In this document: one piece after another, positions 1 to 64,000 of the stretch | Layout of the letters: every line of letters begins with the position of its first letter | Position numbering within the stretch: the first letter of the stretch is position 1 | NCBI GenBank assembly: GCA_029262895.1 | Contig: JAJCYM010000043.1 | Coordinates: forward strand, 62,001 to 126,000 | DNA from: Roseivirga sp. | Lineage (GTDB): Bacteria; Bacteroidota; Bacteroidia; Cytophagales; Cyclobacteriaceae | Length of the DNA stretch: 64,000 nucleotides | Direction: 5' to 3' | Notes under the pieces: generated by a model | What the model saw: the letters and a program-made list of their open reading frames with translations, nothing else | What the model was told of the DNA's origin: nothing | Database searches by the model: none | Translations under genes and position numbers: made by a program

Positions 1-1488
1 AGACAACGCGACATTTAATCTTCTTGGGTCGGAAAAAAACCGAGTTGAACCGCAGTTTCTGGACACTGAAAAAAATACAATTTTGGCTTGTCTGCCTTGA
101 AAGGCGTCAACCGTGTCAATTTCAATGTTTTTAAAGTAGGATTCTTTCAAAACGGAAATTAGGTGCTTTTTCTGATCTTTATAAGGTGTGATAATTGCTA
201 TCGAAATATCGGATGAAAATTTGATTTTTATTTTTTTTAACTCATCTACTATTAAAGATGCTTCTTCAATGTTTCGAAGTTTACCACCTTGAGAAATAGG
301 TTTTTGTCCAACTAGTGTTTTCGGAGTATAATCTAACCACTGCAGTGAGTCCGTTTTACTTTCATTTCTTCCATTTGTTAAGCCCTCTCCGGGATAAAAT
401 TGTTCTGACACCAAAGTTCCTATTTCATCTGTCATTCTATATTGAGTATTTAGAAATGCCTTCATGTTTTCAGGGCATGACTCATATAGTCGATCAACTA
501 AGCTGTCATTTTTTAGTATATCAGCATCTAAGTTCAAGGCTTCAGCAACTTCGATTTCTTCTCTGCAAAACACCGGAGGTAGTTGTTTTGGATCACCTAC
601 CAAAATAATTTTCTTTGCATTTTGAGCTGCTAGAAATATTTCAGGCAGAGTTGCTTTTGATACCTCATCAATAATTACTAGATCCCATGGTTTATCGCCT
701 AATTCCAGACGAAAACGACTCATCTGGTTACATGTGATACCTACGATAGACACTTTTTCTAGTATCAATTTGTGAATCCATTTCCCACTCAATCGATGAT
801 CATCAGTTTCATTTTGAAAGTCAACTGATAATTCTTCTAATTCAAGTAATGCAAATATTTCCTTCGAAATGATCTTATAGTTTTTTGTTAAATGAGCTTC
901 ATATTCTTGAACATATGTCTTGAACTCATGTTCATTAAAGTTCGATTGAGCATATTTAAATTTCGGATACCTTAAAATTTTTAAATGTTCATCTTCAATG
1001 ATATCTATGATTCTTTCCAGAGCATTATCCACTGCAATGTGTGTTTCGGATGCGATGGCAACTCTTGAAGATGGGTTGTTCTTAATAAATTGTGCTGTTA
1101 TTTCTGCAATTACAGAGGTCTTACCTGTTCCAGGAGGTCCTTGAACAAGAAATAAATTTTTACTAGTTAGCGCCTTGTCAATTGCTTCCGTACTACTACC
1201 ATTAGGGTTAGTATTAAAATAGTCTATGAAATATTGTTGAGGTTTAGATATATCAAGATCATTATTTGAATTCAAGGATGAATTCAAATGAGCTACCCCA
1301 TTATACACATCTGAAAAAAGATTAAACAGCTCAATGTTTAAAGGGGCGGCATGTCGAGCATCAGATACTACATCTCGTTGTTTTTCATATTTTCTTTTAG
1401 AGCCATCTTCAATATCGTCCTTATTAATAAGTTCATTAAGGAACTTAATCCACAATTCTAAATATTCTAAGTATGTACCAGGACTCAT
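1..1488 (-). CDS. SF1 UPF1/Dna2-like helicase, C-terminus cut by window edge
   Basis: The visible 496 residues show a complete set of superfamily 1 helicase motifs: Walker A GPPGTGKT at residues 117-124, a DEAD-like box containing VIIDEVSKA, motif III VGDPKQLPPV, motif IV QYRM, the TPYKDQ stretch, motif V around VDAFQGRQ and the beginning of motif VI (RRLNVALS) at the very edge. These motifs place it in the UPF1/Dna2 (SF1B) group, which moves 5' to 3' on single-stranded DNA or RNA. No nuclease domain is visible, but one could follow beyond the edge. The ATG overlaps the stop of the preceding small gene as ATGA, so translation is probably coupled. It is the last visible gene of a four-gene operon. 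Whether it acts on DNA or RNA cannot be told. Confidence 0.92.
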   Translation of the reverse strand, partial: MSPGTYLEYLELWIKFLNELINKDDIEDGSKRKYEKQRDVVSDARHAAPLNIELFNLFSDVYNGVAHLNSSLNSNNDLDISKPQQYFIDYFNTNPNGSSTEAIDKALTSKNLFLVQGPPGTGKTSVIAEITAQFIKNNPSSRVAIASETHIAVDNALERIIDIIEDEHLKILRYPKFKYAQSNFNEHEFKTYVQEYEAHLTKNYKIISKEIFALLELEELSVDFQNETDDHRLSGKWIHKLILEKVSIVGITCNQMSRFRLELGDKPWDLVIIDEVSKATLPEIFLAAQNAKKIILVGDPKQLPPVFCREEIEVAEALNLDADILKNDSLVDRLYESCPENMKAFLNTQYRMTDEIGTLVSEQFYPGEGLTNGRNESKTDSLQWLDYTPKTLVGQKPISQGGKLRNIEEASLIVDELKKIKIKFSSDISIAIITPYKDQKKHLISVLKESYFKNIEIDTVDAFQGRQAKIVFFSVSRNCGSTRFFSDPRRLNVALS

Positions 1489-1856
1489 TTTTTTAGGTTA
1501 ATTATTTCACCAATGAAATTGGGGTGATCCATATCTAATTCGAGCAACAATTTATAGAGGTCAGTATTTTTGTCAGCCAAAGTTTTATCCGTATTGCGTA
1601 TTGCTAATATCTCTGAAAAGTTGTTGTGAAGTAAATAGTAATCCTTAGTAAGCTTTAAACCTCCAAAAATATCATCTAACTCAACAATTGAATATTCGAT
1701 TAAATCGGATAGGGTAAGCACTAAACGGTCTTTATGGATAATTTGGAAAATATCTTCAATGACATCAGGATAAATGAAACCAGATTTGACACATTCAATA
1801 AATGCCAGATGAAGGGTTTTGATTTTTTCTTTTCTAAATATGCTTATTGGTATCAT
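1485..1856 (-). CDS. small hypothetical protein of the helicase operon
   Basis: This encodes 123 residues from an ATG at 1856. A TTG at 1883 would add nine residues and overlap the upstream gene by 7 bp, so the start is uncertain. I do not recognise the family. The protein has no signal peptide, membrane segment or catalytic motif; it looks helical, with an acidic middle (residues about 25-60) and a C-terminus ending in LKK. Its stop overlaps the helicase start (ATGA), so the two are very likely translated together and may form a complex. A small middle component beside an ATPase and a coiled-coil protein recalls three-component conflict systems, but that is analogy only. Confidence 0.75.
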   Translation of the reverse strand: MIPISIFRKEKIKTLHLAFIECVKSGFIYPDVIEDIFQIIHKDRLVLTLSDLIEYSIVELDDIFGGLKLTKDYYLLHNNFSEILAIRNTDKTLADKNTDLYKLLLELDMDHPNFIGEIINLKK

Positions 1857-1876
1857 ACTATAAAGGAATATATGGT

Positions 1877-3193
1877 TTAGCAATGTTTGAGTTTCTTCAT
1901 CTTCGGAGCTTTAAAATCCTCTATATTATTGATTTCAGGTTTTAATGTTTCTGAAAAAAGATGGTCAATATTGCTTGGGTGAAAATCCCTCAATCCATTT
2001 TTGAGTAAGTTTAAGAGATGACGTTTTTCACGTTTGAGTTCATGAAATTGAGCATTGTAGTTCTTGTACTGGCCATCTAGTTCATGTTCAAATTCTCTTA
2101 TCTCTTGAATCTTTTTGAATGACCTTGACAATTCAGATTTAATATTTTTGATTTCTTCGTTATTTCTAATTATTTCTTTTTTGTAGTAATCCAATTTCGA
2201 ATAATCATGATATTTATAACAATCATCTTTAAGCTTACGTAGTATGTTCTTTTTATCTTCGAGAGGTGTTTTTTCTTGATGTACTTGATCTTTCTTTTCT
2301 TTCAAATATTTCCTCTTTTCTTCAAGGTTAGATCGTTTCATTTTGATACCTATCATTAATTTTTCAAGACTGGAAATTCTGTCGTTTAAATCTTCGAAAA
2401 GCTCACTTGTATTTGTATTGAACACATTATATGCATTGAATAGGGTATAATATTTACGGCCTTTAATAATGTAATCGGCATTTAGTCTTTGTGTAATTTG
2501 TTTTTGCGATTCAAGGCTATTAGCACAAAGTATTTGCTCACTGTAGAACTTTTTATTTTGATCTTTTAGCCTCTTTTTTCTTTGGTCAAGCTCTTTAAGT
2601 TTTTGAAAGTTCTGATCATTCTTGAGACGTACTAAAACTTTTTTGTAGCTCTTCTTTTCAAATGAATCTATGAGGCCATAACTTCCATAAGTTGATTTTG
2701 TGACATGCGCCTCGAGAGCTTTGTATGTTCCTATGTTCAATTTTTTAAATTCTGTCAGATTATTGAGACAATGAATTCTCATGTGATAATCGGACTGAGA
2801 TTTATATAAAACTGTTAGCTCATTAATTTGTTTTACTTCATCATTTATCAGAGTTCGAGATGCCCTGAGAACCATTTTATGGTTGTATAGGAGTTGTTGT
2901 CTTAATTTTTCATTGTAACAATCTACCAAACAGTCAATGACCTCTAAATACTGATTGCCTACGAGATTGGTGATATGAATGATGGTATCAATAACTTTAG
3001 TGTATTGTTTAGTTTCCTTTCTTAGATATTTGATTTGTTCGTGTAGGATGTCTCTTTTCTTATTATAATATTTCTTGAGTTTCTTATTTGAATTCAGGAT
3101 TATCTTATCATAATTTTCAATTAGTTCCTCAATTTCTACGCGCTTTTCAGCTAACCTTTTGTTTAAGTGTTGATGTACCAATTTGGTCAGCAT
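1877..3193 (-). CDS. long coiled-coil protein of the helicase operon
   Basis: This 438-residue protein is very rich in Lys, Glu, Gln and Asn. It has long heptad-like stretches at about residues 15-70, 190-240 and 270-385, so it is predicted to be mostly coiled coil. It has no Walker A motif, so it is not an SMC or Rad50 ATPase although its arms resemble theirs. No signal peptide or membrane segment is visible. It starts 11 bp after the stop of the glycine-zipper gene and runs into the small gene downstream. A scaffold or adaptor between the membrane protein and the helicase is the natural inference. Its AT-rich codons match its operon neighbours and differ from the housekeeping genes after 5030. 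Confidence 0.8.
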   Translation of the reverse strand: MLTKLVHQHLNKRLAEKRVEIEELIENYDKIILNSNKKLKKYYNKKRDILHEQIKYLRKETKQYTKVIDTIIHITNLVGNQYLEVIDCLVDCYNEKLRQQLLYNHKMVLRASRTLINDEVKQINELTVLYKSQSDYHMRIHCLNNLTEFKKLNIGTYKALEAHVTKSTYGSYGLIDSFEKKSYKKVLVRLKNDQNFQKLKELDQRKKRLKDQNKKFYSEQILCANSLESQKQITQRLNADYIIKGRKYYTLFNAYNVFNTNTSELFEDLNDRISSLEKLMIGIKMKRSNLEEKRKYLKEKKDQVHQEKTPLEDKKNILRKLKDDCYKYHDYSKLDYYKKEIIRNNEEIKNIKSELSRSFKKIQEIREFEHELDGQYKNYNAQFHELKREKRHLLNLLKNGLRDFHPSNIDHLFSETLKPEINNIEDFKAPKMKKLKHC

Positions 3194-3204
3194 GATGTAT
3201 AAGT

Positions 3205-4404
3205 CTATGAGAAAAACTGTTGGGCTTGTTTAATCGGCAATAAGATGGTTCCATCAAATACACCATCGGACATTTTGTCAAGTATGTCCAAATAGTAGCT
3301 TTGATTTGCTGAGGGACCGAAAAGATCAATCTCCTGTCTAATTGATGCTATATCATTTCTAAAATCCTTGATCCGCAAACTTCTATTTTCAATCGATGAA
3401 AAAGCCTCTTGATATTTATATACTTGTCCTATAAAATTGTCTTTACTAAGATTGGATATGTTGGTTCTAGAAAACATGTGTTGTTTAACCTCTTCAGCAA
3501 ACTGGGCCATGTATTCTTCGGCACCATCATAATAAAGATGACGTGAAACGGAAATGTCTTTTCGTATTTGTTCAATTGATGCAGTAAATTGATTATCTAT
3601 TTCCTCTGCGAACGTATGATAATTGGAATCATTAATTAAATCGGGGTTTTCTAAACTAGATTTGAGTTCATTTAGTATTTGCTTTTTTGCACCATACTCT
3701 GAAAACGATCCAATAGCTCCATAACAAGGGATGAGATGTTTCATTGAAAATTGATATTCAGACATTGAGCCAATACTATCTAGATATTTGTAAATGGTTA
3801 TCTGGTTACTATATTCACCGTTTACCTTAGCTAAATCACTTTTGAATCGGTCGATTCCTTCTTGCTTTGCGCTGCCAACTATGGCATTACCACACAATCC
3901 TCCTAAAACACTTCCTATGACAGTTCCTAATGGGCCAAAGGCTGTTCCAATTGTGGCACCAAAACCAATGGAATTCGACATGAACCCAAATGCGCTAGCC
4001 CCCAAAGTGGACATTGAAGAAATGACCGCACTACTCAATGTGTCAGAAATCATTTCATCCCCATCAATTTCACCTATGGAGTATTTAAAGAGAGACTTGG
4101 AGAAGGGTATTACAAAATCTAAGTTTTCTAATGTGAAATCCTTTATATTCTCGTGATAATTATTCAGGAGCTGAAACTCAACTTGGTCGTTGGCTACATG
4201 TTGTATATTGTAGTTAATACCGTTAATGACAATATCTCGTAAAACATCACCAAATAAATCTGGGTTAGTATGTTTTGATTCTATTAAGTGTATCACATCA
4301 TTAATGGATTCCGACACAAATCCACCAACCACATGTGCTTTGACACTTTCTATTACATTGTCTTGTTTTGGTTTATATTTTGAGTAGAAGAACCTTTCCT
4401 CCAT
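3205..4404 (-). CDS. glycine-zipper protein, putative membrane-active component
   Basis: This 399-residue protein is the first gene of the four-gene operon. Residues about 125-180 form one long hydrophobic tract full of small residues with recurring GxxxG-type spacing (for example GFGATIG, GPLGTVIG, GGLCGNAIVG), like the glycine zippers of membrane-inserting or pore-forming proteins. Soluble-looking, mostly helical regions lie on both sides, and the C-terminal third is charged. There is no N-terminal signal peptide, so it would be made in the cytoplasm and insert from inside. I do not recognise the family. In the operon it is the best candidate for an effector acting on the cell's own membrane, but a plain anchoring role is equally compatible with the sequence. 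Confidence 0.8.
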   Translation of the reverse strand: MEERFFYSKYKPKQDNVIESVKAHVVGGFVSESINDVIHLIESKHTNPDLFGDVLRDIVINGINYNIQHVANDQVEFQLLNNYHENIKDFTLENLDFVIPFSKSLFKYSIGEIDGDEMISDTLSSAVISSMSTLGASAFGFMSNSIGFGATIGTAFGPLGTVIGSVLGGLCGNAIVGSAKQEGIDRFKSDLAKVNGEYSNQITIYKYLDSIGSMSEYQFSMKHLIPCYGAIGSFSEYGAKKQILNELKSSLENPDLINDSNYHTFAEEIDNQFTASIEQIRKDISVSRHLYYDGAEEYMAQFAEEVKQHMFSRTNISNLSKDNFIGQVYKYQEAFSSIENRSLRIKDFRNDIASIRQEIDLFGPSANQSYYLDILDKMSDGVFDGTILLPIKQAQQFFS

Positions 4405-4448
4405 TTAAGTATGCTTGATCGGCTATTTAAGGGTCGAAGTAACTTACA

Positions 4449-4482
4449 AATAGTAGCCCTAGGTTATACATAGGGCTTATTT
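4449..4482 (-). terminator. stem-loop between the 49-residue gene and the helicase operon
   Basis: AGCCCTA (4455-4461) and TAGGGCT (4471-4477) form a perfect 7-bp stem with a 9-nt loop, extended by AAATA and TATTT after a 2-nt bulge. It lies downstream of the small minus-strand gene at 4578-4727 and upstream of the operon start at 4404, where a terminator or a 5' leader structure would fit. No clear U-tract follows on the minus strand, so the function is uncertain. Confidence 0.4.
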
Positions 4483-4577
4483 GCAAATCGACTGAATCGT
4501 ATTGATGTTAGTGATAAAGTACTAGTCAGAACGAGTTAAGCTTGGCTGATACTGTTATGATCTTTTAACTTGAGTTT

Positions 4578-4727
4578 TTAGTTTTTACATCCATTCTTTG
4601 AGCAAGTTGTTTTTTCATTTGAATTAACCCAATGTGTTGCATTAACCCTTGTGTCGAATCCACAACCCGTTGTTCCTCCCTTGGTTCCTCGGTGTACTTC
4701 TTTGGTTGGTGTGTGTTTTACCGCCAT
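4578..4727 (-). CDS. small Cys/Thr-rich protein, 49 residues
   Basis: This short frame starts with ATG at 4727 and ends with TAA at 4578-4580. The protein starts MAVKHTPTKEVHRG, followed by a GGTTGCGFDTR stretch and a tail of TCSKNGCKN type. It has three Cys in a C...CxxxxC arrangement and conserved-looking Gly and Trp. The composition is unlike random translation of AT-rich intergenic DNA, and small Bacteroidota proteins of similar appearance are known to me, without an assigned function. The Cys residues could bind a metal or be redox active. It stands alone between the accessory operon and housekeeping genes. A comparative search would settle whether it is real. Confidence 0.55.
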   Translation of the reverse strand: MAVKHTPTKEVHRGTKGGTTGCGFDTRVNATHWVNSNEKTTCSKNGCKN

Positions 4728-5029
4728 GATATTTATGGTTAAATATTGATTATTTATTTAATTTTTAGAGTAAACTATAATCAATATAGTGATTTTTCAT
4801 TAATGAAAATAGAAACGGATTTTCTTAGAATCAGAATTCCTCAAGCAAATTGGGATTAATCAAACTCCAAATTTTTTGCCTTTATTGGTGTTGTCACTAG
4901 CGAGCAGCCAATAATTAATCAAATCGATCTATTCTTTCAACAAAGGAGTAGATCAGGAAAGACAGCTTTAAAATTTCGTCCTCGGTTGACATTCATTAGC
5001 GGATAACCTTGAAAAATCCGTAAAGGAAA
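4728..5029. other. intergenic stretch, nothing recognised
   Basis: About 300 bp of AT-rich sequence lies upstream of the 49-residue gene and downstream of the pseudouridine synthase. I see no open frame of coding appearance, no tRNA and no long inverted repeat. The base composition changes here from the AT-rich accessory operon to the more balanced core genes, so the edge of the accessory region may lie in or near this stretch. No attachment-site-like direct repeat was found in the visible part. Confidence 0.4.
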
Positions 5030-5899
5030 TTAGGCAGATTGAGCTCCTTGAAATATTTTCATAAACCTCTCAGGAAGTTCATCATTTAAGTAGACGGTTT
5101 CCATTGTAAATGGGTGGATGAACCGTATCGTATAGGCATGCAAGTACAATCCCTTGCCTTTCAAAATTAAACCCTCAATTCCGTAGGTTGGATCACCCAA
5201 AATTGGATTCCCAATTTCTGAAAGATGTTTCCGTAGTTGGTGTCGCCTTCCCGTTTTGGGCTTTAATTCCACCAGATTGAGCTGACCGAACCTCTCTGAA
5301 GGAACGGATTGTTTTAGGGTGTAATTCGATTGAGATGGTTTACCATCGATGGCTGAATTAATGATCCCATGATCTTTCATTTTCCCAATTGTTACAGCGT
5401 AGTAGGTTTTTTCAACGGATTTGTTTTCAAACAATTGGTTTAAAGCACGTATACTATCCGGGGTTTTTCCGACCAACAGAATACCTGTGGTAGCGTAATC
5501 TAACCTGTGAACAGGTTGGGGTGTAGAGGCATAGGGAAGAAGAGAACTACGTTTGATATTTTGTGACAAGGCATTCGCAATCGTCTTAAAGCTATTCCCA
5601 CTTACTAGAATACCGGCAGGTTTGTGAATGGCTGCCAGGTGATCATCTTCAAATAATACCTTTAAGGGGAAAACCAATTTCTTCTTTGGGTTTGCTTTCT
5701 GGATGGAGAGCCTAATGGAGTCGCCACCATTGATCATGGTTGCGGTAGTAGCGATTGTGTCATTAACTGTAACATAATGCTTCTTTATAGCCTTCTTTAA
5801 TGCCGACTTCGTGAGTGCTGCCTCGAAAATACCTACACCATATTCCTGAAGACGAATAGGATTGGGCAGTTGAGGTACGATATGGATTTCGGTTTCCAA
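5030..5899 (-). CDS. RluA-family RNA pseudouridine synthase
   Basis: This enzyme isomerises uridine to pseudouridine in rRNA or tRNA. The 289-residue protein has an N-terminal S4-like RNA-binding region (about residues 25-70) and a catalytic domain with the signature HRLDYATTG at 131-139. Asp134 is the expected catalytic aspartate, and the RxxxHQLR-like element (GRRHQLRKHL) follows. The start is a TTG at 5899: the frame upstream is closed by a stop 15 bp before and offers no ATG. Length and motifs fit the RluA/RluD/TruC group, but the target position cannot be read from sequence. It stands alone on the minus strand. Confidence 0.9.
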   Translation of the reverse strand: METEIHIVPQLPNPIRLQEYGVGIFEAALTKSALKKAIKKHYVTVNDTIATTATMINGGDSIRLSIQKANPKKKLVFPLKVLFEDDHLAAIHKPAGILVSGNSFKTIANALSQNIKRSSLLPYASTPQPVHRLDYATTGILLVGKTPDSIRALNQLFENKSVEKTYYAVTIGKMKDHGIINSAIDGKPSQSNYTLKQSVPSERFGQLNLVELKPKTGRRHQLRKHLSEIGNPILGDPTYGIEGLILKGKGLYLHAYTIRFIHPFTMETVYLNDELPERFMKIFQGAQSA

Positions 5900-6035
5900 T
5901 TCTGAATGAAACGATTACGAATATAGGGTTAAAGTATATTTGAAGCCGCTGTTCGTGTCCTAACAAAGGGCTCTCATAAGGTGCCCACCCCTTAGTGCCC
6001 GAGTCTCAGTAGATTATACAACCCTTTAATGTACA

Positions 6036-6260
6036 TTACCCTTTTGCATATGATTCCAGGTAACCACATGATGTGCATCTGTAGGTTTCAACAGGAAAAC
6101 TAGATCTACCTCTCGTTTTAAGGCCTTTCCAAATACTAGGTTCTGCTGAGCCCTCAATCCATGTAGTGGTGGTTAGCTGCTCACGCCCATGGGTGAAATC
6201 AGCGACAAAACCTTCTTCCATTTTTTGGTGGCATTTTGAACAGGTTTTTGAACTCGACAT
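6036..6260 (-). CDS. small zinc-ribbon-like protein
   Basis: This 74-residue protein has two CxxC knuckles, CSKC at residues 7-10 and CTSC near 63-66, followed by GYLESYAKG. Such an arrangement folds as a zinc ribbon. Between them is a conserved-looking segment with two Trp residues (WIEGSAEPSIWKGLK). It resembles small Bacteroidota and Firmicutes proteins of unknown function that share the CxxC...RCxxCGYLExYA layout. It has no signal peptide, so it should be cytoplasmic. The ATG is clear, and the gene is flanked by short non-coding spacers, so it is probably a single transcription unit. Confidence 0.75.
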   Translation of the reverse strand: MSSSKTCSKCHQKMEEGFVADFTHGREQLTTTTWIEGSAEPSIWKGLKTRGRSSFPVETYRCTSCGYLESYAKG

Positions 6261-6389
6261 AGTAGTTTTCTTTCAATTGTTATTCAAAATGGGCGTTTGC
6301 ACCACCTGGAATTTTTGATGGTGTAATAAGAACGAATTAAATAGCTAAGGATACAAATGTCTAGCATTTCACATAGCTATGCGAGGGCT

Positions 6390-6422
6390 AGATTTGCCGA
6401 CTTTCAAAAAGTCGACAAATCT
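6390..6422 (-). terminator. stem-loop downstream of glutaryl-CoA dehydrogenase
   Basis: Arms at 6390-6404 and 6408-6422 are complementary over 15 bp with a single mismatch (a G-U pair in RNA on one strand) and a 3-nt loop. The stem starts about 23 bp after the stop of the dehydrogenase on the minus strand. No U-tract follows, so this is either a factor-assisted terminator or an mRNA end-stabilising hairpin. Confidence 0.5.
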
Positions 6423-6444
6423 ACGGGGTGGAAGTACCGAAATT

Positions 6445-7659
6445 TTATTTAAAAGCCGGAATCCCGGTTATCTCAGCACCCAATATCAGCAGGTGGATAT
6501 CGTGTGTTCCTTCATAAGTTAACACAGATTCGAGATTAGCCATATGGCGCATCATGGAATATTCGCCAGTAATGCCCATGCCACCATGCATTTGCCGTGC
6601 CTCACGGGCAATATTTAAAGCTACTTCAACCGCATTACGCTTGGCCATTGAGATTTGAGGAGTAGTGGCTTTGCCTTCATTAAAGAGCTGTCCCAGGCGG
6701 AGGTTCAATAATTGCGCCTTGGTGATCTCGGTAAGCATTTCCGCCAGTTTCTTTTGCTGTAACTGGAAAGAACCGATGGGCTTGTCAAACTGGATTCGTT
6801 CAGCACAATATCTTCTGGCAGATTCGTAACAGTCCATAGCCGCACCAATAGCTCCCCAGGCAATGCCATAACGGGCAGAGTCCAGGCACATCATTGGAGC
6901 ACCTAATCCACTTTTATTAGGCAATAGATTTTGTTTGGGGACTTTGACATTGTCAAAGACAAGCTCTCCTGTGGCGCTGGCTCTGAGTGACCATTTGCCA
7001 TGAGTTTCAGGGGCTGAAAAGCCTTCCATACCCTTTTCAACAATTAGTCCATGAATTCTTCCCTCTTCATTTTTAGCCCAGACTACGGCTACATCCGCAT
7101 GGGGTGAGTTGGAGATCCACATTTTGGCACCATTCAAAAGATAGTGATCACCCATATCCTTAAAGTTGGTAGTCATGCCGGATGGGTTGGAACCATGATC
7201 TGGTTCTGTCAGGCCAAAGCAGCCAAGCCATTCACCAGAAGCCAGTTTGGGCAGATACTTCTTGCGTTGCTCTTCATTGCCAAACTTATAAATAGGATAC
7301 ATGACCAATGAGCCTTGCACAGAAGCCGTAGAGCGCATGCCAGAGTCACCACGCTCAATTTCCTGCATAATCAGTCCATAGGCGATATAGTCCATGCCAC
7401 CACAACCATACTCGGCAGGCAACTGAGGACCAAAAGCTCCGATATCACCAAACTTCTTAACGATCTCATAGGGGAAATGAGCCCGCTGACACCAATCTTC
7501 GATGTAAGGAGAGATTTCTTTCTTGACGAAATCACGTACCGCTCCACGTACCATGATATGCTCTTCAGTGAGCAAATCATCCATGCCATAAAAATCGGGA
7601 TGTTCGAAAAGATCTTGCTTGGATGATTTTTGAATATCGGAAGAAATGTCGGTGCTCAT
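6445..7659 (-). CDS. glutaryl-CoA dehydrogenase
   Basis: This is a flavoprotein of the acyl-CoA dehydrogenase family. It oxidises and decarboxylates glutaryl-CoA to crotonyl-CoA in lysine and tryptophan breakdown. The 404-residue protein shows the family's FAD and substrate motifs (GLTEPDHGSNP, WISNSPHADVAVVWAK, RQMHGGMGI). The C-terminal segment around TYEGTHDIH contains Glu383 in the place of the catalytic base of glutaryl-CoA dehydrogenases, and the Arg-containing ARYGIAWG stretch is also typical of that subgroup. It diverges from tryptophan 2,3-dioxygenase at 7724, whose pathway can feed into glutaryl-CoA, which supports the call. A different short-chain acyl-CoA substrate remains possible. 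Confidence 0.88.
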   Translation of the reverse strand: MSTDISSDIQKSSKQDLFEHPDFYGMDDLLTEEHIMVRGAVRDFVKKEISPYIEDWCQRAHFPYEIVKKFGDIGAFGPQLPAEYGCGGMDYIAYGLIMQEIERGDSGMRSTASVQGSLVMYPIYKFGNEEQRKKYLPKLASGEWLGCFGLTEPDHGSNPSGMTTNFKDMGDHYLLNGAKMWISNSPHADVAVVWAKNEEGRIHGLIVEKGMEGFSAPETHGKWSLRASATGELVFDNVKVPKQNLLPNKSGLGAPMMCLDSARYGIAWGAIGAAMDCYESARRYCAERIQFDKPIGSFQLQQKKLAEMLTEITKAQLLNLRLGQLFNEGKATTPQISMAKRNAVEVALNIAREARQMHGGMGITGEYSMMRHMANLESVLTYEGTHDIHLLILGAEITGIPAFK

Positions 7660-7723
7660 AAGTATTTGTTTTCTGAATCAAAAGTGGCCAATTTTGTCCC
7701 CACTTTTTAGACTCTGCAAACCT

Positions 7724-8689
7724 ATGAACAAGTCCGAAATCGACCAAGATATATTAGAGAGAATTCAGCAGCTCGAGGAGAAGTACAAAGCCATGGGGCA
7801 AGATATGTCTTCTTACCTGGATGGTTTGCTGCATGCAGACTTTTTAAATTACTGGGATTATATCAATTTGGATTCTTTGCTGGCCCTTCAGCAGCCAAAA
7901 ACCAACTTCCCGGATGAGATGATTTTTATCATGTACCATCAGATTACAGAGTTGTATTTCAAGATGGCTCGCTGGGAAATGGAGCAAATACATGAACATA
8001 AGCATCCAGATATAGATTTTTTTATTGCCAGAGTGAAACGTGTAAACAACTATTTTGAGAACCTTTGCCATTCCTTTAACATCATGACTGATGGGATGGA
8101 GAGAGAACAATTCCTCAAATTTAGAATGTCATTGTTGCCATCTTCAGGCTTTCAATCGGCACAGTATAGGCTAATTGAAATTGGATCGACAGACTTGATT
8201 AACCTCGTCAACCTGGACAAGAGAGCCGATTTTGATGAAAATGCATCCGTAGCCGATATGTATGAGAGCATCTATTGGCTCACAGGAGCCACAGAGCTTG
8301 CCACAGGTAAAAAAACATTGACGCTAAAACAGTTCGAAGAGAAGTACTCTGAGGAATTTCTAAAGCTTGCGGAGAAAACAAGGGAGACCAACTTTGCCAG
8401 GCTGTTCTCAAAATTCTATACTGAGGATGACAAAGCGGAGGAGTTAAAAGCTCAACTGAAGAGGCTGGATATTATGGCGAATGTGGAGTGGCCATTGGCT
8501 CATTATAAGTCGGCAGTACGCTATTTACAAAAGGACCCTGAAGATATTAAGGCCACTGGAGGCACCAATTGGCAGAAATACTTACCACCCCGATTCCAGA
8601 AAATCGTATTCTTCCCCGATTTATGGACGGAAAAAGAAAGGAACGAATGGGGTAAATCCTGGGTGAAGACAAATGTTTTTGGGGCCTGA
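7724..8689 (+). CDS. tryptophan 2,3-dioxygenase family protein
   Basis: This haem enzyme opens the indole ring of L-tryptophan to N-formylkynurenine, the first step of the kynurenine pathway. The 321-residue protein starts at ATG 7724; the open frame extends upstream, but without family similarity. Family signatures are visible: YHQITELYFK at 71-80 with His72 in the distal active-site position, FRMSLLPSSGFQSAQYR at 133-149, His260 in PLAHYKS as the likely haem axial ligand, and the ATGGT turn that matches the family's GTGGS. It diverges from glutaryl-CoA dehydrogenase with a 64-bp gap that must hold both promoters. Loop residues differ from well-studied enzymes, so substrate range is inferred. 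Confidence 0.88.
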   Translation: MNKSEIDQDILERIQQLEEKYKAMGQDMSSYLDGLLHADFLNYWDYINLDSLLALQQPKTNFPDEMIFIMYHQITELYFKMARWEMEQIHEHKHPDIDFFIARVKRVNNYFENLCHSFNIMTDGMEREQFLKFRMSLLPSSGFQSAQYRLIEIGSTDLINLVNLDKRADFDENASVADMYESIYWLTGATELATGKKTLTLKQFEEKYSEEFLKLAEKTRETNFARLFSKFYTEDDKAEELKAQLKRLDIMANVEWPLAHYKSAVRYLQKDPEDIKATGGTNWQKYLPPRFQKIVFFPDLWTEKERNEWGKSWVKTNVFGA

Positions 8690-8697
8690 AGGCCCTT

Positions 8698-8755
8698 GTT
8701 TAATGTTCCACGTTTAAAGTTCGAACTTGAAACATTAAACTTCCAAACTTGAAAC
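8698..8755 (+). repeat. 7-nt-period degenerate repeat array with internal inversion
   Basis: Starting 8 nt after the dioxygenase stop, the sequence runs in roughly 7-nt units of the form GTTTAAT, GTTCCAC, GTTTAAA, GTTCGAA and then switches to the complementary form CTTGAAA, CATTAAA, CTTCCAAA, CTTGAAA. The two halves pair: GTTTAATGTT (8698-8707) is the exact complement of AACATTAAAC (8731-8740). A second array with the same units lies at 45342-45410. Just before it, GGCCT(8684-8688)/AGGCC(8690-8694) forms a small GC hairpin around the stop codon. The array sits between two co-directional genes. Confidence 0.7.
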
Positions 8756-8781
8756 AAATTTAGGGATAGAAACCCTACACC

Positions 8782-10359
8782 ATGAAAAAGACCATACAAA
8801 CTACCCTAAGACCCGAAGAGGCCTATAATCCTGAATTATTTAAGGAGACAATTCTAAAAAGGGCCCATATCCAAGACCCGGCTGCTGAAGTACGTGCTTT
8901 GAAACGATCTATCGATGCGCGGACTCAAAATGTGAAAATCAACATTGAAGCTGAGGTATATTCCAAAGAAGGATTACCACCTCTGATCTCATATTCTAAG
9001 GACTATGCCGATGTTTCCGGTGCCGATCCGGTCATTGTTGTTGGTTGCGGACCAGCCGGTATGTTTGCCGCTTTGCGACTGATTGAGTTAGGAGTGAGGC
9101 CTATTATTATTGAAAGAGGCAGCGATGTAAAAAAACGAAGGAGAGATATTGCCGCTATCAATAAAGAGCACATCGTCAATCCTGAATCCAACTATTGTTT
9201 TGGAGAGGGTGGAGCAGGTACTTATTCTGATGGTAAGCTATATACACGTTCCAAAAAGCGTGGGGATATTCAGAAGAGTTTGGAGATGTTTGTTGCCCAT
9301 GGGGCCACAGAAGAGATATTAGTAGATGCCCACCCTCATATTGGTACCAACAAGCTGCCTAAAGTTGTTGAGGCCATGCGTGAGAGTATTCTCAGAGTCG
9401 GAGGGGAGATATTATTCGATACCAAGGTTACTGATTTCATTCTTGAGAAAGATGAAATGAAAGGAGTAGTGTTGGAAAATGGAGAGAAGATTTTAGCTGC
9501 TGGTGTAATTTTGGCTACTGGTCATTCGGCCAGAGATATCTTTCATTTGCTTCATGCAAAAGAGATTTTGATTGAGGCTAAACCCTTTGCCATAGGAGTG
9601 CGGGTAGAACATCCACAACAGCTAATTGATAAAATTCAATACCATTGTGATGATCGAGGGGCCTATTTACCGGCAGCTTCTTATTCGATGGTTCGTCAAA
9701 CCTATGTTGAAGGTCGCGAACGAGGCGTGTTTTCCTTTTGTATGTGTCCTGGAGGGTTTATTGTTCCAGCGGCCACCGCACCCGGAGAGGTGGTCATGAA
9801 TGGGATGAGCCCCTCCAGAAGAGATTCTAAGTATGCCAACTCAGGCGTTGTAACAGCGATTGAACTAGAGGATCTTGAAGCCTATAAGCAACACGGTCCG
9901 CTGGCCGGGCTCGAGTTCCAAAAAGAACTCGAACAGCGTGCTTGTTCCATGGCAGGAGGAACACAGGCTGCACCAGCACAAAGGTTGATCGACTTCGTTA
10001 AAATGAGACCATCAAGCACGCTGACTGATACATCGTATCAGCCCGGCCTAAGTTCGGTAGATCTGAACCAACTATTGCCTGAAGAAATGGCTTCGAGGTT
10101 AAGAGATGGTTTGAGAGGGTTCGGCAAAAAAATGAAAGGCTACTACACCAACGAAGCTCAAATAGTAGGTACAGAAAGCCGGACTTCATCACCGGTAAGA
10201 ATACCCAGAGATAAGGAGTCCTGTGAACATTTAACCATTAGGCGATTATATCCCTGTGGGGAAGGAGCAGGCTATGCGGGGGGTATACTTTCAGCGGCAA
10301 TGGATGGTCAAAAATGTGCAGAAAAATTAGTTTTTAACTATCTTAAAACCAGAGGTTAA
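8782..10359 (+). CDS. FAD-dependent dehydrogenase of the COG2509 type
   Basis: This 525-residue flavoprotein has an N-terminal alpha/beta region (about 1-80), then a dinucleotide-binding motif VGCGPAGMFAA, an ERG turn at the end of the second strand and a GEGGAGTYSDGKLYTR segment typical of this family. A second FAD-contacting motif, GYAGGILSAAMDG, lies near the C-terminus. Members of COG2509 are widespread, but their substrate is not established. No signal peptide is present, so it is cytoplasmic. The gene follows the dioxygenase gene across a repeat array, and its stop overlaps the 3' end of the convergent thioredoxin-fold gene by 4 bp. A role in aromatic-compound oxidation is possible but unsupported. 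Confidence 0.88.
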   Translation: MKKTIQTTLRPEEAYNPELFKETILKRAHIQDPAAEVRALKRSIDARTQNVKINIEAEVYSKEGLPPLISYSKDYADVSGADPVIVVGCGPAGMFAALRLIELGVRPIIIERGSDVKKRRRDIAAINKEHIVNPESNYCFGEGGAGTYSDGKLYTRSKKRGDIQKSLEMFVAHGATEEILVDAHPHIGTNKLPKVVEAMRESILRVGGEILFDTKVTDFILEKDEMKGVVLENGEKILAAGVILATGHSARDIFHLLHAKEILIEAKPFAIGVRVEHPQQLIDKIQYHCDDRGAYLPAASYSMVRQTYVEGRERGVFSFCMCPGGFIVPAATAPGEVVMNGMSPSRRDSKYANSGVVTAIELEDLEAYKQHGPLAGLEFQKELEQRACSMAGGTQAAPAQRLIDFVKMRPSSTLTDTSYQPGLSSVDLNQLLPEEMASRLRDGLRGFGKKMKGYYTNEAQIVGTESRTSSPVRIPRDKESCEHLTIRRLYPCGEGAGYAGGILSAAMDGQKCAEKLVFNYLKTRG

Positions 10360-11573
10360 TTACCCTCCATCATATCAATAGCTTCAATAAGATTATCGAC
10401 CATCTCTTTTTCATCATCACCAGAACTAAGGTCCTTTGCTTTAGATAACAAATCCTGCGCTGATTTATAGTTGCCAAGCAGGCCGGTGGTATAGCCGAGC
10501 AGGGCAGTCGCTTCAAAATTCTTATTGTCGATGACCAATGATTGGTTTAGCAATTCAGCCGCAAAAGTATACATGGGTTGCTCCTCAAAAGTCTCAATGA
10601 TTTCAAGGGCGTTTTGAAACAAAAAAGCTGGTTGATCCTTTTCCTCCACATGATTATTTAAGTATGCTTTTACCTCGAATTCATACTTCTCTAATTCTGC
10701 ACGTTCTCGATAATAAAGTTTCTTTGTAATGAAGGCTGCCTCCGGCACCTCATAAGCCTCCAGGAATTTGGGCAGGATTTCGATCACCAACCTCTCAAGC
10801 AACGCGGCATCCTCATATTTAATCGCAAGATTCAAGTTATCATTATAGACCGATTTCAGGTAGTCGGTATATTCTGATTTTCCATGAAGTTTTATGATCT
10901 CATCCTCGTGCTCAGAAATATACTTAAATGGTGCCGAAGTCAGATGATTTTGAAATCGAGAAACCAGCCACAAAATTTCAACGTCCTCGTAATCTTCTTT
11001 TTGAAGTTTGTTGATGTAACTGGCCGCAAGAATCTCAGCTTTTTCACGATCAGTCTTTTCAAGGATAGCAATCAGTGCTAATTGCTCTTCTTTGCCAAGT
11101 TCACCATCCGCATATTTGGTGAGTAACGTTGGAAGCGAGTCCCAACTGTCAAAGACATTTTGGCCATACTGCAAAAGCACATTAGCAGGCACGAATCCAT
11201 CAATAGATTCGAAAATCTCTTCTTTAGTTGTAAGAAACAGCAGTTTTGGATAACCCGTGACATCATATCTTTCCGTCAGAGGGTAACCAAATTCAGTTTC
11301 GGCATCAAATTTTATATTAATGAAGTTTTCATTGAAGTAATCGACCACCTTTTGATCTGTATAAACCTCTTTGTCCAGTTTATGGCAGTAGGTGCACCAA
11401 TCAGTATAAATGTCAACAAAGACGAGCTTGTTTTGGCTTTTTGCCAGCGCAAAGGCGCTATCCCATTCTGCTCGGTTCGTGATTTCCAGAAACTTAATTT
11501 CATTGGCTAATGCAAGCGGTTTAGCTGCAACCAGCACCAATAGACTTGCCCATATGTAATTTGGAACTCTCAT
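10356..11573 (-). CDS. secreted thioredoxin-fold protein with helical repeat tail
   Basis: This 405-residue protein has an N-terminal signal peptide (hydrophobic about 8-23). A thioredoxin domain follows, with DIYTDWCTYC giving a CxxC pair at Cys60 and Cys63. The cis-Pro region is GYPKLLF. After about residue 155 the chain is all-helical and acidic with TPR-like segments, including ALLGYTTGLLGNYKSAQDLLSKA near the end. Proteins of this build in Bacteroidota act in the periplasm as disulfide reductases or redox partners, but the client is unknown. The gene converges on the COG2509 flavoprotein with a 4-bp overlap at the stops. The ATG at 11573 is clear. Confidence 0.85.
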   Translation of the reverse strand: MRVPNYIWASLLVLVAAKPLALANEIKFLEITNRAEWDSAFALAKSQNKLVFVDIYTDWCTYCHKLDKEVYTDQKVVDYFNENFINIKFDAETEFGYPLTERYDVTGYPKLLFLTTKEEIFESIDGFVPANVLLQYGQNVFDSWDSLPTLLTKYADGELGKEEQLALIAILEKTDREKAEILAASYINKLQKEDYEDVEILWLVSRFQNHLTSAPFKYISEHEDEIIKLHGKSEYTDYLKSVYNDNLNLAIKYEDAALLERLVIEILPKFLEAYEVPEAAFITKKLYYRERAELEKYEFEVKAYLNNHVEEKDQPAFLFQNALEIIETFEEQPMYTFAAELLNQSLVIDNKNFEATALLGYTTGLLGNYKSAQDLLSKAKDLSSGDDEKEMVDNLIEAIDMMEGN

Positions 11574-11673
11574 GACCCCTATCTGCGTTTCACCATTTTA
11601 ACGGGCATTTACTTGTTTCATTATAAATGCAAAATTAGTAAACTCCGTTTCAATTCACTGTTAATTCTTGTTA

Positions 11674-12039
11674 ATGCAAAAGACAGTAATCATAGGGAGC
11701 ACAACAAGTCCATGGAAATATGCTCAGCAGGCGGCAGGTATGCTTGATCAGGCTGGTCACCCCTTTATTCCACTTGGAGTTCAGAACGGTCAAGTATTGG
11801 GTGAGGACATCTTGAATATTTACGATCAGCCGGCAATCGAAAATGTCCATACTATCACACTTTATATCAATCCAAATAAACAAAAGCAGTGGTATAATTA
11901 CATGATTTCACTTCGTCCAAAAAGGATAATCTTTAATCCGGGAACTGAAAATCAGGAGTTTAAATCAATGGCCGAAAAAGAGGGGATAGAATGTCTCGAA
12001 GCATGTACATTAGTTATGCTTTCAATCGGCAATTTCTAA
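11674..12039 (+). CDS. CoA-binding (YccU-type) domain protein
   Basis: This 121-residue protein consists only of a Rossmann-like CoA_binding_2 domain: an N-terminal TVIIGSTTSPWKYA nucleotide-binding loop, a central NVHTITLYINPNK strand-turn, RPKRIIFNPGTEN and a C-terminal CTLVMLSIGNF. I chose the ATG at 11674 because the first hydrophobic strand begins immediately after it; a TTG two codons upstream is less likely. The family is related to the CoA-binding domain of succinyl-CoA synthetase, and its cellular role is not settled. It lies directly upstream of gyrB on the same strand, with a 108-bp gap. Confidence 0.85.
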   Translation: MQKTVIIGSTTSPWKYAQQAAGMLDQAGHPFIPLGVQNGQVLGEDILNIYDQPAIENVHTITLYINPNKQKQWYNYMISLRPKRIIFNPGTENQEFKSMAEKEGIECLEACTLVMLSIGNF

Positions 12040-12066
12040 GTAAAAATTCACTATATTCGTGCGTGA

Positions 12067-14106
<2,040 letters not shown>

Positions 14107-14120
14107 TATCGGGGCTTGAG

Positions 14121-15023
14121 TCAGAATTTAATATCCAGCTTGGTGAAGTTTCGCTCATAGAGCATATGCATTAGTCCGTCCTTCAGGCCAACATCGGGAA
14201 CAATGATCTTTTTGCACTTTGCAGATTTCATGGCGTGTAGATAAAGACTAATAGCTGGAAGGATTACATCTGCACGATCTGGGTTTAACTGCAATTGATG
14301 TTCCCTTTGTTCAAGAGAAAAGGAGGAGACGTAATCCTGTATGTCCAGAATATCCGTGACCGACAAAGTACGATCATTCTTATCTCTGCCAGTCAGGTCA
14401 AAAACCTTATTGATGTTACCTCCCGTACCCACTGCCACCACATTTTCAAAGTCTTTGGTGTATTTTTGTGTCCAGTCCGTAACAGCCTGAAGAGCAATTA
14501 GATGGGCATCTGATTCTAAAGTACGCACTGAACCCATTTTGAATGATTTGGAGTGTTGTTTTTCGCCTTTAGAAATAACATTGAGTTCGGTACTACCGCC
14601 TCCCACATCGATATGCAGATAGTTGTTGGCGTCCAATTTCTTCATCACCACTTTGTTGATTAAATGAGCTTCCTTGTTACCATCTATGATATGAATCTTA
14701 AGCCCTAGCAATTGATTGACCCGCTCTGCGATGCTGTGTCCGTTATTTGATTCGCGCATGGCGGAGGTGGCACAGGCATAGTAGTCGTCCACTTCATATA
14801 GGTCTATTAAAAGTTTGAAAGCATGCATTACTTTAAAAAACTGCTCTTCCTTCTTAGGCCCGATTTCCTTGTACTTGAAAACGTCCTGCCCCAACCTTAA
14901 TGGGAAACGGACATACTCTAGCTTTTTAAAAGTGTGTGTGTCATTATAGGTGATGACATTGGTGACTTGAAAACGTATGGCGTTTGAGCCTATGTCAATT
15001 GCAGCTAGCTTCAATTTGTCCAC
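14121..15023 (-). CDS. Ppx/GppA family phosphatase
   Basis: This is an exopolyphosphatase or pppGpp phosphatase of the ASKHA fold. The 300-residue protein contains the N-terminal phosphate loop DIGSNAIRF (about 9-17), the conserved TSAMRESNNG stretch and the second glycine loop IDVGGGSTEL (about 138-147), followed by the GTGGNINK nucleotide-contacting turn. It is a short, single-module form without the C-terminal HD-like domain of Escherichia coli Ppx and GppA, as is common in Bacteroidota. The start is GTG at 15023: the frame upstream is closed and no ATG is available near it. Polyphosphate and pppGpp hydrolysis cannot be told apart from the sequence. Confidence 0.9.
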   Translation of the reverse strand: MDKLKLAAIDIGSNAIRFQVTNVITYNDTHTFKKLEYVRFPLRLGQDVFKYKEIGPKKEEQFFKVMHAFKLLIDLYEVDDYYACATSAMRESNNGHSIAERVNQLLGLKIHIIDGNKEAHLINKVVMKKLDANNYLHIDVGGGSTELNVISKGEKQHSKSFKMGSVRTLESDAHLIALQAVTDWTQKYTKDFENVVAVGTGGNINKVFDLTGRDKNDRTLSVTDILDIQDYVSSFSLEQREHQLQLNPDRADVILPAISLYLHAMKSAKCKKIIVPDVGLKDGLMHMLYERNFTKLDIKF

Positions 15024-15100
15024 TTTATTGTAAGCCCAAAATTAAGAATTCTAAAGGGATAGGAATCTAATTTCTTAATTAGAAAATCTGCATCTGAAAT

Positions 15101-15140
15101 ACGCAACAATGTTGCAAATATTAATGCAACATTGTTGCGT
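15101..15140. promoter_or_regulatory. double palindrome, candidate repressor operator
   Basis: Two 15-nt arms, 15101-15115 and 15126-15140, are perfect inverted copies around a 10-nt AT spacer. Each arm also contains a nearly symmetric 13-mer, GCAACAATGTTGC and GCAACATTGTTGC, 23 bp apart start to start. This is the appearance of two adjacent dimer sites for a helix-turn-helix repressor. The right-hand site covers the TTG that I take as the -33 element of the lipoprotein promoter, so binding would be expected to block transcription. The regulator is not identified in the window. Confidence 0.65.
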
Positions 15141-15165
15141 TTAATAAAAAAGCGTTATACATTAG
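15135..15165 (+). promoter_or_regulatory. candidate promoter of the LVIVD lipoprotein pair
   Basis: TTG at 15135-15137 and TACATTAG at 15158-15165 are 20 bp apart. They match the Bacteroidota housekeeping pattern of a TTG-containing -33 box and a TAnnTTTG -7 box (one mismatch in the latter). Transcription would start around 15172, about 11 bp before the ATG at 15183. The -33 box lies inside the double palindrome. Confidence 0.4.
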
Positions 15166-15182
15166 ATACAAACTAACTAATC

Positions 15183-15740
15183 ATGAAAGAACAACCTTTT
15201 AAAATGCTGTTGCTGGCGACAGTGTGTATTGTCATGTTCTCGGCCTGTTGGGGTTTTTATCCTGACGATCCCGCAATAGAATACCCAGAAGGAGAGCAAG
15301 AGGGCTACCAGCCAATTTATGCACAGGAATCAGACCTTGAAGTAAAGTTGACCGAACCAAGAGAGATTCTGCTACCAGGCAAAATTTATACAAAAAACGA
15401 CTTCTTGTTTTTAATCGAACCAAACATTGGAATCCATATCATGGATAACTCGAATCTGGAGACGCCTGAAAAAATTGGTTTTCTGGAGGTAATGGGAGTG
15501 ACCGATATGGCAATTCGGAATAATGTTCTTTACGTCAACCAGTATAGCGATTTAGTAGCTGTGGATATATCGGATATCAATGATGTGAAAACGAAGTCGC
15601 GGGAGCACGATGTTCTGGCTGTTAATGGCGGACTGATGTACCCTCCGCAGTATGGTCATTTCTATGAGTGCCCGGATAGAACAAAAGGAATTGTAATAGG
15701 ATGGAAATTCACAACCATCGATAGCCCTCAATGTTTCTAA
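15183..15740 (+). CDS. LVIVD-type lipoprotein
   Basis: This 185-residue protein has an N-terminal lipoprotein signal (MLLLATVCIVMFSAC, Cys at about 22), so it should be anchored in the outer or inner membrane. The middle carries two LVIVD-like beta-propeller segments, recognisable as NIGIHIMDNSNLETPEKIGFL and the following VTDMAIRNNVLYVNQYSDLVAVDIS. A full propeller would need more blades, so this protein is short. It is followed 10 bp later by a second lipoprotein of the same type, and the two probably form an operon under the double-palindrome operator. Function unknown; such proteins are usually surface-exposed. Confidence 0.82.
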   Translation: MKEQPFKMLLLATVCIVMFSACWGFYPDDPAIEYPEGEQEGYQPIYAQESDLEVKLTEPREILLPGKIYTKNDFLFLIEPNIGIHIMDNSNLETPEKIGFLEVMGVTDMAIRNNVLYVNQYSDLVAVDISDINDVKTKSREHDVLAVNGGLMYPPQYGHFYECPDRTKGIVIGWKFTTIDSPQCF

Positions 15741-15750
15741 AGAGATTATT

Positions 15751-16500
15751 ATGAAAAAGCTACTAACCATTTTCATCACCATTTTGATTATAACTTCATG
15801 CGAGGATGGAGACATATCATCTTCCTCTTTTGCTGGCACTGGCACAGGTGGATCGCTGGCCTCCTTTATGGTAACGGGTAAAAACTTGTACGTATTGGCT
15901 GGAAGTCAATTGAAGACCTTTAATGTGGAGGAGGGGGATGGCTTAGAGCAAAAGTCAACCTTGTATCTTCCAAGTTGGCTGGAGACCATCTTTTTATACG
16001 AAACCAGACTGTTCGTTGGAAGCAACAACGCAGTTCACTTTCTTGATATTGATGACACTGATAATCCGGTATACATTTCTTCCTGGCAACATGTTACTTC
16101 CTGTGATCCTGTTGTAGCCAGACACGGTATTGCCTACTCTACCATCAGAGTCACTGACTGCAGGTCAGGCAGACCTGAAACACGCGATCAACTTGATGTA
16201 ATCAACATTAAAGATATACGTAACCCAACGTTGTTAAACTCCCAGCAGTTGGATACCCCATTTGGTCTGGCAATCACAGCCAATTACCTTTTTGTTTGTG
16301 AACAAGGTGGTATCTCAGTATTTGATAATAGCGATCCGGAGAATCCGGTTTGGCGATACAATGCTAAACTGGGTGAGGGAGTGGCTAAGGACATTATCGT
16401 TCGAAATGGGCATCTTATTGTGGTCACCACTGAAGGTATATTTAATGTTTCGGTTGATGATGATGGGATGCTAACGCAAAGGGGGCGAATTACGGATTAA
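15751..16500 (+). CDS. LVIVD repeat lipoprotein
   Basis: This 249-residue lipoprotein has the signal MKKLLTIFITILIITSC with the lipobox Cys at 17, a Ser/Gly-rich linker, and four to five beta-propeller-like repeats. In each, a strand of the type NNAVHFLDIDD or GGISVFDNSD is followed by P-x-Y/W and a short strand, the LVIVD repeat pattern. A Cys pair near residues 117 and 130 could form a disulfide. It is co-transcribed with the shorter LVIVD lipoprotein 10 bp upstream. The family is common in Bacteroidota outer-membrane and surface proteins, but no specific function is known. Confidence 0.83.
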   Translation: MKKLLTIFITILIITSCEDGDISSSSFAGTGTGGSLASFMVTGKNLYVLAGSQLKTFNVEEGDGLEQKSTLYLPSWLETIFLYETRLFVGSNNAVHFLDIDDTDNPVYISSWQHVTSCDPVVARHGIAYSTIRVTDCRSGRPETRDQLDVINIKDIRNPTLLNSQQLDTPFGLAITANYLFVCEQGGISVFDNSDPENPVWRYNAKLGEGVAKDIIVRNGHLIVVTTEGIFNVSVDDDGMLTQRGRITD

Positions 16501-16598
16501 TACCATCCGGCTTATAATAGTTAAGAATTTTTTAGTGCCGCAATTGATTTGCAGCACTTTTTCATGGTATTTCCCATTTTATCCTCTTACTTGCAGTG

Positions 16599-16699
16599 CT
16601 TATCAAGAAAGACTGAGGGATTAGGCCCTATGAAGTCTTAGCAACCTGGATAATACCTGGTGCTACTTCCTAACTCCGAACCAACGGAGTAGAGATGAG
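16599..16699 (+). ncRNA. SAM-I (S-box) riboswitch
   Basis: The leader of the methionine operon has the S-box landmarks in order. The P1 strand CTTATC (16599-16604) pairs with GATGAG (16694-16699). It is followed by AAGAAAGACTGAGGGA, the GGCCCTATGAAG core, the AGCAACCT element, the P3 hairpin CCTGGATAATACCTGG, and a P4 hairpin made by ACTCCG and CGGAGT. SAM binding stabilises P1 and usually shuts off the downstream genes, here metH, the S23-like genes and metF. The segment from 16700 to 16748 would contain the expression platform; no strong terminator is visible there, so control of translation initiation at the GTG is likely. Confidence 0.92.
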
Positions 16700-16748
16700 A
16701 TTAGAGAGACTCCCTTTACATTTCTCGGTAAGCCTAAAGAACTAGAAA

Positions 16749-17771
16749 GTGGCTTACGATATTCAAGATATACTTAAAGAAAGAATCCTTGTACTTGATG
16801 GTGCAATGGGTACGATGATTCAGCGACATACGCTGGAGGAAGAAGATTTTAGAGGCGAGCGATTTAAGGATCATACGCATCCATTAAAGGGTAATAATGA
16901 CCTGCTCTCCATCACACGCCCGGACATCATTAAGGAGATACATGCCCTATACTATGAGGCCGGTGCTGATTTTGCTGAGACCAATACCTTTAGCGGAACC
17001 ACCATTGCCCAAGCAGACTATCATCTTGAAGAGGCTGTTTACGACATCAATTATCAGTCTGCTAAAATTGCCAGAGAGGTGGCTGATGAATTCACAGAAA
17101 GGGAGCCACACAAGCCAAGATTTGTAATAGGCGCAATGGGGCCCACCAACAGAACTGCATCTCTTTCACCAGATGTAAATGACCCTGGTTTCAGAGCAGT
17201 GAGCTTTGATGATTTGCGAGTAGCCTATAAGCAGCAAGCCGAAGCCCTGCTGGATGGCGGAGCAGATATCCTTTTGGTGGAGACCGTTTTCGATACCCTC
17301 AACGCTAAGGCAGCCGTTTTTGCCATTGAAGAAGTATTCGAGGAAAGAGATAAAAAATGGCCAGTAATGGTTTCCGGTACAATCACTGACGCCAGTGGTA
17401 GAACATTATCCGGACAAACCACAGAGGCCTTTTTGGTTTCACTGTCACATGTGCCACTCCTGAGTATCGGACTCAATTGTGCTTTGGGTGCTGAACAACT
17501 CAGGCCCTATATACAAACACTTTCAAAAAAGGCGCCCTTCCATGTGAGTGCACACCCAAATGCGGGGCTACCCAATGAATTTGGTGAGTACGATCAGTCT
17601 CCTGAAGAAATGGCCGAATTGATCGATGGATTCTTGGCTGACAATTTCTTGAACATCGTGGGTGGCTGTTGTGGTACTACGCCTGATCATATAAGGTTGA
17701 TTGCTGAGGCGGCAACTAAGCATAAACCAAGAGTACTAGATAGTCAATTGTCAATAGTCGATAGTCAATAG
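16749..17771 (+). CDS. metH: methionine synthase, homocysteine-binding half
   Basis: This 340-residue protein is the N-terminal homocysteine S-methyltransferase domain of cobalamin-dependent methionine synthase, encoded as a separate gene. It shows DGAMGTMIQ at 17-25 and the three zinc ligands Cys244 (GLNCALG), Cys307 and Cys308 (GGCCGT) that activate homocysteine. The start is GTG at 16749, 49 bp after the SAM-I riboswitch. The last dozen codons ([12 protein letters not shown] and the TAG stop) are written in 7-nt repeat sequence, so the natural C-terminus has been replaced by repeat-encoded residues. The other domains are encoded at 18170-20860. Split MetH proteins are known in Bacteroidota, so the split itself is not a defect. 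Confidence 0.94.
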
Positions 17772-17777
17772 TTTGTT
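17738..17777 (+). repeat. left 7-nt-period array flanking S23-like gene 1
   Basis: Units AGATAGT, CAATTGT, CAATAGT, CGATAGT, CAATAGT run head to tail. They encode the last residues and the stop of the metH N-terminal half, and end 6 bp before the ATG of the four-helix-bundle gene. The array at 18131-18172 is its inverted counterpart: CATAGTCGATGG read on the complementary strand matches AATAGTCGATAG here. Confidence 0.7.
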
Positions 17778-18131
17778 ATGGCATTTAAGTTCGAAAATCT
17801 CAAAGTATGGCAGCGAGCAGTTGATTTAACTGGTGAAGTGGACGAACTAACCAAGTCTTTTCCGAAAGAGGAGCTTTACGTTTTGACATCACAAATGAAA
17901 CGCGCTACCGACTCGATTGCGCTTAATATCGGAGAGGGTAGTACAGGACAGACAGACAAAGAATTTAATAGATTTTTAGGCATTGCTTTAAGGTCAGCAA
18001 TAGAAGTCATAACCTGCTTATATGTTGGGAGAAGAAGGAAGATCATCCAACAAGCTGATTTTGAGAAGTTCTACAATGAGCTGACTGAAATCATAAAAAT
18101 GATTCAAGCATTAAGAAACAGTCTAAAGTAA
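17778..18131 (+). CDS. S23-type four-helix-bundle protein 1
   Basis: This 117-residue protein belongs to the 23S rRNA intervening-sequence (S23, TIGR02436/PF05635) family. Visible hallmarks are [13 protein letters not shown] at the start, [19 protein letters not shown] in the middle (family pattern LxxQxRRAxxSIxxNIAEG) and [19 protein letters not shown]. Family members form pentameric four-helix bundles; their biochemical role is unknown, though some are encoded in rRNA intervening sequences and relatives act in diversity-generating retroelements. Here the gene interrupts the metH operon and is framed by inverted 7-nt-period arrays. It shares only family-level similarity with the second copy at 20944, so the two are not a recent duplication. 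Confidence 0.9.
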
Positions 18132-18172
18132 ACTATAGACCATCGACTATGGTCTATGGACTTTTAACTATG
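18131..18172 (+). repeat. right 7-nt-period array flanking S23-like gene 1
   Basis: Units ACTATAG, ACCATCG, ACTATGG, TCTATGG, ACTTTTA, ACTATG continue from the stop of the S23-like gene to the ATG of the metH C-terminal half, whose start codon is part of the last unit. The array is the imperfect complement of the one at 17738-17777, so the two could pair in the mRNA with the S23-like gene in the loop. Confidence 0.7.
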
Positions 18173-20860
18173 AACGAAAACCAAGTAACATTAAAACTCT
18201 CCGGCTTAGAACCCCTAATTGCGACACCCCAATCCAATTTTATCAATGTTGGAGAACGAACGAATGTAACGGGCTCATTGCGTTTTGCCAGACTGATTAA
18301 AGAAGACAAGTACGATGAAGCTTTATCGGTTGCACGTGATCAGGTTGAAGGCGGAGCACAAATTCTAGATGTCAATATGGATGAGGGAATGCTTGATGGT
18401 AAAGAAGCCATGGTACGGTTCCTCAATCTGATTGCGGCTGAGCCAGATATTGCCAGAATCCCCATTATGGTCGATTCATCAAAATGGGAGATCATTGAAG
18501 CGGGGTTGCAGTGTATTCAGGGTAAGGGTGTTGTGAATTCTATTTCTCTTAAGGAGGGTGAGGAAAAATTTATAGAACAGGCAAAAAAGGTCAAAAGATA
18601 CGGGGCTGCAGTGATTGTAATGGCTTTTGATGAAGACGGTCAGGCAGATAGCTATGAGCGTAGAATTGAGATTTGCGAGCGATCCTACAAAGTGCTCACT
18701 GAAATTGTCAATTTCCCTAAGGAAGACATCATTTTCGATCCGAATATATTTCCGGTAGCCACAGGTATTGAAGAGCATAACAACAATGCACTGGACTTTT
18801 TTAATGCAACACGATGGATCCGTCAGAATCTTCCGGGTGCTCATGTAAGTGGAGGCGTGTCCAATGTATCTTTTTCATTCCGAGGAAACAATCCGGTACG
18901 TGAAGCCATGCACTCCGCATTCCTTTATCATGCCATCAAAGAGGGAATGGATATGGGTATTGTGAACCCGGCCATGCTGGAGGTCTATGATGATATTCCT
19001 AAAGACTTACTGGATAGGGTTGAAGATGTTTTACTTAATCGTAGAGAAGACGCTACAGAGCGGTTGCTGGAGTTTGCCGAAACGGTCAAAGGCGAGGGTA
19101 AAAAACTAGTCAAGGATGATTCCTGGAGAAAGGAGTCGGTTGAAAAGCGATTAGAGCATGCCTTGGTTAAGGGAATCGTTGATCATATTGAAGAAGACAC
19201 TGAAGAAGCTAGGCAAAACTCTGAGAGGCCGTTGCATGTAATTGAAGGTCCTCTAATGGACGGTATGAATGTGGTGGGGGATTTGTTTGGAAGTGGTAAG
19301 ATGTTCTTGCCACAGGTAGTAAAAAGCGCCAGGGTGATGAAAAAGGCCGTTGCTCACTTATTGCCATACCTCGAAGCCGAAAAGGCTGCCAATGCCGACA
19401 CGAGTTCAGCGTCCAAGATATTGTTGGCAACTGTAAAGGGTGATGTCCATGATATCGGTAAGAATATCGTAGGGGTGGTCTTGGCTTGTAATAATTACGA
19501 CATTGTTGATATGGGTGTAATGGTACCCGCAGACAAAATCATCGATAAGGCTATTGAAGAGCAGGTTGATGCCATAGGACTAAGTGGACTAATCACACCT
19601 TCATTGGATGAGATGGTGACAGTAGCCAAGGAAATGGAGAGAAGAAAGATGAGCCTGCCTTTGCTCATTGGCGGAGCGACTACCTCACGTATCCACACGG
19701 CTGTCAAAATTGACCCAGTGTACTCAGGTTCGATAGTTCATGTTCTGGACGCCTCTAAAAGTGTGCCGGTGGCTGGTGAATTGATTAATAAGGAAACTTA
19801 TGACAATATTTTTTCGAGAACCAAGGACGAATACTCTAAACTTAGGGAGGATCATGCCAATCGAAAACAGATCAAAAATTACATTTCTTTCAATAATGCC
19901 AAGGCGAATCGGACTGTTGTTGATTGGTCGGTAAAGGAGATGGTTAAACCTACCATTCTGGGTAATCAGGCCTTTAAAGATTACCCCATTGATGAAATCA
20001 GGAAGTATATCGATTGGACACCTTTTTTTAGCACCTGGATGTTGAAAGGGAAGTATCCGGCCATTTTTGACAATGAGGTGGTGGGCGATGAGGCTAAGAA
20101 GCTCTTCGATGATGCTCAGGTTGTGTTGGATGAAATCATTGAGGAAAATCTGCTCTATGCCAATGGCGTGGTGGGGCTTTATCCGGCCAACGCGGTTGGA
20201 GAGGATGTTGAAGTATATACTGATGAATCACGCTCCGAAGTGCTTAAGACTTTCCACTTTTTAAGACAGCAGGGCAAAAAAGGGAGTGGCCTGCCTAATC
20301 TGTCCTTGGCCGACTTTGTAGCTCCAAAGAGTTCCGGGAAGAAGGATTATTTCGGAGGCTTTGCTGTAACAGCTGGAGTTGGAATTGAACCTTTGATAGA
20401 GAAGTACAAGCAAGATCATGATGACTACAATTCAATTATGATCAAAGCCGTTGCCGACCGTCTGGCGGAAGCCTTTGCCGAATTGCTGCATGAGAAAATT
20501 AGAAAAGACCTCTGGGGCTTTGCTAAAACCGAGAATTTGGATGATGAAGGCTTGATCAAAGAGAAGTATCAAGGTATTCGTCCGGCCCCGGGCTATCCGG
20601 CTTGCCCCGACCATACCGAAAAGGGCTTGCTTTTCGACCTGTTGGAAGTAGAAAAAAATACAGGAATCAGTCTTACTGAGTCCTATGCCATGTATCCGGC
20701 TGCAGCGGTAAGTGGATTCTACTTTATGCATGAAGAGTCAAAATACTTTGGCCTCGGAAAAATTGAAAAGGATCAGGTAGTGGATTATGCTGCCAGAAAA
20801 CAGATGGATGTAGAAGTGATAGAAAAATGGCTCGCTCCGAATTTGAGTTATGATGTGTAG
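18170..20860 (+). CDS. metH: methionine synthase, pterin/cobalamin/activation half
   Basis: This 896-residue protein carries the remaining three modules of cobalamin-dependent methionine synthase: the methyltetrahydrofolate-binding domain (about 1-300, with [12 protein letters not shown]), the cobalamin cap and Rossmann domain (about 320-555) and the SAM-binding reactivation domain (about 570-896, with [12 protein letters not shown]). The cobalamin motif is DVHDIG with the cobalt ligand at His427, followed by SGLI and GGATT. The ATG at 18170 falls within the preceding repeat array; an upstream start would add residues encoded by repeats. The TAG stop at 20858 lies inside the next array. Together with the 16749 gene it reconstitutes full MetH. 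Confidence 0.95.
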
Positions 20861-20910
20861 AAGTGTAGAAGTGTTGGAGTGTTGAAGTGTTGAAGTGTTG
20901 AGGTGCTAAG
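20855..20910 (+). repeat. 8-nt-period array flanking S23-like gene 2 (left)
   Basis: Seven consecutive 8-nt units: GTGTAGAA twice, GTGTTGGA, GTGTTGAA twice, GTGTTGAG and GTGCTAAG. The first unit contains the TAG stop of the metH C-terminal half. The complement of these units (CAACACTT type) makes up the array at 21338-21472 on the other side of the S23-like gene. Confidence 0.85.
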
Positions 20911-20943
20911 AGAGAGGATTTTGTGGAGTAAAAAAAAAGAGAT

Positions 20944-21318
20944 ATGACAAAGGTGACAAGGTTCGAAGATTTGAGATGCTGGCAGTTGGCGAGAAAATTG
21001 ACTTTTAGAATTTACTTAATGTGCAAAGAAGGAGAACTAGCAAGGGATTTTGACACTAAGTCACAATTCAAAAGAGCTGGCCTTTCAATAATGAATAACA
21101 TTTCTGAAGGTTTTGGTCGGTTCTCAGATAAGGACTTTTTAAGATTTCTGGATTATTCTGCCGCGTCATGCACGGAAGTAAAGAGTATGAGCTATGTACT
21201 CTTAGATGCAGAATATTTCAAAAAAGAAGTAATCGTTGAATTGCAAAATCAAATTGAAGAGACTAAGGCTACAGTACTTGCTTTGATGAAATATCTCAGG
21301 AACAGAGACAAAAACTAA
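20944..21318 (+). CDS. S23-type four-helix-bundle protein 2
   Basis: This is a second member of the 23S rRNA intervening-sequence protein family, 124 residues. It contains FEDLRCWQLARKL at the start, KSQFKRAGLSIMNNISEGFG in the middle, matching the family signature, and FLRFLDYSAASCTEVKS. It is charged, all-helical and cytoplasmic. The ATG at 20944 has a purine-rich AAAAAAAAGAG stretch just upstream. The gene lies between the metH C-terminal half and metF, framed by 8-nt-period arrays in inverted orientation, the same arrangement as gene 1 but with different repeat units. Two such insertions in one operon suggest that this cassette type enters junctions between genes. Confidence 0.9.
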   Translation: MTKVTRFEDLRCWQLARKLTFRIYLMCKEGELARDFDTKSQFKRAGLSIMNNISEGFGRFSDKDFLRFLDYSAASCTEVKSMSYVLLDAEYFKKEVIVELQNQIEETKATVLALMKYLRNRDKN

Positions 21319-21337
21319 AACTAAAACACATGTCCAA

Positions 21338-21472
21338 CCCAATACCTCAACACTTGTACACCCCAATACCTGAACACTTGTACATCCCAATACATCAACA
21401 CATGACCACCTCAACACATCGATACATAACCACCTCAACACATCAATACATAACCACCTCAATACTGAACCG
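21338..21472 (+). repeat. 24-bp tandem repeat (8-nt sub-period), right flank of S23-like gene 2
   Basis: Five 24-bp units lie end to end at 21338-21361, 21362-21385, 21386-21409, 21410-21433 and 21434-21457, followed by a partial unit to 21472. Each unit has three 8-nt subunits such as CAATACCT, CAACACTT and GTACACCC. Units 1 and 2 differ at two positions, and 4 and 5 at one. The sub-units are the reverse complement of the GTGTTGAA units at 20855-20910. The ATG of metF follows immediately at 21473. Confidence 0.92.
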
Positions 21473-22426
21473 ATGAAAATCTCAGACCATATAAAAAACG
21501 CCAAAGGCAAAACTCTCTTCAGCTTTGAAATTCTGCCACCGGTAAAAGGTGAAAGTGTTCAGAGCATATTTGATGCTATTGATCCGTTGATGGAATTCAA
21601 GCCACCTTTTATTGACGTGACCTATCATAGGGAAGAGTATGTTTATAAGAAACGTGAGAATGGACTTTTAGAGAAGGTTTCCACGCGCAAACGGCCAGGT
21701 ACTGTTGGTATTTGTGCTGCCATGATTAACAAGTATGGGGTCGATGCTGTTCCACATATCATATGCGGAGGCTTTTCAAAAGAAGAGACAGAGAATGCCC
21801 TTATAGATCTTGATTTTCTCGGCATTGATAATGTATTGGTGTTAAGGGGAGATGCCATTAAATCAGAGGCACGCTTCGAGCCTGATCCAAATGGTCACTC
21901 TTACGCTAGCGAATTACTGGAGCAAGTTCTGGATTTAAATGCAGGCAAGTACTTGCACGAAGAGGTTAGCCGAAACGAAACCGATTTCTGCATTGGCATA
22001 GCTGGTTATCCTGAAAAGCACTTTGAAGCACCGAGTTTAAAATCCGACCTGAAATACCTTAAAATGAAGGTAGATATGGGAGCGGAGTATATTGTCACGC
22101 AGATGTTCTTCGATAATCAGAAGTACTTTGATTTTGTGGAGAAATGTAGAGAGATAGGCATCAATGTGCCCATCATTCCCGGTTTGAAACCTATCACAGG
22201 CTTAAAACAAATGAACGTGTTACCAAGCATTTTCCATGTTGATCTTCCGGATGATCTCGTAGATGAGTTAGACAAATGCGCTGATAACAAATCGGCCCGT
22301 GAAGTTGGCATTGAATGGGCCATACAGCAATCCAAAGAGCTCAAGGAAGCCGGTGTACCTTGTCTACACTATTATACCATGAGCAAGTCCCAAGTGACCA
22401 GGAGAATTGCCGAAGCTTTGTTTTGA
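21473..22426 (+). CDS. metF: 5,10-methylenetetrahydrofolate reductase
   Basis: This flavoenzyme reduces methylenetetrahydrofolate to methyltetrahydrofolate, the methyl donor for MetH encoded just upstream. The 317-residue protein is a TIM barrel with the family's FSFEILPP start (catalytic Glu in this segment), PPFIDVTYH, the DNVLVLRGD strand, IGIAGYPEKH and QMFFDNQKYFDF. The ATG follows directly on a tandem repeat array, leaving no conventional leader, so translation may depend on coupling to the upstream genes or on an accessible repeat region. It is the last gene of the SAM-I-controlled operon and converges on the LytTR regulator. Confidence 0.95.
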   Translation: MKISDHIKNAKGKTLFSFEILPPVKGESVQSIFDAIDPLMEFKPPFIDVTYHREEYVYKKRENGLLEKVSTRKRPGTVGICAAMINKYGVDAVPHIICGGFSKEETENALIDLDFLGIDNVLVLRGDAIKSEARFEPDPNGHSYASELLEQVLDLNAGKYLHEEVSRNETDFCIGIAGYPEKHFEAPSLKSDLKYLKMKVDMGAEYIVTQMFFDNQKYFDFVEKCREIGINVPIIPGLKPITGLKQMNVLPSIFHVDLPDDLVDELDKCADNKSAREVGIEWAIQQSKELKEAGVPCLHYYTMSKSQVTRRIAEALF

Positions 22427-22462
22427 TATCTTATTGAAAGACCTGGAGTTAATTAGCCTCGA

Positions 22463-23248
22463 TTAAGCCTCGTTTAATTCCAATTTTCTTGTCTTGATGT
22501 GTGCTAAATACTTCTTTGAAACAGGAATCACTTCTAATACTCCGCCCAGCTCCAGAGTTCCCACTTTACTGTTATAGGAGAATTTCACAACTCTGTTCAG
22601 ATTAACCAAAAAGGAGCGCTGACACCTCACAATAGAATTATCTTGAATTTGATTTTCAAAAAATGTGAGACTACCCCGCAGAAGTATGCGCTTGCAAATC
22701 CCGTCCTTTTCAATGACAATGGATGAATAGTTGTCCTGACTTTTCACATAAAGTAGTTCTTCGGAATTCAGATTTAGATGGTCTCTACCGTTTTCAGAGA
22801 GCAGCCGAATTTTCACCTGAGAACTGCGCCCATGCCGCAAACTGCTGGCAATGATCAGTGCTAAGAAGGGAAAAATTGATAGCGTGGCAGTTCTATAAAT
22901 TGTGCCACCTAAATCAATCCAGCTCAGAGAAGATCCCAGAGCTATTTTAAAAGCATGATTTGCCACCCCAACGCCAAGCACGATAAAAAGGTACCACATG
23001 AGTTTAATGTGCAACAGATCAGGATTGAGGATAGTGAAGACTATCGGCCGAAGAAAGTATTCGAATAGAAAGTAGACTAAAGAAGCTACAAATCCATATC
23101 CCAGTATAGCAATGATAAGAACAGGATCACCATTATGCATGATTTTGCCAAAGGGTTGGAATACCAACAAGAAAATTCCGGAATAAAGGGCCAGGCCTAA
23201 CCCTACCCACGGGACAATTCTTCTTTTGACTAATCTGATATTCATCAT
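22463..23248 (-). CDS. membrane-anchored LytTR-domain transcription regulator
   Basis: This 261-residue protein has about four N-terminal transmembrane helices (roughly 12-30, 43-65, 82-102 and 118-137), then a short charged linker and a LytTR DNA-binding domain (about 155-255). The latter is recognisable by NSEELLYVKSQDNYSSIVI, RGSLTFFENQI, IVRCQRSFLVNLNRV and a final PVSKKYLAHIK. It probably senses a membrane signal directly, because no histidine kinase or receiver is adjacent. It diverges from the two genes at 23408-24522, whose shared regulatory region carries repeated motifs suited to LytTR binding, so these are its likely targets. The tandem ATGs at 23248 and 23245 leave one residue of uncertainty. 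Confidence 0.88.
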   Translation of the reverse strand: MMNIRLVKRRIVPWVGLGLALYSGIFLLVFQPFGKIMHNGDPVLIIAILGYGFVASLVYFLFEYFLRPIVFTILNPDLLHIKLMWYLFIVLGVGVANHAFKIALGSSLSWIDLGGTIYRTATLSIFPFLALIIASSLRHGRSSQVKIRLLSENGRDHLNLNSEELLYVKSQDNYSSIVIEKDGICKRILLRGSLTFFENQIQDNSIVRCQRSFLVNLNRVVKFSYNSKVGTLELGGVLEVIPVSKKYLAHIKTRKLELNEA

Positions 23249-23270
23249 TTGTTCTTATTACGAACGAACG

Positions 23271-23336
23271 ACTTCTGAGGATATCGGTTTGTCATAACAT
23301 CCCTTCATTGGAAAGAACATCCCAAATCTCAGAAGT
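23271..23336. promoter_or_regulatory. direct and inverted repeats in LytTR divergent region
   Basis: ACTTCTGAG at 23271-23279 and CTCAGAAGT at 23328-23336 are perfect 9-bp inverted repeats 48 bp apart. Between them AACATCCC occurs twice, at 23296 and 23316, exactly 20 bp apart. LytTR proteins usually bind two direct repeats about two helical turns apart, so the AACATCCC pair is a good candidate site. The region lies between the LytTR gene and the genes it diverges from. Confidence 0.5.
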
Positions 23337-23407
23337 TCTTTTTCAGCAGCTCAGTATATCAATAGTTTCATCCTCAACAAATGTTCAATTCTTAAAATAT
23401 TTACAAT

Positions 23408-23872
23408 ATGAAATCAAAAAAATTATTAGTTCTGCTGGTCTTCCTGTTAATGCCACTGGCTGGTTATAGCCAATCTCATCATTTCGATGATGTAAGAAAC
23501 ACACTGACCGAAGCACTGAAAAATCAAGATGCCGAAAAGGCTACTTCTGTATATACTAAGGATGGAGTACAACTACCTCCCGATCAAGACGAATTGGTTG
23601 GAGTAGAAGCCATACAAAAAGGTTATGAATCATTCTTTCAGTCTGTAACATCGGCCAGCCTCATGCTGACGCCTACCGCGGCTTGGGTTGATGGTGACTT
23701 TGGAGTAGAAAGGGGTGTTTACACCATGGAAGTGAAGACAAAGAGTGGTTTGCTAGCGAAGATTAAAGCAAGGTATATCATGGTGCTTAAGAGGTTAAAT
23801 GAAACCTGGAGGATCAAGTATAGTATGCTGAATAACAAAGAAATGACCACCTCTAAACTACAGGACAAATGA
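23408..23872 (+). CDS. secreted SnoaL/DUF4440-like protein
   Basis: This 154-residue protein has a cleavable signal peptide (KKLLVLLVFLLMPLAGYSQ, cleavage about residue 21). A small alpha+beta domain of the NTF2/SnoaL type follows, with VRNTLTEALKNQDAEKATSVYTKDG at its start and YIMVLKRLNETWRIKYSMLN at its end. This is the DUF4440 or SgcJ-like pattern. Such domains bind small ligands or act as accessory folds, and no catalytic residue can be named. It overlaps the membrane-protein gene downstream by 4 bp (ATGA), so the pair is co-translated and probably controlled by the divergent LytTR regulator. Confidence 0.82.
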   Translation: MKSKKLLVLLVFLLMPLAGYSQSHHFDDVRNTLTEALKNQDAEKATSVYTKDGVQLPPDQDELVGVEAIQKGYESFFQSVTSASLMLTPTAAWVDGDFGVERGVYTMEVKTKSGLLAKIKARYIMVLKRLNETWRIKYSMLNNKEMTTSKLQDK

Positions 23873-24522
23873 CTAAACTTGAACAAAACTTGAACTATAG
23901 AATGATCCGCGTTGGCTGTTGGGTTGGCATTGTCGGTGCATTATTATACCTGGGAATTTTAAGTTTACCGTTTCCTGACAAAGTAGTACAGATCATCGCC
24001 ATTTTTCTAGGCCCAATACAAATCATCAATAGTCTTGGGGTCTATTATTACATAAGGAAAAATGAAGAAACCATATACGCTCGATATGGACTCCTGTTTA
24101 ATGTTATTGGGGCCACCCTATTTACCACGATGGTCATTACTCAATTTTCTGTTGTTGCTTTTGTACAGGATTTCAGGGTAGATTATCCTGAACTTAAAGA
24201 TGCGCTGAGAGCCTCTTCTGGTTTGGGAAATATTATACAGTTAGGACTAGATATTACCTTTGATACTTTCATTTCGCTCGGCACTGCCTTCCTTGCACTG
24301 GGCTTGACCTATGTTTCCAGGTTCCCTGCGTGGTTGGGAATAACAGGCTTGTTCATCAGCGCTGCAGGATTATCTCTGAACCTTTTCACCTTCCCATATC
24401 CACCGGCAGAATCTGGATATTTTGACCCAGGGCCGTTCTACGGTCTATTCGTTTTGATAATTAGTATTATCATTTTGATTAAAACCGGAAAGCCAGGAGT
24501 AAGAGAGCTCGTCAGGGCATAA
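23869..24522 (+). CDS. DUF4386-like integral membrane protein
   Basis: This 217-residue protein is very hydrophobic, with about six transmembrane helices: roughly 14-32, 37-57, 71-92, 119-140, 148-170 and 185-207. Short loops contain NEETIYARYG and the helix-breaking FPYPPAESG. The layout resembles DUF4386 proteins, which are membrane proteins of unknown function. Its start codon overlaps the stop of the secreted SnoaL-like gene, which points to a joint role at the envelope. Its neighbour LytTR gene is divergent. A paired hairpin region follows its stop. Confidence 0.78.
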   Translation: MTKLEQNLNYRMIRVGCWVGIVGALLYLGILSLPFPDKVVQIIAIFLGPIQIINSLGVYYYIRKNEETIYARYGLLFNVIGATLFTTMVITQFSVVAFVQDFRVDYPELKDALRASSGLGNIIQLGLDITFDTFISLGTAFLALGLTYVSRFPAWLGITGLFISAAGLSLNLFTFPYPPAESGYFDPGPFYGLFVLIISIIILIKTGKPGVRELVRA

Positions 24523-24540
24523 TACGAATTTGCAAGATTT

Positions 24541-24570
24541 CCAGGGATGCTTGTTGGCCAACATCCCAGG
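24541..24570 (+). terminator. hairpin downstream of the membrane-protein gene
   Basis: CCAGGGATG (24541-24549) pairs with CATCCCAGG (24562-24570) with one mismatch, and TTGG/CCAA can extend the stem within the loop. It starts 19 bp after the stop and is followed by a pyrimidine-rich CCTCTCTTT run, which fits an intrinsic terminator on the plus strand. Confidence 0.5.
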
Positions 24571-24608
24571 GGATTCCTCTCTTTAAGTGCTTATCGTTTA
24601 ACAGCAAT

Positions 24609-24627
24609 TGAGGCTTAAGAGGCCTCA
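24609..24627 (-). terminator. small hairpin downstream of nucleoside hydrolase
   Basis: TGAGGC (24609-24614) and GCCTCA (24622-24627) form a 6-bp stem 24 bp beyond the stop of the minus-strand nucleoside hydrolase. It is weak and without a clear U-tract, so it is only a possible terminator for the convergent gene pair. Confidence 0.3.
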
Positions 24628-24650
24628 CTTATGATGAATAAGCATGGACC

Positions 24651-25673
24651 CTAGCGCTTAAATTGTTCTAGAACATAACTGTAAAAACCATCCGGATCGA
24701 TCAAATCAAATACAACGGACACATCTCTACCCGCACTATCATCTTCAAATAGAGTACCCTGCCAGTAGTCTTCTGTCACTATCGATAGTTTCATTGGAGA
24801 AGGCTTAGCAAAAAACTCAGGATGTGGGATGTAGGAGGTGGTAACCACATCCCACATGTCATAGAAAGATTCGTCCGCCACAATCTCATAACTTTGGTAG
24901 GCAAGATTTGAATACTTGTATTTCGATCCCTGAAAGGACAAATCGGCCATAAAGCCAGCCGTAATGGCTGCCTGATCGGTCACATCCAGTGGAAATAAAA
25001 CAATAGGAAAGGATGTGTTTTCAAAAATCCATTTGATGGCATGTGGGTCGCAGAAGGCATTCCATTCCGCCTTTGGGTTAGCTAGTTCAGCTGGTATGGT
25101 GGTGGGATCAAGGTTTCCGGCCACGTTGATGGCACCGCCCATCCATATTAACCGCCTAATGGCACCTGCATACTCCGGATTCTTCTCCAGTACATTTCTT
25201 AGGGTAGTCATAGGGCAGTTGACCAGCATGGTGATCTGCTCTTTATTGTCCAATGCTTTTTTAAGTTCACTAGCCATAAGTGCGTCTCCATCCGGATAAG
25301 CCGGCCAATCGGGATTGTTTTCAATGTCTTTCAGGCATTCGATGTTGTTTTCCTTAATACAATCACCTCGATAAACCCAGGGAAAAGGATTCCATTGCCG
25401 CGCATCACTGAGAGTAATCGGGTTTTCTGTCTGATCAATCTCCAGATACTCCTGAATCTTCCATTGGGCTTGCATGGCGTAGTTATAAATGCAATCCGCA
25501 TTCATAATTACTGATCCGAGATAATCCACGTTATTCATGGTTGTAAGCAGGACAGCCGCCATGAATTCATCGATTGCGGCATCGTGGTTAAAGAGGACTT
25601 TTTCTTTTGATGAAGGTGCTGAGTTCATTTTTCGTTTATATTTTTGATCGGGTTGAATATAAGTTTTAGTCAT
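24651..25673 (-). CDS. nucleoside hydrolase (IunH/RihA-type)
   Basis: This 340-residue protein belongs to the inosine-uridine-preferring nucleoside hydrolase family, which cleaves the N-glycosidic bond of ribonucleosides with a calcium-bound water. The usual N-terminal DTDPGxDD calcium site appears here as FNHDAAIDE, retaining Asp31 and Asp35. The MLVNCPMTTLRNVLE segment, the WMGGAINVAGN strand and the NAFCDPHAIKWIF motif are also typical. No signal peptide is seen, so it is probably cytoplasmic. The first Asp of the calcium site is replaced by Asn-His, which is a departure from the best-studied enzymes and may reflect another substrate. It stands alone, convergent with the DUF4386-like gene. 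Confidence 0.85.
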   Translation of the reverse strand: MTKTYIQPDQKYKRKMNSAPSSKEKVLFNHDAAIDEFMAAVLLTTMNNVDYLGSVIMNADCIYNYAMQAQWKIQEYLEIDQTENPITLSDARQWNPFPWVYRGDCIKENNIECLKDIENNPDWPAYPDGDALMASELKKALDNKEQITMLVNCPMTTLRNVLEKNPEYAGAIRRLIWMGGAINVAGNLDPTTIPAELANPKAEWNAFCDPHAIKWIFENTSFPIVLFPLDVTDQAAITAGFMADLSFQGSKYKYSNLAYQSYEIVADESFYDMWDVVTTSYIPHPEFFAKPSPMKLSIVTEDYWQGTLFEDDSAGRDVSVVFDLIDPDGFYSYVLEQFKR

Positions 25674-25781
25674 GCTAATACCTATATAAAATTGTGATAT
25701 TAGAATAATTTTAACTTGTATTTAGGTATGTCATCCTAGACATTGTGTGCAAAAATCCGGACTATAGAAGTTTGCTCTAGT

Positions 25782-25799
25782 ATACGGCAAAAGCCGTAT
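25782..25799. other. perfect 7-bp hairpin in a divergent promoter region
   Basis: ATACGGC (25782-25788), AAAA and GCCGTAT (25793-25799) form a compact stem in the 241-bp gap between the divergent nucleoside hydrolase and the secreted protein at 25915. It could be an operator or a leader hairpin; nothing else distinguishes these uses. The rest of the gap is AT-rich and holds no gene. Confidence 0.3.
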
Positions 25800-25914
25800 T
25801 GAAATCTCTGAAGAAAGCACTTACATTTCAATGATACCGGCATACAACTTTGATAGTTGATGTTTCAATCTTTTTTGTCATAAACTTCACAAGTAGAGTT
25901 AACCACAATACATT

Positions 25915-26406
25915 ATGATCAACTTCATAAGATTTTCAATACTCATGTTTCTGGTACTGCCTATGATGTGTGCAGCTCAGGAAGAGTACAAATCAGAAGT
26001 TGCTGGATTCTCGATCAAATTCCCCAAAAAACCCTACGAAAAAGTTGGGACGAATTCAACGGAGGTCATTTATGAAGATAGCGAGAGTGGCCTTGTTTAT
26101 ATAGCCTCCTTCAAACCAACCTCACAACAAAAAATGTCAGGAGATGAGCTAGTCGCTTATGCCAAAGCAAAGTTAACCGAAGATGCACCTAACAGCATAA
26201 CTTCAATCAAAGCAAACATGGTTAGTGGAGAAGAATCTGTGAGGATTACTATGATGGCCGACTACCAGCAATATCAAATATACTACAGACTTGATTATTT
26301 GGTGATCAATGGATTTGAACTTTCATTTGTCCTTATGAGTTCAGAGGACAATATTTCCTTTGAAGCACTCAATAGTTTTGAATCAAGCTTAAAATTCGTC
26401 AAATGA
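25915..26406 (+). CDS. secreted hypothetical protein
   Basis: This 163-residue protein has a signal peptide (hydrophobic about 5-20, ending MMCAAQ). The mature part begins with YKSEVAGFSIKFPKKP, a beta-rich start often seen in small Bacteroidota periplasmic proteins of the PsbP-like or DUF type. The C-terminus is LNSFESSLKFVK, where a one-turn helix closes such folds. I cannot assign a function. Its TGA stop overlaps the ATG of a very short signal-peptide-only frame at 26403, which suggests that the next gene of this operon was lost. Confidence 0.75.
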   Translation: MINFIRFSILMFLVLPMMCAAQEEYKSEVAGFSIKFPKKPYEKVGTNSTEVIYEDSESGLVYIASFKPTSQQKMSGDELVAYAKAKLTEDAPNSITSIKANMVSGEESVRITMMADYQQYQIYYRLDYLVINGFELSFVLMSSEDNISFEALNSFESSLKFVK

Positions 26407-26483
26407 CTGGCCTACCAGGATCTTTACTTCTCGTATTTCTGTGCTCAATACCCTTCTGCTTGTCTGCACAGAAACTTCACTAA
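26403..26483 (+). pseudogene. signal-peptide-only remnant
   Basis: A 26-residue frame overlaps the preceding stop (ATGA). It encodes a convincing signal peptide, MTGLPGSLLLVFLCSIPFCL followed by SAQ, and stops six residues later (QKLH and a TAA). A signal peptide with no mature protein suggests a truncated secreted protein. The sequence after the stop has no continuation in any frame that I could recognise. Confidence 0.4.
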
Positions 26484-26518
26484 TTTAAATGGGGCTTTTG
26501 TGAGCTCATTAGCTGAAG

Positions 26519-26545
26519 CAATCTCTCATAAATTTCAAGAGATTG
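26519..26545. terminator. 8-bp inverted repeat after the regulator remnant
   Basis: CAATCTCT (26519-26526) and AGAGATTG (26538-26545) are perfectly complementary with an 11-nt loop. It ends 2 bp before the stop codon of the minus-strand remnant and could once have terminated it. No U-tract is present. Confidence 0.3.
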
Positions 26546-26546
26546 T

Positions 26547-26702
26547 TCAGGAGTCAGTTAAGAATGAAAATACTTGGGTTTGAGATTTCCATTTAATGAA
26601 AATTGGGTTTCCTTTTTTATAGGTGAAAAGGATAAAGGTCAAAAAAAGTCCCTGACCAATTACCACCAGAAAAATAAGCTGTATTGCGCTTAGTGATGCC
26701 AT
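26547..26702 (-). pseudogene. N-terminal remnant of a membrane-anchored AraC-type regulator
   Basis: A 51-residue frame starting MASLSAIQLIFL has one hydrophobic helix and then FTYKKGN. This closely resembles the first transmembrane segment of Bacteroidota AraC-family regulators with an N-terminal multi-helix membrane domain. It stops after about 50 residues, so neither the rest of the membrane domain nor the helix-turn-helix is present. I read it as a decayed gene end rather than a functional small protein. The inverted repeat CAATCTCT/AGAGATTG at 26519-26545 lies directly beyond its stop. Confidence 0.4.
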
Positions 26703-26778
26703 ATGATTAAAACTCCAAAATTGAACAAAGAAACAGAACAATTTATGACAATGCTGTCTCGATTGACATAGAAACTGT

Positions 26779-28581
26779 CTAATTGTACTTTTGATCCAGA
26801 AACCACTTCACATGCTCAGTTAACACCTGAAGAGGAAGTTTTCCACTGCTCAGTACAGCGCTGTGGAAGTCACGGATATCGAACCTTTCACCATATAGCG
26901 CTCTCATTTTGGTCCTTAGGTTTAAGATGTGCTCTGAGCCGAGTTTATAAGCCAGTGCCTGCGCTGGCCAGTCAGTACCATATCTGAGCAATTCACTTTC
27001 AATTTCTTGTTCGCTTTGGAAAGTATTCTCCACCATAAATTGTTTTGCCCTATCATATGACCATCCGAAATAATTTAAACCGGTGTCGACCACCAATCGG
27101 GTTGTAATAAAACTGTCCATTATTAATTGCCCATAGTGGTCCATAGGTTCTGATAACATACCCATTTCCTTGGCAAGCGTAGAGGCGTAATCTCCCCAAC
27201 CTTCTGTGAAGGCGGTGACATACACGGCACGTTGCCTAAAGTCAGACAAACTTGTGTTTTCTTGCTGTGAGGCCAGGTGAAAATGGTGGCCTGGTAATAG
27301 TTCATGGTAAGTCAGCGAACCTAACCAGATTACTGGTCGCTTATCAAGGTTGGAGCCATTAAAATAGTAAATGCCCTTGGGCTCACGCGAGGAGGGTTTG
27401 GCATAAAAACCATAGGTCATGCCGGATTCATTAGCAGAGTTGAGTCTTTTAACCCCATATTCTGCTTTCGGAACCTGATCAAAATATTTTGGGATGTGAG
27501 GTTCAATTCGCTTTGCATACGCTGTGAAAAGTGATTCTAATTCTTCAGGTAAAGAGACATAATTGCTTCTGTCCTCCTTTAGCATTTGATGAAACTCAAT
27601 TGCACTTCCTTCAAACCCTAATTGATCTCTGATAACCTTCATCTCCTTTTGGGTCTGTGCCAGGAGCTTTAAGCCTCGCTCGTGAATCTGTCCGGGTGAT
27701 AAGTCGAGCGTTGTTCTGGATTTGATTAAATACTGATAGTATTCCTTTCCACCAGGGTACTGGCTAAGGCCCAATTTTTCAGGAGCATTGCTCAGATAAT
27801 CTTGATCATAATGATTCAGAACACGCAGGTGGGCCGGTTTGATTTGACGATCAAACAAAAACTTGATCTCTTTTTTAAAGTGGTCAATCTCAGCCATTGA
27901 TAGCTTTTTGAGCCTTTCAGGAGCTATATCAATCGATTTTAGGATTAAGGGTTCTATGCTGATGAGAAGTTCTTGCACCCCTTTTATAGCTTGCTTAGGA
28001 AGCATGATTCCCCGTTCGGTTTGTACAAGTGATTTATGTCCTAATTGAGTGAGAAATAAAGCTACGTTCTTGAGTCGATTAAGAAATGCAGTAGTATCTC
28101 CAGCTTTTCTGAATTCGACAGAGTTAAGATAATTTGGAATGTCCTGATTCAGAACAAAGCCTAATTGGTAAGGTGTTACATCAAATTGGAGGTGATAATA
28201 TTGTGGAGCCTGAATGGCTTCATTCATTTGAAACTCCATCACTCCATAAGTTAACTGCTGCTCATGATCCAGGGCTGAGAGTTCTATTTTGTGCAATTTG
28301 TCTAGGAGGGTTTTGGAATTTTGGGCGTGTTGATTCAACGCTTCCAACGAAATGTCTTGTAGTTCTAGTACTGGTTCTCCAAAAGCTCCCTTTAGTGACG
28401 GATAGTAAGATTTAAGCGTGCTTAGCCATTCGTTTTCTAACGGTGTGAGTATTTCAGAATTGTTGACGGTTTGGCTGGCCACATTCGATTTTGAATTACT
28501 CTGACAAGCACTAACTATAAGTAAGAACAGGAATGGCCGGATAGAGGTTTTGAAGAAGTTGAGAAGAGCATTGGACTTCAT
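26779..28581 (-). CDS. DUF885 family lipoprotein, putative metallopeptidase
   Basis: This 600-residue protein is predicted to be a lipoprotein: FLFLLIVSACQ puts the lipid-modified Cys at about residue 26. It belongs to DUF885, a family of gluzincin-like zinc peptidases. The signature HELLPGHHFHLA contains the HExxPGHH metal-binding motif, with a downstream TAFTEGWGDYASTLAKEMG segment supplying the further Glu ligand. I chose ATG 28581 because the upstream extension has no family similarity and would be encoded by a hairpin. The substrate is unknown, probably peptides at the cell envelope. A second, distant HExxPGHH protein is encoded at 54073. Confidence 0.87.
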   Translation of the reverse strand: MKSNALLNFFKTSIRPFLFLLIVSACQSNSKSNVASQTVNNSEILTPLENEWLSTLKSYYPSLKGAFGEPVLELQDISLEALNQHAQNSKTLLDKLHKIELSALDHEQQLTYGVMEFQMNEAIQAPQYYHLQFDVTPYQLGFVLNQDIPNYLNSVEFRKAGDTTAFLNRLKNVALFLTQLGHKSLVQTERGIMLPKQAIKGVQELLISIEPLILKSIDIAPERLKKLSMAEIDHFKKEIKFLFDRQIKPAHLRVLNHYDQDYLSNAPEKLGLSQYPGGKEYYQYLIKSRTTLDLSPGQIHERGLKLLAQTQKEMKVIRDQLGFEGSAIEFHQMLKEDRSNYVSLPEELESLFTAYAKRIEPHIPKYFDQVPKAEYGVKRLNSANESGMTYGFYAKPSSREPKGIYYFNGSNLDKRPVIWLGSLTYHELLPGHHFHLASQQENTSLSDFRQRAVYVTAFTEGWGDYASTLAKEMGMLSEPMDHYGQLIMDSFITTRLVVDTGLNYFGWSYDRAKQFMVENTFQSEQEIESELLRYGTDWPAQALAYKLGSEHILNLRTKMRALYGERFDIRDFHSAVLSSGKLPLQVLTEHVKWFLDQKYN

Positions 28582-28584
28582 AAA

Positions 28585-28603
28585 CTGTTGCGTTAAGCAA
28601 CAG
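28585..28603 (-). other. hairpin just upstream of the DUF885 gene start
   Basis: CTGTTGC (28585-28591) and GCAACAG (28597-28603) form a perfect 7-bp stem with a 5-nt loop, 3 nt before the ATG on the minus strand. A structure at this position would hide the initiation region, or could be an operator. The words resemble the GCAAC/GTTGC elements of the 15101 operator, but the arrangement differs. Confidence 0.3.
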
Positions 28604-28702
28604 AACAAGCAATATAGACGGATAGCCTTAGGCCCATAAATTAGCGGATAGTGAATTCACATAAATGGGTGATCAGTCTTATCACCAAGGAGGCCCTTGG
28701 TA

Positions 28703-29407
28703 TCAAGCCGGTCTAGAAGAATCGACCATATACCACTCTCCCTGATATTTGATATAGGTTTCTCCGCAGGTCAGGTCGCAATTTTTATATTTGGGTTCGT
28801 CACAACAGAATTCTACAATCACGGCATCCGGCTTGCCATCTCCATCAAAATCCAGTGCTCCTTTCAGCATAGGAGATGAAATGTCGTTTGGGAGATCTTC
28901 TTCGTTTATTGACTCATTATCTAAATAGGAGCAGTTAGCCATGGGAGGGTAGACTATCAATAAATCCATAGGATATTCCGCTCTTCTTTGCTCAGGCCCA
29001 TCAAATTCGAAGTATTGACTGTTCTGAATGTTATTCAAATAAACTTCATACCATTGTGGAGAACCCCGGTCAAAGTCATCTCTGGGTATGGTCTCCGTAA
29101 CATTCAGATAGAGAATGGGCAATTCTAACGTCATTGGGATCACCTGAACAGTGCTGCTGATTGATGGTGCCTTTTTGAAGCCAAACACGTTTGTAACCTC
29201 AATGCTATCCCAATCGATCGATTCCTCAGTTTCCGAAACGCGCCAAACCATGGCCTCACCAATAACCAGTGTCGTATCCCAAGCGGTCAAGGCATTCGCA
29301 CTTGGTGAAAGCGTAGTTTGGAGGGTTGCACCATCCTTGGAGGAATCTGATTGTCCACAGCCAATAAGGACAAGGCAAAAAATGAAAAGATAAGTAGGGG
29401 CTCTCAA
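28703..29407 (-). CDS. lipoprotein with a DxDGDGxxD segment
   Basis: This 234-residue protein has a lipoprotein signal (LFIFCLVLIGCG, Cys at about 17) and a Ser/Asp-rich linker. Near residue 186 is LDFDGDGKPDAVIVEFCCDEP, a calcium-binding-type DxDGDGxxD loop as found in FG-GAP or VCBS repeats. The C-terminus has four Cys residues (FCCDE, NCDLTCGE) that could form two disulfides. The start is TTG at 29407; the frame upstream runs into the aminotransferase and offers no better codon. Function unknown; exported and possibly surface-exposed. It is 20 bp after the aminotransferase on the same strand and is probably in one operon with it. Confidence 0.72.
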   Translation of the reverse strand: MRAPTYLFIFCLVLIGCGQSDSSKDGATLQTTLSPSANALTAWDTTLVIGEAMVWRVSETEESIDWDSIEVTNVFGFKKAPSISSTVQVIPMTLELPILYLNVTETIPRDDFDRGSPQWYEVYLNNIQNSQYFEFDGPEQRRAEYPMDLLIVYPPMANCSYLDNESINEEDLPNDISSPMLKGALDFDGDGKPDAVIVEFCCDEPKYKNCDLTCGETYIKYQGEWYMVDSSRPA

Positions 29408-29427
29408 CTTAGCGATCGATTGGAAGA

Positions 29428-30687
29428 TTAACCCATGTCTTTTAGTGCTTCAACAAACACATCCAATTCCTTCGTAGTAGTGTAAACATTCGGAGAGATG
29501 CGGCATCCATGAACTCCGGCTCCGTCAATCGCTACAGTGAAGATCTTGTATTTGTCCATTAAGGTTTTAGCCATGTCGGCGGGTTTCATGCCTTTGATAC
29601 CCACATTGGCAATGCCGCAGGACCGGTGCCGCTCTTTAGGCGTATTGAGAATCACATGATCAATATCTCTGACTTTGTCAGTCCAATAGTTTTGAATAAA
29701 ACGGAGACGGGCTTCCTTCTTGTCTGCTCCGATAGCATTGTGATAGTCGATGGCATTTGCAATTCCCAAGTCGGTATGGCACGGGTGCGTGCCGGTATGA
29801 TTTAAAACAGAAATATCGTGCTCGTCTCTTTTGCCCTCTGCAAACATCGGCCAAACCTTAGGCACATTTCCTTTTTTCACATACAGGAAACCGGCACCCA
29901 GCGGAACGCTCAGCCACTTGTGTAGACTGGTTCCATAGTAATCACAATTAAGGTCGTCAATCGAGAAATTGAATTGACCAAAGGCATGCGCTCCATCCAC
30001 CATAACATCGACTCCTTTGGCGTGGGCCATATCACAAATCTTCCGAATAGGAAGAATATGACCAGTGACGTTGATGATATGGCATACCATCAAAAGCCTC
30101 GTTTTTTTGGTGATGGCCTTCTCATAGACCTCAACTATCTCTTCGTCATTTTTTGGATGTAGAGGAACATCGATAGCAGTGGTTTTGATGCCATATCTGT
30201 TCTCAACAAGCTTGAACATATTACGCATGGCACCATAATCAGTATTGGCTATTACCGCATGATCACCCTTTTTCCAATGAACACCCCCAATTACAGTATC
30301 GAGTGATTCAGTTGTGTTTCGCGTGATGATAAGTTCATCGGATCCGCATCCGGCCATTTCAGCCAACTTTGCCGCTACCTTTTTCTTATTATCCCATTGA
30401 ACAGTTCGCATGTAGTGCGATCCCTGATAGTTGACCTCACGAACGTGGTTTATAAAATGCTCGAGTGTTTCTTCGGGCAAAAAGCAGTAATACCCATTTT
30501 CGAGATTGATATAATCAGGCTTGAGCTTATAGCTGGCTCTTATCTTGTCCCAAAAATCCTCATCGGCAGCCAACTCAGCAGGGGATAAGTGTTCTACGGA
30601 GCTGAGGAGTTTTTCAAGATTAGCTAAAAAAGGAGAGGCGGTCAGCCCCAATAGGGAAACCTGTCTCAGAAAATTGCGCTTGTCCAT
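29428..30687 (-). CDS. class V aminotransferase (isopenicillin N epimerase-like)
   Basis: This 419-residue PLP enzyme has fold type I. Its N-terminus, MDKRNFLRQVSLLGLTASPFL, resembles a Tat or other export signal, as in several periplasmic Bacteroidota relatives. Visible motifs include ITRNTTESLDTVI (phosphate-contacting loop), VDGAHAFGQ with the PLP-stacking and pyridine-contacting residues, and YYGTSLHKWLSVPLGAGFL, where the Lys is the Schiff-base lysine. Members of this subgroup act as epimerases or desulfurases, and the substrate here is unknown. Only one Arg of a twin-arginine motif is present, so the export route is uncertain. Confidence 0.85.
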   Translation of the reverse strand: MDKRNFLRQVSLLGLTASPFLANLEKLLSSVEHLSPAELAADEDFWDKIRASYKLKPDYINLENGYYCFLPEETLEHFINHVREVNYQGSHYMRTVQWDNKKKVAAKLAEMAGCGSDELIITRNTTESLDTVIGGVHWKKGDHAVIANTDYGAMRNMFKLVENRYGIKTTAIDVPLHPKNDEEIVEVYEKAITKKTRLLMVCHIINVTGHILPIRKICDMAHAKGVDVMVDGAHAFGQFNFSIDDLNCDYYGTSLHKWLSVPLGAGFLYVKKGNVPKVWPMFAEGKRDEHDISVLNHTGTHPCHTDLGIANAIDYHNAIGADKKEARLRFIQNYWTDKVRDIDHVILNTPKERHRSCGIANVGIKGMKPADMAKTLMDKYKIFTVAIDGAGVHGCRISPNVYTTTKELDVFVEALKDMG

Positions 30688-30764
30688 GGTTGATCAATTT
30701 CCTTATAAGTTAAAGGATTTAGATATAAATGAACAGTCTTTGTTTTACAAAACATGTTCGGTTT

Positions 30765-33149
30765 TCACTCATTCCCAAGTACCTCAACAGGATTGGCCCT
30801 TGTTCTTTTAATTACCTGGCTCAGGATCAGACCTAAGGCAATCAGAAAAGAAAAGACTCCAATAATCAAGAAAATACCCCAGCTGTCTACAGGTGAAATT
30901 CTATAAGCAAAGGAATCCAGCCATTTGCCCATAGTGAAGATTGCCAAAGGAATGGCGATCACATTGGCCAATAGGATAATCAGGTAAAATTCCCTGGCTA
31001 AGACCCACAACAGTTCCATGAAATGGGCACCGAGCACTTTGCGTATGGCAACTTCCTTAATTCTTTTGGCTAGAGAATGACTAATAAGGGCCACCAATCC
31101 GATCAAAGAGATAAGGGCAGCCACGGTGCTGGAATAGGAGATAAGCGTAGCGTTTCTTTCCTCTGCCTTGAACATATCGTTGAAATAGTCATCGAGAAAA
31201 TAATATCCTAAACGATACTGTGGGTCTACATTTTGAAGAGACTTTTCAATATTATTTAGCGATTCCTGAATATTTAGAGTATTCAGTTTAACAGACAATG
31301 TGATGCGATATGGGTCATCAAGACTGATCACCAGAGGGCTGATTTTTCGTTTGAGATTGTTATAGTGAAAGTCGTCAACCACTCCGACTATCGACCCTTT
31401 GCGACCTGCAATATAAATTACCTTCCCAATCGGATCATCCCCATTGGGAAACATCATAGATTCCCCCGACTTATTCAGAATGAAAGCATCCTTGTCAGTC
31501 ACTAATTCAGGATTGAAGTCCCGGCCTTTGATGAGTTGAATGTCGTGTGTGTTTATAAAATTGTGCATCGTTCGTATCTCATTGATTGATTGCGCAGTAT
31601 TTGCACTTTCTCCTTCGAGATACACGGTTTGGCCGCTTGAGCCCAGCCCTAAAGCGGATTGAGCACCGGTAACTTCAATTACATTCGTTTGAGAAGCTAT
31701 TTCGGCTTTCAACGATTGATATGCTTTGGTGTGTTTATCATTGAGATTGTTGACAACCAGAATCTGATCTTTCGAAAACCCAAGCTCTTTGTTTTTCACA
31801 AAGTCAATTTGCTTGTTCAGAAATATGAGGTTGGTGACTAAAACAATAGCAATGACAAATTGGAGCATAACCAAAATTTTACTTCCCTTGATTCCTTTCT
31901 TAAAACCCAGGAAATCTCTTTTCAGGATTTTTATAGGATTGAATCTGGAAATAAACAAGGCGGGATAGATACCTGAGAGGATGCCGAGGAGAACAACCGA
32001 AGAAAACATAATTCCGAGTTGACCTGTCTGATTCCAGAAAGTCACAGAGGCATTGATTTGCATTAACTCACCAAATGGTTTAAACAATGATTGAGTAATC
32101 AAAAGAGAGATGACGAAGGCAATTAAAGTCAATATGACAGACTCTCCCAGAAACTGGAATATCAATGCCCTTCGATTTGCGCCAATCACTTTACGGATAC
32201 CAATTTCCTTTATTCTTTTTTCGTATTGGGCAGTAGTCAAATTGATGTAGTTGACAATAGCGATAAAGAGAATGAGCGCGTTAATAATGCCGAGTGTATA
32301 AATGGTCTTTATGCTTCCCGTAGCCAGGTTGTTTGAGATCCCTTCAGATTTGAGATAGATATCCCGAAATGGCATCATATAATTATCAGAACTTGCCGCA
32401 AAATCCTGAAATCTCTCATTCATTTGGACATTGTATAGATCGCTGATTTTCTCATTGACTACTGCCTGATCTGTGTTTTCCTGATAAAGTATGTAGCTGT
32501 GAAATTCCAATCCACCATTGTACGACCATGCCTGAATGTCATTGAGGGTTTCAAGTGAAATGATCATGTCGAATTGAAGATGTGACCGTTCAGGAACCTG
32601 AACAACGTCCAGCACGATAAACTTATCATCATTGAATTCCAGTGTATTTCCGAGGGGAGATTCCTCACCAAAAACGAGTTTAGCCAGTTTTTGACTGATG
32701 ATCACACCCTTGTTTTCGAAAGCAGGCTTGTCAAATGTCGAACCATAGATTGAAGGGAAGGAGAAAACATCAAAGAAGTCGTAGTCTGCATAGTATAAAC
32801 GCTGATTCTGAAAGCTGGTCTTGGCTTCAAACACGTCATACCTGCCTGCATTGAAAATTCTAGCGGCAGATTCTATTTCCGGAATGTCCTTTTTCGCTTC
32901 TGGAACTACCGACCCAAAAGTGATACCTGTAATCCAGTCATTACCCTCATTAGTGGTCATTTTTGAGATGACCTTGTGGATGCGATTTCCGTTTTCGTGG
33001 AAATTATCATACCCAAGTTCGTAATTGATAAAGAGGAATAGCATCAGTGAAATTGAGATTCCAACTGAGAGGCCTAGCAGGTTGATGGCGGAAAATAGTT
33101 TTTGCCTTTTGATGGACCTGAGTGACGAAGTAATAAAGTTTTTGAACAT
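30765..33149 (-). CDS. FtsX-like ABC transporter permease
   Basis: This 794-residue permease is of the MacB/FtsX type that is frequent in Bacteroidota. It starts with an amphipathic segment and a transmembrane helix (about 21-43), followed by a MacB-like periplasmic domain. Three helices follow at about 285-305, 330-355 and 380-400, a second module starts with another helix near 425-447, a second periplasmic domain comes next, and three C-terminal helices lie at about 680-705, 727-748 and 766-787. The cytoplasmic motifs IKEIGIRKVIGA and IKEVAIRKVLGA, which contact the ATPase, occur once in each half. No ATPase gene is adjacent, so it must be shared. It may export peptides or lipoproteins or transmit mechanical signals. 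Confidence 0.9.
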   Translation of the reverse strand: MFKNFITSSLRSIKRQKLFSAINLLGLSVGISISLMLFLFINYELGYDNFHENGNRIHKVISKMTTNEGNDWITGITFGSVVPEAKKDIPEIESAARIFNAGRYDVFEAKTSFQNQRLYYADYDFFDVFSFPSIYGSTFDKPAFENKGVIISQKLAKLVFGEESPLGNTLEFNDDKFIVLDVVQVPERSHLQFDMIISLETLNDIQAWSYNGGLEFHSYILYQENTDQAVVNEKISDLYNVQMNERFQDFAASSDNYMMPFRDIYLKSEGISNNLATGSIKTIYTLGIINALILFIAIVNYINLTTAQYEKRIKEIGIRKVIGANRRALIFQFLGESVILTLIAFVISLLITQSLFKPFGELMQINASVTFWNQTGQLGIMFSSVVLLGILSGIYPALFISRFNPIKILKRDFLGFKKGIKGSKILVMLQFVIAIVLVTNLIFLNKQIDFVKNKELGFSKDQILVVNNLNDKHTKAYQSLKAEIASQTNVIEVTGAQSALGLGSSGQTVYLEGESANTAQSINEIRTMHNFINTHDIQLIKGRDFNPELVTDKDAFILNKSGESMMFPNGDDPIGKVIYIAGRKGSIVGVVDDFHYNNLKRKISPLVISLDDPYRITLSVKLNTLNIQESLNNIEKSLQNVDPQYRLGYYFLDDYFNDMFKAEERNATLISYSSTVAALISLIGLVALISHSLAKRIKEVAIRKVLGAHFMELLWVLAREFYLIILLANVIAIPLAIFTMGKWLDSFAYRISPVDSWGIFLIIGVFSFLIALGLILSQVIKRTRANPVEVLGNE

Positions 33150-33269
33150 GATTGTTTGAGTTTAATTGACCTTATAGACTCCCAATTTTAAAAAGGATTA
33201 CATAGAAAAGGCATGATTAAAGTCATGTTTTGACCGCGAAAATGAGGTGCGAAAACCTTGAAGTAGGGA

Positions 33270-34757
33270 TTAGAACTTTTTAACAAACAGTTTCTTCAAC
33301 TCATTTTTTGTGACCTTGCCCATTACATTTCTTGGTAAGTCATCCAATATCATGTATTGGCGAGGTACTTTATACCCTGGTAGATGGTCTCTGATCCAAA
33401 GCTTCAAGGACTCAAGGTCTATGGTTTTTCCTGACAAAATAAGGGCTGCACAAATAACCTCTTCCCACTCCACATCAGGTATGCCCACCACAGCACAGTC
33501 TTTTATGTCAGTGTGTGTTCGCAGCACTTCCTCAATTTCCAAAGCGGAGATTTTATACCCGCCAGACTTGATTATGTCGACAGAATTTCGTCCAACGATT
33601 CTATAACCTCGATCACTTAGCATGGCGATATCCCCGGTTTTAAACCAACCATCTTCAGTAAAAGATGCAGTGGTGACTTCAGGCTTATTCCAATACTCCT
33701 TAAAAACACTGTTTCCTTTGACCTGAATCTCTCCTGAATTTCCGGCTTGCACCGAATGGTTCTCCTCATCGACCAGCCTGATCGATACTCCGGGTAGGGG
33801 CAGACCGATATGCCCTGGAATTCTCTGGTCATGGTATGAATTGCTAATGGCCATTCCAATTTCCGTCATACCATAGCGCTCCAGCAAGGTTTGCCCACTG
33901 ATTTCCTGCCATTTGTTCATCACCGAAACGGGAAGAGCCGCTGAACCGGAAATCATCAAGCGGAAACGTTTGAGGCAATGACTTATCTTTGTCTTTTGCT
34001 CTTCAGGCAGCCATTCCCAATGGGAGATAAGTTGATGATAAATGGTGGGTACTGCCATAAACACATTGATGTCCCCTTTGAGAAAATTGCCCATTACCGT
34101 CTCGGGACTAAATTTTTTGACAAACTGACAGCAGGCTCCAGACCAGAGCGCACAGCTTACCACATTGATAATGCCATGTACGTGATGCAAGGGGAGCACG
34201 TTCAGAATATGATCATCAGGTGACCATGCCCAGGCATCAACTAAGGTGCTAATCTGAGCCTCGATGTTCTTATGTGTAGTCACCACACCTTTTGGTTTGC
34301 CCGTTGTACCACTGGTGTATAAAATCATAGCCCTTCGCTCTATGGCTACTTGAGGCAAGAGGCCAGTATTGCCAGCAGATTGAGCAGTATTCAGTAGCCT
34401 AATCCCTCGCTGGTGTACCAAGGGCTCCAGAAGAGCCAAAAACTCATCTTGAGCGACCACCGTAGAGCACTGGGCATCATCCAGAACGTGTTCAATGGAG
34501 GCTGAGGGATAGCTTACACAGATGGGTACTGCTATGCCTCCAGCTCTCCAAATACCCCACTGAACCTTCACATAGTCAAAGCCCGGCTGAATCATATAGG
34601 CCACTCGTTCTTCCTGCAAATCTGAGCGACCATCCAGAAGATAAGAAGCGATTTGACAAGACGCATCCAGGAGTTCCTGATAGGAATAATCCTGGCCATT
34701 GCTAATAATGGCTGTTCTGTCTAGGCTTCGTTGAGCATTAGAAACCAGTTGATTCAT
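33270..34757 (-). CDS. acyl-CoA synthetase, MatB/ACSF3-like
   Basis: This 495-residue AMP-forming ligase activates a carboxylic acid with ATP and CoA. The signature ILYTSGTTGKPKG is followed by LPLHHVHGIINV, YGMTEIG, GWFKTGDIA and a C-terminal PRNVMGKVTKNEL carrying the catalytic Lys. The pattern FSPDD-like before HxxHG and the overall length match malonyl-CoA synthetases (MatB/ACSF3), but the malonate-binding Arg cannot be confirmed by eye. It diverges from HMG-CoA lyase with a 102-bp gap, so the pair may serve in acyl-CoA breakdown. Start ATG 34757 gives a normal N-terminus. Confidence 0.85.
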   Translation of the reverse strand: MNQLVSNAQRSLDRTAIISNGQDYSYQELLDASCQIASYLLDGRSDLQEERVAYMIQPGFDYVKVQWGIWRAGGIAVPICVSYPSASIEHVLDDAQCSTVVAQDEFLALLEPLVHQRGIRLLNTAQSAGNTGLLPQVAIERRAMILYTSGTTGKPKGVVTTHKNIEAQISTLVDAWAWSPDDHILNVLPLHHVHGIINVVSCALWSGACCQFVKKFSPETVMGNFLKGDINVFMAVPTIYHQLISHWEWLPEEQKTKISHCLKRFRLMISGSAALPVSVMNKWQEISGQTLLERYGMTEIGMAISNSYHDQRIPGHIGLPLPGVSIRLVDEENHSVQAGNSGEIQVKGNSVFKEYWNKPEVTTASFTEDGWFKTGDIAMLSDRGYRIVGRNSVDIIKSGGYKISALEIEEVLRTHTDIKDCAVVGIPDVEWEEVICAALILSGKTIDLESLKLWIRDHLPGYKVPRQYMILDDLPRNVMGKVTKNELKKLFVKKF

Positions 34758-34859
34758 GAGTGCCGGATCGGAATGATTAAACTAAATATAGCGTTTCTCT
34801 GGAACCATTACTTGCCCCATCATATTCTTATATTTACAGTTTTTGAGATCAAAAGGCTT

Positions 34860-35705
34860 ATGAAGATTATTGAGTGTCCCAGAGACGCGATGCAAGGGTT
34901 GCATGATTTCGTTCCTACCAGAATCAAAGCAGACTACATCAATCAACTGCTTAAGGTTGGTTTTGATACGATTGACTTTGGCAGTTTTGTTTCTCCCAAA
35001 GCCATACCTCAATTGAAGGACACGGCAGAAGTGCTCCAACGCCTGGATTTGTCCAGTACAAATTCAAAGCTCCTGGCAATCATTGCCAATTTGAGAGGAG
35101 CGGTGGAGGCAGCTAATTTTGATGAAATTGCCTACCTGGGTTTCCCCTTGTCAATATCAGAGACCTTTCAGCAGAAAAACACCAAAAAGTCCATTATTGA
35201 AGCGCTTAATGAGCTGAATGAAATTCAGAATCTATGCAAGCAAAAAGGTAAAACGCTAGTGACCTATCTTTCTATGGGCTTTGGTAATCCTTATGGAGAG
35301 CCATTTAATGCTGAAATTGTATCACAATTCACGGGTATTCTGGCGAGTATGGAAATCGAGATTGTATCCCTGGCCGATACAATCGGGGTAGCTGAACCCG
35401 ATTTAATAAAGCTGATATTTGAAAAGGTATTGGCTGAATTTCCAGAAATTGAGATTGGTGCACATTTCCATTCTACACCCGATTCAGCTGTTGAAAAGAT
35501 CGATGCCGCATACAATGCAGGTTGCAGGAGATTTGATGGAGCAATAAAGGGCTTTGGAGGTTGCCCCATGGCAGAGGACAAGTTGACTGGGAACATTGCT
35601 ACAGAGGCAATGATAAAGTATTTCGAATTTCGAAATCTAAAATTGGCGTTGGATAAACAAGCTTTCGAGACAGCCCTAAATAGAAGCTCCCTTGTTTTCA
35701 ACTAA
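34860..35705 (+). CDS. hydroxymethylglutaryl-CoA lyase
   Basis: This 281-residue TIM-barrel enzyme cleaves HMG-CoA to acetoacetate and acetyl-CoA, the last step of leucine degradation. It begins IIECPRDAMQG, the family's E-x-PRDGxQ segment with the catalytic Arg and metal-binding Asp. It also has FGSFVSPKAIPQL and ends with the lid motif KGFGGCPMAEDKLTGN, whose Cys is catalytic, plus HFHSTP as metal ligands. The start is ATG 34860: the frame upstream is hydrophobic and unrelated. GxGGCP distinguishes it from related isopropylmalate synthases. It diverges from the acyl-CoA synthetase. Confidence 0.92.
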   Translation: MKIIECPRDAMQGLHDFVPTRIKADYINQLLKVGFDTIDFGSFVSPKAIPQLKDTAEVLQRLDLSSTNSKLLAIIANLRGAVEAANFDEIAYLGFPLSISETFQQKNTKKSIIEALNELNEIQNLCKQKGKTLVTYLSMGFGNPYGEPFNAEIVSQFTGILASMEIEIVSLADTIGVAEPDLIKLIFEKVLAEFPEIEIGAHFHSTPDSAVEKIDAAYNAGCRRFDGAIKGFGGCPMAEDKLTGNIATEAMIKYFEFRNLKLALDKQAFETALNRSSLVFN

Positions 35706-35746
35706 TTTTAGGTTCTTGGAAACCTTATAATATTGTACTTTAGATT

Positions 35747-37138
35747 ATGCGTTTTAAGTACCTGATATCCTTTTTTTGCTTTCTGGGTTTAGCTCACATG
35801 GCTTTTGCACACCAGAACCCCGGTGGACTGGAAGCCGATAGGCCAACAGGTAAATTTGATTTATCTGTGGCCAATATGGGCAAATTGGTGAGTGTGTCCC
35901 CAGCCGATTTAGGCATAGACCCTTTGGCACTGGAAACTGGGATTCAGTCCATCATCCTTCAAGCGCTGGATTCCGGAGCTTTTCCAGGCTGTCAGATTCT
36001 TTTAGCAAAGGATGGGCGAGTGTTTTTCGAGAGGGCTTATGGCTATCAGACCTATGATAGTCTGATGCCCGTGATTCCCTCTGATATCTATGACCTGGCT
36101 TCTGTTACCAAAACCACCGGGGCAACATTGGCTTTAATGAAACTCTATGATCAGGGCAAATTTGATCCGGAGCAGACTTTGGGCCATTACTTTCCAGACA
36201 TAGCAAAAGGGAAGAAAAAGAAATTGGTGATGCGAGAAGTCCTGGCACATCAGGCCAGGTTGAGAGCCTGGATTCCTTATTACCTGGAATCGAGAAAAAA
36301 GAACGGTTCCTACAAAAAGAATACAGTGTCATCAGATTCATCTGAAATGTTCCCCTTCAGAATTTCTGATTCGGGCCTCTTTCTCCATAAAGACTATAAG
36401 GAGAAGAAGATATATCGGATGATCCGGAAGTCTAAGATGCTGAAGAAAAAGAACTACGTCTATTCGGGGCTGTCATTTTATCTCTATCCAGAATTGGTAA
36501 AGCGGATTACCGGAAAATCCTTTGACCAGTTTTTGACTGATGAATTCTATAGACCGCTTGGAGCAACAACTGTCACTTTCAATGCTGGTGAGAAATTCCC
36601 ATTGGATCGTATAGTACCGACCGAGGTGGACTCTTTTTTCAGAATGCAAACCCTGCATGGGGTGGTACACGATGAAGGGGCGGCCATGATGCTTGGCGTT
36701 TCGGGCAATGCGGGACTTTTCTCCAATTCCAATGACCTGGCCAAAGTGTGGCAGATGTTATTAAATGGCGGAGTCTATGATGGAAAGCGTTACCTGAAGG
36801 AGAGTACGATAAATGAGTTTACAAAATGTCAATATTGTGATGAGGAGAACAGAAGGGGGATGGGCTTTGACAAGCCACTGATCGAATACGATTCTATTCG
36901 CAGCTCTGTGGCCAAGGATGTCAGTGCTGCCAGTTTTGGACATTCCGGCTATACAGGCACCTTAGTCTGGGCCGATCCCAAGAATGATCTGCTCTTTGTT
37001 TTTCTTTCTAATAGGGTACATCCTACGAGGGCTAATAGCAAAATTTATAGTCTTAACATCAGACCTAGAATTCATAATCTAGTGTATGAGTTACTAGGAC
37101 GAGGTAATGGCACCAGTGTATCTTCAGGCAAGGATTAG
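35747..37138 (+). CDS. secreted serine hydrolase (class C beta-lactamase family)
   Basis: This 463-residue protein has a signal peptide (FLGLAHMAFA) and a beta-lactamase/penicillin-binding-type domain. The nucleophile motif is ASVTKTTGA (SxxK), followed by the YSGLS segment in the YxN position and HSGYTGT in the place of the KTG box. It corresponds to the C-terminal module of Bacteroidota proteins that fuse a family-3 glycoside hydrolase (NagZ-like) to a serine hydrolase, here without the glycosidase part. It probably acts on peptidoglycan peptides or D-amino-acid esters rather than on beta-lactam drugs. It is convergent with dprA with a 9-bp gap. Confidence 0.85.
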   Translation: MRFKYLISFFCFLGLAHMAFAHQNPGGLEADRPTGKFDLSVANMGKLVSVSPADLGIDPLALETGIQSIILQALDSGAFPGCQILLAKDGRVFFERAYGYQTYDSLMPVIPSDIYDLASVTKTTGATLALMKLYDQGKFDPEQTLGHYFPDIAKGKKKKLVMREVLAHQARLRAWIPYYLESRKKNGSYKKNTVSSDSSEMFPFRISDSGLFLHKDYKEKKIYRMIRKSKMLKKKNYVYSGLSFYLYPELVKRITGKSFDQFLTDEFYRPLGATTVTFNAGEKFPLDRIVPTEVDSFFRMQTLHGVVHDEGAAMMLGVSGNAGLFSNSNDLAKVWQMLLNGGVYDGKRYLKESTINEFTKCQYCDEENRRGMGFDKPLIEYDSIRSSVAKDVSAASFGHSGYTGTLVWADPKNDLLFVFLSNRVHPTRANSKIYSLNIRPRIHNLVYELLGRGNGTSVSSGKD

Positions 37139-37147
37139 CCAAAGGGG

Positions 37148-38251
37148 TTAAATGAGCCTATATTCTTTGCCAGGCAATGGTTTTAAAATGCCCGCGAATT
37201 CTAAATTCAGAAGTATACCTGCCATTTGACCCAGAGGAATTTGAGTTTGCCAGCTTAACTGGTCCAGGTGCATCTGTCTGTCATTGGTTTTAAGCACTTC
37301 CACCACCTTTAATTCCTGTTCACTTAGTCCTTCATAAAGGTTCTCGTTCACTTTGGTTTGTTCTTCTTCAAGATCCCAGTTTAGCGCCTCGATAATATCT
37401 TTAAATGAAGTATAAATACCAGCTTTTAATTGCCTGATAAGGTTGTTGCAGCCTTCTGAATAAGTGCTGTTTAGATCACCAGGGATTGCAAAGACAGGCC
37501 GATCATAGCTGAAGGCAATGTTGCCGGTGATTAGTGCTCCACCTTTCTTGGCTGCTTCCACCACAATAACCGCATCAGACAGCCCTGCAATAATCCGATT
37601 CCTGGCTGGGAAAAATCTTGGGTCAACTTTGGTGCCTATGGGGTACTCGCTGACCAAGCCTCCGTTTTCCATCATCTTTTCCGCAACAGCTCGATGACGA
37701 GTAGGGTAGACATGATCCAGGCCGCAGGCCATCACTCCAATGGTGGAAAGGTTCTCTTTCAACGCTTGTTTATGCGCTTTCACATCAATACCATAAGCCA
37801 GCCCTGAGACGATGACTGGGTTTGTTGATTTGGCTTCATTTACTATGTTTTCAGTACTTTCCAGTCCATATTGAGTTGCTCTTCTCGTACCAACAATTCC
37901 TACTTGCCGGGTGGCATTCATATTCACTTTGCCCTTGCTGTACAAAATGATTGGGGCATCGTTGATCGTAAGCAACCTTGAGGGATACGAAGGCTCCTTG
38001 AAATAGTGGATATCGATATTGGCTTTTGCCGAATCTACAATTACCTTCTCCGCCAGATCCAGCATTTTCTTTTCGGCTGGAATTATCCTAGACAATTTCT
38101 CTCCAATACCGGGAACCTTTGAAAGCTTACCTGTTTTGGCCTTAAAAACGTTTTGCGGAGTTTCGAAATGATTAATAAGTTGACGAGAGAGTACCGGGCC
38201 GATGTTGGGAATTAACGATATGGCTACCTGATAGAGTTTCTCATCTGTCAT
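37148..38251 (-). CDS. dprA: DNA-processing protein DprA
   Basis: DprA binds incoming single-stranded DNA and loads RecA during natural transformation. The 367-residue protein has an N-terminal helix-hairpin-helix region (PNIGPVLSRQLINHF and VPGIGEKLSRI). The Rossmann-like core follows, with VGIVGTRRATQYG, SGLAYGIDVKAH, ACGLDHVYPTRH, the ARNRIIAGLSDAVIVVEA signature and KGGALITG. A C-terminal winged-helix domain comes last (from about 305). Its start overlaps the stop of the MerR-like gene by 4 bp, so the two are translationally coupled. Confidence 0.94.
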   Translation of the reverse strand: MTDEKLYQVAISLIPNIGPVLSRQLINHFETPQNVFKAKTGKLSKVPGIGEKLSRIIPAEKKMLDLAEKVIVDSAKANIDIHYFKEPSYPSRLLTINDAPIILYSKGKVNMNATRQVGIVGTRRATQYGLESTENIVNEAKSTNPVIVSGLAYGIDVKAHKQALKENLSTIGVMACGLDHVYPTRHRAVAEKMMENGGLVSEYPIGTKVDPRFFPARNRIIAGLSDAVIVVEAAKKGGALITGNIAFSYDRPVFAIPGDLNSTYSEGCNNLIRQLKAGIYTSFKDIIEALNWDLEEEQTKVNENLYEGLSEQELKVVEVLKTNDRQMHLDQLSWQTQIPLGQMAGILLNLEFAGILKPLPGKEYRLI

Positions 38252-38586
38252 CGCAACTGGCCCTTCATATCTTCGAGAAATCCCTTGATTTTTCGAAGCG
38301 AGGCTATCATATCCGTTTTATCCTGAATGCTGTTAGAACTACCTTTGATATGATCCTGAGCCCCTTGTAGTGTAAAGCCCTTTTCTTTCACAAGATGATA
38401 AACCAGCTTGATTTTCTTAAGATCATCTTGAGTGTACTTCCGATTACCCTTGTTATTCTTTTTAGGTTTGATGAAATCAAATTGCGTCTCCCAAAAGCGA
38501 ATAAGAGAAGTCGCCACTCCTAAATCTTTGGCTACCTCACCAATAGTGAAGTATTTCTTCTCGATAGGCTTGTCTTTGTACGGCAT
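38248..38586 (-). CDS. MerR-family transcriptional regulator
   Basis: This 112-residue protein begins with a MerR-type winged helix: KYFTIGEVAKDLGVATSLIRFWETQFDFIKP, then NRKYTQDDLKKIKLVYHLV. A short amphipathic helix follows for dimerisation, with no C-terminal effector domain. It has no Cys-based metal-sensing loop. The gene precedes dprA with a 4-bp overlap, an arrangement common in Bacteroidota. Whether it controls dprA or other genes is not known. Confidence 0.9.
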   Translation of the reverse strand: MPYKDKPIEKKYFTIGEVAKDLGVATSLIRFWETQFDFIKPKKNNKGNRKYTQDDLKKIKLVYHLVKEKGFTLQGAQDHIKGSSNSIQDKTDMIASLRKIKGFLEDMKGQLR

Positions 38587-38621
38587 ATCAGAAAGTTAAC
38601 AAAATTTCTTTTTTGAAAATG

Positions 38622-39659
38622 CTATTGCCGTGTAATTCTACCATCACTTGTGATGGAAAGTTTGGATTGGGGAAAATCGGCCTTTGAAAGATCTTTTATA
38701 AGGGTGATGGCCTTGCCCGCCTCATCATAAACGGCAATACCCTTTCCGGTTTGCTTGGTCGGAATAATCTGACCTGAAACCAAATCACCAGATTCCAGAT
38801 CAAGTTCCAAATCCATGATAGCACTATTGCCAAGCACACCACGGATATTCACATTGCCATGGGTGAGGAAATTGCCCAGTGAGTAGATGATCAACTTGTT
38901 TTTGTAAACATCAATTCCCCGAAGCACATGTGGCCCATGCCCAATGATTAAATCGGCTCCGGCATCAATCACAGTTCTTGAAAACTGAACGAGGTTGCCA
39001 CGATTCTCACCAAAGTACTCTTCGGTTTCATCTTTAACGTGCTGCGCATTGACTCCCTCTGCACCGCCATGAAATGAAACCAAGACCAAATCACATTTGG
39101 CATCCAGGCCTTCAATTACCTTTTTAGCAACGGCCAAATCTGAGACACGGTAGGAAATGGAAGAATGACCGAAAGCCGCAATCCCAATTTTCTTGCCTTG
39201 AACTTCAATGATAATGGGTGCTTTTTTCGCGGCATAGCGGATATCCAACCCATCCAGTACACTCTTGGTATGTCTGACACCTGCTGCCCCATAATCAGAA
39301 TTATGATTGTTGTCCATACTCAGAACAGAGAAATTCATGTCCTTGAGTGCAGGGGCGAGGTTATCAGGCATTCCAAATTCGTAGCACCTGCGCGCTTTGC
39401 GACTGGTTTCGCTGCACTTCTGTGGTTTAAGGTCTTCACTTACAAAAACGCCCTCAAGATTACCAAAAGTGATATCTGCCCCTTCCAGGTATTGCCCGAT
39501 GGCCTTGGCAAACTGCTCACCATTCCCGGGAGGAAGGATTTTAGTCGGTGTGGTAGAACCCAACATAATATCACCAACAGCCTTGATCTTGAGGTTTTGA
39601 GCATTGGCAAAATTGCATACCGCAAAAAGGAGCACTAACAGATTTAGTCTCGTCTTCAT
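38622..39659 (-). CDS. CapA family (poly-gamma-glutamate synthesis-like) protein
   Basis: This 345-residue protein has a signal peptide (LLVLLFAVCNFANA) and a metallophosphatase-like CapA domain: AVGDIMLGS at the start, FGNLEGVF, LSMDNNHNSDYG, VSFHGGAEG, IGHGPHVLRGID and YSLGNFLTHG. These are the usual metal-binding Asp, Asn and His motifs. CapA proteins take part in poly-gamma-glutamate capsule production, but many Bacteroidota members have no such operon and their role is unknown, as here. It lies 35 bp upstream of the merR-like gene and 18 bp after the M23 peptidase, so the whole block may be co-transcribed. Confidence 0.88.
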   Translation of the reverse strand: MKTRLNLLVLLFAVCNFANAQNLKIKAVGDIMLGSTTPTKILPPGNGEQFAKAIGQYLEGADITFGNLEGVFVSEDLKPQKCSETSRKARRCYEFGMPDNLAPALKDMNFSVLSMDNNHNSDYGAAGVRHTKSVLDGLDIRYAAKKAPIIIEVQGKKIGIAAFGHSSISYRVSDLAVAKKVIEGLDAKCDLVLVSFHGGAEGVNAQHVKDETEEYFGENRGNLVQFSRTVIDAGADLIIGHGPHVLRGIDVYKNKLIIYSLGNFLTHGNVNIRGVLGNSAIMDLELDLESGDLVSGQIIPTKQTGKGIAVYDEAGKAITLIKDLSKADFPQSKLSITSDGRITRQ

Positions 39660-39676
39660 TCTTTTCTGATTATTAT

Positions 39677-40672
39677 CTATTGACGATTCGAATAAGAACC
39701 CAAAGATTGGTTCTCTATACTGGATAAACGAAGAATTTCCTCGTATTCTATAGGATTGAGGTCTTTATAAAAATAATTTACCGGATTTACGGCTCTGCCA
39801 TTGATGTGAACCTCATAGTGGCAATGAGGAGCAGTAGATTTGCCCGTATTACCTACATAGCCAATAATCTCTCCCCGCTTAACCTTCTGACCTTTTTTCA
39901 CATTGAACCTGCTCATGTGTCCATACAAAGTTTCATAACCAAAGCCATGATCAACAGCAATATGCCAGCCGAAACCGTTAAAGGTCTTTTTCGTGAATTT
40001 CACAACACCGTCACCCGTGGCATAGATTGGGGTTCCCTGAGGAGCGGAGAAGTCTGTGCCGTAGTGCATTTTCTTCACTTTGAGTATTGGGTCAGTACGC
40101 AAGCCAAATCCGGAAGAGAATCTTCGTAAATCTTTGTTTGATACTGGCTGGATAGCTGGCATTGACTTATACAGTTCTTCTTTCTTTAGCGCCAATTCCA
40201 TTATTTCATCATAAGACTTGGTCTGGATGTACATTTTCTTCTTTACGCGGTCTATTTTATCCAGGGTACCAACCACCAAATCCTTGTTGTCTAAGTCACT
40301 TTCCAAAAGATTGCGGTACTTCAAAACGCCTCCAGAGCCTGCTTCCCGCACGGTTTCAGGTATAGGTTCGGCCTCAAATACGGTACGGTAAACGTTATCA
40401 TCTTTCTGCTGAAGCACACCGAGCATGTTGTCCATGGTGTTTACCTGCTCTTGCATTAATTGGTAATAGAGTTTGAGCTCTTCGTTCTCCTTTTTGAGAG
40501 AAGATTCTTTAGGAGAATCAAAATATTGAGATAAAACTATGATGATTCCAGCCGACAGGACTAGGGCAAGAGAAAGGAAACCAAGTGCGTTGATAACAAT
40601 ATCGCGCTTTTTGACCTTGATTCGCTCGTACTTACAGGTCTCGGTATCGTAGTAATATTTTATCCTTGCCAT
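39677..40672 (-). CDS. M23 family metallopeptidase, membrane-anchored
   Basis: This 331-residue peptidoglycan hydrolase has one N-terminal transmembrane helix (about 28-50) and then a coiled-coil region (about 55-85). A linker precedes the LytM/M23 domain (about 185-305). Zinc ligands appear in HYGTDFSAPQG (HxxxD) and in HCHYEVHING (HxH). DHGFGYETLYGHMS and RGEIIGYVGNTG are also typical. The transmembrane helix and coiled coil recall divisome-linked M23 proteins of Bacteroidota. It diverges from alaS. Confidence 0.92.
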   Translation of the reverse strand: MARIKYYYDTETCKYERIKVKKRDIVINALGFLSLALVLSAGIIIVLSQYFDSPKESSLKKENEELKLYYQLMQEQVNTMDNMLGVLQQKDDNVYRTVFEAEPIPETVREAGSGGVLKYRNLLESDLDNKDLVVGTLDKIDRVKKKMYIQTKSYDEIMELALKKEELYKSMPAIQPVSNKDLRRFSSGFGLRTDPILKVKKMHYGTDFSAPQGTPIYATGDGVVKFTKKTFNGFGWHIAVDHGFGYETLYGHMSRFNVKKGQKVKRGEIIGYVGNTGKSTAPHCHYEVHINGRAVNPVNYFYKDLNPIEYEEILRLSSIENQSLGSYSNRQ

Positions 40673-40792
40673 TACAGCATCCTTTTTGAAATTCTCCTAA
40701 TTTTGTCCCTTTGATTTGGGAGAGATATTTCTAAAACACAAAAATACTCAATTATTTGGAATAGCCCTTCATATTTTAAGTCCCTATACCCC

Positions 40793-43423
40793 ATGAAATC
40801 TAAAGAGATCAGGTCAAAATTTATCGAGTTCTTTAACTCAAAATCTCACCATTTTGTTCCCTCGGCACCTATGGTGGTGAAAAATGACCCTACATTAATG
40901 TTTACCAATGCTGGGATGAACCAGTTTAAAGATTTCTTCCTGGGAAATGCACAAGCGGATTACAAAAGGGTAGCCAACAGCCAAAAGTGCCTTAGGGTTT
41001 CAGGTAAGCACAACGATCTGGAAGAAGTAGGTATTGACACCTATCACCACACCATGTTCGAGATGTTGGGTAACTGGTCTTTTGGTGATTACTTCAAAAA
41101 AGAGGCTATCGCCTGGGCCTGGGAGCTTCTCATTGAAGTTTACGGTTTGCCGAAAGATCGACTCTATGTGACTGTTTTTGAAGGAGATAGGACAGAAAAC
41201 CTTGATTTTGATCAGGAGGCCTATGATCACTGGAAGGAAGTCATTGATGAGTCAATGATTCTTGGTGGAGACAAAAAGGATAATTTCTGGGAAATGGGTG
41301 ATACCGGCCCATGTGGTCCATGTTCTGAAATACATATTGATCTGCGTTCAGATGAAGACATTGCCAAAACGCCAGGTAAGAATTTAGTAAATCAGGATCA
41401 TCCAGAAGTGATTGAGGTTTGGAATCTCGTATTCATGCAGTACGATCGTAAATCTGATGGGCACCTGGAATCACTTCCTGCACAGCACATCGATACCGGA
41501 ATGGGTTTTGAGCGGTTGGCCATGGCCATGCAAGGCAAGAAGTCTAATTATGATACTGATGTTTTCACTCCATTAATTGCACAGGTAGCTAAGGCAGCTG
41601 GAGTCAATTATGGTGAAAATGAACAAATCGATATTGCCCTTAGGGTAATTGTTGATCACATAAGGGCCATCGCCTTTGCCATAGCAGATGGTCAATTGCC
41701 ATCTAACAACAAGGCTGGGTATGTTATTCGTAGAATTCTGAGGAGGGCAGTCCGTTATGGCTACACCTTCCTTAAATTCCGAGAACCCTTCCTGCATAAC
41801 CTTGTTCCTGTACTGGCTGATCAATTTGATGGTGTGTTTGACGGAATGGTTGAGCAACAGGAATTTATTGCTCGTGTGATCAGGGAGGAGGAAACTTCAT
41901 TTTTGAAAACCCTTGAGAATGGGTTAAAACGTCTGGATCAGGTCAAGGAAAAACTTAAGGAAGCAGGCAACGATACAATTGATGGACAGGTGGTCTTTGA
42001 GCTTTACGATACTTTTGGTTTTCCTTTAGACCTCACTGCCTTAATTGCCAGGGAAAATGGACTTCAACTTGACGAAGCTGGGTTTAATGTGGCTATGGAA
42101 GTACAAAAGAATCGTTCTAAAGCAGATGCATCCCAGGAAAAAGGAGATTGGATTGATATTAGAACTGATGAGGAGGTAGAGTTTTTGGGCTACGATTTGG
42201 AAGAGACGAATGCCCAGATTATAAAGTATCGCGAAATCAAGGAAAAGAAAGGGTCTGTCTACCAGGTTGTTTTAAACAAGACTCCTTTTTATGGAGAAAG
42301 TGGTGGGCAAGTAGGAGATTCCGGCACCTTGTCAAATGAAAGCGAGACCATTAATGTACTGGATACTCAAAAGGAAAATGACCTGATTGTCCACTTCGTA
42401 AATAAGATTCCTACAAATCCCGAGGCTAATTTCAAGGCTACCATTGATGTTGAAAGACGAAATTTGATTCGTAAAAATCATTCAGCAACACACTTGCTTC
42501 ATTCGGCTTTGAGAGAAGTTTTGGGTGATCATGTGCAGCAAAAGGGTTCCCTGGTATCAGAAAACGTGCTGCGCTTTGACTTTTCTCACTTTGCTAAAGT
42601 AGAGGTAGAGCAGTTGGAAGAAGTAGAGCGAATTGTAAATGAACATGTGCGCCAAAACATTCCGCTTGATGAAAAGAGAAATGTGCCTATTGATGAGGCA
42701 AAGAAACTTGGTGCAACTGCCTTGTTTGGGGAAAAGTATGGAGAATTTGTACGGGTGATTACCTTTGATCCGAAACATTCCGTGGAGCTATGTGGAGGTA
42801 CGCATGTCAATGCCACCGGTGATATTGGTTTACTCAAAATTGTTTCGGAAAGTGCTGTTGCTGCTGGCGTAAGGCGAATTGAGGCACTGACTGGACCCGG
42901 TGCATATGAGTATGTGGCAGAACAGGATCGCCTGCTCAAGCAATTGAAGGAGTTGCTCAAAAACCCAAAAGACCTTTCGAAAGCACTGTCTTCTCTTCTG
43001 GATGAGCGCCAGAGATTGGCAAAGGAAGTGGAGAGCTTGCACTCAAAACAATCGGGTGAGCTTAAGAATGAATTAAAAGGCAAGGTTTCAGAAGTAGGAG
43101 GTGTCAACGTTCTGATTATAGAATTGAAGTTGCCGAATGCTGATGCATTGAAGAAAATATCCTTTGAATTGAAGAACGAGGTTGATAATCTCTTTGCTGT
43201 TTTGGCTGGTGATATTGCCGGAAAGCCCCAAATAGCAGTGGTTATTTCTGATAACCTGGTTAGTGAAAAAGGCCTTAATGCAGGTACCATTGTTAGAGAT
43301 TTGGCTCAGGAAATTCAAGGCGGTGGTGGTGGACAGCCGTTCTTTGCCACTGCAGGTGGTAAAAATTTGGCTGGACTCTCGGCAGTAGTTGCCAAGGCTC
43401 AAAAACTTGTGGATTCCTTTTAA
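40793..43423 (+). CDS. alaS: alanyl-tRNA synthetase
   Basis: This class II enzyme charges tRNA-Ala. The 876-residue protein has the catalytic domain with VPSAPMVVKNDPTLMFTNAGMNQFKD and YHHTMFEMLGNWSFGDYF, followed by a tRNA-recognition region. The editing domain has the zinc motif HSATHLLHSAL and ELCGGTHVNATGDIG, and the C-terminal DHHA1-type domain ends with QGGGGGQPFFATAGG. The length is normal. The ATG at 40793 follows closely on a possible promoter region with TATTTGGAAT. Nothing unusual was found. Confidence 0.97.
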   Translation: MKSKEIRSKFIEFFNSKSHHFVPSAPMVVKNDPTLMFTNAGMNQFKDFFLGNAQADYKRVANSQKCLRVSGKHNDLEEVGIDTYHHTMFEMLGNWSFGDYFKKEAIAWAWELLIEVYGLPKDRLYVTVFEGDRTENLDFDQEAYDHWKEVIDESMILGGDKKDNFWEMGDTGPCGPCSEIHIDLRSDEDIAKTPGKNLVNQDHPEVIEVWNLVFMQYDRKSDGHLESLPAQHIDTGMGFERLAMAMQGKKSNYDTDVFTPLIAQVAKAAGVNYGENEQIDIALRVIVDHIRAIAFAIADGQLPSNNKAGYVIRRILRRAVRYGYTFLKFREPFLHNLVPVLADQFDGVFDGMVEQQEFIARVIREEETSFLKTLENGLKRLDQVKEKLKEAGNDTIDGQVVFELYDTFGFPLDLTALIARENGLQLDEAGFNVAMEVQKNRSKADASQEKGDWIDIRTDEEVEFLGYDLEETNAQIIKYREIKEKKGSVYQVVLNKTPFYGESGGQVGDSGTLSNESETINVLDTQKENDLIVHFVNKIPTNPEANFKATIDVERRNLIRKNHSATHLLHSALREVLGDHVQQKGSLVSENVLRFDFSHFAKVEVEQLEEVERIVNEHVRQNIPLDEKRNVPIDEAKKLGATALFGEKYGEFVRVITFDPKHSVELCGGTHVNATGDIGLLKIVSESAVAAGVRRIEALTGPGAYEYVAEQDRLLKQLKELLKNPKDLSKALSSLLDERQRLAKEVESLHSKQSGELKNELKGKVSEVGGVNVLIIELKLPNADALKKISFELKNEVDNLFAVLAGDIAGKPQIAVVISDNLVSEKGLNAGTIVRDLAQEIQGGGGGQPFFATAGGKNLAGLSAVVAKAQKLVDSF

Positions 43424-43560
43424 ACCGGAGGAAACTATCGTCAACCTGACGCCTAGATTTCCTATTAATGTTAAATATGGAAACTGAATGGCGTTTTTTG
43501 GCGTTTATCAATCAGAATACCCAATTATGCCTAGTAGGTGAAATTTAGCCATCTTGTTGC

Positions 43561-43568
43561 TATCTTTG
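43561..43568 (+). promoter_or_regulatory. TAnnTTTG -7 element upstream of the TlpA-like gene
   Basis: TATCTTTG at 43561-43568 matches the Bacteroidota -7 consensus exactly and lies 33 bp before the ATG at 43602, giving a leader of about 27 nt. A convincing -33 box at the usual spacing is not visible, so the assignment rests on the -7 element alone. Confidence 0.4.
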
Positions 43569-43601
43569 CACTTCTAAGCCTAAAACTAAAATTGACCGAA
43601 A

Positions 43602-44720
43602 ATGACAAAGAAGATTTTATCCCTTCTTGGCCTTACCCTTCTGATATGGTCCTGTGCCGCGACCAAAGACGATGGTTCTGTGAAAATTACTGGCGAAATC
43701 AAAAACCCAATAGCGCAGGGAGATATTGTCCTCGAGAAATTTGAAGTAGGCGAGGTAGTGCCTGTTTCTACCGTACAAGCAGATGCTGATGGCAACTTTG
43801 AGATTTCAACAGACCTTGCTGAGGCGGGTTTTTATCGAATAAACGTTTACGGGCAACAATTTGAAACCGTTATCTTAAATAAAGATGATTTGAAGGTAGT
43901 GGCTGATGGAGACGGGGGAAACGAAATTGAAGTTTCAGGTTCAAAGGATACAGAGTATATGGATGCTCTGGATAAGTATATGCGTGGAATGGGAGTACGA
44001 ATTCAGGACTTCAACAAGCGATACCTCGCAGCTCAACAGGCTGGTGACCGACTGTTAATGGAAAACTTGACAGATGAAGGAATGGCCTTGAATAACGAAA
44101 AGAATGATAAGCTAAAGGAAATGGCTTTTTCCTTCGAGAATTCTTTGGTATCCCTTTTGATTACGGACTTTATCCAGGATAAAGAAGATCACTTTGAGTT
44201 TCTTGAGAGCTTGAGTGAGAAGCTGCAGAAAGAGATTCCAAATTCGAGTCACGTTACCTTGTTTATAGAAAATCTGGAGTATTTCAGACCTGCCGTAGCC
44301 ATGGGTGACCTTGCTCCAGACATCACCTTACCACTGCCAGCAGGCGAAACTATGAGCCTTTCTGATATGAAAGGAAAGTATGTCCTTGTAGACTTCTGGG
44401 CAGCCTGGTGTAAGCCATGCAGAGCTGAAAATCCTAACGTTGTAAATATGTATAACAAGTACAATGAAAAAGGGTTTGAAGTATTCAGTGTTTCTCTGGA
44501 TAGAACCAGAAACGCTTGGTTGAAGGCAATAGAAGCGGATGGTTTAAAGTGGCCAAACCACGTCTCAGATTTAAAATATTTTCAATCGGCAGCCGCAATG
44601 ACTTATAAGGTCAACGCCATTCCTTTTGCAATTTTACTTGACCCTGAGGGGAAAGTAATTGGTAAAAACTTGAGAGGAAGGCAATTGCAAGCTAAACTGG
44701 CAAGTATCTTCGGGGATTAA
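43602..44720 (+). CDS. TlpA-like thioredoxin lipoprotein with DUF4369 domain
   Basis: This 372-residue lipoprotein has the signal LLGLTLLIWSC (Cys at about 17). Residues about 25-130 form a beta-rich DUF4369 domain (KITGEIKNP at its start). A helical linker follows, and residues about 235-372 are a thioredoxin fold of the TlpA/ResA type with VDFWAAWCKPCRAE (CxxC) and the cis-Pro segment NAIPFAILLDPEGK. Such proteins act as disulfide reductases at the periplasmic side, for example in cytochrome maturation. The partner is not encoded nearby. It follows alaS by 178 bp with its own likely promoter. Confidence 0.92.
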   Translation: MTKKILSLLGLTLLIWSCAATKDDGSVKITGEIKNPIAQGDIVLEKFEVGEVVPVSTVQADADGNFEISTDLAEAGFYRINVYGQQFETVILNKDDLKVVADGDGGNEIEVSGSKDTEYMDALDKYMRGMGVRIQDFNKRYLAAQQAGDRLLMENLTDEGMALNNEKNDKLKEMAFSFENSLVSLLITDFIQDKEDHFEFLESLSEKLQKEIPNSSHVTLFIENLEYFRPAVAMGDLAPDITLPLPAGETMSLSDMKGKYVLVDFWAAWCKPCRAENPNVVNMYNKYNEKGFEVFSVSLDRTRNAWLKAIEADGLKWPNHVSDLKYFQSAAAMTYKVNAIPFAILLDPEGKVIGKNLRGRQLQAKLASIFGD

Positions 44721-44731
44721 GAATCCGAAGA

Positions 44732-45331
44732 TCAAAGAAACATTTCTTGAAGCGCTGTCCACAGCGCTTTTTTCTTGTCTTTTTCTGTACTGATTAAGTC
44801 CAGAGCGTCCCCTTTTAAGTAGAATTTGTGATTGTCTGTATGCACTTGATAGTGTTCCAGAGGAATGAGGCTGTCTAACTTATTGCTGCCGAAGCAAAGC
44901 AGATGTCTGTGGTTTTGCTCAGCCAGTAGCGCTTCGATTTGTTCGGCTGCCGCTTCTTTGATATTTACTAAGAGCACATCTTCAAGACTCCTCTTGACAG
45001 CCTTGAGTATATTCTCCAGGAATGCTATTGATGCTTCTTCAAGTATGTCATCACCCGATTCTACAAAGATGATGCAATGCTTCAAATTGCTGCCTTTCGT
45101 TGCCAATGGAGTGATGTAAACTTCGTTAGGTTCTTCTACTCCGGATGTTTCAGAAGCAGATTCTTCCTGCATCGTGACCTGATTAATTTCCTCGATTACA
45201 GGCTGAGGTACAGGCTCTTGAGTTTCGGGATAGGGTTCAACTGATAGCTCATCAATGACCTTGGAGTTTTCTTCCTTAATAACATAAACATCTTCATTAA
45301 ACAGAAAGGGTAGGAAGGAAGGGTCAGACAT
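44732..45331 (-). CDS. possible DNA polymerase III psi-like (HolD-like) protein
   Basis: This 199-residue protein is acidic in its N-terminal half (about 25-75, Pro/Glu/Val-rich and probably disordered). It ends in an alpha/beta domain: CIIFVES, FLENILKAVKRSLEDVLLVN, HLLCFGSNKLD and, near the C-terminus, KDKKKALWTALQEMF. The order matches the HolD/psi family, whose end reads K-x-x-LW-x-x-L and whose middle has an LxxG strand with a short loop. Similarity to known HolD is faint, so this is an inference. If right, it is the psi subunit that links the clamp loader to SSB. It lies after a repeat array behind the thioesterase gene, which is transcribed first. Confidence 0.5.
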   Translation of the reverse strand: MSDPSFLPFLFNEDVYVIKEENSKVIDELSVEPYPETQEPVPQPVIEEINQVTMQEESASETSGVEEPNEVYITPLATKGSNLKHCIIFVESGDDILEEASIAFLENILKAVKRSLEDVLLVNIKEAAAEQIEALLAEQNHRHLLCFGSNKLDSLIPLEHYQVHTDNHKFYLKGDALDLISTEKDKKKALWTALQEMFL

Positions 45332-45341
45332 TTTGGAGATT

Positions 45342-45410
45342 GGGTTTCAAGTTCTAAGTTTCAAGTTAACAAAGAACACGAAACTTCGAACTTGGAATTT
45401 AAAGCTCATA
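45342..45410 (-). repeat. 7-nt-period degenerate array with internal inversion
   Basis: On the coding (minus) strand, units GTTCGAA, GTTTCGT, GTTCTTT, GTTAA are followed by CTTGAAA, CTTAGAA, CTTGAAA, C. The core halves CAAGTTCTAAGTTTC (45348-45362) and GAAACTTCGAACTTG (45380-45394) are complementary with one mismatch and form a strong hairpin. The unit words and the order are the same as in the array at 8698-8755. It begins directly after the thioesterase stop and ends about 11-14 bp before the start of the next co-directional gene. Confidence 0.75.
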
Positions 45411-45414
45411 ATGT

Positions 45415-45930
45415 TTAATCAAAAATACTCTTCAATTCAGTGGCGTCTTCCGGTTTCATTCGTTTGGCCAATACCAGGCGTAGTTGTCGCCTTCTTAAAG
45501 CTCCGTCAAAAAGTTCTTTTTCTTCTTCATTCTCGGGAATCAATTCAGGCACATCTATAGGTCTGCCTCCCTGGTCTACTGCAACAAAAGTGAAAAAGGC
45601 GCTGTGGCTTTTGAATTTGCGATTATTGGGTATGTTCTCAGCATAAACCTCAACATAGACCTCCATGGAGGATGAGAATGCTCGGGTTACTTTTGCCTCT
45701 AATGTTACCACGTCTCCTAGTTGAATAGGATGCTTAAAGGAAATGTTATCAGCTGAAGCGGTGACAACAATTCGGTTAGAATGCTTTTGAGCGGCTATGG
45801 CTGATACTACATCCATCCAATGCATTAGCCTTCCACCCATTAAATTATTTAGCGTATTGGTATCATTGGGTAATACCAACTCGGTCATGGTCACTCGGGA
45901 ATCACTGCACTTCTTACTCTTCTTCGCCAT
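45415..45930 (-). CDS. acyl-CoA thioesterase (hotdog fold)
   Basis: This 171-residue protein hydrolyses acyl-CoA esters and belongs to the YciA/BACH-type hotdog family. It shows NTLNNLMGGRLMHWMDVVSAIAAQKHS, where the Asp of WMD is the catalytic acid, VTASADNISFKHPIQLGDVV, and the usual strand EVYVEVYAENIPN. The C-terminus has a charged helix. The N-terminal AKKSKKCSD segment is Lys-rich. It lies 246 bp downstream of pcm on the same strand and is followed by a repeat array. Confidence 0.88.
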   Translation of the reverse strand: MAKKSKKCSDSRVTMTELVLPNDTNTLNNLMGGRLMHWMDVVSAIAAQKHSNRIVVTASADNISFKHPIQLGDVVTLEAKVTRAFSSSMEVYVEVYAENIPNNRKFKSHSAFFTFVAVDQGGRPIDVPELIPENEEEKELFDGALRRRQLRLVLAKRMKPEDATELKSIFD

Positions 45931-46128
45931 CTTTTATTTTGTTTGCCGCAAAATTACGTAGGGTTACGATGATTTCTAAGGTATCAACACTTTTTGCTTG
46001 AAAATCATTCCGAAACTTAAAAGGAGAGTAAATTCCAAAAGACAAGCACCAAATTCGAAAGCCAGCATTGTGCGTTATCCTTTCTTTCGCTGAAGCATGA
46101 AGCGCCTATTTTGAGCCCCATAAATCGC

Positions 46129-46176
46129 CAATTCCCTAATCTCCCAATCCACTAATCTTCCAATATTCCAATCACC
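46129..46176 (-). repeat. 8-nt-period degenerate array at the pcm stop
   Basis: Six 8-nt units in one orientation: CAATTCCC, TAATCTCC, CAATCCAC, TAATCTTC, CAATATTC, CAATCACC as read on the plus strand. The pcm stop codon overlaps the last base of the array. Unlike the others, it has no inverted partner nearby, but the following 200 bp toward the thioesterase contain further repetitive words (GGAATTT, TTTGG). Confidence 0.65.
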
Positions 46177-46829
46177 TAACCCTTCCATCCATCCTCACCA
46201 AGCAGTGGTACGAATGCAAAGTCATTGAACTCTTCCTTGCGAATCTTGCTATCGGCCACTTTGGTGATTCGTAACATTTTCTGAGTTCTTGAATTACCAA
46301 CTGGGATCACCAATATTCCTCCAATCTTTAACTGAGCAATCAATTCACTTGGAACAGTAGGCGCTCCTGCGGTAACTATGATTTTATCGTAGGCGGCAAA
46401 TTGTTTTAGGCCTTTAGATCCATCTCCATAGAAAAACCGAGGATGATAGCCCAGACTTGGAAGGAATTTTTTGGTGCGCTCGTAAAGTTTCTTCTGATAT
46501 TCAATCGTATAAACCTCCGCTCCCAATTCTAGTAAGACAATTGCCTGGTAGCCAGAACCTGTGCCGATTTCCAGCACCTTGTCTTTCGGTTTGATATCAA
46601 GCATCTCTGACTGAAAAGCGACCGTATAAGGCTGGGAGATAGTTTGTCCCTCACCAATAGGAAAGGCCTTGTCCTCATAGGCATGCTCAACCAGAGCACT
46701 ATCTGCAAGAAAAAAGTGACGTGGAATTTTGCCGATGGCTGTCAGAATTCTCTCGTCTTTGATGCCTTTGCCACGCACTGTTTTGACGAGTTGTCTTCTA
46801 AGGCCCTTATGTCTATAGGTGTCTTGCAT
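46176..46829 (-). CDS. pcm: protein-L-isoaspartate O-methyltransferase
   Basis: This enzyme methylates isoaspartyl residues so that damaged proteins can be repaired. The 217-residue protein has the family's AFPIGEGQTISQPYTVAFQSEML segment and the SAM-binding motif VLEIGTGSGYQAIVLLELGAEVYTIE. FFYGDGSKGL and IIVTAGAPTVPSELIAQLKIGGILVIPVG follow. Its C-terminus (GEDGWKG) ends exactly at a repeat array, which supplies the TAG stop. It is transcribed away from riboflavin synthase. Confidence 0.94.
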   Translation of the reverse strand: MQDTYRHKGLRRQLVKTVRGKGIKDERILTAIGKIPRHFFLADSALVEHAYEDKAFPIGEGQTISQPYTVAFQSEMLDIKPKDKVLEIGTGSGYQAIVLLELGAEVYTIEYQKKLYERTKKFLPSLGYHPRFFYGDGSKGLKQFAAYDKIIVTAGAPTVPSELIAQLKIGGILVIPVGNSRTQKMLRITKVADSKIRKEEFNDFAFVPLLGEDGWKG

Positions 46830-46935
46830 TCCAGTGGCGAATATAGCTTTTCCGTTCTGAATTCAGATGGAAAAAATGAATCGAAATGACGTGTCTTAAT
46901 TGGCATTTGCCCTTCCGAATCCCTATCATTGAATC

Positions 46936-47520
46936 ATGTTTACAGGAATTATAGAGGCTTCAGGAAGAGTAGAGCAGATAGAAAGAGAGGGCAGCAATGT
47001 CCATGTCTCTATCAGGAGTGAAATTGGTAAGGAATTAAAGATTGATCAAAGTGTTGCTCATAATGGTGTATGCCTCACTGTGGTGAAGATAGATGGGGAT
47101 GTGCATACAGTTACAGCAATTGATGAGACGTTGAGCAAATCCAACTTAGGTGACTGGCAAGTCGAATCTGAAGTGAACTTAGAGCGTTGTATGGTAGCAA
47201 ATGGCCGTTTTGACGGTCATGTTGTGCAAGGTCATGTGGATCAAATTGGGACAGTTGTCAATATTGATCAACAAGACGGAAGCTGGCTCTTTGACTTCGA
47301 ATATGACCTCTCAAAAGGAAACGTAACTGTTGAAAAAGGCTCTGTTTGCATTAATGGCATCAGCCTTACTTGTTTTAATTCAGGAGAGGGAAGATTCAGG
47401 GTGGCTATTATTCCTTACACTTTTGACCACACCAATTTCAAATCACTGAAAGTGGGCAATAAGGTCAATTTGGAATTCGACATTATTGGTAAATATGTCA
47501 AGAGGTTATTGGGCCAATGA
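46936..47520 (+). CDS. ribE: riboflavin synthase, alpha subunit
   Basis: This enzyme condenses two molecules of dimethylribityllumazine to riboflavin. The 194-residue protein shows the two internally repeated barrel domains: MFTGIIEASGRVEQI at the start, SVAHNGVCLTVV, and in the second half GSVCINGISLTCF. The conserved GHVVQGHVDQIGTV marks the linker. It is followed with a 4-bp overlap (ATGA) by the dipeptide epimerase gene, so both are co-translated although the functions are unrelated. Confidence 0.95.
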   Translation: MFTGIIEASGRVEQIEREGSNVHVSIRSEIGKELKIDQSVAHNGVCLTVVKIDGDVHTVTAIDETLSKSNLGDWQVESEVNLERCMVANGRFDGHVVQGHVDQIGTVVNIDQQDGSWLFDFEYDLSKGNVTVEKGSVCINGISLTCFNSGEGRFRVAIIPYTFDHTNFKSLKVGNKVNLEFDIIGKYVKRLLGQ

Positions 47521-48602
47521 GAGTTAGCTTCGAGATAGTTCCATATACTCTTCAGTTCAAGTTTGAGGCAGGCACTTCAAGGGGAAGCCTGACAGAAAAG
47601 AAAACCTGGTTTATCAGGGCTTATGACACGAATGACTATATGGTATTCGGGTTGGGCGAGGCTGGTCCGTTAAAAGGCCTAAGCGCAGATTTTTCAATAG
47701 ACTACGGATCGAAGATACGTACCGTCTTAGATCACTTGGAAGGGATAGAGATACCCAACGATAAGGCCGAAATGCTGGAATGCATTAGCAAAAACACGCC
47801 TAAAGAAATGCCTTCATTGCGATTTGGGGTAGAAACCGCCCTCTTAGACTTGCTAAGAGGAGGCAAAGGAAGGATCTTCAATACGGGATTTAGCAGGGGA
47901 AAACAGGCTATACCAATTAATGGCCTGATCTGGATGGGAGACGATAAGTTTATGCAAGAGCAAATCGATCTGAAATTGAAAAAGGGATTCGATTGCATAA
48001 AGATGAAGATTGGAGCCATTGATTTCGAAAGAGAACTTGCACTGTTGGAGGGTATCAGAGACCGTTATACTTCAGATGAGGTTACTTTGCGTGTAGATGC
48101 CAATGGCGCCTTTGTTGCTGAAAAGGTGCTTGAAAAACTTGAGCAGTTGGCTGCTCTGGATATCCATTCTATTGAGCAGCCCATCAAGCCGGGTCAAACA
48201 ATGTTGATGGCTCAGCTTTGTCGGGATTCTATTTTGCCTATAGCCCTGGACGAAGAACTGATTGGTATCTATGGAAAGGAGCAGCGGACAGAATTATTAG
48301 AAACAATTCGGCCAACCTATATTATTCTAAAACCATCTTTGCTGGGTGGATTCCTGGCATGTCAGGAATGGATTGAGATTGCCGAATCTCTTGATACCGG
48401 TTGGTGGATGACCTCAATGCTGGAGTCCAACATTGGCCTTAATGCCATTGCACAATTCACTTCCACTTTCAATAACCAAATGCATCAAGGATTAGGTACA
48501 GGTCAACTATATCACAACAATATTGAGTCGCCTCTCATAATTCGAAAGGGACATTTGCATTACAATGTGAAGGAGAAGTGGAAGCCTGGAATCGTCAATT
48601 GA
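47517..48602 (+). CDS. dipeptide epimerase (enolase superfamily)
   Basis: This 361-residue enzyme is of the muconate-lactonising subgroup and most resembles L-Ala-D/L-Glu epimerases of peptidoglycan recycling. It has the KMKIG segment with the KxK catalytic lysine pair (CIKMKIG), the metal ligands in RVDANGAF, EQPIKPG and DEEL, and LKPSLLGG, where the second catalytic Lys is found. It overlaps ribE by 4 bp, an arrangement also seen in some other Bacteroidota. The dipeptide specificity cannot be read with confidence, and other N-succinyl-amino acid racemase activities are possible. Confidence 0.85.
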   Translation: MRVSFEIVPYTLQFKFEAGTSRGSLTEKKTWFIRAYDTNDYMVFGLGEAGPLKGLSADFSIDYGSKIRTVLDHLEGIEIPNDKAEMLECISKNTPKEMPSLRFGVETALLDLLRGGKGRIFNTGFSRGKQAIPINGLIWMGDDKFMQEQIDLKLKKGFDCIKMKIGAIDFERELALLEGIRDRYTSDEVTLRVDANGAFVAEKVLEKLEQLAALDIHSIEQPIKPGQTMLMAQLCRDSILPIALDEELIGIYGKEQRTELLETIRPTYIILKPSLLGGFLACQEWIEIAESLDTGWWMTSMLESNIGLNAIAQFTSTFNNQMHQGLGTGQLYHNNIESPLIIRKGHLHYNVKEKWKPGIVN

Positions 48603-48603
48603 T

Positions 48604-49119
48604 CTATGATTGCTTATTCAGAATGGCTTGAAATGCTGATAGTAGATCAGTCTCAGTCATATCCCTATTATCTATTTCGAAATCCGTCTGTCTGTTTGCG
48701 TTTAAGACAGCAAGATTAATTTCATTTACCTCTTTATCTGAGAAATCAATATGAATGGATTGATCCCTTTTCTTAACCCGTTTTAGACAAGTCTCCAGGT
48801 CAGCCTGAACCCCTATTGTTACTATTTGAAAATCTCCCTGAAGACTTTTCAGCATCTGATCAAAGTACTGGGTTAGGCCCGTTGATTCAAATACCAATTG
48901 ATCAGAAGTAAGGAGTTCCGATCTGATTCCTGCTTCAATTGTTCTGAAAACCTGCTCCAAATAATTATCATCAATTAAAGAGTCATTTCGTTTGAGGGTT
49001 TTTACCCAATCCTCAACTCGGACAAAGCGTATCCCAAAATGTTTATCAATCAGAGTACCAATGAATGATTTGCCACTGCCTTTGGCACCGATAAGCAAGT
49101 AAATTCTTTTAGAGTCCAT
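48604..49119 (-). CDS. P-loop kinase-like protein
   Basis: This 171-residue protein starts with RIYLLIGAKGSGKSFIGTLIDKHFGIRF, a Walker A motif as in shikimate kinase and adenylate-kinase-type small-molecule kinases. Residues VRVEDWVKTL follow in the position of the shikimate-contacting Asp, and LVFESTGLT provides a Walker-B-like strand. The lid region is KRVKKRDQSIHIDF, with several Lys and Arg. It is not AroK itself, because the usual RE and GGG motifs are missing. The substrate is unknown. It is convergent with the dipeptide epimerase. Confidence 0.72.
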   Translation of the reverse strand: MDSKRIYLLIGAKGSGKSFIGTLIDKHFGIRFVRVEDWVKTLKRNDSLIDDNYLEQVFRTIEAGIRSELLTSDQLVFESTGLTQYFDQMLKSLQGDFQIVTIGVQADLETCLKRVKKRDQSIHIDFSDKEVNEINLAVLNANRQTDFEIDNRDMTETDLLSAFQAILNKQS

Positions 49120-49216
49120 AACGTTATGCTAAACGGTTAAGAATCGAGATTGGATAGAAAATCTCTGGCTGAGGAGAAATGCTGTAAACTAATAAAAAAA
49201 TGAAATTCATCCCGAT

Positions 49217-49534
49217 CTATCGATCAAATCCGTAGTCTCTTTGAACTAAGGCAATTCGAGCTTTAAAAGCTCCGTACCAATCTGATCGGCCCTTTTTCTG
49301 GGCCTGGAGGTGTTCGGCATTGGCCTTCCATTTTCTAATCGATTCCAAATCTTTCCAGTAAGAAACTGTGACACCTACTTCATTTCGAGCCGCCTCGATG
49401 CCCAAATAACCGTCCTGCTTAGCGGCTAGTTCGACCATTCGTTTTGACATTTCAGCATAACCCTGATCCCCCTCAGTTCGGGTAGAAGTGAATATTACAG
49501 CGTAGTAAGGTGGTTTTGGTGTGTTGGCTATCAT
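49217..49534 (-). CDS. antibiotic biosynthesis monooxygenase-domain protein
   Basis: This 105-residue protein has the ferredoxin-like ABM fold: YYAVIFTSTRTEGDQGYAEMSKRMVELAAKQDGYLGIEAAR, then VSYWKDLESIRKWKANAEHLQAQKKGRSDWYGAFKARIALV. The DGYLG-x-E and W-x-x-x-x-x-x-x-W pattern is typical of cytosolic family members that are often annotated as quinol monooxygenases. The actual substrate is rarely known. It lies 9 bp after the DinB-like gene on the same strand and is probably in an operon with it. Confidence 0.87.
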   Translation of the reverse strand: MIANTPKPPYYAVIFTSTRTEGDQGYAEMSKRMVELAAKQDGYLGIEAARNEVGVTVSYWKDLESIRKWKANAEHLQAQKKGRSDWYGAFKARIALVQRDYGFDR

Positions 49535-49543
49535 TTTGTTTAT

Positions 49544-50068
49544 CTATTGGCTTAATACTGCTAAATACTTTATCCATGGCCCGGCTTCTTCCTTGTATTG
49601 CTTCGCCATGACTCGGGAGATTTGAACAATATGTCCAAGATCATGCACTACCCAGGCAGAGAGCATGGTTTTTAAGGAAACTCCACCAAACTCAGGATGG
49701 ATACCTTCTCGTTGTAGATCAGCTTCTGAGATGTTTATTGCCCTAAGTTTGTTAAGGTTTTCAGCTCTAAGGCTTGTGAACTCTTCTAGCAATTCATTCA
49801 GTGTTTTGCCTTTACTACTCTTGAACTGGGCAAAACGATCATAGGGCTCAAACTCCTTGTCTGGATCACTGCTTAGAATAATCTCTGTTCTGACTACCCA
49901 ATCTGTCAATTCTCCATTAATAAGATGGCCAACCACATCATAAGGACTCCAGGTATCTCCACCTTCATTAGGACTCGTCCAATCTGTGGGAAGGTCTTTC
50001 AATAGACTATTTAATGTTGAGGGAGTTCTTTCAAGGATCGCAATGGCCTTGTTGATTTCGAATTGCAT
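49544..50068 (-). CDS. DinB/YfiT-like protein
   Basis: This 174-residue protein is a four-helix-bundle of the DinB superfamily. The putative metal ligands are the three His residues in DVVGHLINGE (His at about 48), MLSAWVVHDLGH (two His near 138 and 142), the classical H...HxxxH arrangement. Relatives include bacillithiol or mycothiol-dependent transferases and YfiT-like metal-dependent hydrolases, so thiol transfer is one possibility. No thiol cofactor genes are visible in the window. Confidence 0.85.
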   Translation of the reverse strand: MQFEINKAIAILERTPSTLNSLLKDLPTDWTSPNEGGDTWSPYDVVGHLINGELTDWVVRTEIILSSDPDKEFEPYDRFAQFKSSKGKTLNELLEEFTSLRAENLNKLRAINISEADLQREGIHPEFGGVSLKTMLSAWVVHDLGHIVQISRVMAKQYKEEAGPWIKYLAVLSQ

Positions 50069-50138
50069 AGTATTGAGTTTGACTCCAATTTAAGCAAAGA
50101 GAGCAGGCTTACAGAAATAGAAGGAATCTATTTCAGGC

Positions 50139-51476
50139 TTATTCTAGTCCGGTTTCAAAATCTTTGATCAGCCGGCTCAGTTGATCAACGATAGCTCTAT
50201 TCTGAGAAGCCAAGTTAGTTTTCTCCCCAATATCTGTTTCCAGATCATATAGTCCTACTTCAAATTCTCCCTGTTCTTTGGTATTCCAGCCTATTGTTTT
50301 TTGAATGTGCAGTTTCCATTTGCCTAACCGCACCGCTTCTGGTTTTCCATTTCGAGCATAATAGAAAAAAGGTCGTTCAGGAAGAACAGTCGTTTCAGGA
50401 TTGAAGAGTAATGTTGAAATGTCAAGACCGTCCATCGCTAACCCATCCGGAATTTGACTCCCTGAAACTTTGGCTAGCGTGGGGAACAAGTCCAATGTGC
50501 TTACCATGTTGTCGTTGACTTGATTACCTGGAATTTTATCTGGCCAGGTGATAATTCCTGGAACCCTTTGGCCACCTTCCCAGGTTTCAGCCTTTTTGCC
50601 CCTCAGTGGTAGTGCTGACCCAACTCTCGGCCCATTATCGGAAGTAAGAATAAAAATGGTGTTTTTATAAATACCTTCCTGCTTGAGTGTTTCAATGATT
50701 TGACCGGCACTCCAATCAAGCTCCATAATTACATCTCCATAAATGCCGAGCTCACTTTTTCCTTTAAAATTAGGAGATGCATGTAATGGGAGATGGGGCA
50801 TACTATGTGGGATGTAGATAAAGAACGGTTTGTCATTTCTTTCCCTGATTTGTCGAACGGCTTCTTCCGTATAAGTTTTCGTTAAGTATTGCTGGTCAGG
50901 ACCACTTTCAATCAATGTTGTATCTCTATAAAATGGAAGTGGAGGCGATTGAAAGTCAATATTTCGATAATAGTGGTTGTCCATATCATTGGAGTAGGGC
51001 ACACCATAAAATGAGTCAAAACCCTGGTTCAGGGGCATAAACTCTTGCTGATGGCCCAAATGCCACTTGCCAATGATGGAGGTAGAATAGCCCGCATCCT
51101 TCAACATCTCGGCCATTGTATATTCATCTAAGGACAGCCCTCCTTCAGAAAAAGGAAAAAGAACCGCTTCGTGAAGTCCGCTTCTTTTGGGATAACGTCC
51201 GGTCAAAAGTCCGGCTCGAGATGGAGTACAAACCGTGGCCGGCACGTAAAAATTGGTAAACCTGATGCCTTCAGCTGCCAACTGATCCAGATTAGGTGTT
51301 TCAAACCCTTTGGCACCATAGCTTCCAAGATCTGCATAGCCTTGGTCATCGGTAAAAAAGATGATGATGTTGGGAGGACTCTCTGTAATAGCGGCTTCCC
51401 TTTCGCAGCTAACAAGAGATAAAAAGAGAAGAATGAAGAATTGAGCAACAAGGAAATGGTGGAGTTTAGTCGCCAT
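50139..51476 (-). CDS. sulfatase (arylsulfatase-like) lipoprotein
   Basis: This 445-residue family S1 sulfatase is exported as a lipoprotein (FILLFLSLVSC, Cys24). The formylglycine signature is CTPSRAG starting at Cys83, matching the C/S-x-P-x-R consensus; the Cys is oxidised to formylglycine before the enzyme is active. NIIIFFTDDQGYADLG supplies calcium ligands, and GKWHLGH and TSDNGP further active-site residues. The ATG at 51476 was chosen over an upstream frame that lacks a signal peptide. It probably removes sulfate from polysaccharides in the periplasm. No sulfatase-maturing enzyme is encoded in this window. It diverges from the amidase. Confidence 0.92.
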   Translation of the reverse strand: MATKLHHFLVAQFFILLFLSLVSCEREAAITESPPNIIIFFTDDQGYADLGSYGAKGFETPNLDQLAAEGIRFTNFYVPATVCTPSRAGLLTGRYPKRSGLHEAVLFPFSEGGLSLDEYTMAEMLKDAGYSTSIIGKWHLGHQQEFMPLNQGFDSFYGVPYSNDMDNHYYRNIDFQSPPLPFYRDTTLIESGPDQQYLTKTYTEEAVRQIRERNDKPFFIYIPHSMPHLPLHASPNFKGKSELGIYGDVIMELDWSAGQIIETLKQEGIYKNTIFILTSDNGPRVGSALPLRGKKAETWEGGQRVPGIITWPDKIPGNQVNDNMVSTLDLFPTLAKVSGSQIPDGLAMDGLDISTLLFNPETTVLPERPFFYYARNGKPEAVRLGKWKLHIQKTIGWNTKEQGEFEVGLYDLETDIGEKTNLASQNRAIVDQLSRLIKDFETGLE

Positions 51477-51551
51477 TAAGCGGGGAGGACAGTGGTTCAC
51501 GGAACAAGATAAGCCATAGGCATTAAACCAAGTTATATATATCTTCAAATT

Positions 51552-52208
51552 ATGTTAAGGTTTATCATAGTCACATGGCTGTTGTCGTTTGTTGGTATAA
51601 TTCAAGCCCAAACCATCATCCAAAAACCAATACTCTTTGATGAGGAACGCAAGGTCCTTACCCTGAAATACCTGAAAAAGCGCTATGGTATGGAACAGGA
51701 AAAGCCAAGCATTATCCCTAAGATGGTGGTAGTGCATTGGACGGCCATCCCGACATTTGAAAGCTCGTTTAATACTTTTAATAGGGCCAGATTGCCCAGT
51801 TCGAGAGCTGGTATTCGGAGTGCTGGAGCCCTAAATGTTTCATCGCAGTATATGATTGATCGTGATGGTACCATTTATCAACTAATGCCTGATACAGTGA
51901 TGGCCAGGCATGTGATCGGACTTAATCACTGTGCCATTGGCATTGAGAATATAGGAGGGACCAGGACCACCCCGTTAACAGAGGCTCAGCTAAAGGCGAA
52001 TATAGATTTGATTCGGATGCTTAGTGGAAAACATGATTTGGAGTATGTCATCGGGCACTATGAATACAAGGAGTTTATTGGTCATGCGCTTTGGAAAGAG
52101 AAAGACCCAAACTATCTCACGTCAAAGACAGACCCTGGAGAGGAGTTTATTACTAAAATCAGGGATGCGGTAAAAGACCTTGGCCTAAAGGGGCCGGATA
52201 AAAACTGA
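51552..52208 (+). CDS. secreted N-acetylmuramoyl-L-alanine amidase
   Basis: This 218-residue protein has a signal peptide (FIIVTWLLSFVGIIQA) and an amidase_2 domain of the AmpD/AmiD type. VVHWTAIPT carries the first zinc His, MIDRDGTIYQLMPD is the typical strand, and NHCAIGIENIGG and GHYEYKEFIGH follow with further His residues. KTDPGEEF closes the domain and contains the third zinc-ligand position. It cleaves the amide bond between MurNAc and L-Ala in peptidoglycan fragments. The gene diverges from the sulfatase and is followed on the same strand by an M14 peptidase. Confidence 0.9.
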   Translation: MLRFIIVTWLLSFVGIIQAQTIIQKPILFDEERKVLTLKYLKKRYGMEQEKPSIIPKMVVVHWTAIPTFESSFNTFNRARLPSSRAGIRSAGALNVSSQYMIDRDGTIYQLMPDTVMARHVIGLNHCAIGIENIGGTRTTPLTEAQLKANIDLIRMLSGKHDLEYVIGHYEYKEFIGHALWKEKDPNYLTSKTDPGEEFITKIRDAVKDLGLKGPDKN

Positions 52209-52301
52209 TTGATACGATTTATGGATCAAAACTTCCATTGTTCTAAGCCAGAAAAATCTTAGTTTTCGGTATAATCGATTAGCAATTCAATTATTCAAAA
52301 C

Positions 52302-53750
52302 ATGCGTTTCGGCATTATACTTTTAACCCTTTTGATCGTGACCACAGCTTCAGCCCAAACCATTGATAAGCAGTTGTATGACGCTTACGATATTTACAAA
52401 GAACATGCTTTAAGAAATCGCAGATTTAAGCATAAAGACCTTCGGCCTCTAATTAACTTTTTGAAGAATAACAGCCGATTCAAGGTAGAAAAGCTGGGAG
52501 AGTCTATCGAAGGGCGAAGCATTAATATGATCTCTATTGGTAACGGACCTACCAGTGTTTTGCTGTGGTCGCAAATGCATGGTAACGAGTCGACTGCAAC
52601 CATGGCATTATTTGACATCTTCAACTTATTTAAGTCTGAAGATTTTTCTGATTTTAGAACAAACTTGCTAAGTAAACTCACCATCCATTTCGTGCCTATG
52701 CTTAACCCTGATGGTGCCGAACGCTTTACCAGAAGGAATGCGCTGGGAGTAGACCTGAATAGGGATGCCGAGCGGCTACAGTCTGTCGAGGCTAAGTTGC
52801 TAAAGGGTGTCAGAGACCGGCTGGATGCAGATTTTGGCTTTAACCTTCATGATCAAAGTCGCTACTATACGGTTGGCTATAGCAAAAACCCTGCAACCAT
52901 CTCTTTCCTGGCACCGGCCTACAACTACCCAAAGGACATCAACAAAGTGCGTGGCAATGCGATGAGAGTGATTGGCAAAATGAATGAAGTCATTCAGAAA
53001 TATGCGCCCAATCAGGTAGGCAAATATGATGATGCCTATGAGCCAAGAGCATTCGGTGACAATATCCAAAAGTGGGGGACAAGTACGATCCTGATTGAGT
53101 CAGGGGGATATCAAAATGACCGTGAGAAACAGGAAATCAGGAAACTCAATTTTATGAGTATACTTTCTGCGCTGGAGGTGATCGCTAACAAGACTTATGA
53201 GTCCGAGGACTATTCCAAATATGATGCAATTCCTTTTAATCAGCGACAGCTTTTTGACCTGAAAATCAGGAACCTTACTTATAAACTGGAAGGCAAGGAA
53301 TACAGGTTAGATGTGGCAATAAACCGCTTTGAAATGGAGTACGATAACCATCGCAACTATTATTTCTATAGCAGTGTGCAGGAATTGGGTGACCTCTCTA
53401 TTTATTATGGCTTTGAAGAATTGGACGCCAAAGGACTAACCTATGAGCGAGGAGGGGTGTATAATAAAGCAGTGTCTTATGACGATCTGGACGGTTTGAA
53501 CTTTATTGATTTGCTCAAGCGAGGCATCACTCATATCCGAGTCAATGACATTCCAAGCAACGTCCGTTTTACCAAATACCCGATTGGAATCTTGACAGGA
53601 GGCAGTAGCCTAAACGACCGACTTTCCATGGGACAGCATGCTACCTTTCTTCTGAAGAAGGACGGTTTGCCGCGTTATGCCGTGGTCAACGGCTTCTTGA
53701 TTGACTTGACTAAGAAAATAGCCCAAGTTAAAAATGGGGTTGTTCGCTAG
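52302..53750 (+). CDS. M14 family zinc carboxypeptidase
   Basis: This 482-residue protein has a signal peptide (ILLTLLIVTTASA). The peptidase M14 domain occupies about residues 45-300: SQMHGNEST contributes the His and Glu zinc ligands, NALGVDLNRDA contains the substrate-binding Asn-Arg pair, FNLHDQS is the second zinc His, and TILIESGGY the catalytic Glu. A beta-rich domain of about 180 residues follows. The M14 pattern with HxxE rather than longer spacings fits bacterial peptidoglycan- or peptide-cleaving members. It lies 93 bp after the amidase, and both could act on cell-wall peptides. Confidence 0.9.
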   Translation: MRFGIILLTLLIVTTASAQTIDKQLYDAYDIYKEHALRNRRFKHKDLRPLINFLKNNSRFKVEKLGESIEGRSINMISIGNGPTSVLLWSQMHGNESTATMALFDIFNLFKSEDFSDFRTNLLSKLTIHFVPMLNPDGAERFTRRNALGVDLNRDAERLQSVEAKLLKGVRDRLDADFGFNLHDQSRYYTVGYSKNPATISFLAPAYNYPKDINKVRGNAMRVIGKMNEVIQKYAPNQVGKYDDAYEPRAFGDNIQKWGTSTILIESGGYQNDREKQEIRKLNFMSILSALEVIANKTYESEDYSKYDAIPFNQRQLFDLKIRNLTYKLEGKEYRLDVAINRFEMEYDNHRNYYFYSSVQELGDLSIYYGFEELDAKGLTYERGGVYNKAVSYDDLDGLNFIDLLKRGITHIRVNDIPSNVRFTKYPIGILTGGSSLNDRLSMGQHATFLLKKDGLPRYAVVNGFLIDLTKKIAQVKNGVVR

Positions 53751-53767
53751 ATGGTTATTCTTTAGAA

Positions 53768-53857
53768 CGTCATTCCGTAGAACAACGAAGGAATCTTTTC
53801 AATTTCGTTATGAACATCACTAGGGAAAAGATCTCTCCACTTTGTTACGAGATGACG
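53768..53857. repeat. REP-like imperfect palindrome A
   Basis: The arm at 53768-53799 (starting CGTCATTCCGTA) and the arm at 53826-53857 (ending TACGAGATGACG) are complementary over most of their length, with a few mismatches and one 2-nt bulge. Intergenic elements of this build are widespread in Bacteroidota genomes. It lies at the 3' ends of convergent genes. Confidence 0.75.
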
Positions 53858-53934
53858 ATTCTAACCACATTCTTCACAGTCGTTTAATGTCCTTGCCGCC
53901 TTCGTTGGTGTCCTCACAAACATCAGCCCTTACT

Positions 53935-54071
53935 ATCATTGCGAAGAACCTGTAGCGTAGCGGAAGGTGATGTGGCAATCCGTCAGTTTTAAACTGCCGC
54001 AGCCTAGAACTGACAGACCTGTCCGTCCGGTAGGTGGGTTGCCACGGTCGTGCCTCCCTCGCAAAGACAGC
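53935..54071. repeat. REP-like imperfect palindrome B
   Basis: The left end (TCATTGCGAAG at 53937, followed by GTGGCAATC at 53972) and the right end, read on the complementary strand (TGTCTTTGCGAGG, then CGTGGCAACC), share the words TTGCGA and GTGGCAA in the same order, so the element is a long imperfect inverted repeat. The centre includes the complementary words CTGACAG and CTGTC. This resembles the GTCATTGCGAGG-type repeats that recur in intergenic regions of many Bacteroidota. Confidence 0.75.
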
Positions 54072-54072
54072 A

Positions 54073-55377
54073 CTACTTCAAAGTCGAAGCTGTATTCGGA
54101 TTAGATAGCAATTCTTTAAAGATTGCCCAACGCTTTTCTGATTGATCATCCGTGCCACCAAGGCGTTCTACATAGTCTGCTACCAAGTCACGGCCCAAGT
54201 TGTAGTTGATCACATAACTGCGATACTGATCAAAGAACCTGGTTCGCTGAAGTGCTCTGTCAGGCTTATAAAGCAGGTATTTTTCGAGCCAGCTGGCGGC
54301 TTCTTCCCTTGAGATTTCACCATTGAGGTACTTTCTGGCAGCTTCATTGCCGGCATAGTCCAGTTTAGATCGTAGCGCTTGAATTTCATAGTATTGGTCC
54401 GCTTTAGAGACATCAATTCCGGCAATAGGAAAGAGTACTTCTTTTTCGAATTTGATACGCTCTGCCCCCGGAAAGGCAACATCAATACCGTAGTTAGCAC
54501 TACCTTCTGCAATCAGAGATTGTGGACTAAACAGAGGATAGACAGAAAACTCTTTCCAGCCCTTGCCATCTACCAGATTTTGCTCCAGCAATGCATTAAA
54601 AACATGATGCCCCGGATAGCCCTCATGACAAGCCAGATCGATGGCGCGCTCAATGAAGATGGGGAAGTCAGTGTTGAGTTGGATGAGACTTTGACTTTTA
54701 CCCTGATAGTAGTTGTAGCCCGACCATGATTTATCATTTACGTATTCCAGTACAAAATTCTCTCCCTCTGGTAATTGAAAATAGCCATCGGTACGTTTCC
54801 TGGCCTCGTCAATGGCTGCCTTGAAAACGTTGTCGAGCTTGGCCTTGGGAATAATGAATTGCTTTGCATAGTCAGTATAGCGGCCGGCCACGGTGCCTCT
54901 TCCTGGTAATTTTTGATCGAGACTCTCCAGGACACCGTCAAAGTATTCGGTGGTGAAGAGTGGGGGTTCCGCGTCATAGAGCAGTTTAGCTTCTTCGTCA
55001 AAGGTGAATTGCTTTCCACCCATCATTTGAACTTTGGTAGTAACCGCAACCAGCTGCTTTTGCATCATATGCAGCCGAGCCAGCTCGTCAGTCCTTAGGT
55101 TGGTTGTGTCAAAATGATCCACCATATAGCGAAGCCCATCCAGTTCAACCTTGAATGAATCCGCATCAAAAGCGCTATTTTCTGGAAGAGGAGCAGGTTT
55201 CCATTCTTCGGGGCCGTAGTAGGCATCTACAAAGTCACCATCATGCTGCCCAATCCGTAGGACAACTTTTACGTAATCCTCGGCAATTTTATCTAGGGTA
55301 ATTGGCTCAGTCGTTTTGGGGTTGCTACAGGCAAAAACGAAAATGACAAAAGCAATTATGAATAGTTGGGAGCGCAT
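54073..55377 (-). CDS. gluzincin-like lipoprotein with HExxPGHH motif
   Basis: This 434-residue lipoprotein (FVIFVFACS, Cys at about 17) contains DLACHEGYPGHHVFNALLE, an HExxPGHH zinc-binding motif as in DUF885 peptidases, followed by LIAEGSANYGIDVAFPG, where a further metal-binding Glu is expected. Sequence outside this motif is clearly different from the DUF885 protein at 26779, so it may be a separate family. FVDAYYGPEEW near residue 50 is a conspicuous aromatic stretch. Metallopeptidase activity at the envelope is likely by motif; the substrate is unknown. Confidence 0.82.
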   Translation of the reverse strand: MRSQLFIIAFVIFVFACSNPKTTEPITLDKIAEDYVKVVLRIGQHDGDFVDAYYGPEEWKPAPLPENSAFDADSFKVELDGLRYMVDHFDTTNLRTDELARLHMMQKQLVAVTTKVQMMGGKQFTFDEEAKLLYDAEPPLFTTEYFDGVLESLDQKLPGRGTVAGRYTDYAKQFIIPKAKLDNVFKAAIDEARKRTDGYFQLPEGENFVLEYVNDKSWSGYNYYQGKSQSLIQLNTDFPIFIERAIDLACHEGYPGHHVFNALLEQNLVDGKGWKEFSVYPLFSPQSLIAEGSANYGIDVAFPGAERIKFEKEVLFPIAGIDVSKADQYYEIQALRSKLDYAGNEAARKYLNGEISREEAASWLEKYLLYKPDRALQRTRFFDQYRSYVINYNLGRDLVADYVERLGGTDDQSEKRWAIFKELLSNPNTASTLK

Positions 55378-55457
55378 AAATTCTTATTTGGAGATCAAAG
55401 ATAAGCCCCCAAACTATTCCTCAAAATGTCTGGCCTAAATGATGTCTGAATTATAGC

Positions 55458-56339
55458 TTATCCACCTAAGTCTTTTATTTTTTCCTCCATGGCCTTTTTG
55501 TAGTACTTGCTGGCATTGTCCGCTTTCCCCTCGGTAAGAGAAAGAATGTAAGCAGCCGTCTTTTTTGCCTCTTCTATATTTTCCTGCTTCTCAAGAATGG
55601 TCAGCTTTTGGTTGAGATTGGAATAATTCTCGTTCATGGCAATTGACGCTTTGGCCCACTTTAGCGCCTCATCCAGATTGGATCCTAGGTTAATAAAGTG
55701 CTCTGCAGCAAAAAATCCGGCTTGCCAGTCGAAGGTAGTGTTGGCAACTGCTGCCGAAGTTTTTGCAACATCCACTGAGATAGGAATTTCCACTTTGATT
55801 TTTTCCCATCGAACTGACATGACAGTGCTTTCGGCAGTCAGTTCGGGAAATCCAAATTCAACGGCTTCTCTAAGTTCTGAGGTTTGCGCTGAAACTTCAA
55901 CTCGAACTGCGTCCTTGGATTCGTTATAGGTAAAGGCACCCCACTGGCTATGGACGGTGTTGAATATCGCAACCCAAGGTTTGTTTTGACTAGGGATAAG
56001 AAAAAAGGCGTATTTCCCAGCTTTCAAATCTTTCCCACCAATTTTCACGTCTGTTGAAAAAGAAATGGTAGTTGCTTCATTAGCTCCTGCTCGCCATACT
56101 TTGTCGTAAGGAGCAATCCTTGGCTCCTCCCAAACCTGCCTGTCTTTGACATATGGCCTTGAATATTCCACCTCGATTTCAGTGACACCTACTTTTTGGT
56201 AAACTTTGGCCTGCTGACTGACTCTTGGAACTACCCAGCCATAACCGGTGGCGAAGGACGACTGGCTAATAAGATCCGAAGTTATAAGCAGAGAAGCCCC
56301 AATTAGCAGGAGCTTGAGATAAGATATGTTGGTTTTCAT
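55458..56339 (-). CDS. DUF2911 secreted protein
   Basis: This 293-residue protein has a signal peptide (LLLIGASLLITSDLIS, ending near residue 27). The DUF2911 domain is recognisable by VEYSRPYVKDRQVW, APYDKVWRAGANEATTISFSTDVKIGGKDLKAGKYAFFLIPS and the beta-rich stretch after it. A helical C-terminal region (about 200-290) resembles tetratricopeptide-like hairpins. DUF2911 is typical of Bacteroidota and of unknown function. ATG 56339 was chosen because the signal peptide begins there; an upstream start would put a charged extension before it. Confidence 0.88.
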   Translation of the reverse strand: MKTNISYLKLLLIGASLLITSDLISQSSFATGYGWVVPRVSQQAKVYQKVGVTEIEVEYSRPYVKDRQVWEEPRIAPYDKVWRAGANEATTISFSTDVKIGGKDLKAGKYAFFLIPSQNKPWVAIFNTVHSQWGAFTYNESKDAVRVEVSAQTSELREAVEFGFPELTAESTVMSVRWEKIKVEIPISVDVAKTSAAVANTTFDWQAGFFAAEHFINLGSNLDEALKWAKASIAMNENYSNLNQKLTILEKQENIEEAKKTAAYILSLTEGKADNASKYYKKAMEEKIKDLGG

Positions 56340-56428
56340 AAAAAAAATGTTGGTCTGGAAATTAACAACCAAATGCACTATTCACCATTGTCCGTTTGTG
56401 TAAAACCCCTGAATTTTGCAGCGAAAGA

Positions 56429-57430
56429 TTATAAAAACCAATAATCGCTCCCAATATCTGCACTTAAGTGGTGTAGATAATCGGTGAGTTTGGTGAACTC
56501 TTGACCATTAGGAAAAATAGAGATGAGAAGACTGAAATGAGACATGCTTTCGATTGATGGAAAATGTTTTATAGCATGACCCTTAATACCGGCCTTGTAC
56601 TTTTCAGGATGTTGATCCATCCAGATAAACGGAGTCTGATGCTTATCGAGTAATTGTGCTGTCAATCGCCCTTTAATACCTGTACCCCAAAGCACAAGTG
56701 GTTGGCGTTTCAATTCGTATTTGATAAAATGTGCGACTTTTAGCCTAAAAAAGCTTTCTTGCTGATAGCGTTCAGAATTGCGTGAGATGCGCTCAGGGTG
56801 TTCCCGCCAAAGCAAAGTGATCTCTGGAATGCCTATTACCTGAAATCCATGCAGTTGCCATTTTAAAGTCAGGTGGTAATCCTCAGGGTAGGAGAGGTCA
56901 AAGCCACCAATTTCTTTGAGTGCTGCCTTTCTGACCATCCAATTGGGAGAGGCGATCACGCATTCCCGATATACCCAATCCCAATAGTCATTTTGTAGCA
57001 CCCTTTCATTCAGCCAAGTCTCATATTTCTGGTAGCCTTCCGAAACGACCTCTTCACCAAAGTATTTCACCAAACCGGTGATAACCGTTTTTTGAGGTGC
57101 AGATTGCAGGGCCTCAAACATAACCTTAAGGCGACCTTTGGGCATGATATCATCAGCATCCATTCGGGTGATGTATTCGCCTTGAGCATGTTCAAATGCC
57201 AATTTTAAAGCCGGAACTATACCATCACCCTGATTCTGTAAGAGTTTGATTCTTTCATCTTCAATTGCATGCTCCTTTATGATTGACTCAGTCTGATCGC
57301 TTGATGAATCATTAACCACCATAAGCTCCCAAAAAGGAAATGTCTGCCTCCGAATAGAAGACAGACATTCATCAATATATTTCCCAGCGTTTTTCGCTGG
57401 CATAATTATGGTGATTGAGATATTGGTCAT
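56429..57430 (-). CDS. GT2 family glycosyltransferase
   Basis: This 333-residue enzyme transfers a sugar from a nucleotide donor. The GT-A fold is seen in ITIIMPAKNAGKYIDECLSSIRRQTFPFWELMVVNDSSSDQT, followed by EYITRMDADDIMPKGRL with the DxD metal motif. VRKAALKEIGGFDLSYPEDYHLTLKW contains the catalytic ED pair. A C-terminal region (about 240-330) resembles the nucleotide-sugar-binding tail of sugar-modifying proteins. The acceptor is unknown, probably a cell-surface glycan. The start codon lies inside the repeat array at 57429. Confidence 0.9.
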   Translation of the reverse strand: MTNISITIIMPAKNAGKYIDECLSSIRRQTFPFWELMVVNDSSSDQTESIIKEHAIEDERIKLLQNQGDGIVPALKLAFEHAQGEYITRMDADDIMPKGRLKVMFEALQSAPQKTVITGLVKYFGEEVVSEGYQKYETWLNERVLQNDYWDWVYRECVIASPNWMVRKAALKEIGGFDLSYPEDYHLTLKWQLHGFQVIGIPEITLLWREHPERISRNSERYQQESFFRLKVAHFIKYELKRQPLVLWGTGIKGRLTAQLLDKHQTPFIWMDQHPEKYKAGIKGHAIKHFPSIESMSHFSLLISIFPNGQEFTKLTDYLHHLSADIGSDYWFL

Positions 57431-57497
57431 TGGTTAATTAGTCTTAAATATCAATATACTAATCAACCAATCTACTAGTACACCAATACAACTAAAC
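57429..57497 (-). repeat. 8-nt-period array between MATE and GT2 genes
   Basis: On the coding (minus) strand, units GTTTAGTT (containing the MATE stop), GTATTGGT, GTACTAGT, AGATTGGT, TGATTAGT, ATATTGAT are followed after a short turn by the complementary CTAATTAA and CCAATGAC (containing the GT2 start). The arms 57429-57442 and 57458-57471 are complementary over 14 bp with one mismatch, a hairpin with a 15-nt loop. Confidence 0.75.
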
Positions 57498-58898
57498 CTT
57501 AACCATTTTCCATTTCCCTTTTCTGAATAGCCAGATCGAAACAATGGCTATCGCTGTTTCAGCGACTGTGATTGCCAAATAAACTCCCAATGGACCGTGG
57601 TCCAGCTCGAGTGCCACTAAATAGGCCAATGGTAACTGGAATACCCAGAAAACAAAGAAGTTGATTATAGTTGGTGTCTTAGTATCTCCGGCTCCATTGA
57701 AGGCTTGCGTAACTACCATGCCATAGGCATAGAATATATAGCCAGCGGCAATTACCTGCAAACTCAAAGCTCCAGCTTCAATCACTGCTAAATCATCTTT
57801 AAACCAACCAACAATTGTATTCGCAAAGAAGAGGTAAAACAGTGATATCGTGACCATAAAAAGGGCGTTGTATTTACTGGTCTTCCAGACCGATTTCTCT
57901 GCCCTTTCAGGCTGATTGGCTCCAAGATTCTGACCCACTAATGTTGCTGCCGCGTTGCTCATACCCCAAGAAGGCATAAGCGTAAACATCATTACCCTGA
58001 TGGAAATCCCATAACCTGCAAGTACATCACTTCCAAATTCGGACATGATCCTGGTGAGGAATACCCAACTCGAAGTAGCGATCAGAAATTGCCCGATTCC
58101 ACCCAGAGAAACCTTTATCAGGTTCCACATGATATCAAGCCTCAAAACAAAGTCTTTAAGCCCTATCTTGATTCGGCTCCACCCAAAGAAGAGTACTAAT
58201 AATTGGCCGATTACAGCTGTCCCCCTGCCAATAGTGGTGGCTATCGCTGCACCTTCCACACCATAAGCCGGAATAGGACCAAAACCGAAAATGAACATTG
58301 GATCAAGGATGATGTTAAGTCCATTTGAGATAACCAATATCCACATGGCAATAGAAGCATCCCCGGCTCCTCTAAATATGGCATTTATTAAAAAAAGCAG
58401 AACTACTGTAACGCTTCCCCCAATTAAGACCCGAGTATAGCCATAGCCTTCCTGAATCAAGTCGGTTTCTGCTCCCATTAGGCTAAGAATCTCCTTTGGA
58501 AAAATAACACCGAGTGCTCCGATGCTCACAGCTATAATTGTACCCAGGATAATAGTTTGAACTGCCGCCTTAGAGGCACCATCCATATCTTTTTCACCTG
58601 TTCTGCGCGCCACAACAGCGGTTGCAGCCATACTAAGCCCTATAGCCACGGCATAGATTAAAGTAATCACCGACTCGGTCAGGACTACAGTGGCCACTGC
58701 GTTTGTGCTTACCCGCGACACAAATACCATGTCCACCAATGCGAAGGTCGATTCCATTAGCATTTCCAGAATCATAGGAACGGAAAGCATAAAAATGGCC
58801 CTGCGAATGCTACCAGAGGTAAATTCTTGTTCTTTACCAGTAATAGCGATTTTGAAGTATTGAAAAAACTTCTTTATAGAAAGTTTGGATTGTTTCAT
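57492..58898 (-). CDS. MATE family efflux transporter
   Basis: This 468-residue membrane protein has twelve predicted transmembrane helices and the MATE pattern of two six-helix bundles, including RAIFMLSVPMILEMLMESTFALVDMVFVSRV in helix 1, RGAGDASIAMWILVISNGLNIILDPMFIFG and GAGDTKTPTIINFFVFW. It probably exports cationic drugs or metabolites in exchange for Na+ or H+. The N-terminal 25 residues are cytoplasmic and basic. Its stop codon lies in a repeat array and is followed 61 bp later by the GT2 start. The 158-bp upstream gap to the sirtuin gene contains no clear riboswitch. Confidence 0.93.
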   Translation of the reverse strand: MKQSKLSIKKFFQYFKIAITGKEQEFTSGSIRRAIFMLSVPMILEMLMESTFALVDMVFVSRVSTNAVATVVLTESVITLIYAVAIGLSMAATAVVARRTGEKDMDGASKAAVQTIILGTIIAVSIGALGVIFPKEILSLMGAETDLIQEGYGYTRVLIGGSVTVVLLFLINAIFRGAGDASIAMWILVISNGLNIILDPMFIFGFGPIPAYGVEGAAIATTIGRGTAVIGQLLVLFFGWSRIKIGLKDFVLRLDIMWNLIKVSLGGIGQFLIATSSWVFLTRIMSEFGSDVLAGYGISIRVMMFTLMPSWGMSNAAATLVGQNLGANQPERAEKSVWKTSKYNALFMVTISLFYLFFANTIVGWFKDDLAVIEAGALSLQVIAAGYIFYAYGMVVTQAFNGAGDTKTPTIINFFVFWVFQLPLAYLVALELDHGPLGVYLAITVAETAIAIVSIWLFRKGKWKMVKV

Positions 58899-59056
58899 TA
58901 TTTGAGAATTATGTAATGGAAATTAAGAATGCAGGAGGAGGGAGCTAAACTAGCTTCCTGGCTCTACGACCAGTTCGCGGCAGGTGGCGACTATGGTTTG
59001 CATAATTCTCTTCATGATGGGACAAATGTGCAGGATTTTTTTTAATCCGCAAAAAA

Positions 59057-59749
59057 CTAGTTGAATTCTCTTAATAATTCTTCTTTGATTTTCTTCATTC
59101 CTGTAGTTGCTTTGTCTGCATAGAAGTGGAGGTTAGGGTAAGCTGCTGTTGTTGGTTTGTTGGGGTCCAAAATGTACTTGGGAATAACAGAAGGAACAAA
59201 ATCAATAAGTCCGGCTGCTGGATAAACCTGTAGTGAAGCACCTACAACCAGAAATATTTCAGCCTGCTGTGCATGGGTGATGGCCACATCCATCATGGGT
59301 ACCGCCTCTCCAAACCAAACGATATTGGGCCTTAGTTGGGAGCCAAGTTCGCAAGTATCTCCCAGATGAAGTTGCCAATCATCCATCTCGTATATCAGCT
59401 CTTCGTTTTTCGTGCTACGCGACTGAAAGAGCTGGCCGTGTAAATGAACAACATGATTTGATCCGGCTTTTTCGTGAAGATTGTCTACGTTTTGAGTAAT
59501 TATGGTTACATCAAAATGTGCTTCCAGTTCTTTCAGGATAAGGTGACCCTGATTGGGTTCTGCATTCAGGCCTTGCTTCCTTCTCTGGTTGTAGAATTCA
59601 AGCACCAGCTCAGGGTTGTCATTCCAGCCCATAGGCGAGGCCACTTCCATCACATCATGCCCTTCCCATAGTCCATTCGCATCGCGAAAGGTCTTGAGGC
59701 CGCTTTCGGCACTTACACCTGCTCCTGTGAGTACAACTAGTTTTTTCAT
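59057..59749 (-). CDS. cobB: NAD-dependent sirtuin deacylase
   Basis: This 230-residue sirtuin removes acyl groups from lysines using NAD. NAD-binding motifs are TGAGVSAESGLKTFRD near the start, TQNVDNLHEKAG, HLHGQ with the catalytic His and VVGASLQVYPA. The segment EFYNQRRKQG carries the Tyr-x-x-Arg pair that in SIRT5-type enzymes recognises succinyl, malonyl or glutaryl lysine. The small domain has only one Cys (DTCELGS), so the usual zinc-binding four-Cys site is missing; I believe this is a Bacteroidota feature. ATG 59749 is preferred over 59755. Confidence 0.9.
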   Translation of the reverse strand: MKKLVVLTGAGVSAESGLKTFRDANGLWEGHDVMEVASPMGWNDNPELVLEFYNQRRKQGLNAEPNQGHLILKELEAHFDVTIITQNVDNLHEKAGSNHVVHLHGQLFQSRSTKNEELIYEMDDWQLHLGDTCELGSQLRPNIVWFGEAVPMMDVAITHAQQAEIFLVVGASLQVYPAAGLIDFVPSVIPKYILDPNKPTTAAYPNLHFYADKATTGMKKIKEELLREFN

Positions 59750-59778
59750 AAACAAAGATGAATTTCAGGTGGCATTGG

Positions 59779-60318
59779 TTAAATTTTCAATTCTTCCCGG
59801 TTAGCCTCCAGGACATCGATAATAAACTGGATATGCTCTGTCATATCTACCCCAAGCATTTCTACTCCGGCTTGAATTTCATCCCGTTCTACTTTAGCCG
59901 CAAAACTCTTTTGCTTTAGCTTCTTTTTCACCGATTTAGGCGTGAGGCCTTCTATTCCTCCAGGCCGAACCTGACAACAGGCTATGATAAAACCTGTCAA
60001 CTCATCGCTAGCCAATAAGGCTTTATCCAATTGTGTGTCATAAGAGACACCCCATTTGGTGTAGTGTGCTGAAATGGCATGAGCGATTTTTTCTTCTCCT
60101 TTCTCTCGGAGCATGGCAACAATTCGATTCGGATGTTCTTCCGGATAGGCCTCATAATCGGCATCATGCAACATACCGGTGATCGCCCATTCCTCTGCAT
60201 CTTCATTAAAATGCTTGCCATAAGCTTCCATTACCAACTCCACACTGCGCGCATGTCGGAGGAGACTGTCACCTTGAGTCATGGACTCCAGTATTTCCCG
60301 TGCTTCTTGTCTATTCAT
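59779..60318 (-). CDS. HD-domain protein
   Basis: This 179-residue protein is an HD-superfamily hydrolase domain. LRHARSVELVMEAY supplies the first His, ITGMLHDADYEAYPEEHP the His-Asp pair, and IAHAISAHYTKWG the following His. ASDELTGFIIACCQVRP is typical of the HDIG-type proteins related to YedJ or other putative phosphohydrolases. The ATG at 60318 is taken as the start; a TTG four codons upstream also exists. The substrate is unknown, probably a phosphorylated nucleotide or sugar. It lies 29 bp upstream of the sirtuin gene and may be in one operon with it. Confidence 0.85.
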   Translation of the reverse strand: MNRQEAREILESMTQGDSLLRHARSVELVMEAYGKHFNEDAEEWAITGMLHDADYEAYPEEHPNRIVAMLREKGEEKIAHAISAHYTKWGVSYDTQLDKALLASDELTGFIIACCQVRPGGIEGLTPKSVKKKLKQKSFAAKVERDEIQAGVEMLGVDMTEHIQFIIDVLEANREELKI

Positions 60319-60537
60319 TTTGCTTTTCAATAAATCTTTGTGTCAGGATGAAAGGCATACTAGGCAAACCAAAATAATCAGGTTGAAAGCATCACGTTTT
60401 GCTCTTCATCATAGACCACTGCTGAATTACTTGAAGCAAAATAGGAGATATAGATTCTTTTTCCACCCAATTTGTCAACAAAGGGTGTTTTATTCTCTTT
60501 GAGCTTGCTTGGGATGCGAAGTTGTCGGGTCGTTCTT

Positions 60538-60570
60538 AGTCATCTGGTGACTTAAAGTCACCGGATGACT
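60538..60570. terminator. strong hairpin downstream of topA
   Basis: Arms 60538-60553 and 60555-60570 are complementary over 16 bp with one mismatch (G-U in RNA), a nearly perfect palindrome. It starts about 18 bp after the stop of topA on the minus strand. No U-tract follows directly on that strand. It may end or protect the topA transcript. The rest of the gap to the HD gene (60331-60587) contains no convincing gene. Confidence 0.45.
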
Positions 60571-60587
60571 AGTAAGGTGGCTAGTTT

Positions 60588-63086
60588 TTATTTCTTTTTG
60601 GCCCGACTTTTTTTGGCAGGAGCGTTTTTCTCGATATGAGCTTTGGCTTGTTCCAAAGTCATCTTAGACACATCGACCGTTTTTGGGAGTTCTACCTTTG
60701 TTTTTCCTTTGATGATATTATGCCTTCCCCAGCGGGCCTTTTCCACTCTAATACCTTCTTCTTCCCAATTGTGAATGACTTTATCAATCTCCTTTTGGAT
60801 TTTAGCTTCGATCAATTCAATAATGTCAGTATTGGACAAATTGTCCCAATCGTACTTTCTATTGACATTGATGAACATGTTATTCCATTTTATAAAAGGG
60901 CCGAAACGCCCTTTTCCTTTTTGTACCGGCAGTTCCTTATAAATATAGATAGGCGCATCGGCCTCCTGCTTGGCCTTTATCAAAAGCACCGCTTCATCCA
61001 GCTCGAGCGTCAAAGGATCGGCATCTTTTGGCAATGAGATAAATTTCTCATCATATCGTATATATGGTCCAAATCTCCCAATAGCAGCTACGATCTCTTT
61101 ACCTTCATGTTCACCTACTTGCCTTGGCAGCTTGAATAATTCAAGCGCATCCTCAAGTGTGATATTCTCGATGAATTGTCCTTTTCTAAGGCTTGCAAAT
61201 TGTGGTTTCTCGGCTTCTTCATTATCCGGGTCAGTTTCACCAATCTGTACCATTGGACCAAACCTTCCCAATCTGGCAATTACTTTTTTACCACTTTCAG
61301 GGTGTGCCCCAAGCTCTCTTTGAGAACCAACGGAGGCACGATCTACATTTTCAGTACTTTCTACAGTTTTATGAAAACCGCCATAAAAGTTGTCAATCAT
61401 GCTGTCCCACTTCTGATAACCTCCGGCAATCTGGTCAAATTCTTCTTCCACCTTTGCAGTAAAAGAATAGTCAATTACGTTTGGAAAATGTTCTATGAGA
61501 AAGTCATTCACGACCATTGCTATATTGGTAGGGAAGAGCTTAGATTTCTCGGCTCCTGTAAGCTCAGTATTGGTTTTAGTCTCTACATGACCATCCTTCA
61601 ACCTGATCTCCTGATAATTCCTTTCTACACCATCTCGATTTTCCTTGTCTACGTAATCCCTTTTCTGAATTGTGGAAATTGTGGGTGCGTAGGTAGACGG
61701 TCGTCCAATCCCAAGTTCTTCGAGTTTTTTCACGAGACTAGCTTCAGTATACCTGGCGGCTGGTCGGCTAAAACCTTCCCGAGCCTTCATATGCCTTAAA
61801 TCCAATACCTGACCAATAGACAATGGAGGAAGCATTCCCTTTGCATCCTGATCCACATCATCTTCATCATCTGTAGACTCTATATATACTTTCAGGAAGC
61901 CCTCAAATTTTATCACTTCACCCTGAGCTCTTAACTTTTCGTCCGAGGTGGAGATCCCAATTGTAGCTGTGGTTTTCTCTAATAGGGCATCGCCCATTTG
62001 AGAAGCAATCGCTCGTTTCCATATAAGGTCATATAGGCGGTCTTCATTATAATCGCGACCGGCTTTGTGACTGGCGAAATTAGTAGGGCGAATAGCTTCG
62101 TGAGCTTCCTGGGCAGACTGAGACTTTGTCTTGAACTTTCTCGTTTGAATAAAGTCCGACCCGTAAGCGTTTGCTATTTCAGCGGTGGCCCCTTTAATGG
62201 CTTCATCAGATAAGTTTAAAGAATCAGTTCTCATATAAGTAATCTTACCCGCTTCATATAGCTTTTGTGCTACTGACATGGTTTGAGCTACCGAGAAACT
62301 AAGTTTCCTACTTGCTTCCTGCTGAAGTGTAGATGTTGTAAATGGTGGGGCAGGGCTTCTTTTGGCCGGTTTCTTTTCAAGATTCTCAATTGAAAAATAA
62401 GCACCAACGCAGCTTTCAAGAAAAGAGCGTGCTTCCTCTTCGGAGTTAAATTTCTTCGGCAATTCTGCCTTTAATTCCCTACCTGCTTCAAGGTTAAATA
62501 TGGCACTTACTTTGAAGGAAGAAATAGTGTTGAATTTATCTATCTCTCTCTCGCGTTCAACCACCAACCTGACCGCAACCGACTGCACGCGTCCTGCAGA
62601 AAGGCCGTACTTAATTTTTTTCCAAAGAATAGGGGAGAGCTCAAAGCCAACAAGTCGATCAAGAATTCTTCTTGCCTGCTGGGCATTTACCAGATCAATA
62701 TCAATGTCTCTTGGGTTGGAGATGGCAGTTTGAATGGCGCTTTTGGTAATCTCCCGAAATACGATTCTCCTGGTATTATCATCAGTGAGTTTTAATGCCT
62801 CTTTCAAGTGCCAGCTAATAGCCTCTCCCTCACGGTCATCATCACTGGCCAGATAGATAGTTTCCGCAGCCTTTGATAGTTTTTTTAATTCCTGAATTAC
62901 TTTCTTTTTGTCAGCGCTTATTTCATAGGTAGGCTTAAATCCGTTGGCGATGTCTATGGCCTTATCACCCTTTGGCAAATCTCTCACGTGGCCGTAGCTT
63001 GACACAACTTTGTAATCTTTTCCCAGGTAGCCTTCAATAGTTTTGGCCTTAGCCGGGGACTCAACAATTACGAGATTCTTGGACAT
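60588..63086 (-). CDS. topA: DNA topoisomerase I
   Basis: This type IA topoisomerase relaxes negative supercoils. The 832-residue protein starts with the Toprim domain (NLVIVESPAKAKTIEGYLG, LASDDDREGEAISWHL). The nucleophile Tyr is in ITYMRTDSLNLSDEA, and GRPSTYAPTISTIQKRDYV, EEFDQIAGG follow. The C-terminal third has several topo-C-type repeats (for example IGRFGPYIRYD, KGRFGPFIKW, RWGRHNIIKG) in place of zinc fingers, and ends in a Lys/Arg-rich tail. This is the usual Bacteroidota form. It diverges from sixA. Confidence 0.96.
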   Translation of the reverse strand: MSKNLVIVESPAKAKTIEGYLGKDYKVVSSYGHVRDLPKGDKAIDIANGFKPTYEISADKKKVIQELKKLSKAAETIYLASDDDREGEAISWHLKEALKLTDDNTRRIVFREITKSAIQTAISNPRDIDIDLVNAQQARRILDRLVGFELSPILWKKIKYGLSAGRVQSVAVRLVVEREREIDKFNTISSFKVSAIFNLEAGRELKAELPKKFNSEEEARSFLESCVGAYFSIENLEKKPAKRSPAPPFTTSTLQQEASRKLSFSVAQTMSVAQKLYEAGKITYMRTDSLNLSDEAIKGATAEIANAYGSDFIQTRKFKTKSQSAQEAHEAIRPTNFASHKAGRDYNEDRLYDLIWKRAIASQMGDALLEKTTATIGISTSDEKLRAQGEVIKFEGFLKVYIESTDDEDDVDQDAKGMLPPLSIGQVLDLRHMKAREGFSRPAARYTEASLVKKLEELGIGRPSTYAPTISTIQKRDYVDKENRDGVERNYQEIRLKDGHVETKTNTELTGAEKSKLFPTNIAMVVNDFLIEHFPNVIDYSFTAKVEEEFDQIAGGYQKWDSMIDNFYGGFHKTVESTENVDRASVGSQRELGAHPESGKKVIARLGRFGPMVQIGETDPDNEEAEKPQFASLRKGQFIENITLEDALELFKLPRQVGEHEGKEIVAAIGRFGPYIRYDEKFISLPKDADPLTLELDEAVLLIKAKQEADAPIYIYKELPVQKGKGRFGPFIKWNNMFINVNRKYDWDNLSNTDIIELIEAKIQKEIDKVIHNWEEEGIRVEKARWGRHNIIKGKTKVELPKTVDVSKMTLEQAKAHIEKNAPAKKSRAKKK

Positions 63087-63232
63087 AAATTCGGTGAATT
63101 AAAATTCTCAACGGCTCCAAAGATGGGCATAAAAGTTTCACAAAAACAAATAGTATCGGTTCAAGCCCTTGTTAATTTATATTAAAAGTGAGCTTTGTAC
63201 GTTTCTTTGAGCACACCACACACAACAGTTAA

Positions 63233-63733
63233 ATGACAAGAAATCTTTTTTTGATAAGACATGCTCAAGCACAAATCCAAGCCAATGATGAGCGTGATTT
63301 TCAACGAGTTCTGTCTGCACATGGGGCAAAGGAAGCATTACTGCTTGGAGATTATTTGAAAGCCACAGCTATTCCATTTGAAGCCATTTTTTCAAGCCCG
63401 GCAAAAAGAACAATAGAAACTTCTGAAAAAATTCTAAATACGCTAGAGTCCAAGGTCAAGATCATTGAGGCGGAAGAATATTATGAAGCTACAAGCAACA
63501 CAATGGTTGCTTCAATTATGAGATTAGAAAGTATGTTCAAGAATATTATCGTAGTTGGACACAACCCCTCTATTTCACACCTGTTTGAATACCTTGTGGG
63601 AGATGAGATCGGTAATTTCAGTACTGCCTCATGTGCCTGGGTTCAGTTTGAGTTGGATGACTGGACGATGGTTTCGCGTAGCTCAGGGATCCTGAAGGAG
63701 CATTACTATCCGGGAAAGATGATCCTCAAATAA
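63233..63733 (+). CDS. SixA-like phosphohistidine phosphatase
   Basis: This 166-residue protein belongs to the histidine phosphatase superfamily. NLFLIRHAQAQ gives the phosphate-accepting His10 in the RHA motif, and VVGHNPSISHL the second catalytic His. SSPAKRTIETSEKI is the typical Arg-containing loop. SixA removes phosphate from phosphohistidine in signalling or sugar-phosphotransfer proteins, but related proteins act on small phosphates, so the substrate is inferred. It is the first gene after the topA divergence and lies 66 bp before speD. Confidence 0.88.
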   Translation: MTRNLFLIRHAQAQIQANDERDFQRVLSAHGAKEALLLGDYLKATAIPFEAIFSSPAKRTIETSEKILNTLESKVKIIEAEEYYEATSNTMVASIMRLESMFKNIIVVGHNPSISHLFEYLVGDEIGNFSTASCAWVQFELDDWTMVSRSSGILKEHYYPGKMILK

Positions 63734-63746
63734 GTTCATCTGACTG

Positions 63747-63777
63747 TTGCCTGATTTAAAGGAAGCATCCATATTTG
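63747..63777 (+). promoter_or_regulatory. candidate promoter of speD
   Basis: TTG at 63747-63749 and CATATTTG at 63770-63777 are 20 bp apart and match the Bacteroidota -33 and -7 boxes (one mismatch in the latter). Transcription would begin about 63784, 16 bp before the ATG at 63800. Confidence 0.4.
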
Positions 63778-63799
63778 CATTTTATTTAAATGCTAAGAA

Positions 63800-64000
63800 A
63801 TGGCTGCTTTAGGTCGTCACATTATTGTAGAGTTCTATGACTGCACCCCTAATCTATTAAATGATGTGGTGCACATCGAAAAATCTATGGAAGGGGCAGC
63901 AGTTGATGCCGGAGCTACAATTATCAATTCTACTTTTCATCATTTTTCCCCTTATGGCGTTTCAGGCGTTGTCGTGATTCAGGAAAGCCATTTGGCCATT
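63800..64000 (+). CDS. speD: S-adenosylmethionine decarboxylase, N-terminal part
   Basis: The first 67 residues are visible before the window ends. The start ([15 protein letters not shown]) and the segment [20 protein letters not shown] match the prokaryotic SAM decarboxylase family. In that family the chain is cleaved at the Ser of the ESH motif to form the pyruvoyl cofactor, here in QESHLAI at residues 62-65. Decarboxylated SAM is the aminopropyl donor for spermidine. The gene has a candidate promoter of its own. Confidence 0.88.

Follow-up and report, generated by a model that had tools for sequence, protein, structure and literature searches.

The window, that is, the whole stretch of 64,000 nt of Roseivirga sp. 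DNA analysed here, contains a metH1-metH2-metF operon with a SAM riboswitch leader, the only Rfam match of the window, and each of the two gene junctions of this operon holds one small gene of the 23S_rRNA_IVP (S23, four helix bundle) family, named here IVP1 and IVP2 (Table 1). Both proteins lie above the curated cut-off of PF05635 (121.1 and 99.5 bits, respectively; cut-off 33.8) and above that of TIGR02436 (117.6 and 91.6 bits; cut-off 24). Given the SAM riboswitch 5' of the met genes, the two IVP genes are very probably carried along on the transcript of the met operon. Their neighbours are met genes, and neither element is located within a 16S or 23S rRNA gene. Besides the IVP gene and the ends of the flanking genes, no other sense-strand ORF of at least 60 aa exists in either element, hence neither a transposase nor any other mobility gene.

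Table 1. Features of the met operon, of its two IVP elements and of a gene-less array pair in the window
Feature	Position	Strand	Support
SAM riboswitch RF00162, met operon leader	16597..16701	+	Rfam 75.7 bits, gathering 44.4
metH1, homocysteine S-methyltransferase part of split MetH	16749..17771	+	PF02574 E 6.1e-98
Upstream array U1, period 7, TRF unit ATAGTCA	17740..17772	+	TRF score 52
IVP1, 117 aa, 23S_rRNA_IVP / four helix bundle protein	17778..18131	+	PF05635 E 2.9e-35
Downstream array D1, degenerate, inverted relative to U1	18131..18172	+	Reverse-complement alignment score 32
metH2, pterin-binding, B12 and activation domains	18149..20860	+	PF00809, PF02607, PF02310, PF02965
Upstream array U2, period 8, TRF unit TGAAGTGT, overlaps metH2 end	20851..20905	+	TRF score 75
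IVP2, 124 aa	20944..21318	+	PF05635 E 1.5e-28
Downstream array D2, inverted counterpart of U2, higher-order repeat of 24 nt (3 x 8)	21325..21465	+	TRF score 128
metF, methylenetetrahydrofolate reductase	21473..22426	+	PF02219 E 4.3e-69
Inverted pair of period-7 arrays without gene, arms 18 nt, about 17 nt apart, between two minus-strand genes	45345..45397	-	

The original prediction, made from the bare sequence, placed each S23-type gene between a short-period array and its inverted counterpart and gave the two pairs different units. Both claims are confirmed by the profile matches, by TRF, which reports ATAGTCA (period 7) for U1 and TGAAGTGT (period 8) for U2, and by the alignment of the arms in reverse complement, over 31 nt for U1/D1 (score 32) and over 45 nt for U2/D2 (score 40). 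D1 is absent from the TRF list, with a period-7 self-match score of 10. U1 lies within the reading frame of the metH1 C-terminus, before the metH1 stop; by reading, position 18171 looks likelier as the metH2 start than the mechanical ORF start at 18149, which falls inside D1. RNA folding agreed with the predicted pairing, since in both predicted folds the arms pair at the base, imperfectly and with mismatches, and the ORF occupies the loop (IVP1 element: -104.5 kcal/mol, z -1.98, an energy reached by 2 of 100 shuffles; IVP2 element: -147.5 kcal/mol, z -2.54, reached by 0 of 20).

In 388 kb of this genome we detected eight period-7/8 arrays with a score of at least 10, four of them at IVP elements, against two in a shuffle control consisting of one shuffle of each of three contigs. 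The same 388 kb contain four intergenic inverted pairs with a score of at least 26 and a loop of more than 200 nt; all four enclose an IVP gene, and no array pair of such loop size lacking an IVP gene was found there. The much tighter gene-less pair at the end of Table 1 is probably a relic or a mini form. A lone array of period about 8 (window positions 46122-46172) adjoins a minus-strand gene and has no inverted partner in the 388-kb pair scan. On contig C43 of the same genome (168909-168945), an array of about five TCGCAAA copies stands between divergent ORFs; a unit resembling TCGCAAA flanks, by reading, the decayed IVP copy L009.

Occurrence and anatomy of the elements across genomes

The genome to which the window belongs has nine PF05635 matches, eight of them over the cut-off, and all eight show, by reading, short-period arrays on both sides, with units that differ between copies. 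PF05635 matches occur in 49 of 59 relatives and, in a wider sample of Bacteroidota, in 157 of 198 genomes (E<=0.001; over the cut-off in 153). Three sets of loci were studied. The first comprises 99 elements of the own genome and its relatives, derived from 115 ORF matches among the matches listed by dropping duplicates, truncated copies and copies with short flanks (L009 was not among the ORF matches). The second is made of the best 80 of 587 confirmed matches to one peptide pattern, mostly from Bacteroidota but also from Geobacter, Thiohalocapsa, Gallionella, Clostridia and others, including many MAGs whose labels are perhaps wrong. The third consists of 30 loci listed from the 198-genome Bacteroidota sample. 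Arms were scored by local alignment of the left arm with the reverse complement of the right arm, with a score of at least 24 taken as a match; this replaced wide-window RNAduplex energies (150/180 nt), by which the own pair was best in 15 of 99 elements and own and cross pairs were poorly separated.

Among the matches listed for the first set, own arms matched in 38 of 99 elements, compared with 183 of 9702 cross pairs and none of 98 control windows placed 300 nt away. Inverted arrays with an S23 gene in their loop, predicted for the window by likeness to the intervening sequences (IVSs) of rRNA, are thus a general arrangement, and PMC4990558 describes the same make-up for such an IVS. The further expectation that S23 genes of related genomes would be flanked by inverted arrays holds for these 38 elements; the other 61 of the 99 listed remain under the threshold, a part of them because some starts were miscalled (e.g., in L001 and L003), which lowers the match counts. 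In the same listed set, 9 of 99 elements had matching arms in direct orientation, and by local alignment the own arm was the best among all right arms in 20 elements and within the best three in 45. Short-period arrays above the 99% shuffle level were present in one or both flanks of 43 of the 99 listed elements and in none of the 98 control windows, with periods of 7 or 8 save for one arm at period 12.

The other sets yielded comparable anatomies, with matching arms in 56 of the best 80 of 587 (cross pairs: 531 of 6320) and in 15 of the 30 loci listed in the third set (cross pairs: 31 of 870; control windows: 1 of 30), and across these two sets the array units around IVP genes of distant taxa are unrelated. 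The IVP gene mostly lies in sense with its surroundings: both neighbours were co-directional with it in 87 of the 99 listed elements (both antisense in two), in 69 of the best 80 of 587 (both antisense in one) and in 26 of the 30 loci listed (both antisense in none). Because copies at the same site are inherited, elements are not independent in these counts. The next gene starts a median of 38 nt past the IVP stop (first set, matches listed), which puts right arrays a short way 5' of start codons.

With genes named by Pfam, seven of the 99 listed elements occupy the metH2-metF junction and four the metH1-metH2 junction. We take the remaining junctions to include fadB-fadA (15 elements), fadA-acyl-CoA dehydrogenase (fadA-acd; 13), trpE-trpG (6), sufB-sufC (3), nuoH-nuoI (3) and more. 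With L057 and L080, two divergent IVP genes stand in tandem, 5' of a dinB-like gene (named by reading). An rRNA-embedded copy, sought in six loci without clear co-directional neighbours, was not found at gathering score in any of them; two of the six, L262 and L284, proved to lie inside a gene.

Some copies reside inside genes. Among 213 elements scanned, three (L012, L262 and L284) are enclosed by an ORF that crosses the entire element without a stop, and in all three the host frame overlaps the IVP gene. An IVP ORF has a mean of 10.8 stops in its +2 frame, and this frame is open in 4 of 209 cases, namely these three and L244. At least two copies stand in frame within DNA methyltransferase genes: L262 (1480-1839, minus strand) within an N6_N4 methyltransferase gene (PF01555) and L284 inside a homologue. 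The host of L012 is presumably a type ISP-like restriction-modification gene. Between matched flanks there are 4 to 6 codons in the element-less homologues of G247, G260 and G119, 28-29 in that of G136 and about 149 in L262.

Inheritance, loss and matching of the arms

A tree of 173 IVPs (123 columns, built by a quick method and with many forks unresolved) shows mainly inheritance at a site. Eight of the 15 listed same-site groups form one side of a branch, among them metH2-metF (support 98), where IVP2 is joined by six other IVPs, and metH1-metH2, sufBC and nuoHI (support 100 each). For fadB-fadA and for fadA-acd, the starred branches require no fewer than three changes apiece. A Pedobacter fadA-acd copy is sister to a Pedobacter fadB-fadA copy (support 100), and the trp junctions are mixed.

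Junction states were counted in same-genus genomes, the own one included, with states lacking a gene (scar, remnant) judged by reading. Junctions without the cassette, which the original prediction had proposed to look for, were found in related genomes alongside full, remnant and scar states. The IVP gene is present in 5 of 18 genomes at metH2-metF, in 5 of 18 at metH1-metH2, in 11 of 19 at fadA-acd and in 10 of 19 at fadB-fadA, where two genomes keep a right-array scar only and seven have a short junction (5-47 nt). At metH1-metH2, G006 retains a remnant composed of left array, IVP tail and right array, and G004 and G007 retain right-array scars; G020 has, by reading, an array pair without gene at fadA-acd, and the IVP-less metH2-metF junction of G015 contains a degenerate array with one TAACTGA. 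This sporadic presence among same-genus relatives at four junctions is a trait of IVSs. In the 18 same-genus genomes that have a match, two genes encode MetH. We rejected the view that the element had split metH, since within this genus the split is seen whether or not the element is present; elsewhere, some genera have a split MetH and others a fused one (e.g., G031, G040 and G050), regardless of the element.

The IVP protein is under purifying selection, with pN/pS of 0.07-0.37 in 12 orthologue pairs, several of them with saturated synonymous sites; IVP1 and its G008 orthologue are 85% identical (pN/pS 0.10). The copies within the own genome are old, and IVP1 shares 31-37% identity with four other aligned copies there. 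In view of the lack of a mobility gene, the age of these copies and the same-site inheritance, active movement of the elements is putative.

Within a junction, the arms of one genome match each other better than arms taken across genomes (z 5.8-6.25; p 5e-5, the lowest value that 20000 permutations allow), a result obtained for 77 elements in 18 groups of the first set only, with three scoring schemes, raw and log; control windows gave z 0.5 and p 0.31. By group, the signal was reached in 0 of 5000 permutations for fadB-fadA and for fadA-acd, and two more groups had p 0.03-0.04; it was not significant in the other six groups tested, including metH2-metF (p 0.27) and metH1-metH2 (p 0.08). A whole-array test of register gave 31.3 vs 30.4, with 57 of 104 elements above their own null, one of 104 at p<=0.05 and a Wilcoxon p of 0.005. 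Arm matching is therefore mostly a matter of shared units, with a weak register-specific part.

At the same site, arms were similar in 1 of 34 pairs with IVP identity below 45%, in 30.6% of 121 pairs at 45-60% and in 38.5% of 96 pairs above; at different sites, they were similar in 2.0% of 344 pairs at 45-60% identity and in 6 of 35 at 60% or more. Arrays thus change with the IVP lineage, and site counts strongly, for which reason these figures hint only faintly that arrays move together with the gene. We withdrew the view that unit similarity tracks IVP lineage more than site, as site counts at least as much. We also withdrew a universal heptamer motif (186 arms of 129 elements; 3.01 bits vs a null maximum of 2.15 in 30), because its null ignores relatedness and because unrelated arms failed: on 12 arms with IVP identity below 42% the motif had 2.40 bits, reached in 10 of 60 null runs. 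The Coxiella unit GACAGAT ranks at just the 75th percentile of the motif matrix.

IVS-type elements outside rRNA

The closest parallel in the literature compared here is the 23S rRNA IVS of Coxiella burnetii, which has terminal inverted repeats and an S23 ORF and is cleaved by RNase III within the stem (PMC4990558). The elements share with it an S23 gene that occupies the loop closed by terminal inverted repeats, the sporadic distribution, the tolerated positions and the tandem heptamers (GACAGAT, two to three times, in the Coxiella 5' arm; same source). They differ in that the host transcript is a protein operon or gene instead of rRNA, in that arrays with differing units stand on both sides, and in the conservation of the IVP at the pN/pS values given above, whereas S23 is described as decaying in Coxiella (PMC4990558). 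Cleavage has been demonstrated for the rRNA IVS only.

Several reported features resemble single parts of this anatomy. GGGAATC arrays of Xanthomonas (70 and 75 close inverted pairs in two genomes studied) are likewise heptamers in inverted pairs but are described as G-quadruplex repeats, and the main text of PMC4692102 contains "four helix", "S23", "intervening" and "23S" zero times. Paired tandem hepta/octanucleotide sites of Geobacter metallireducens, on opposite strands and at variable distance, are described, unlike our arrays, as putative binding sites of a global regulator, and neither "s23" nor "four-helix" occurs in the main text of PMC2700814. TAACTGA arrays of Beggiatoaceae, Cyanobacteria and some Bacteroidetes are also heptamers just 5' of start codons, but they use one fixed unit, from which both units of the window differ, and are direct repeats with a single indirect one according to the abstract; the portion of PMC4679880 available has no instance of "S23", "four helix" or "intervening". 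PF05635 proteins resemble Avd of diversity-generating retroelements (PMC10053308). In Flavobacterium columnare, a four helix bundle gene similarly lies between two other genes, those for guanylate kinase and nicotinate-nucleotide adenylyltransferase; it is listed, unlike the genes studied here, in predicted phage regions, with arrays unmentioned in the part of PMC5524665 available. In the full-text literature, among the matches listed and with most subscription journals outside, we found no description of S23/IVP genes between inverted arrays in protein operons, in line with the original impression that the arrangement was undescribed. The elements are of IVS type, found outside rRNA in a new setting in operons. 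Their arrangement is both real and widespread, and within the literature searched it has no description from operons.

Tentatively, we favour the reading that each locus is a compact IVS-type, probably selfish element whose ends are recognised by the IVP. Such an element consists of a left array, the small IVP/S23 gene and a right array as inverted counterpart, and it sits at places that tolerate additional sequence, either in sense orientation in the space that separates co-transcribed cistrons or, rarely, in frame within a gene. The host operon would drive expression of the IVP gene. Copies at a junction are inherited and often lost, leaving array scars, and over longer times would emerge at other junctions. 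The arrays would most likely be the element ends, putative multi-site targets of their own IVP protein, which is a pentamer in a solved relative; as both arms would be read by the same IVP, they would change together, whether the target recognised is DNA or a folded strand. The operon mRNA may be cut at the stem by RNase III, which would then be a side effect. In favour of this reading stand the matching and co-evolution of the arms, the sense orientation, the empty, remnant and scar junctions, the purifying selection on the IVP and the lack of an excess of G:U over A:C. Some observations count against this reading: the order of repeat variants matches slightly above expectation, which binding sites alone do not need, the own arm is best in just 20 of 99 elements and 9 of 99 match in direct orientation (matches listed), co-evolution is non-significant at the two junctions of the window, and the shared heptamer motif failed.

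A possible but less probable explanation, the one originally proposed, is an mRNA-borne intervening sequence in which RNase III would cleave the stem formed by the paired arms, setting the IVP segment free for degradation and dividing the operon mRNA, with selection keeping complementarity for that purpose. The RNA folds do pair the arms, orientation is almost always sense, arms co-evolve, and there is an rRNA IVS, equipped with terminal inverted repeats and with heptamers in its 5' arm, whose stem RNase III cleaves in vitro (PMC4990558). However, pairing of the sense transcript gives no sign of being a selected trait. G:U mismatches do not exceed A:C ones (72 vs 63 in 58 elements); in 146 elements they number 144 vs 195 (p 0.007), the wrong direction for RNA pairing, to which base composition may contribute; raising the threshold gave counts of 111 vs 142 (p 0.06) and of 58 vs 76 (p 0.14). 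Sense and antisense duplex energies are equal (p 0.40). Matching reflects shared units rather than exact register, and the IVP protein is under purifying selection. Finally, three intragenic copies leave the host frame open, which is of value only if uncut mRNA is translated and therefore counts against mRNA cutting there. Of the processed element first proposed, the general arrangement, the pairing of the arms in folds and the junctions without it have stood, and the mismatches and the open host frames speak against its processing.

Regulation in the service of the host, by which the IVP would bind arrays in mRNA and adjust translation, either of the gene that follows or of its own operon, appears unlikely. 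Right arrays do sit shortly 5' of start codons (median of 38 nt from IVP stop to next gene), outlast the gene at some junctions (by reading) and recur in the same core operons; the elements are nonetheless patchy within a genus, from 5 of 18 genomes at each met junction to 10 and 11 of 19 at fadB-fadA and fadA-acd, and copies also occur within methyltransferase genes. Neutral concerted change, with template switching between arms during replication keeping functionless arrays similar, would accommodate mismatches without sense-strand G:U preference and the co-variation of arms, but it is highly improbable in view of the arrays with unrelated units that recur around IVP genes in distant taxa and of the 388 kb without array pairs of such loop size lacking an IVP gene.

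Returning to the proposed selfish element recognised by its IVP, a bolder and rather unlikely generalization would count most PF05635 "four helix bundle" genes of Bacteroidota, together with many from further phyla, as cargo of a single pervasive, transposase-free class of elements. These would lodge in the gaps that separate the cistrons of core operons and, in frame, even within genes, each with its own repeat code written in two inverted arrays and read by its IVP; the rRNA IVSs, familiar for decades, would be the special case in which the host is rRNA. The arrangement described here, whichever reading holds, makes testable predictions, namely IVP-array binding, transcript cutting and movement between junctions. 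It may link three features so far described separately, which are rRNA IVSs, inverted heptamer arrays and the heptamers 5' of start codons. It also gives a concrete setting to a gene family that is very common and whose function is unknown, and suggests that many "operon genes" of the PF05635 family are passengers.
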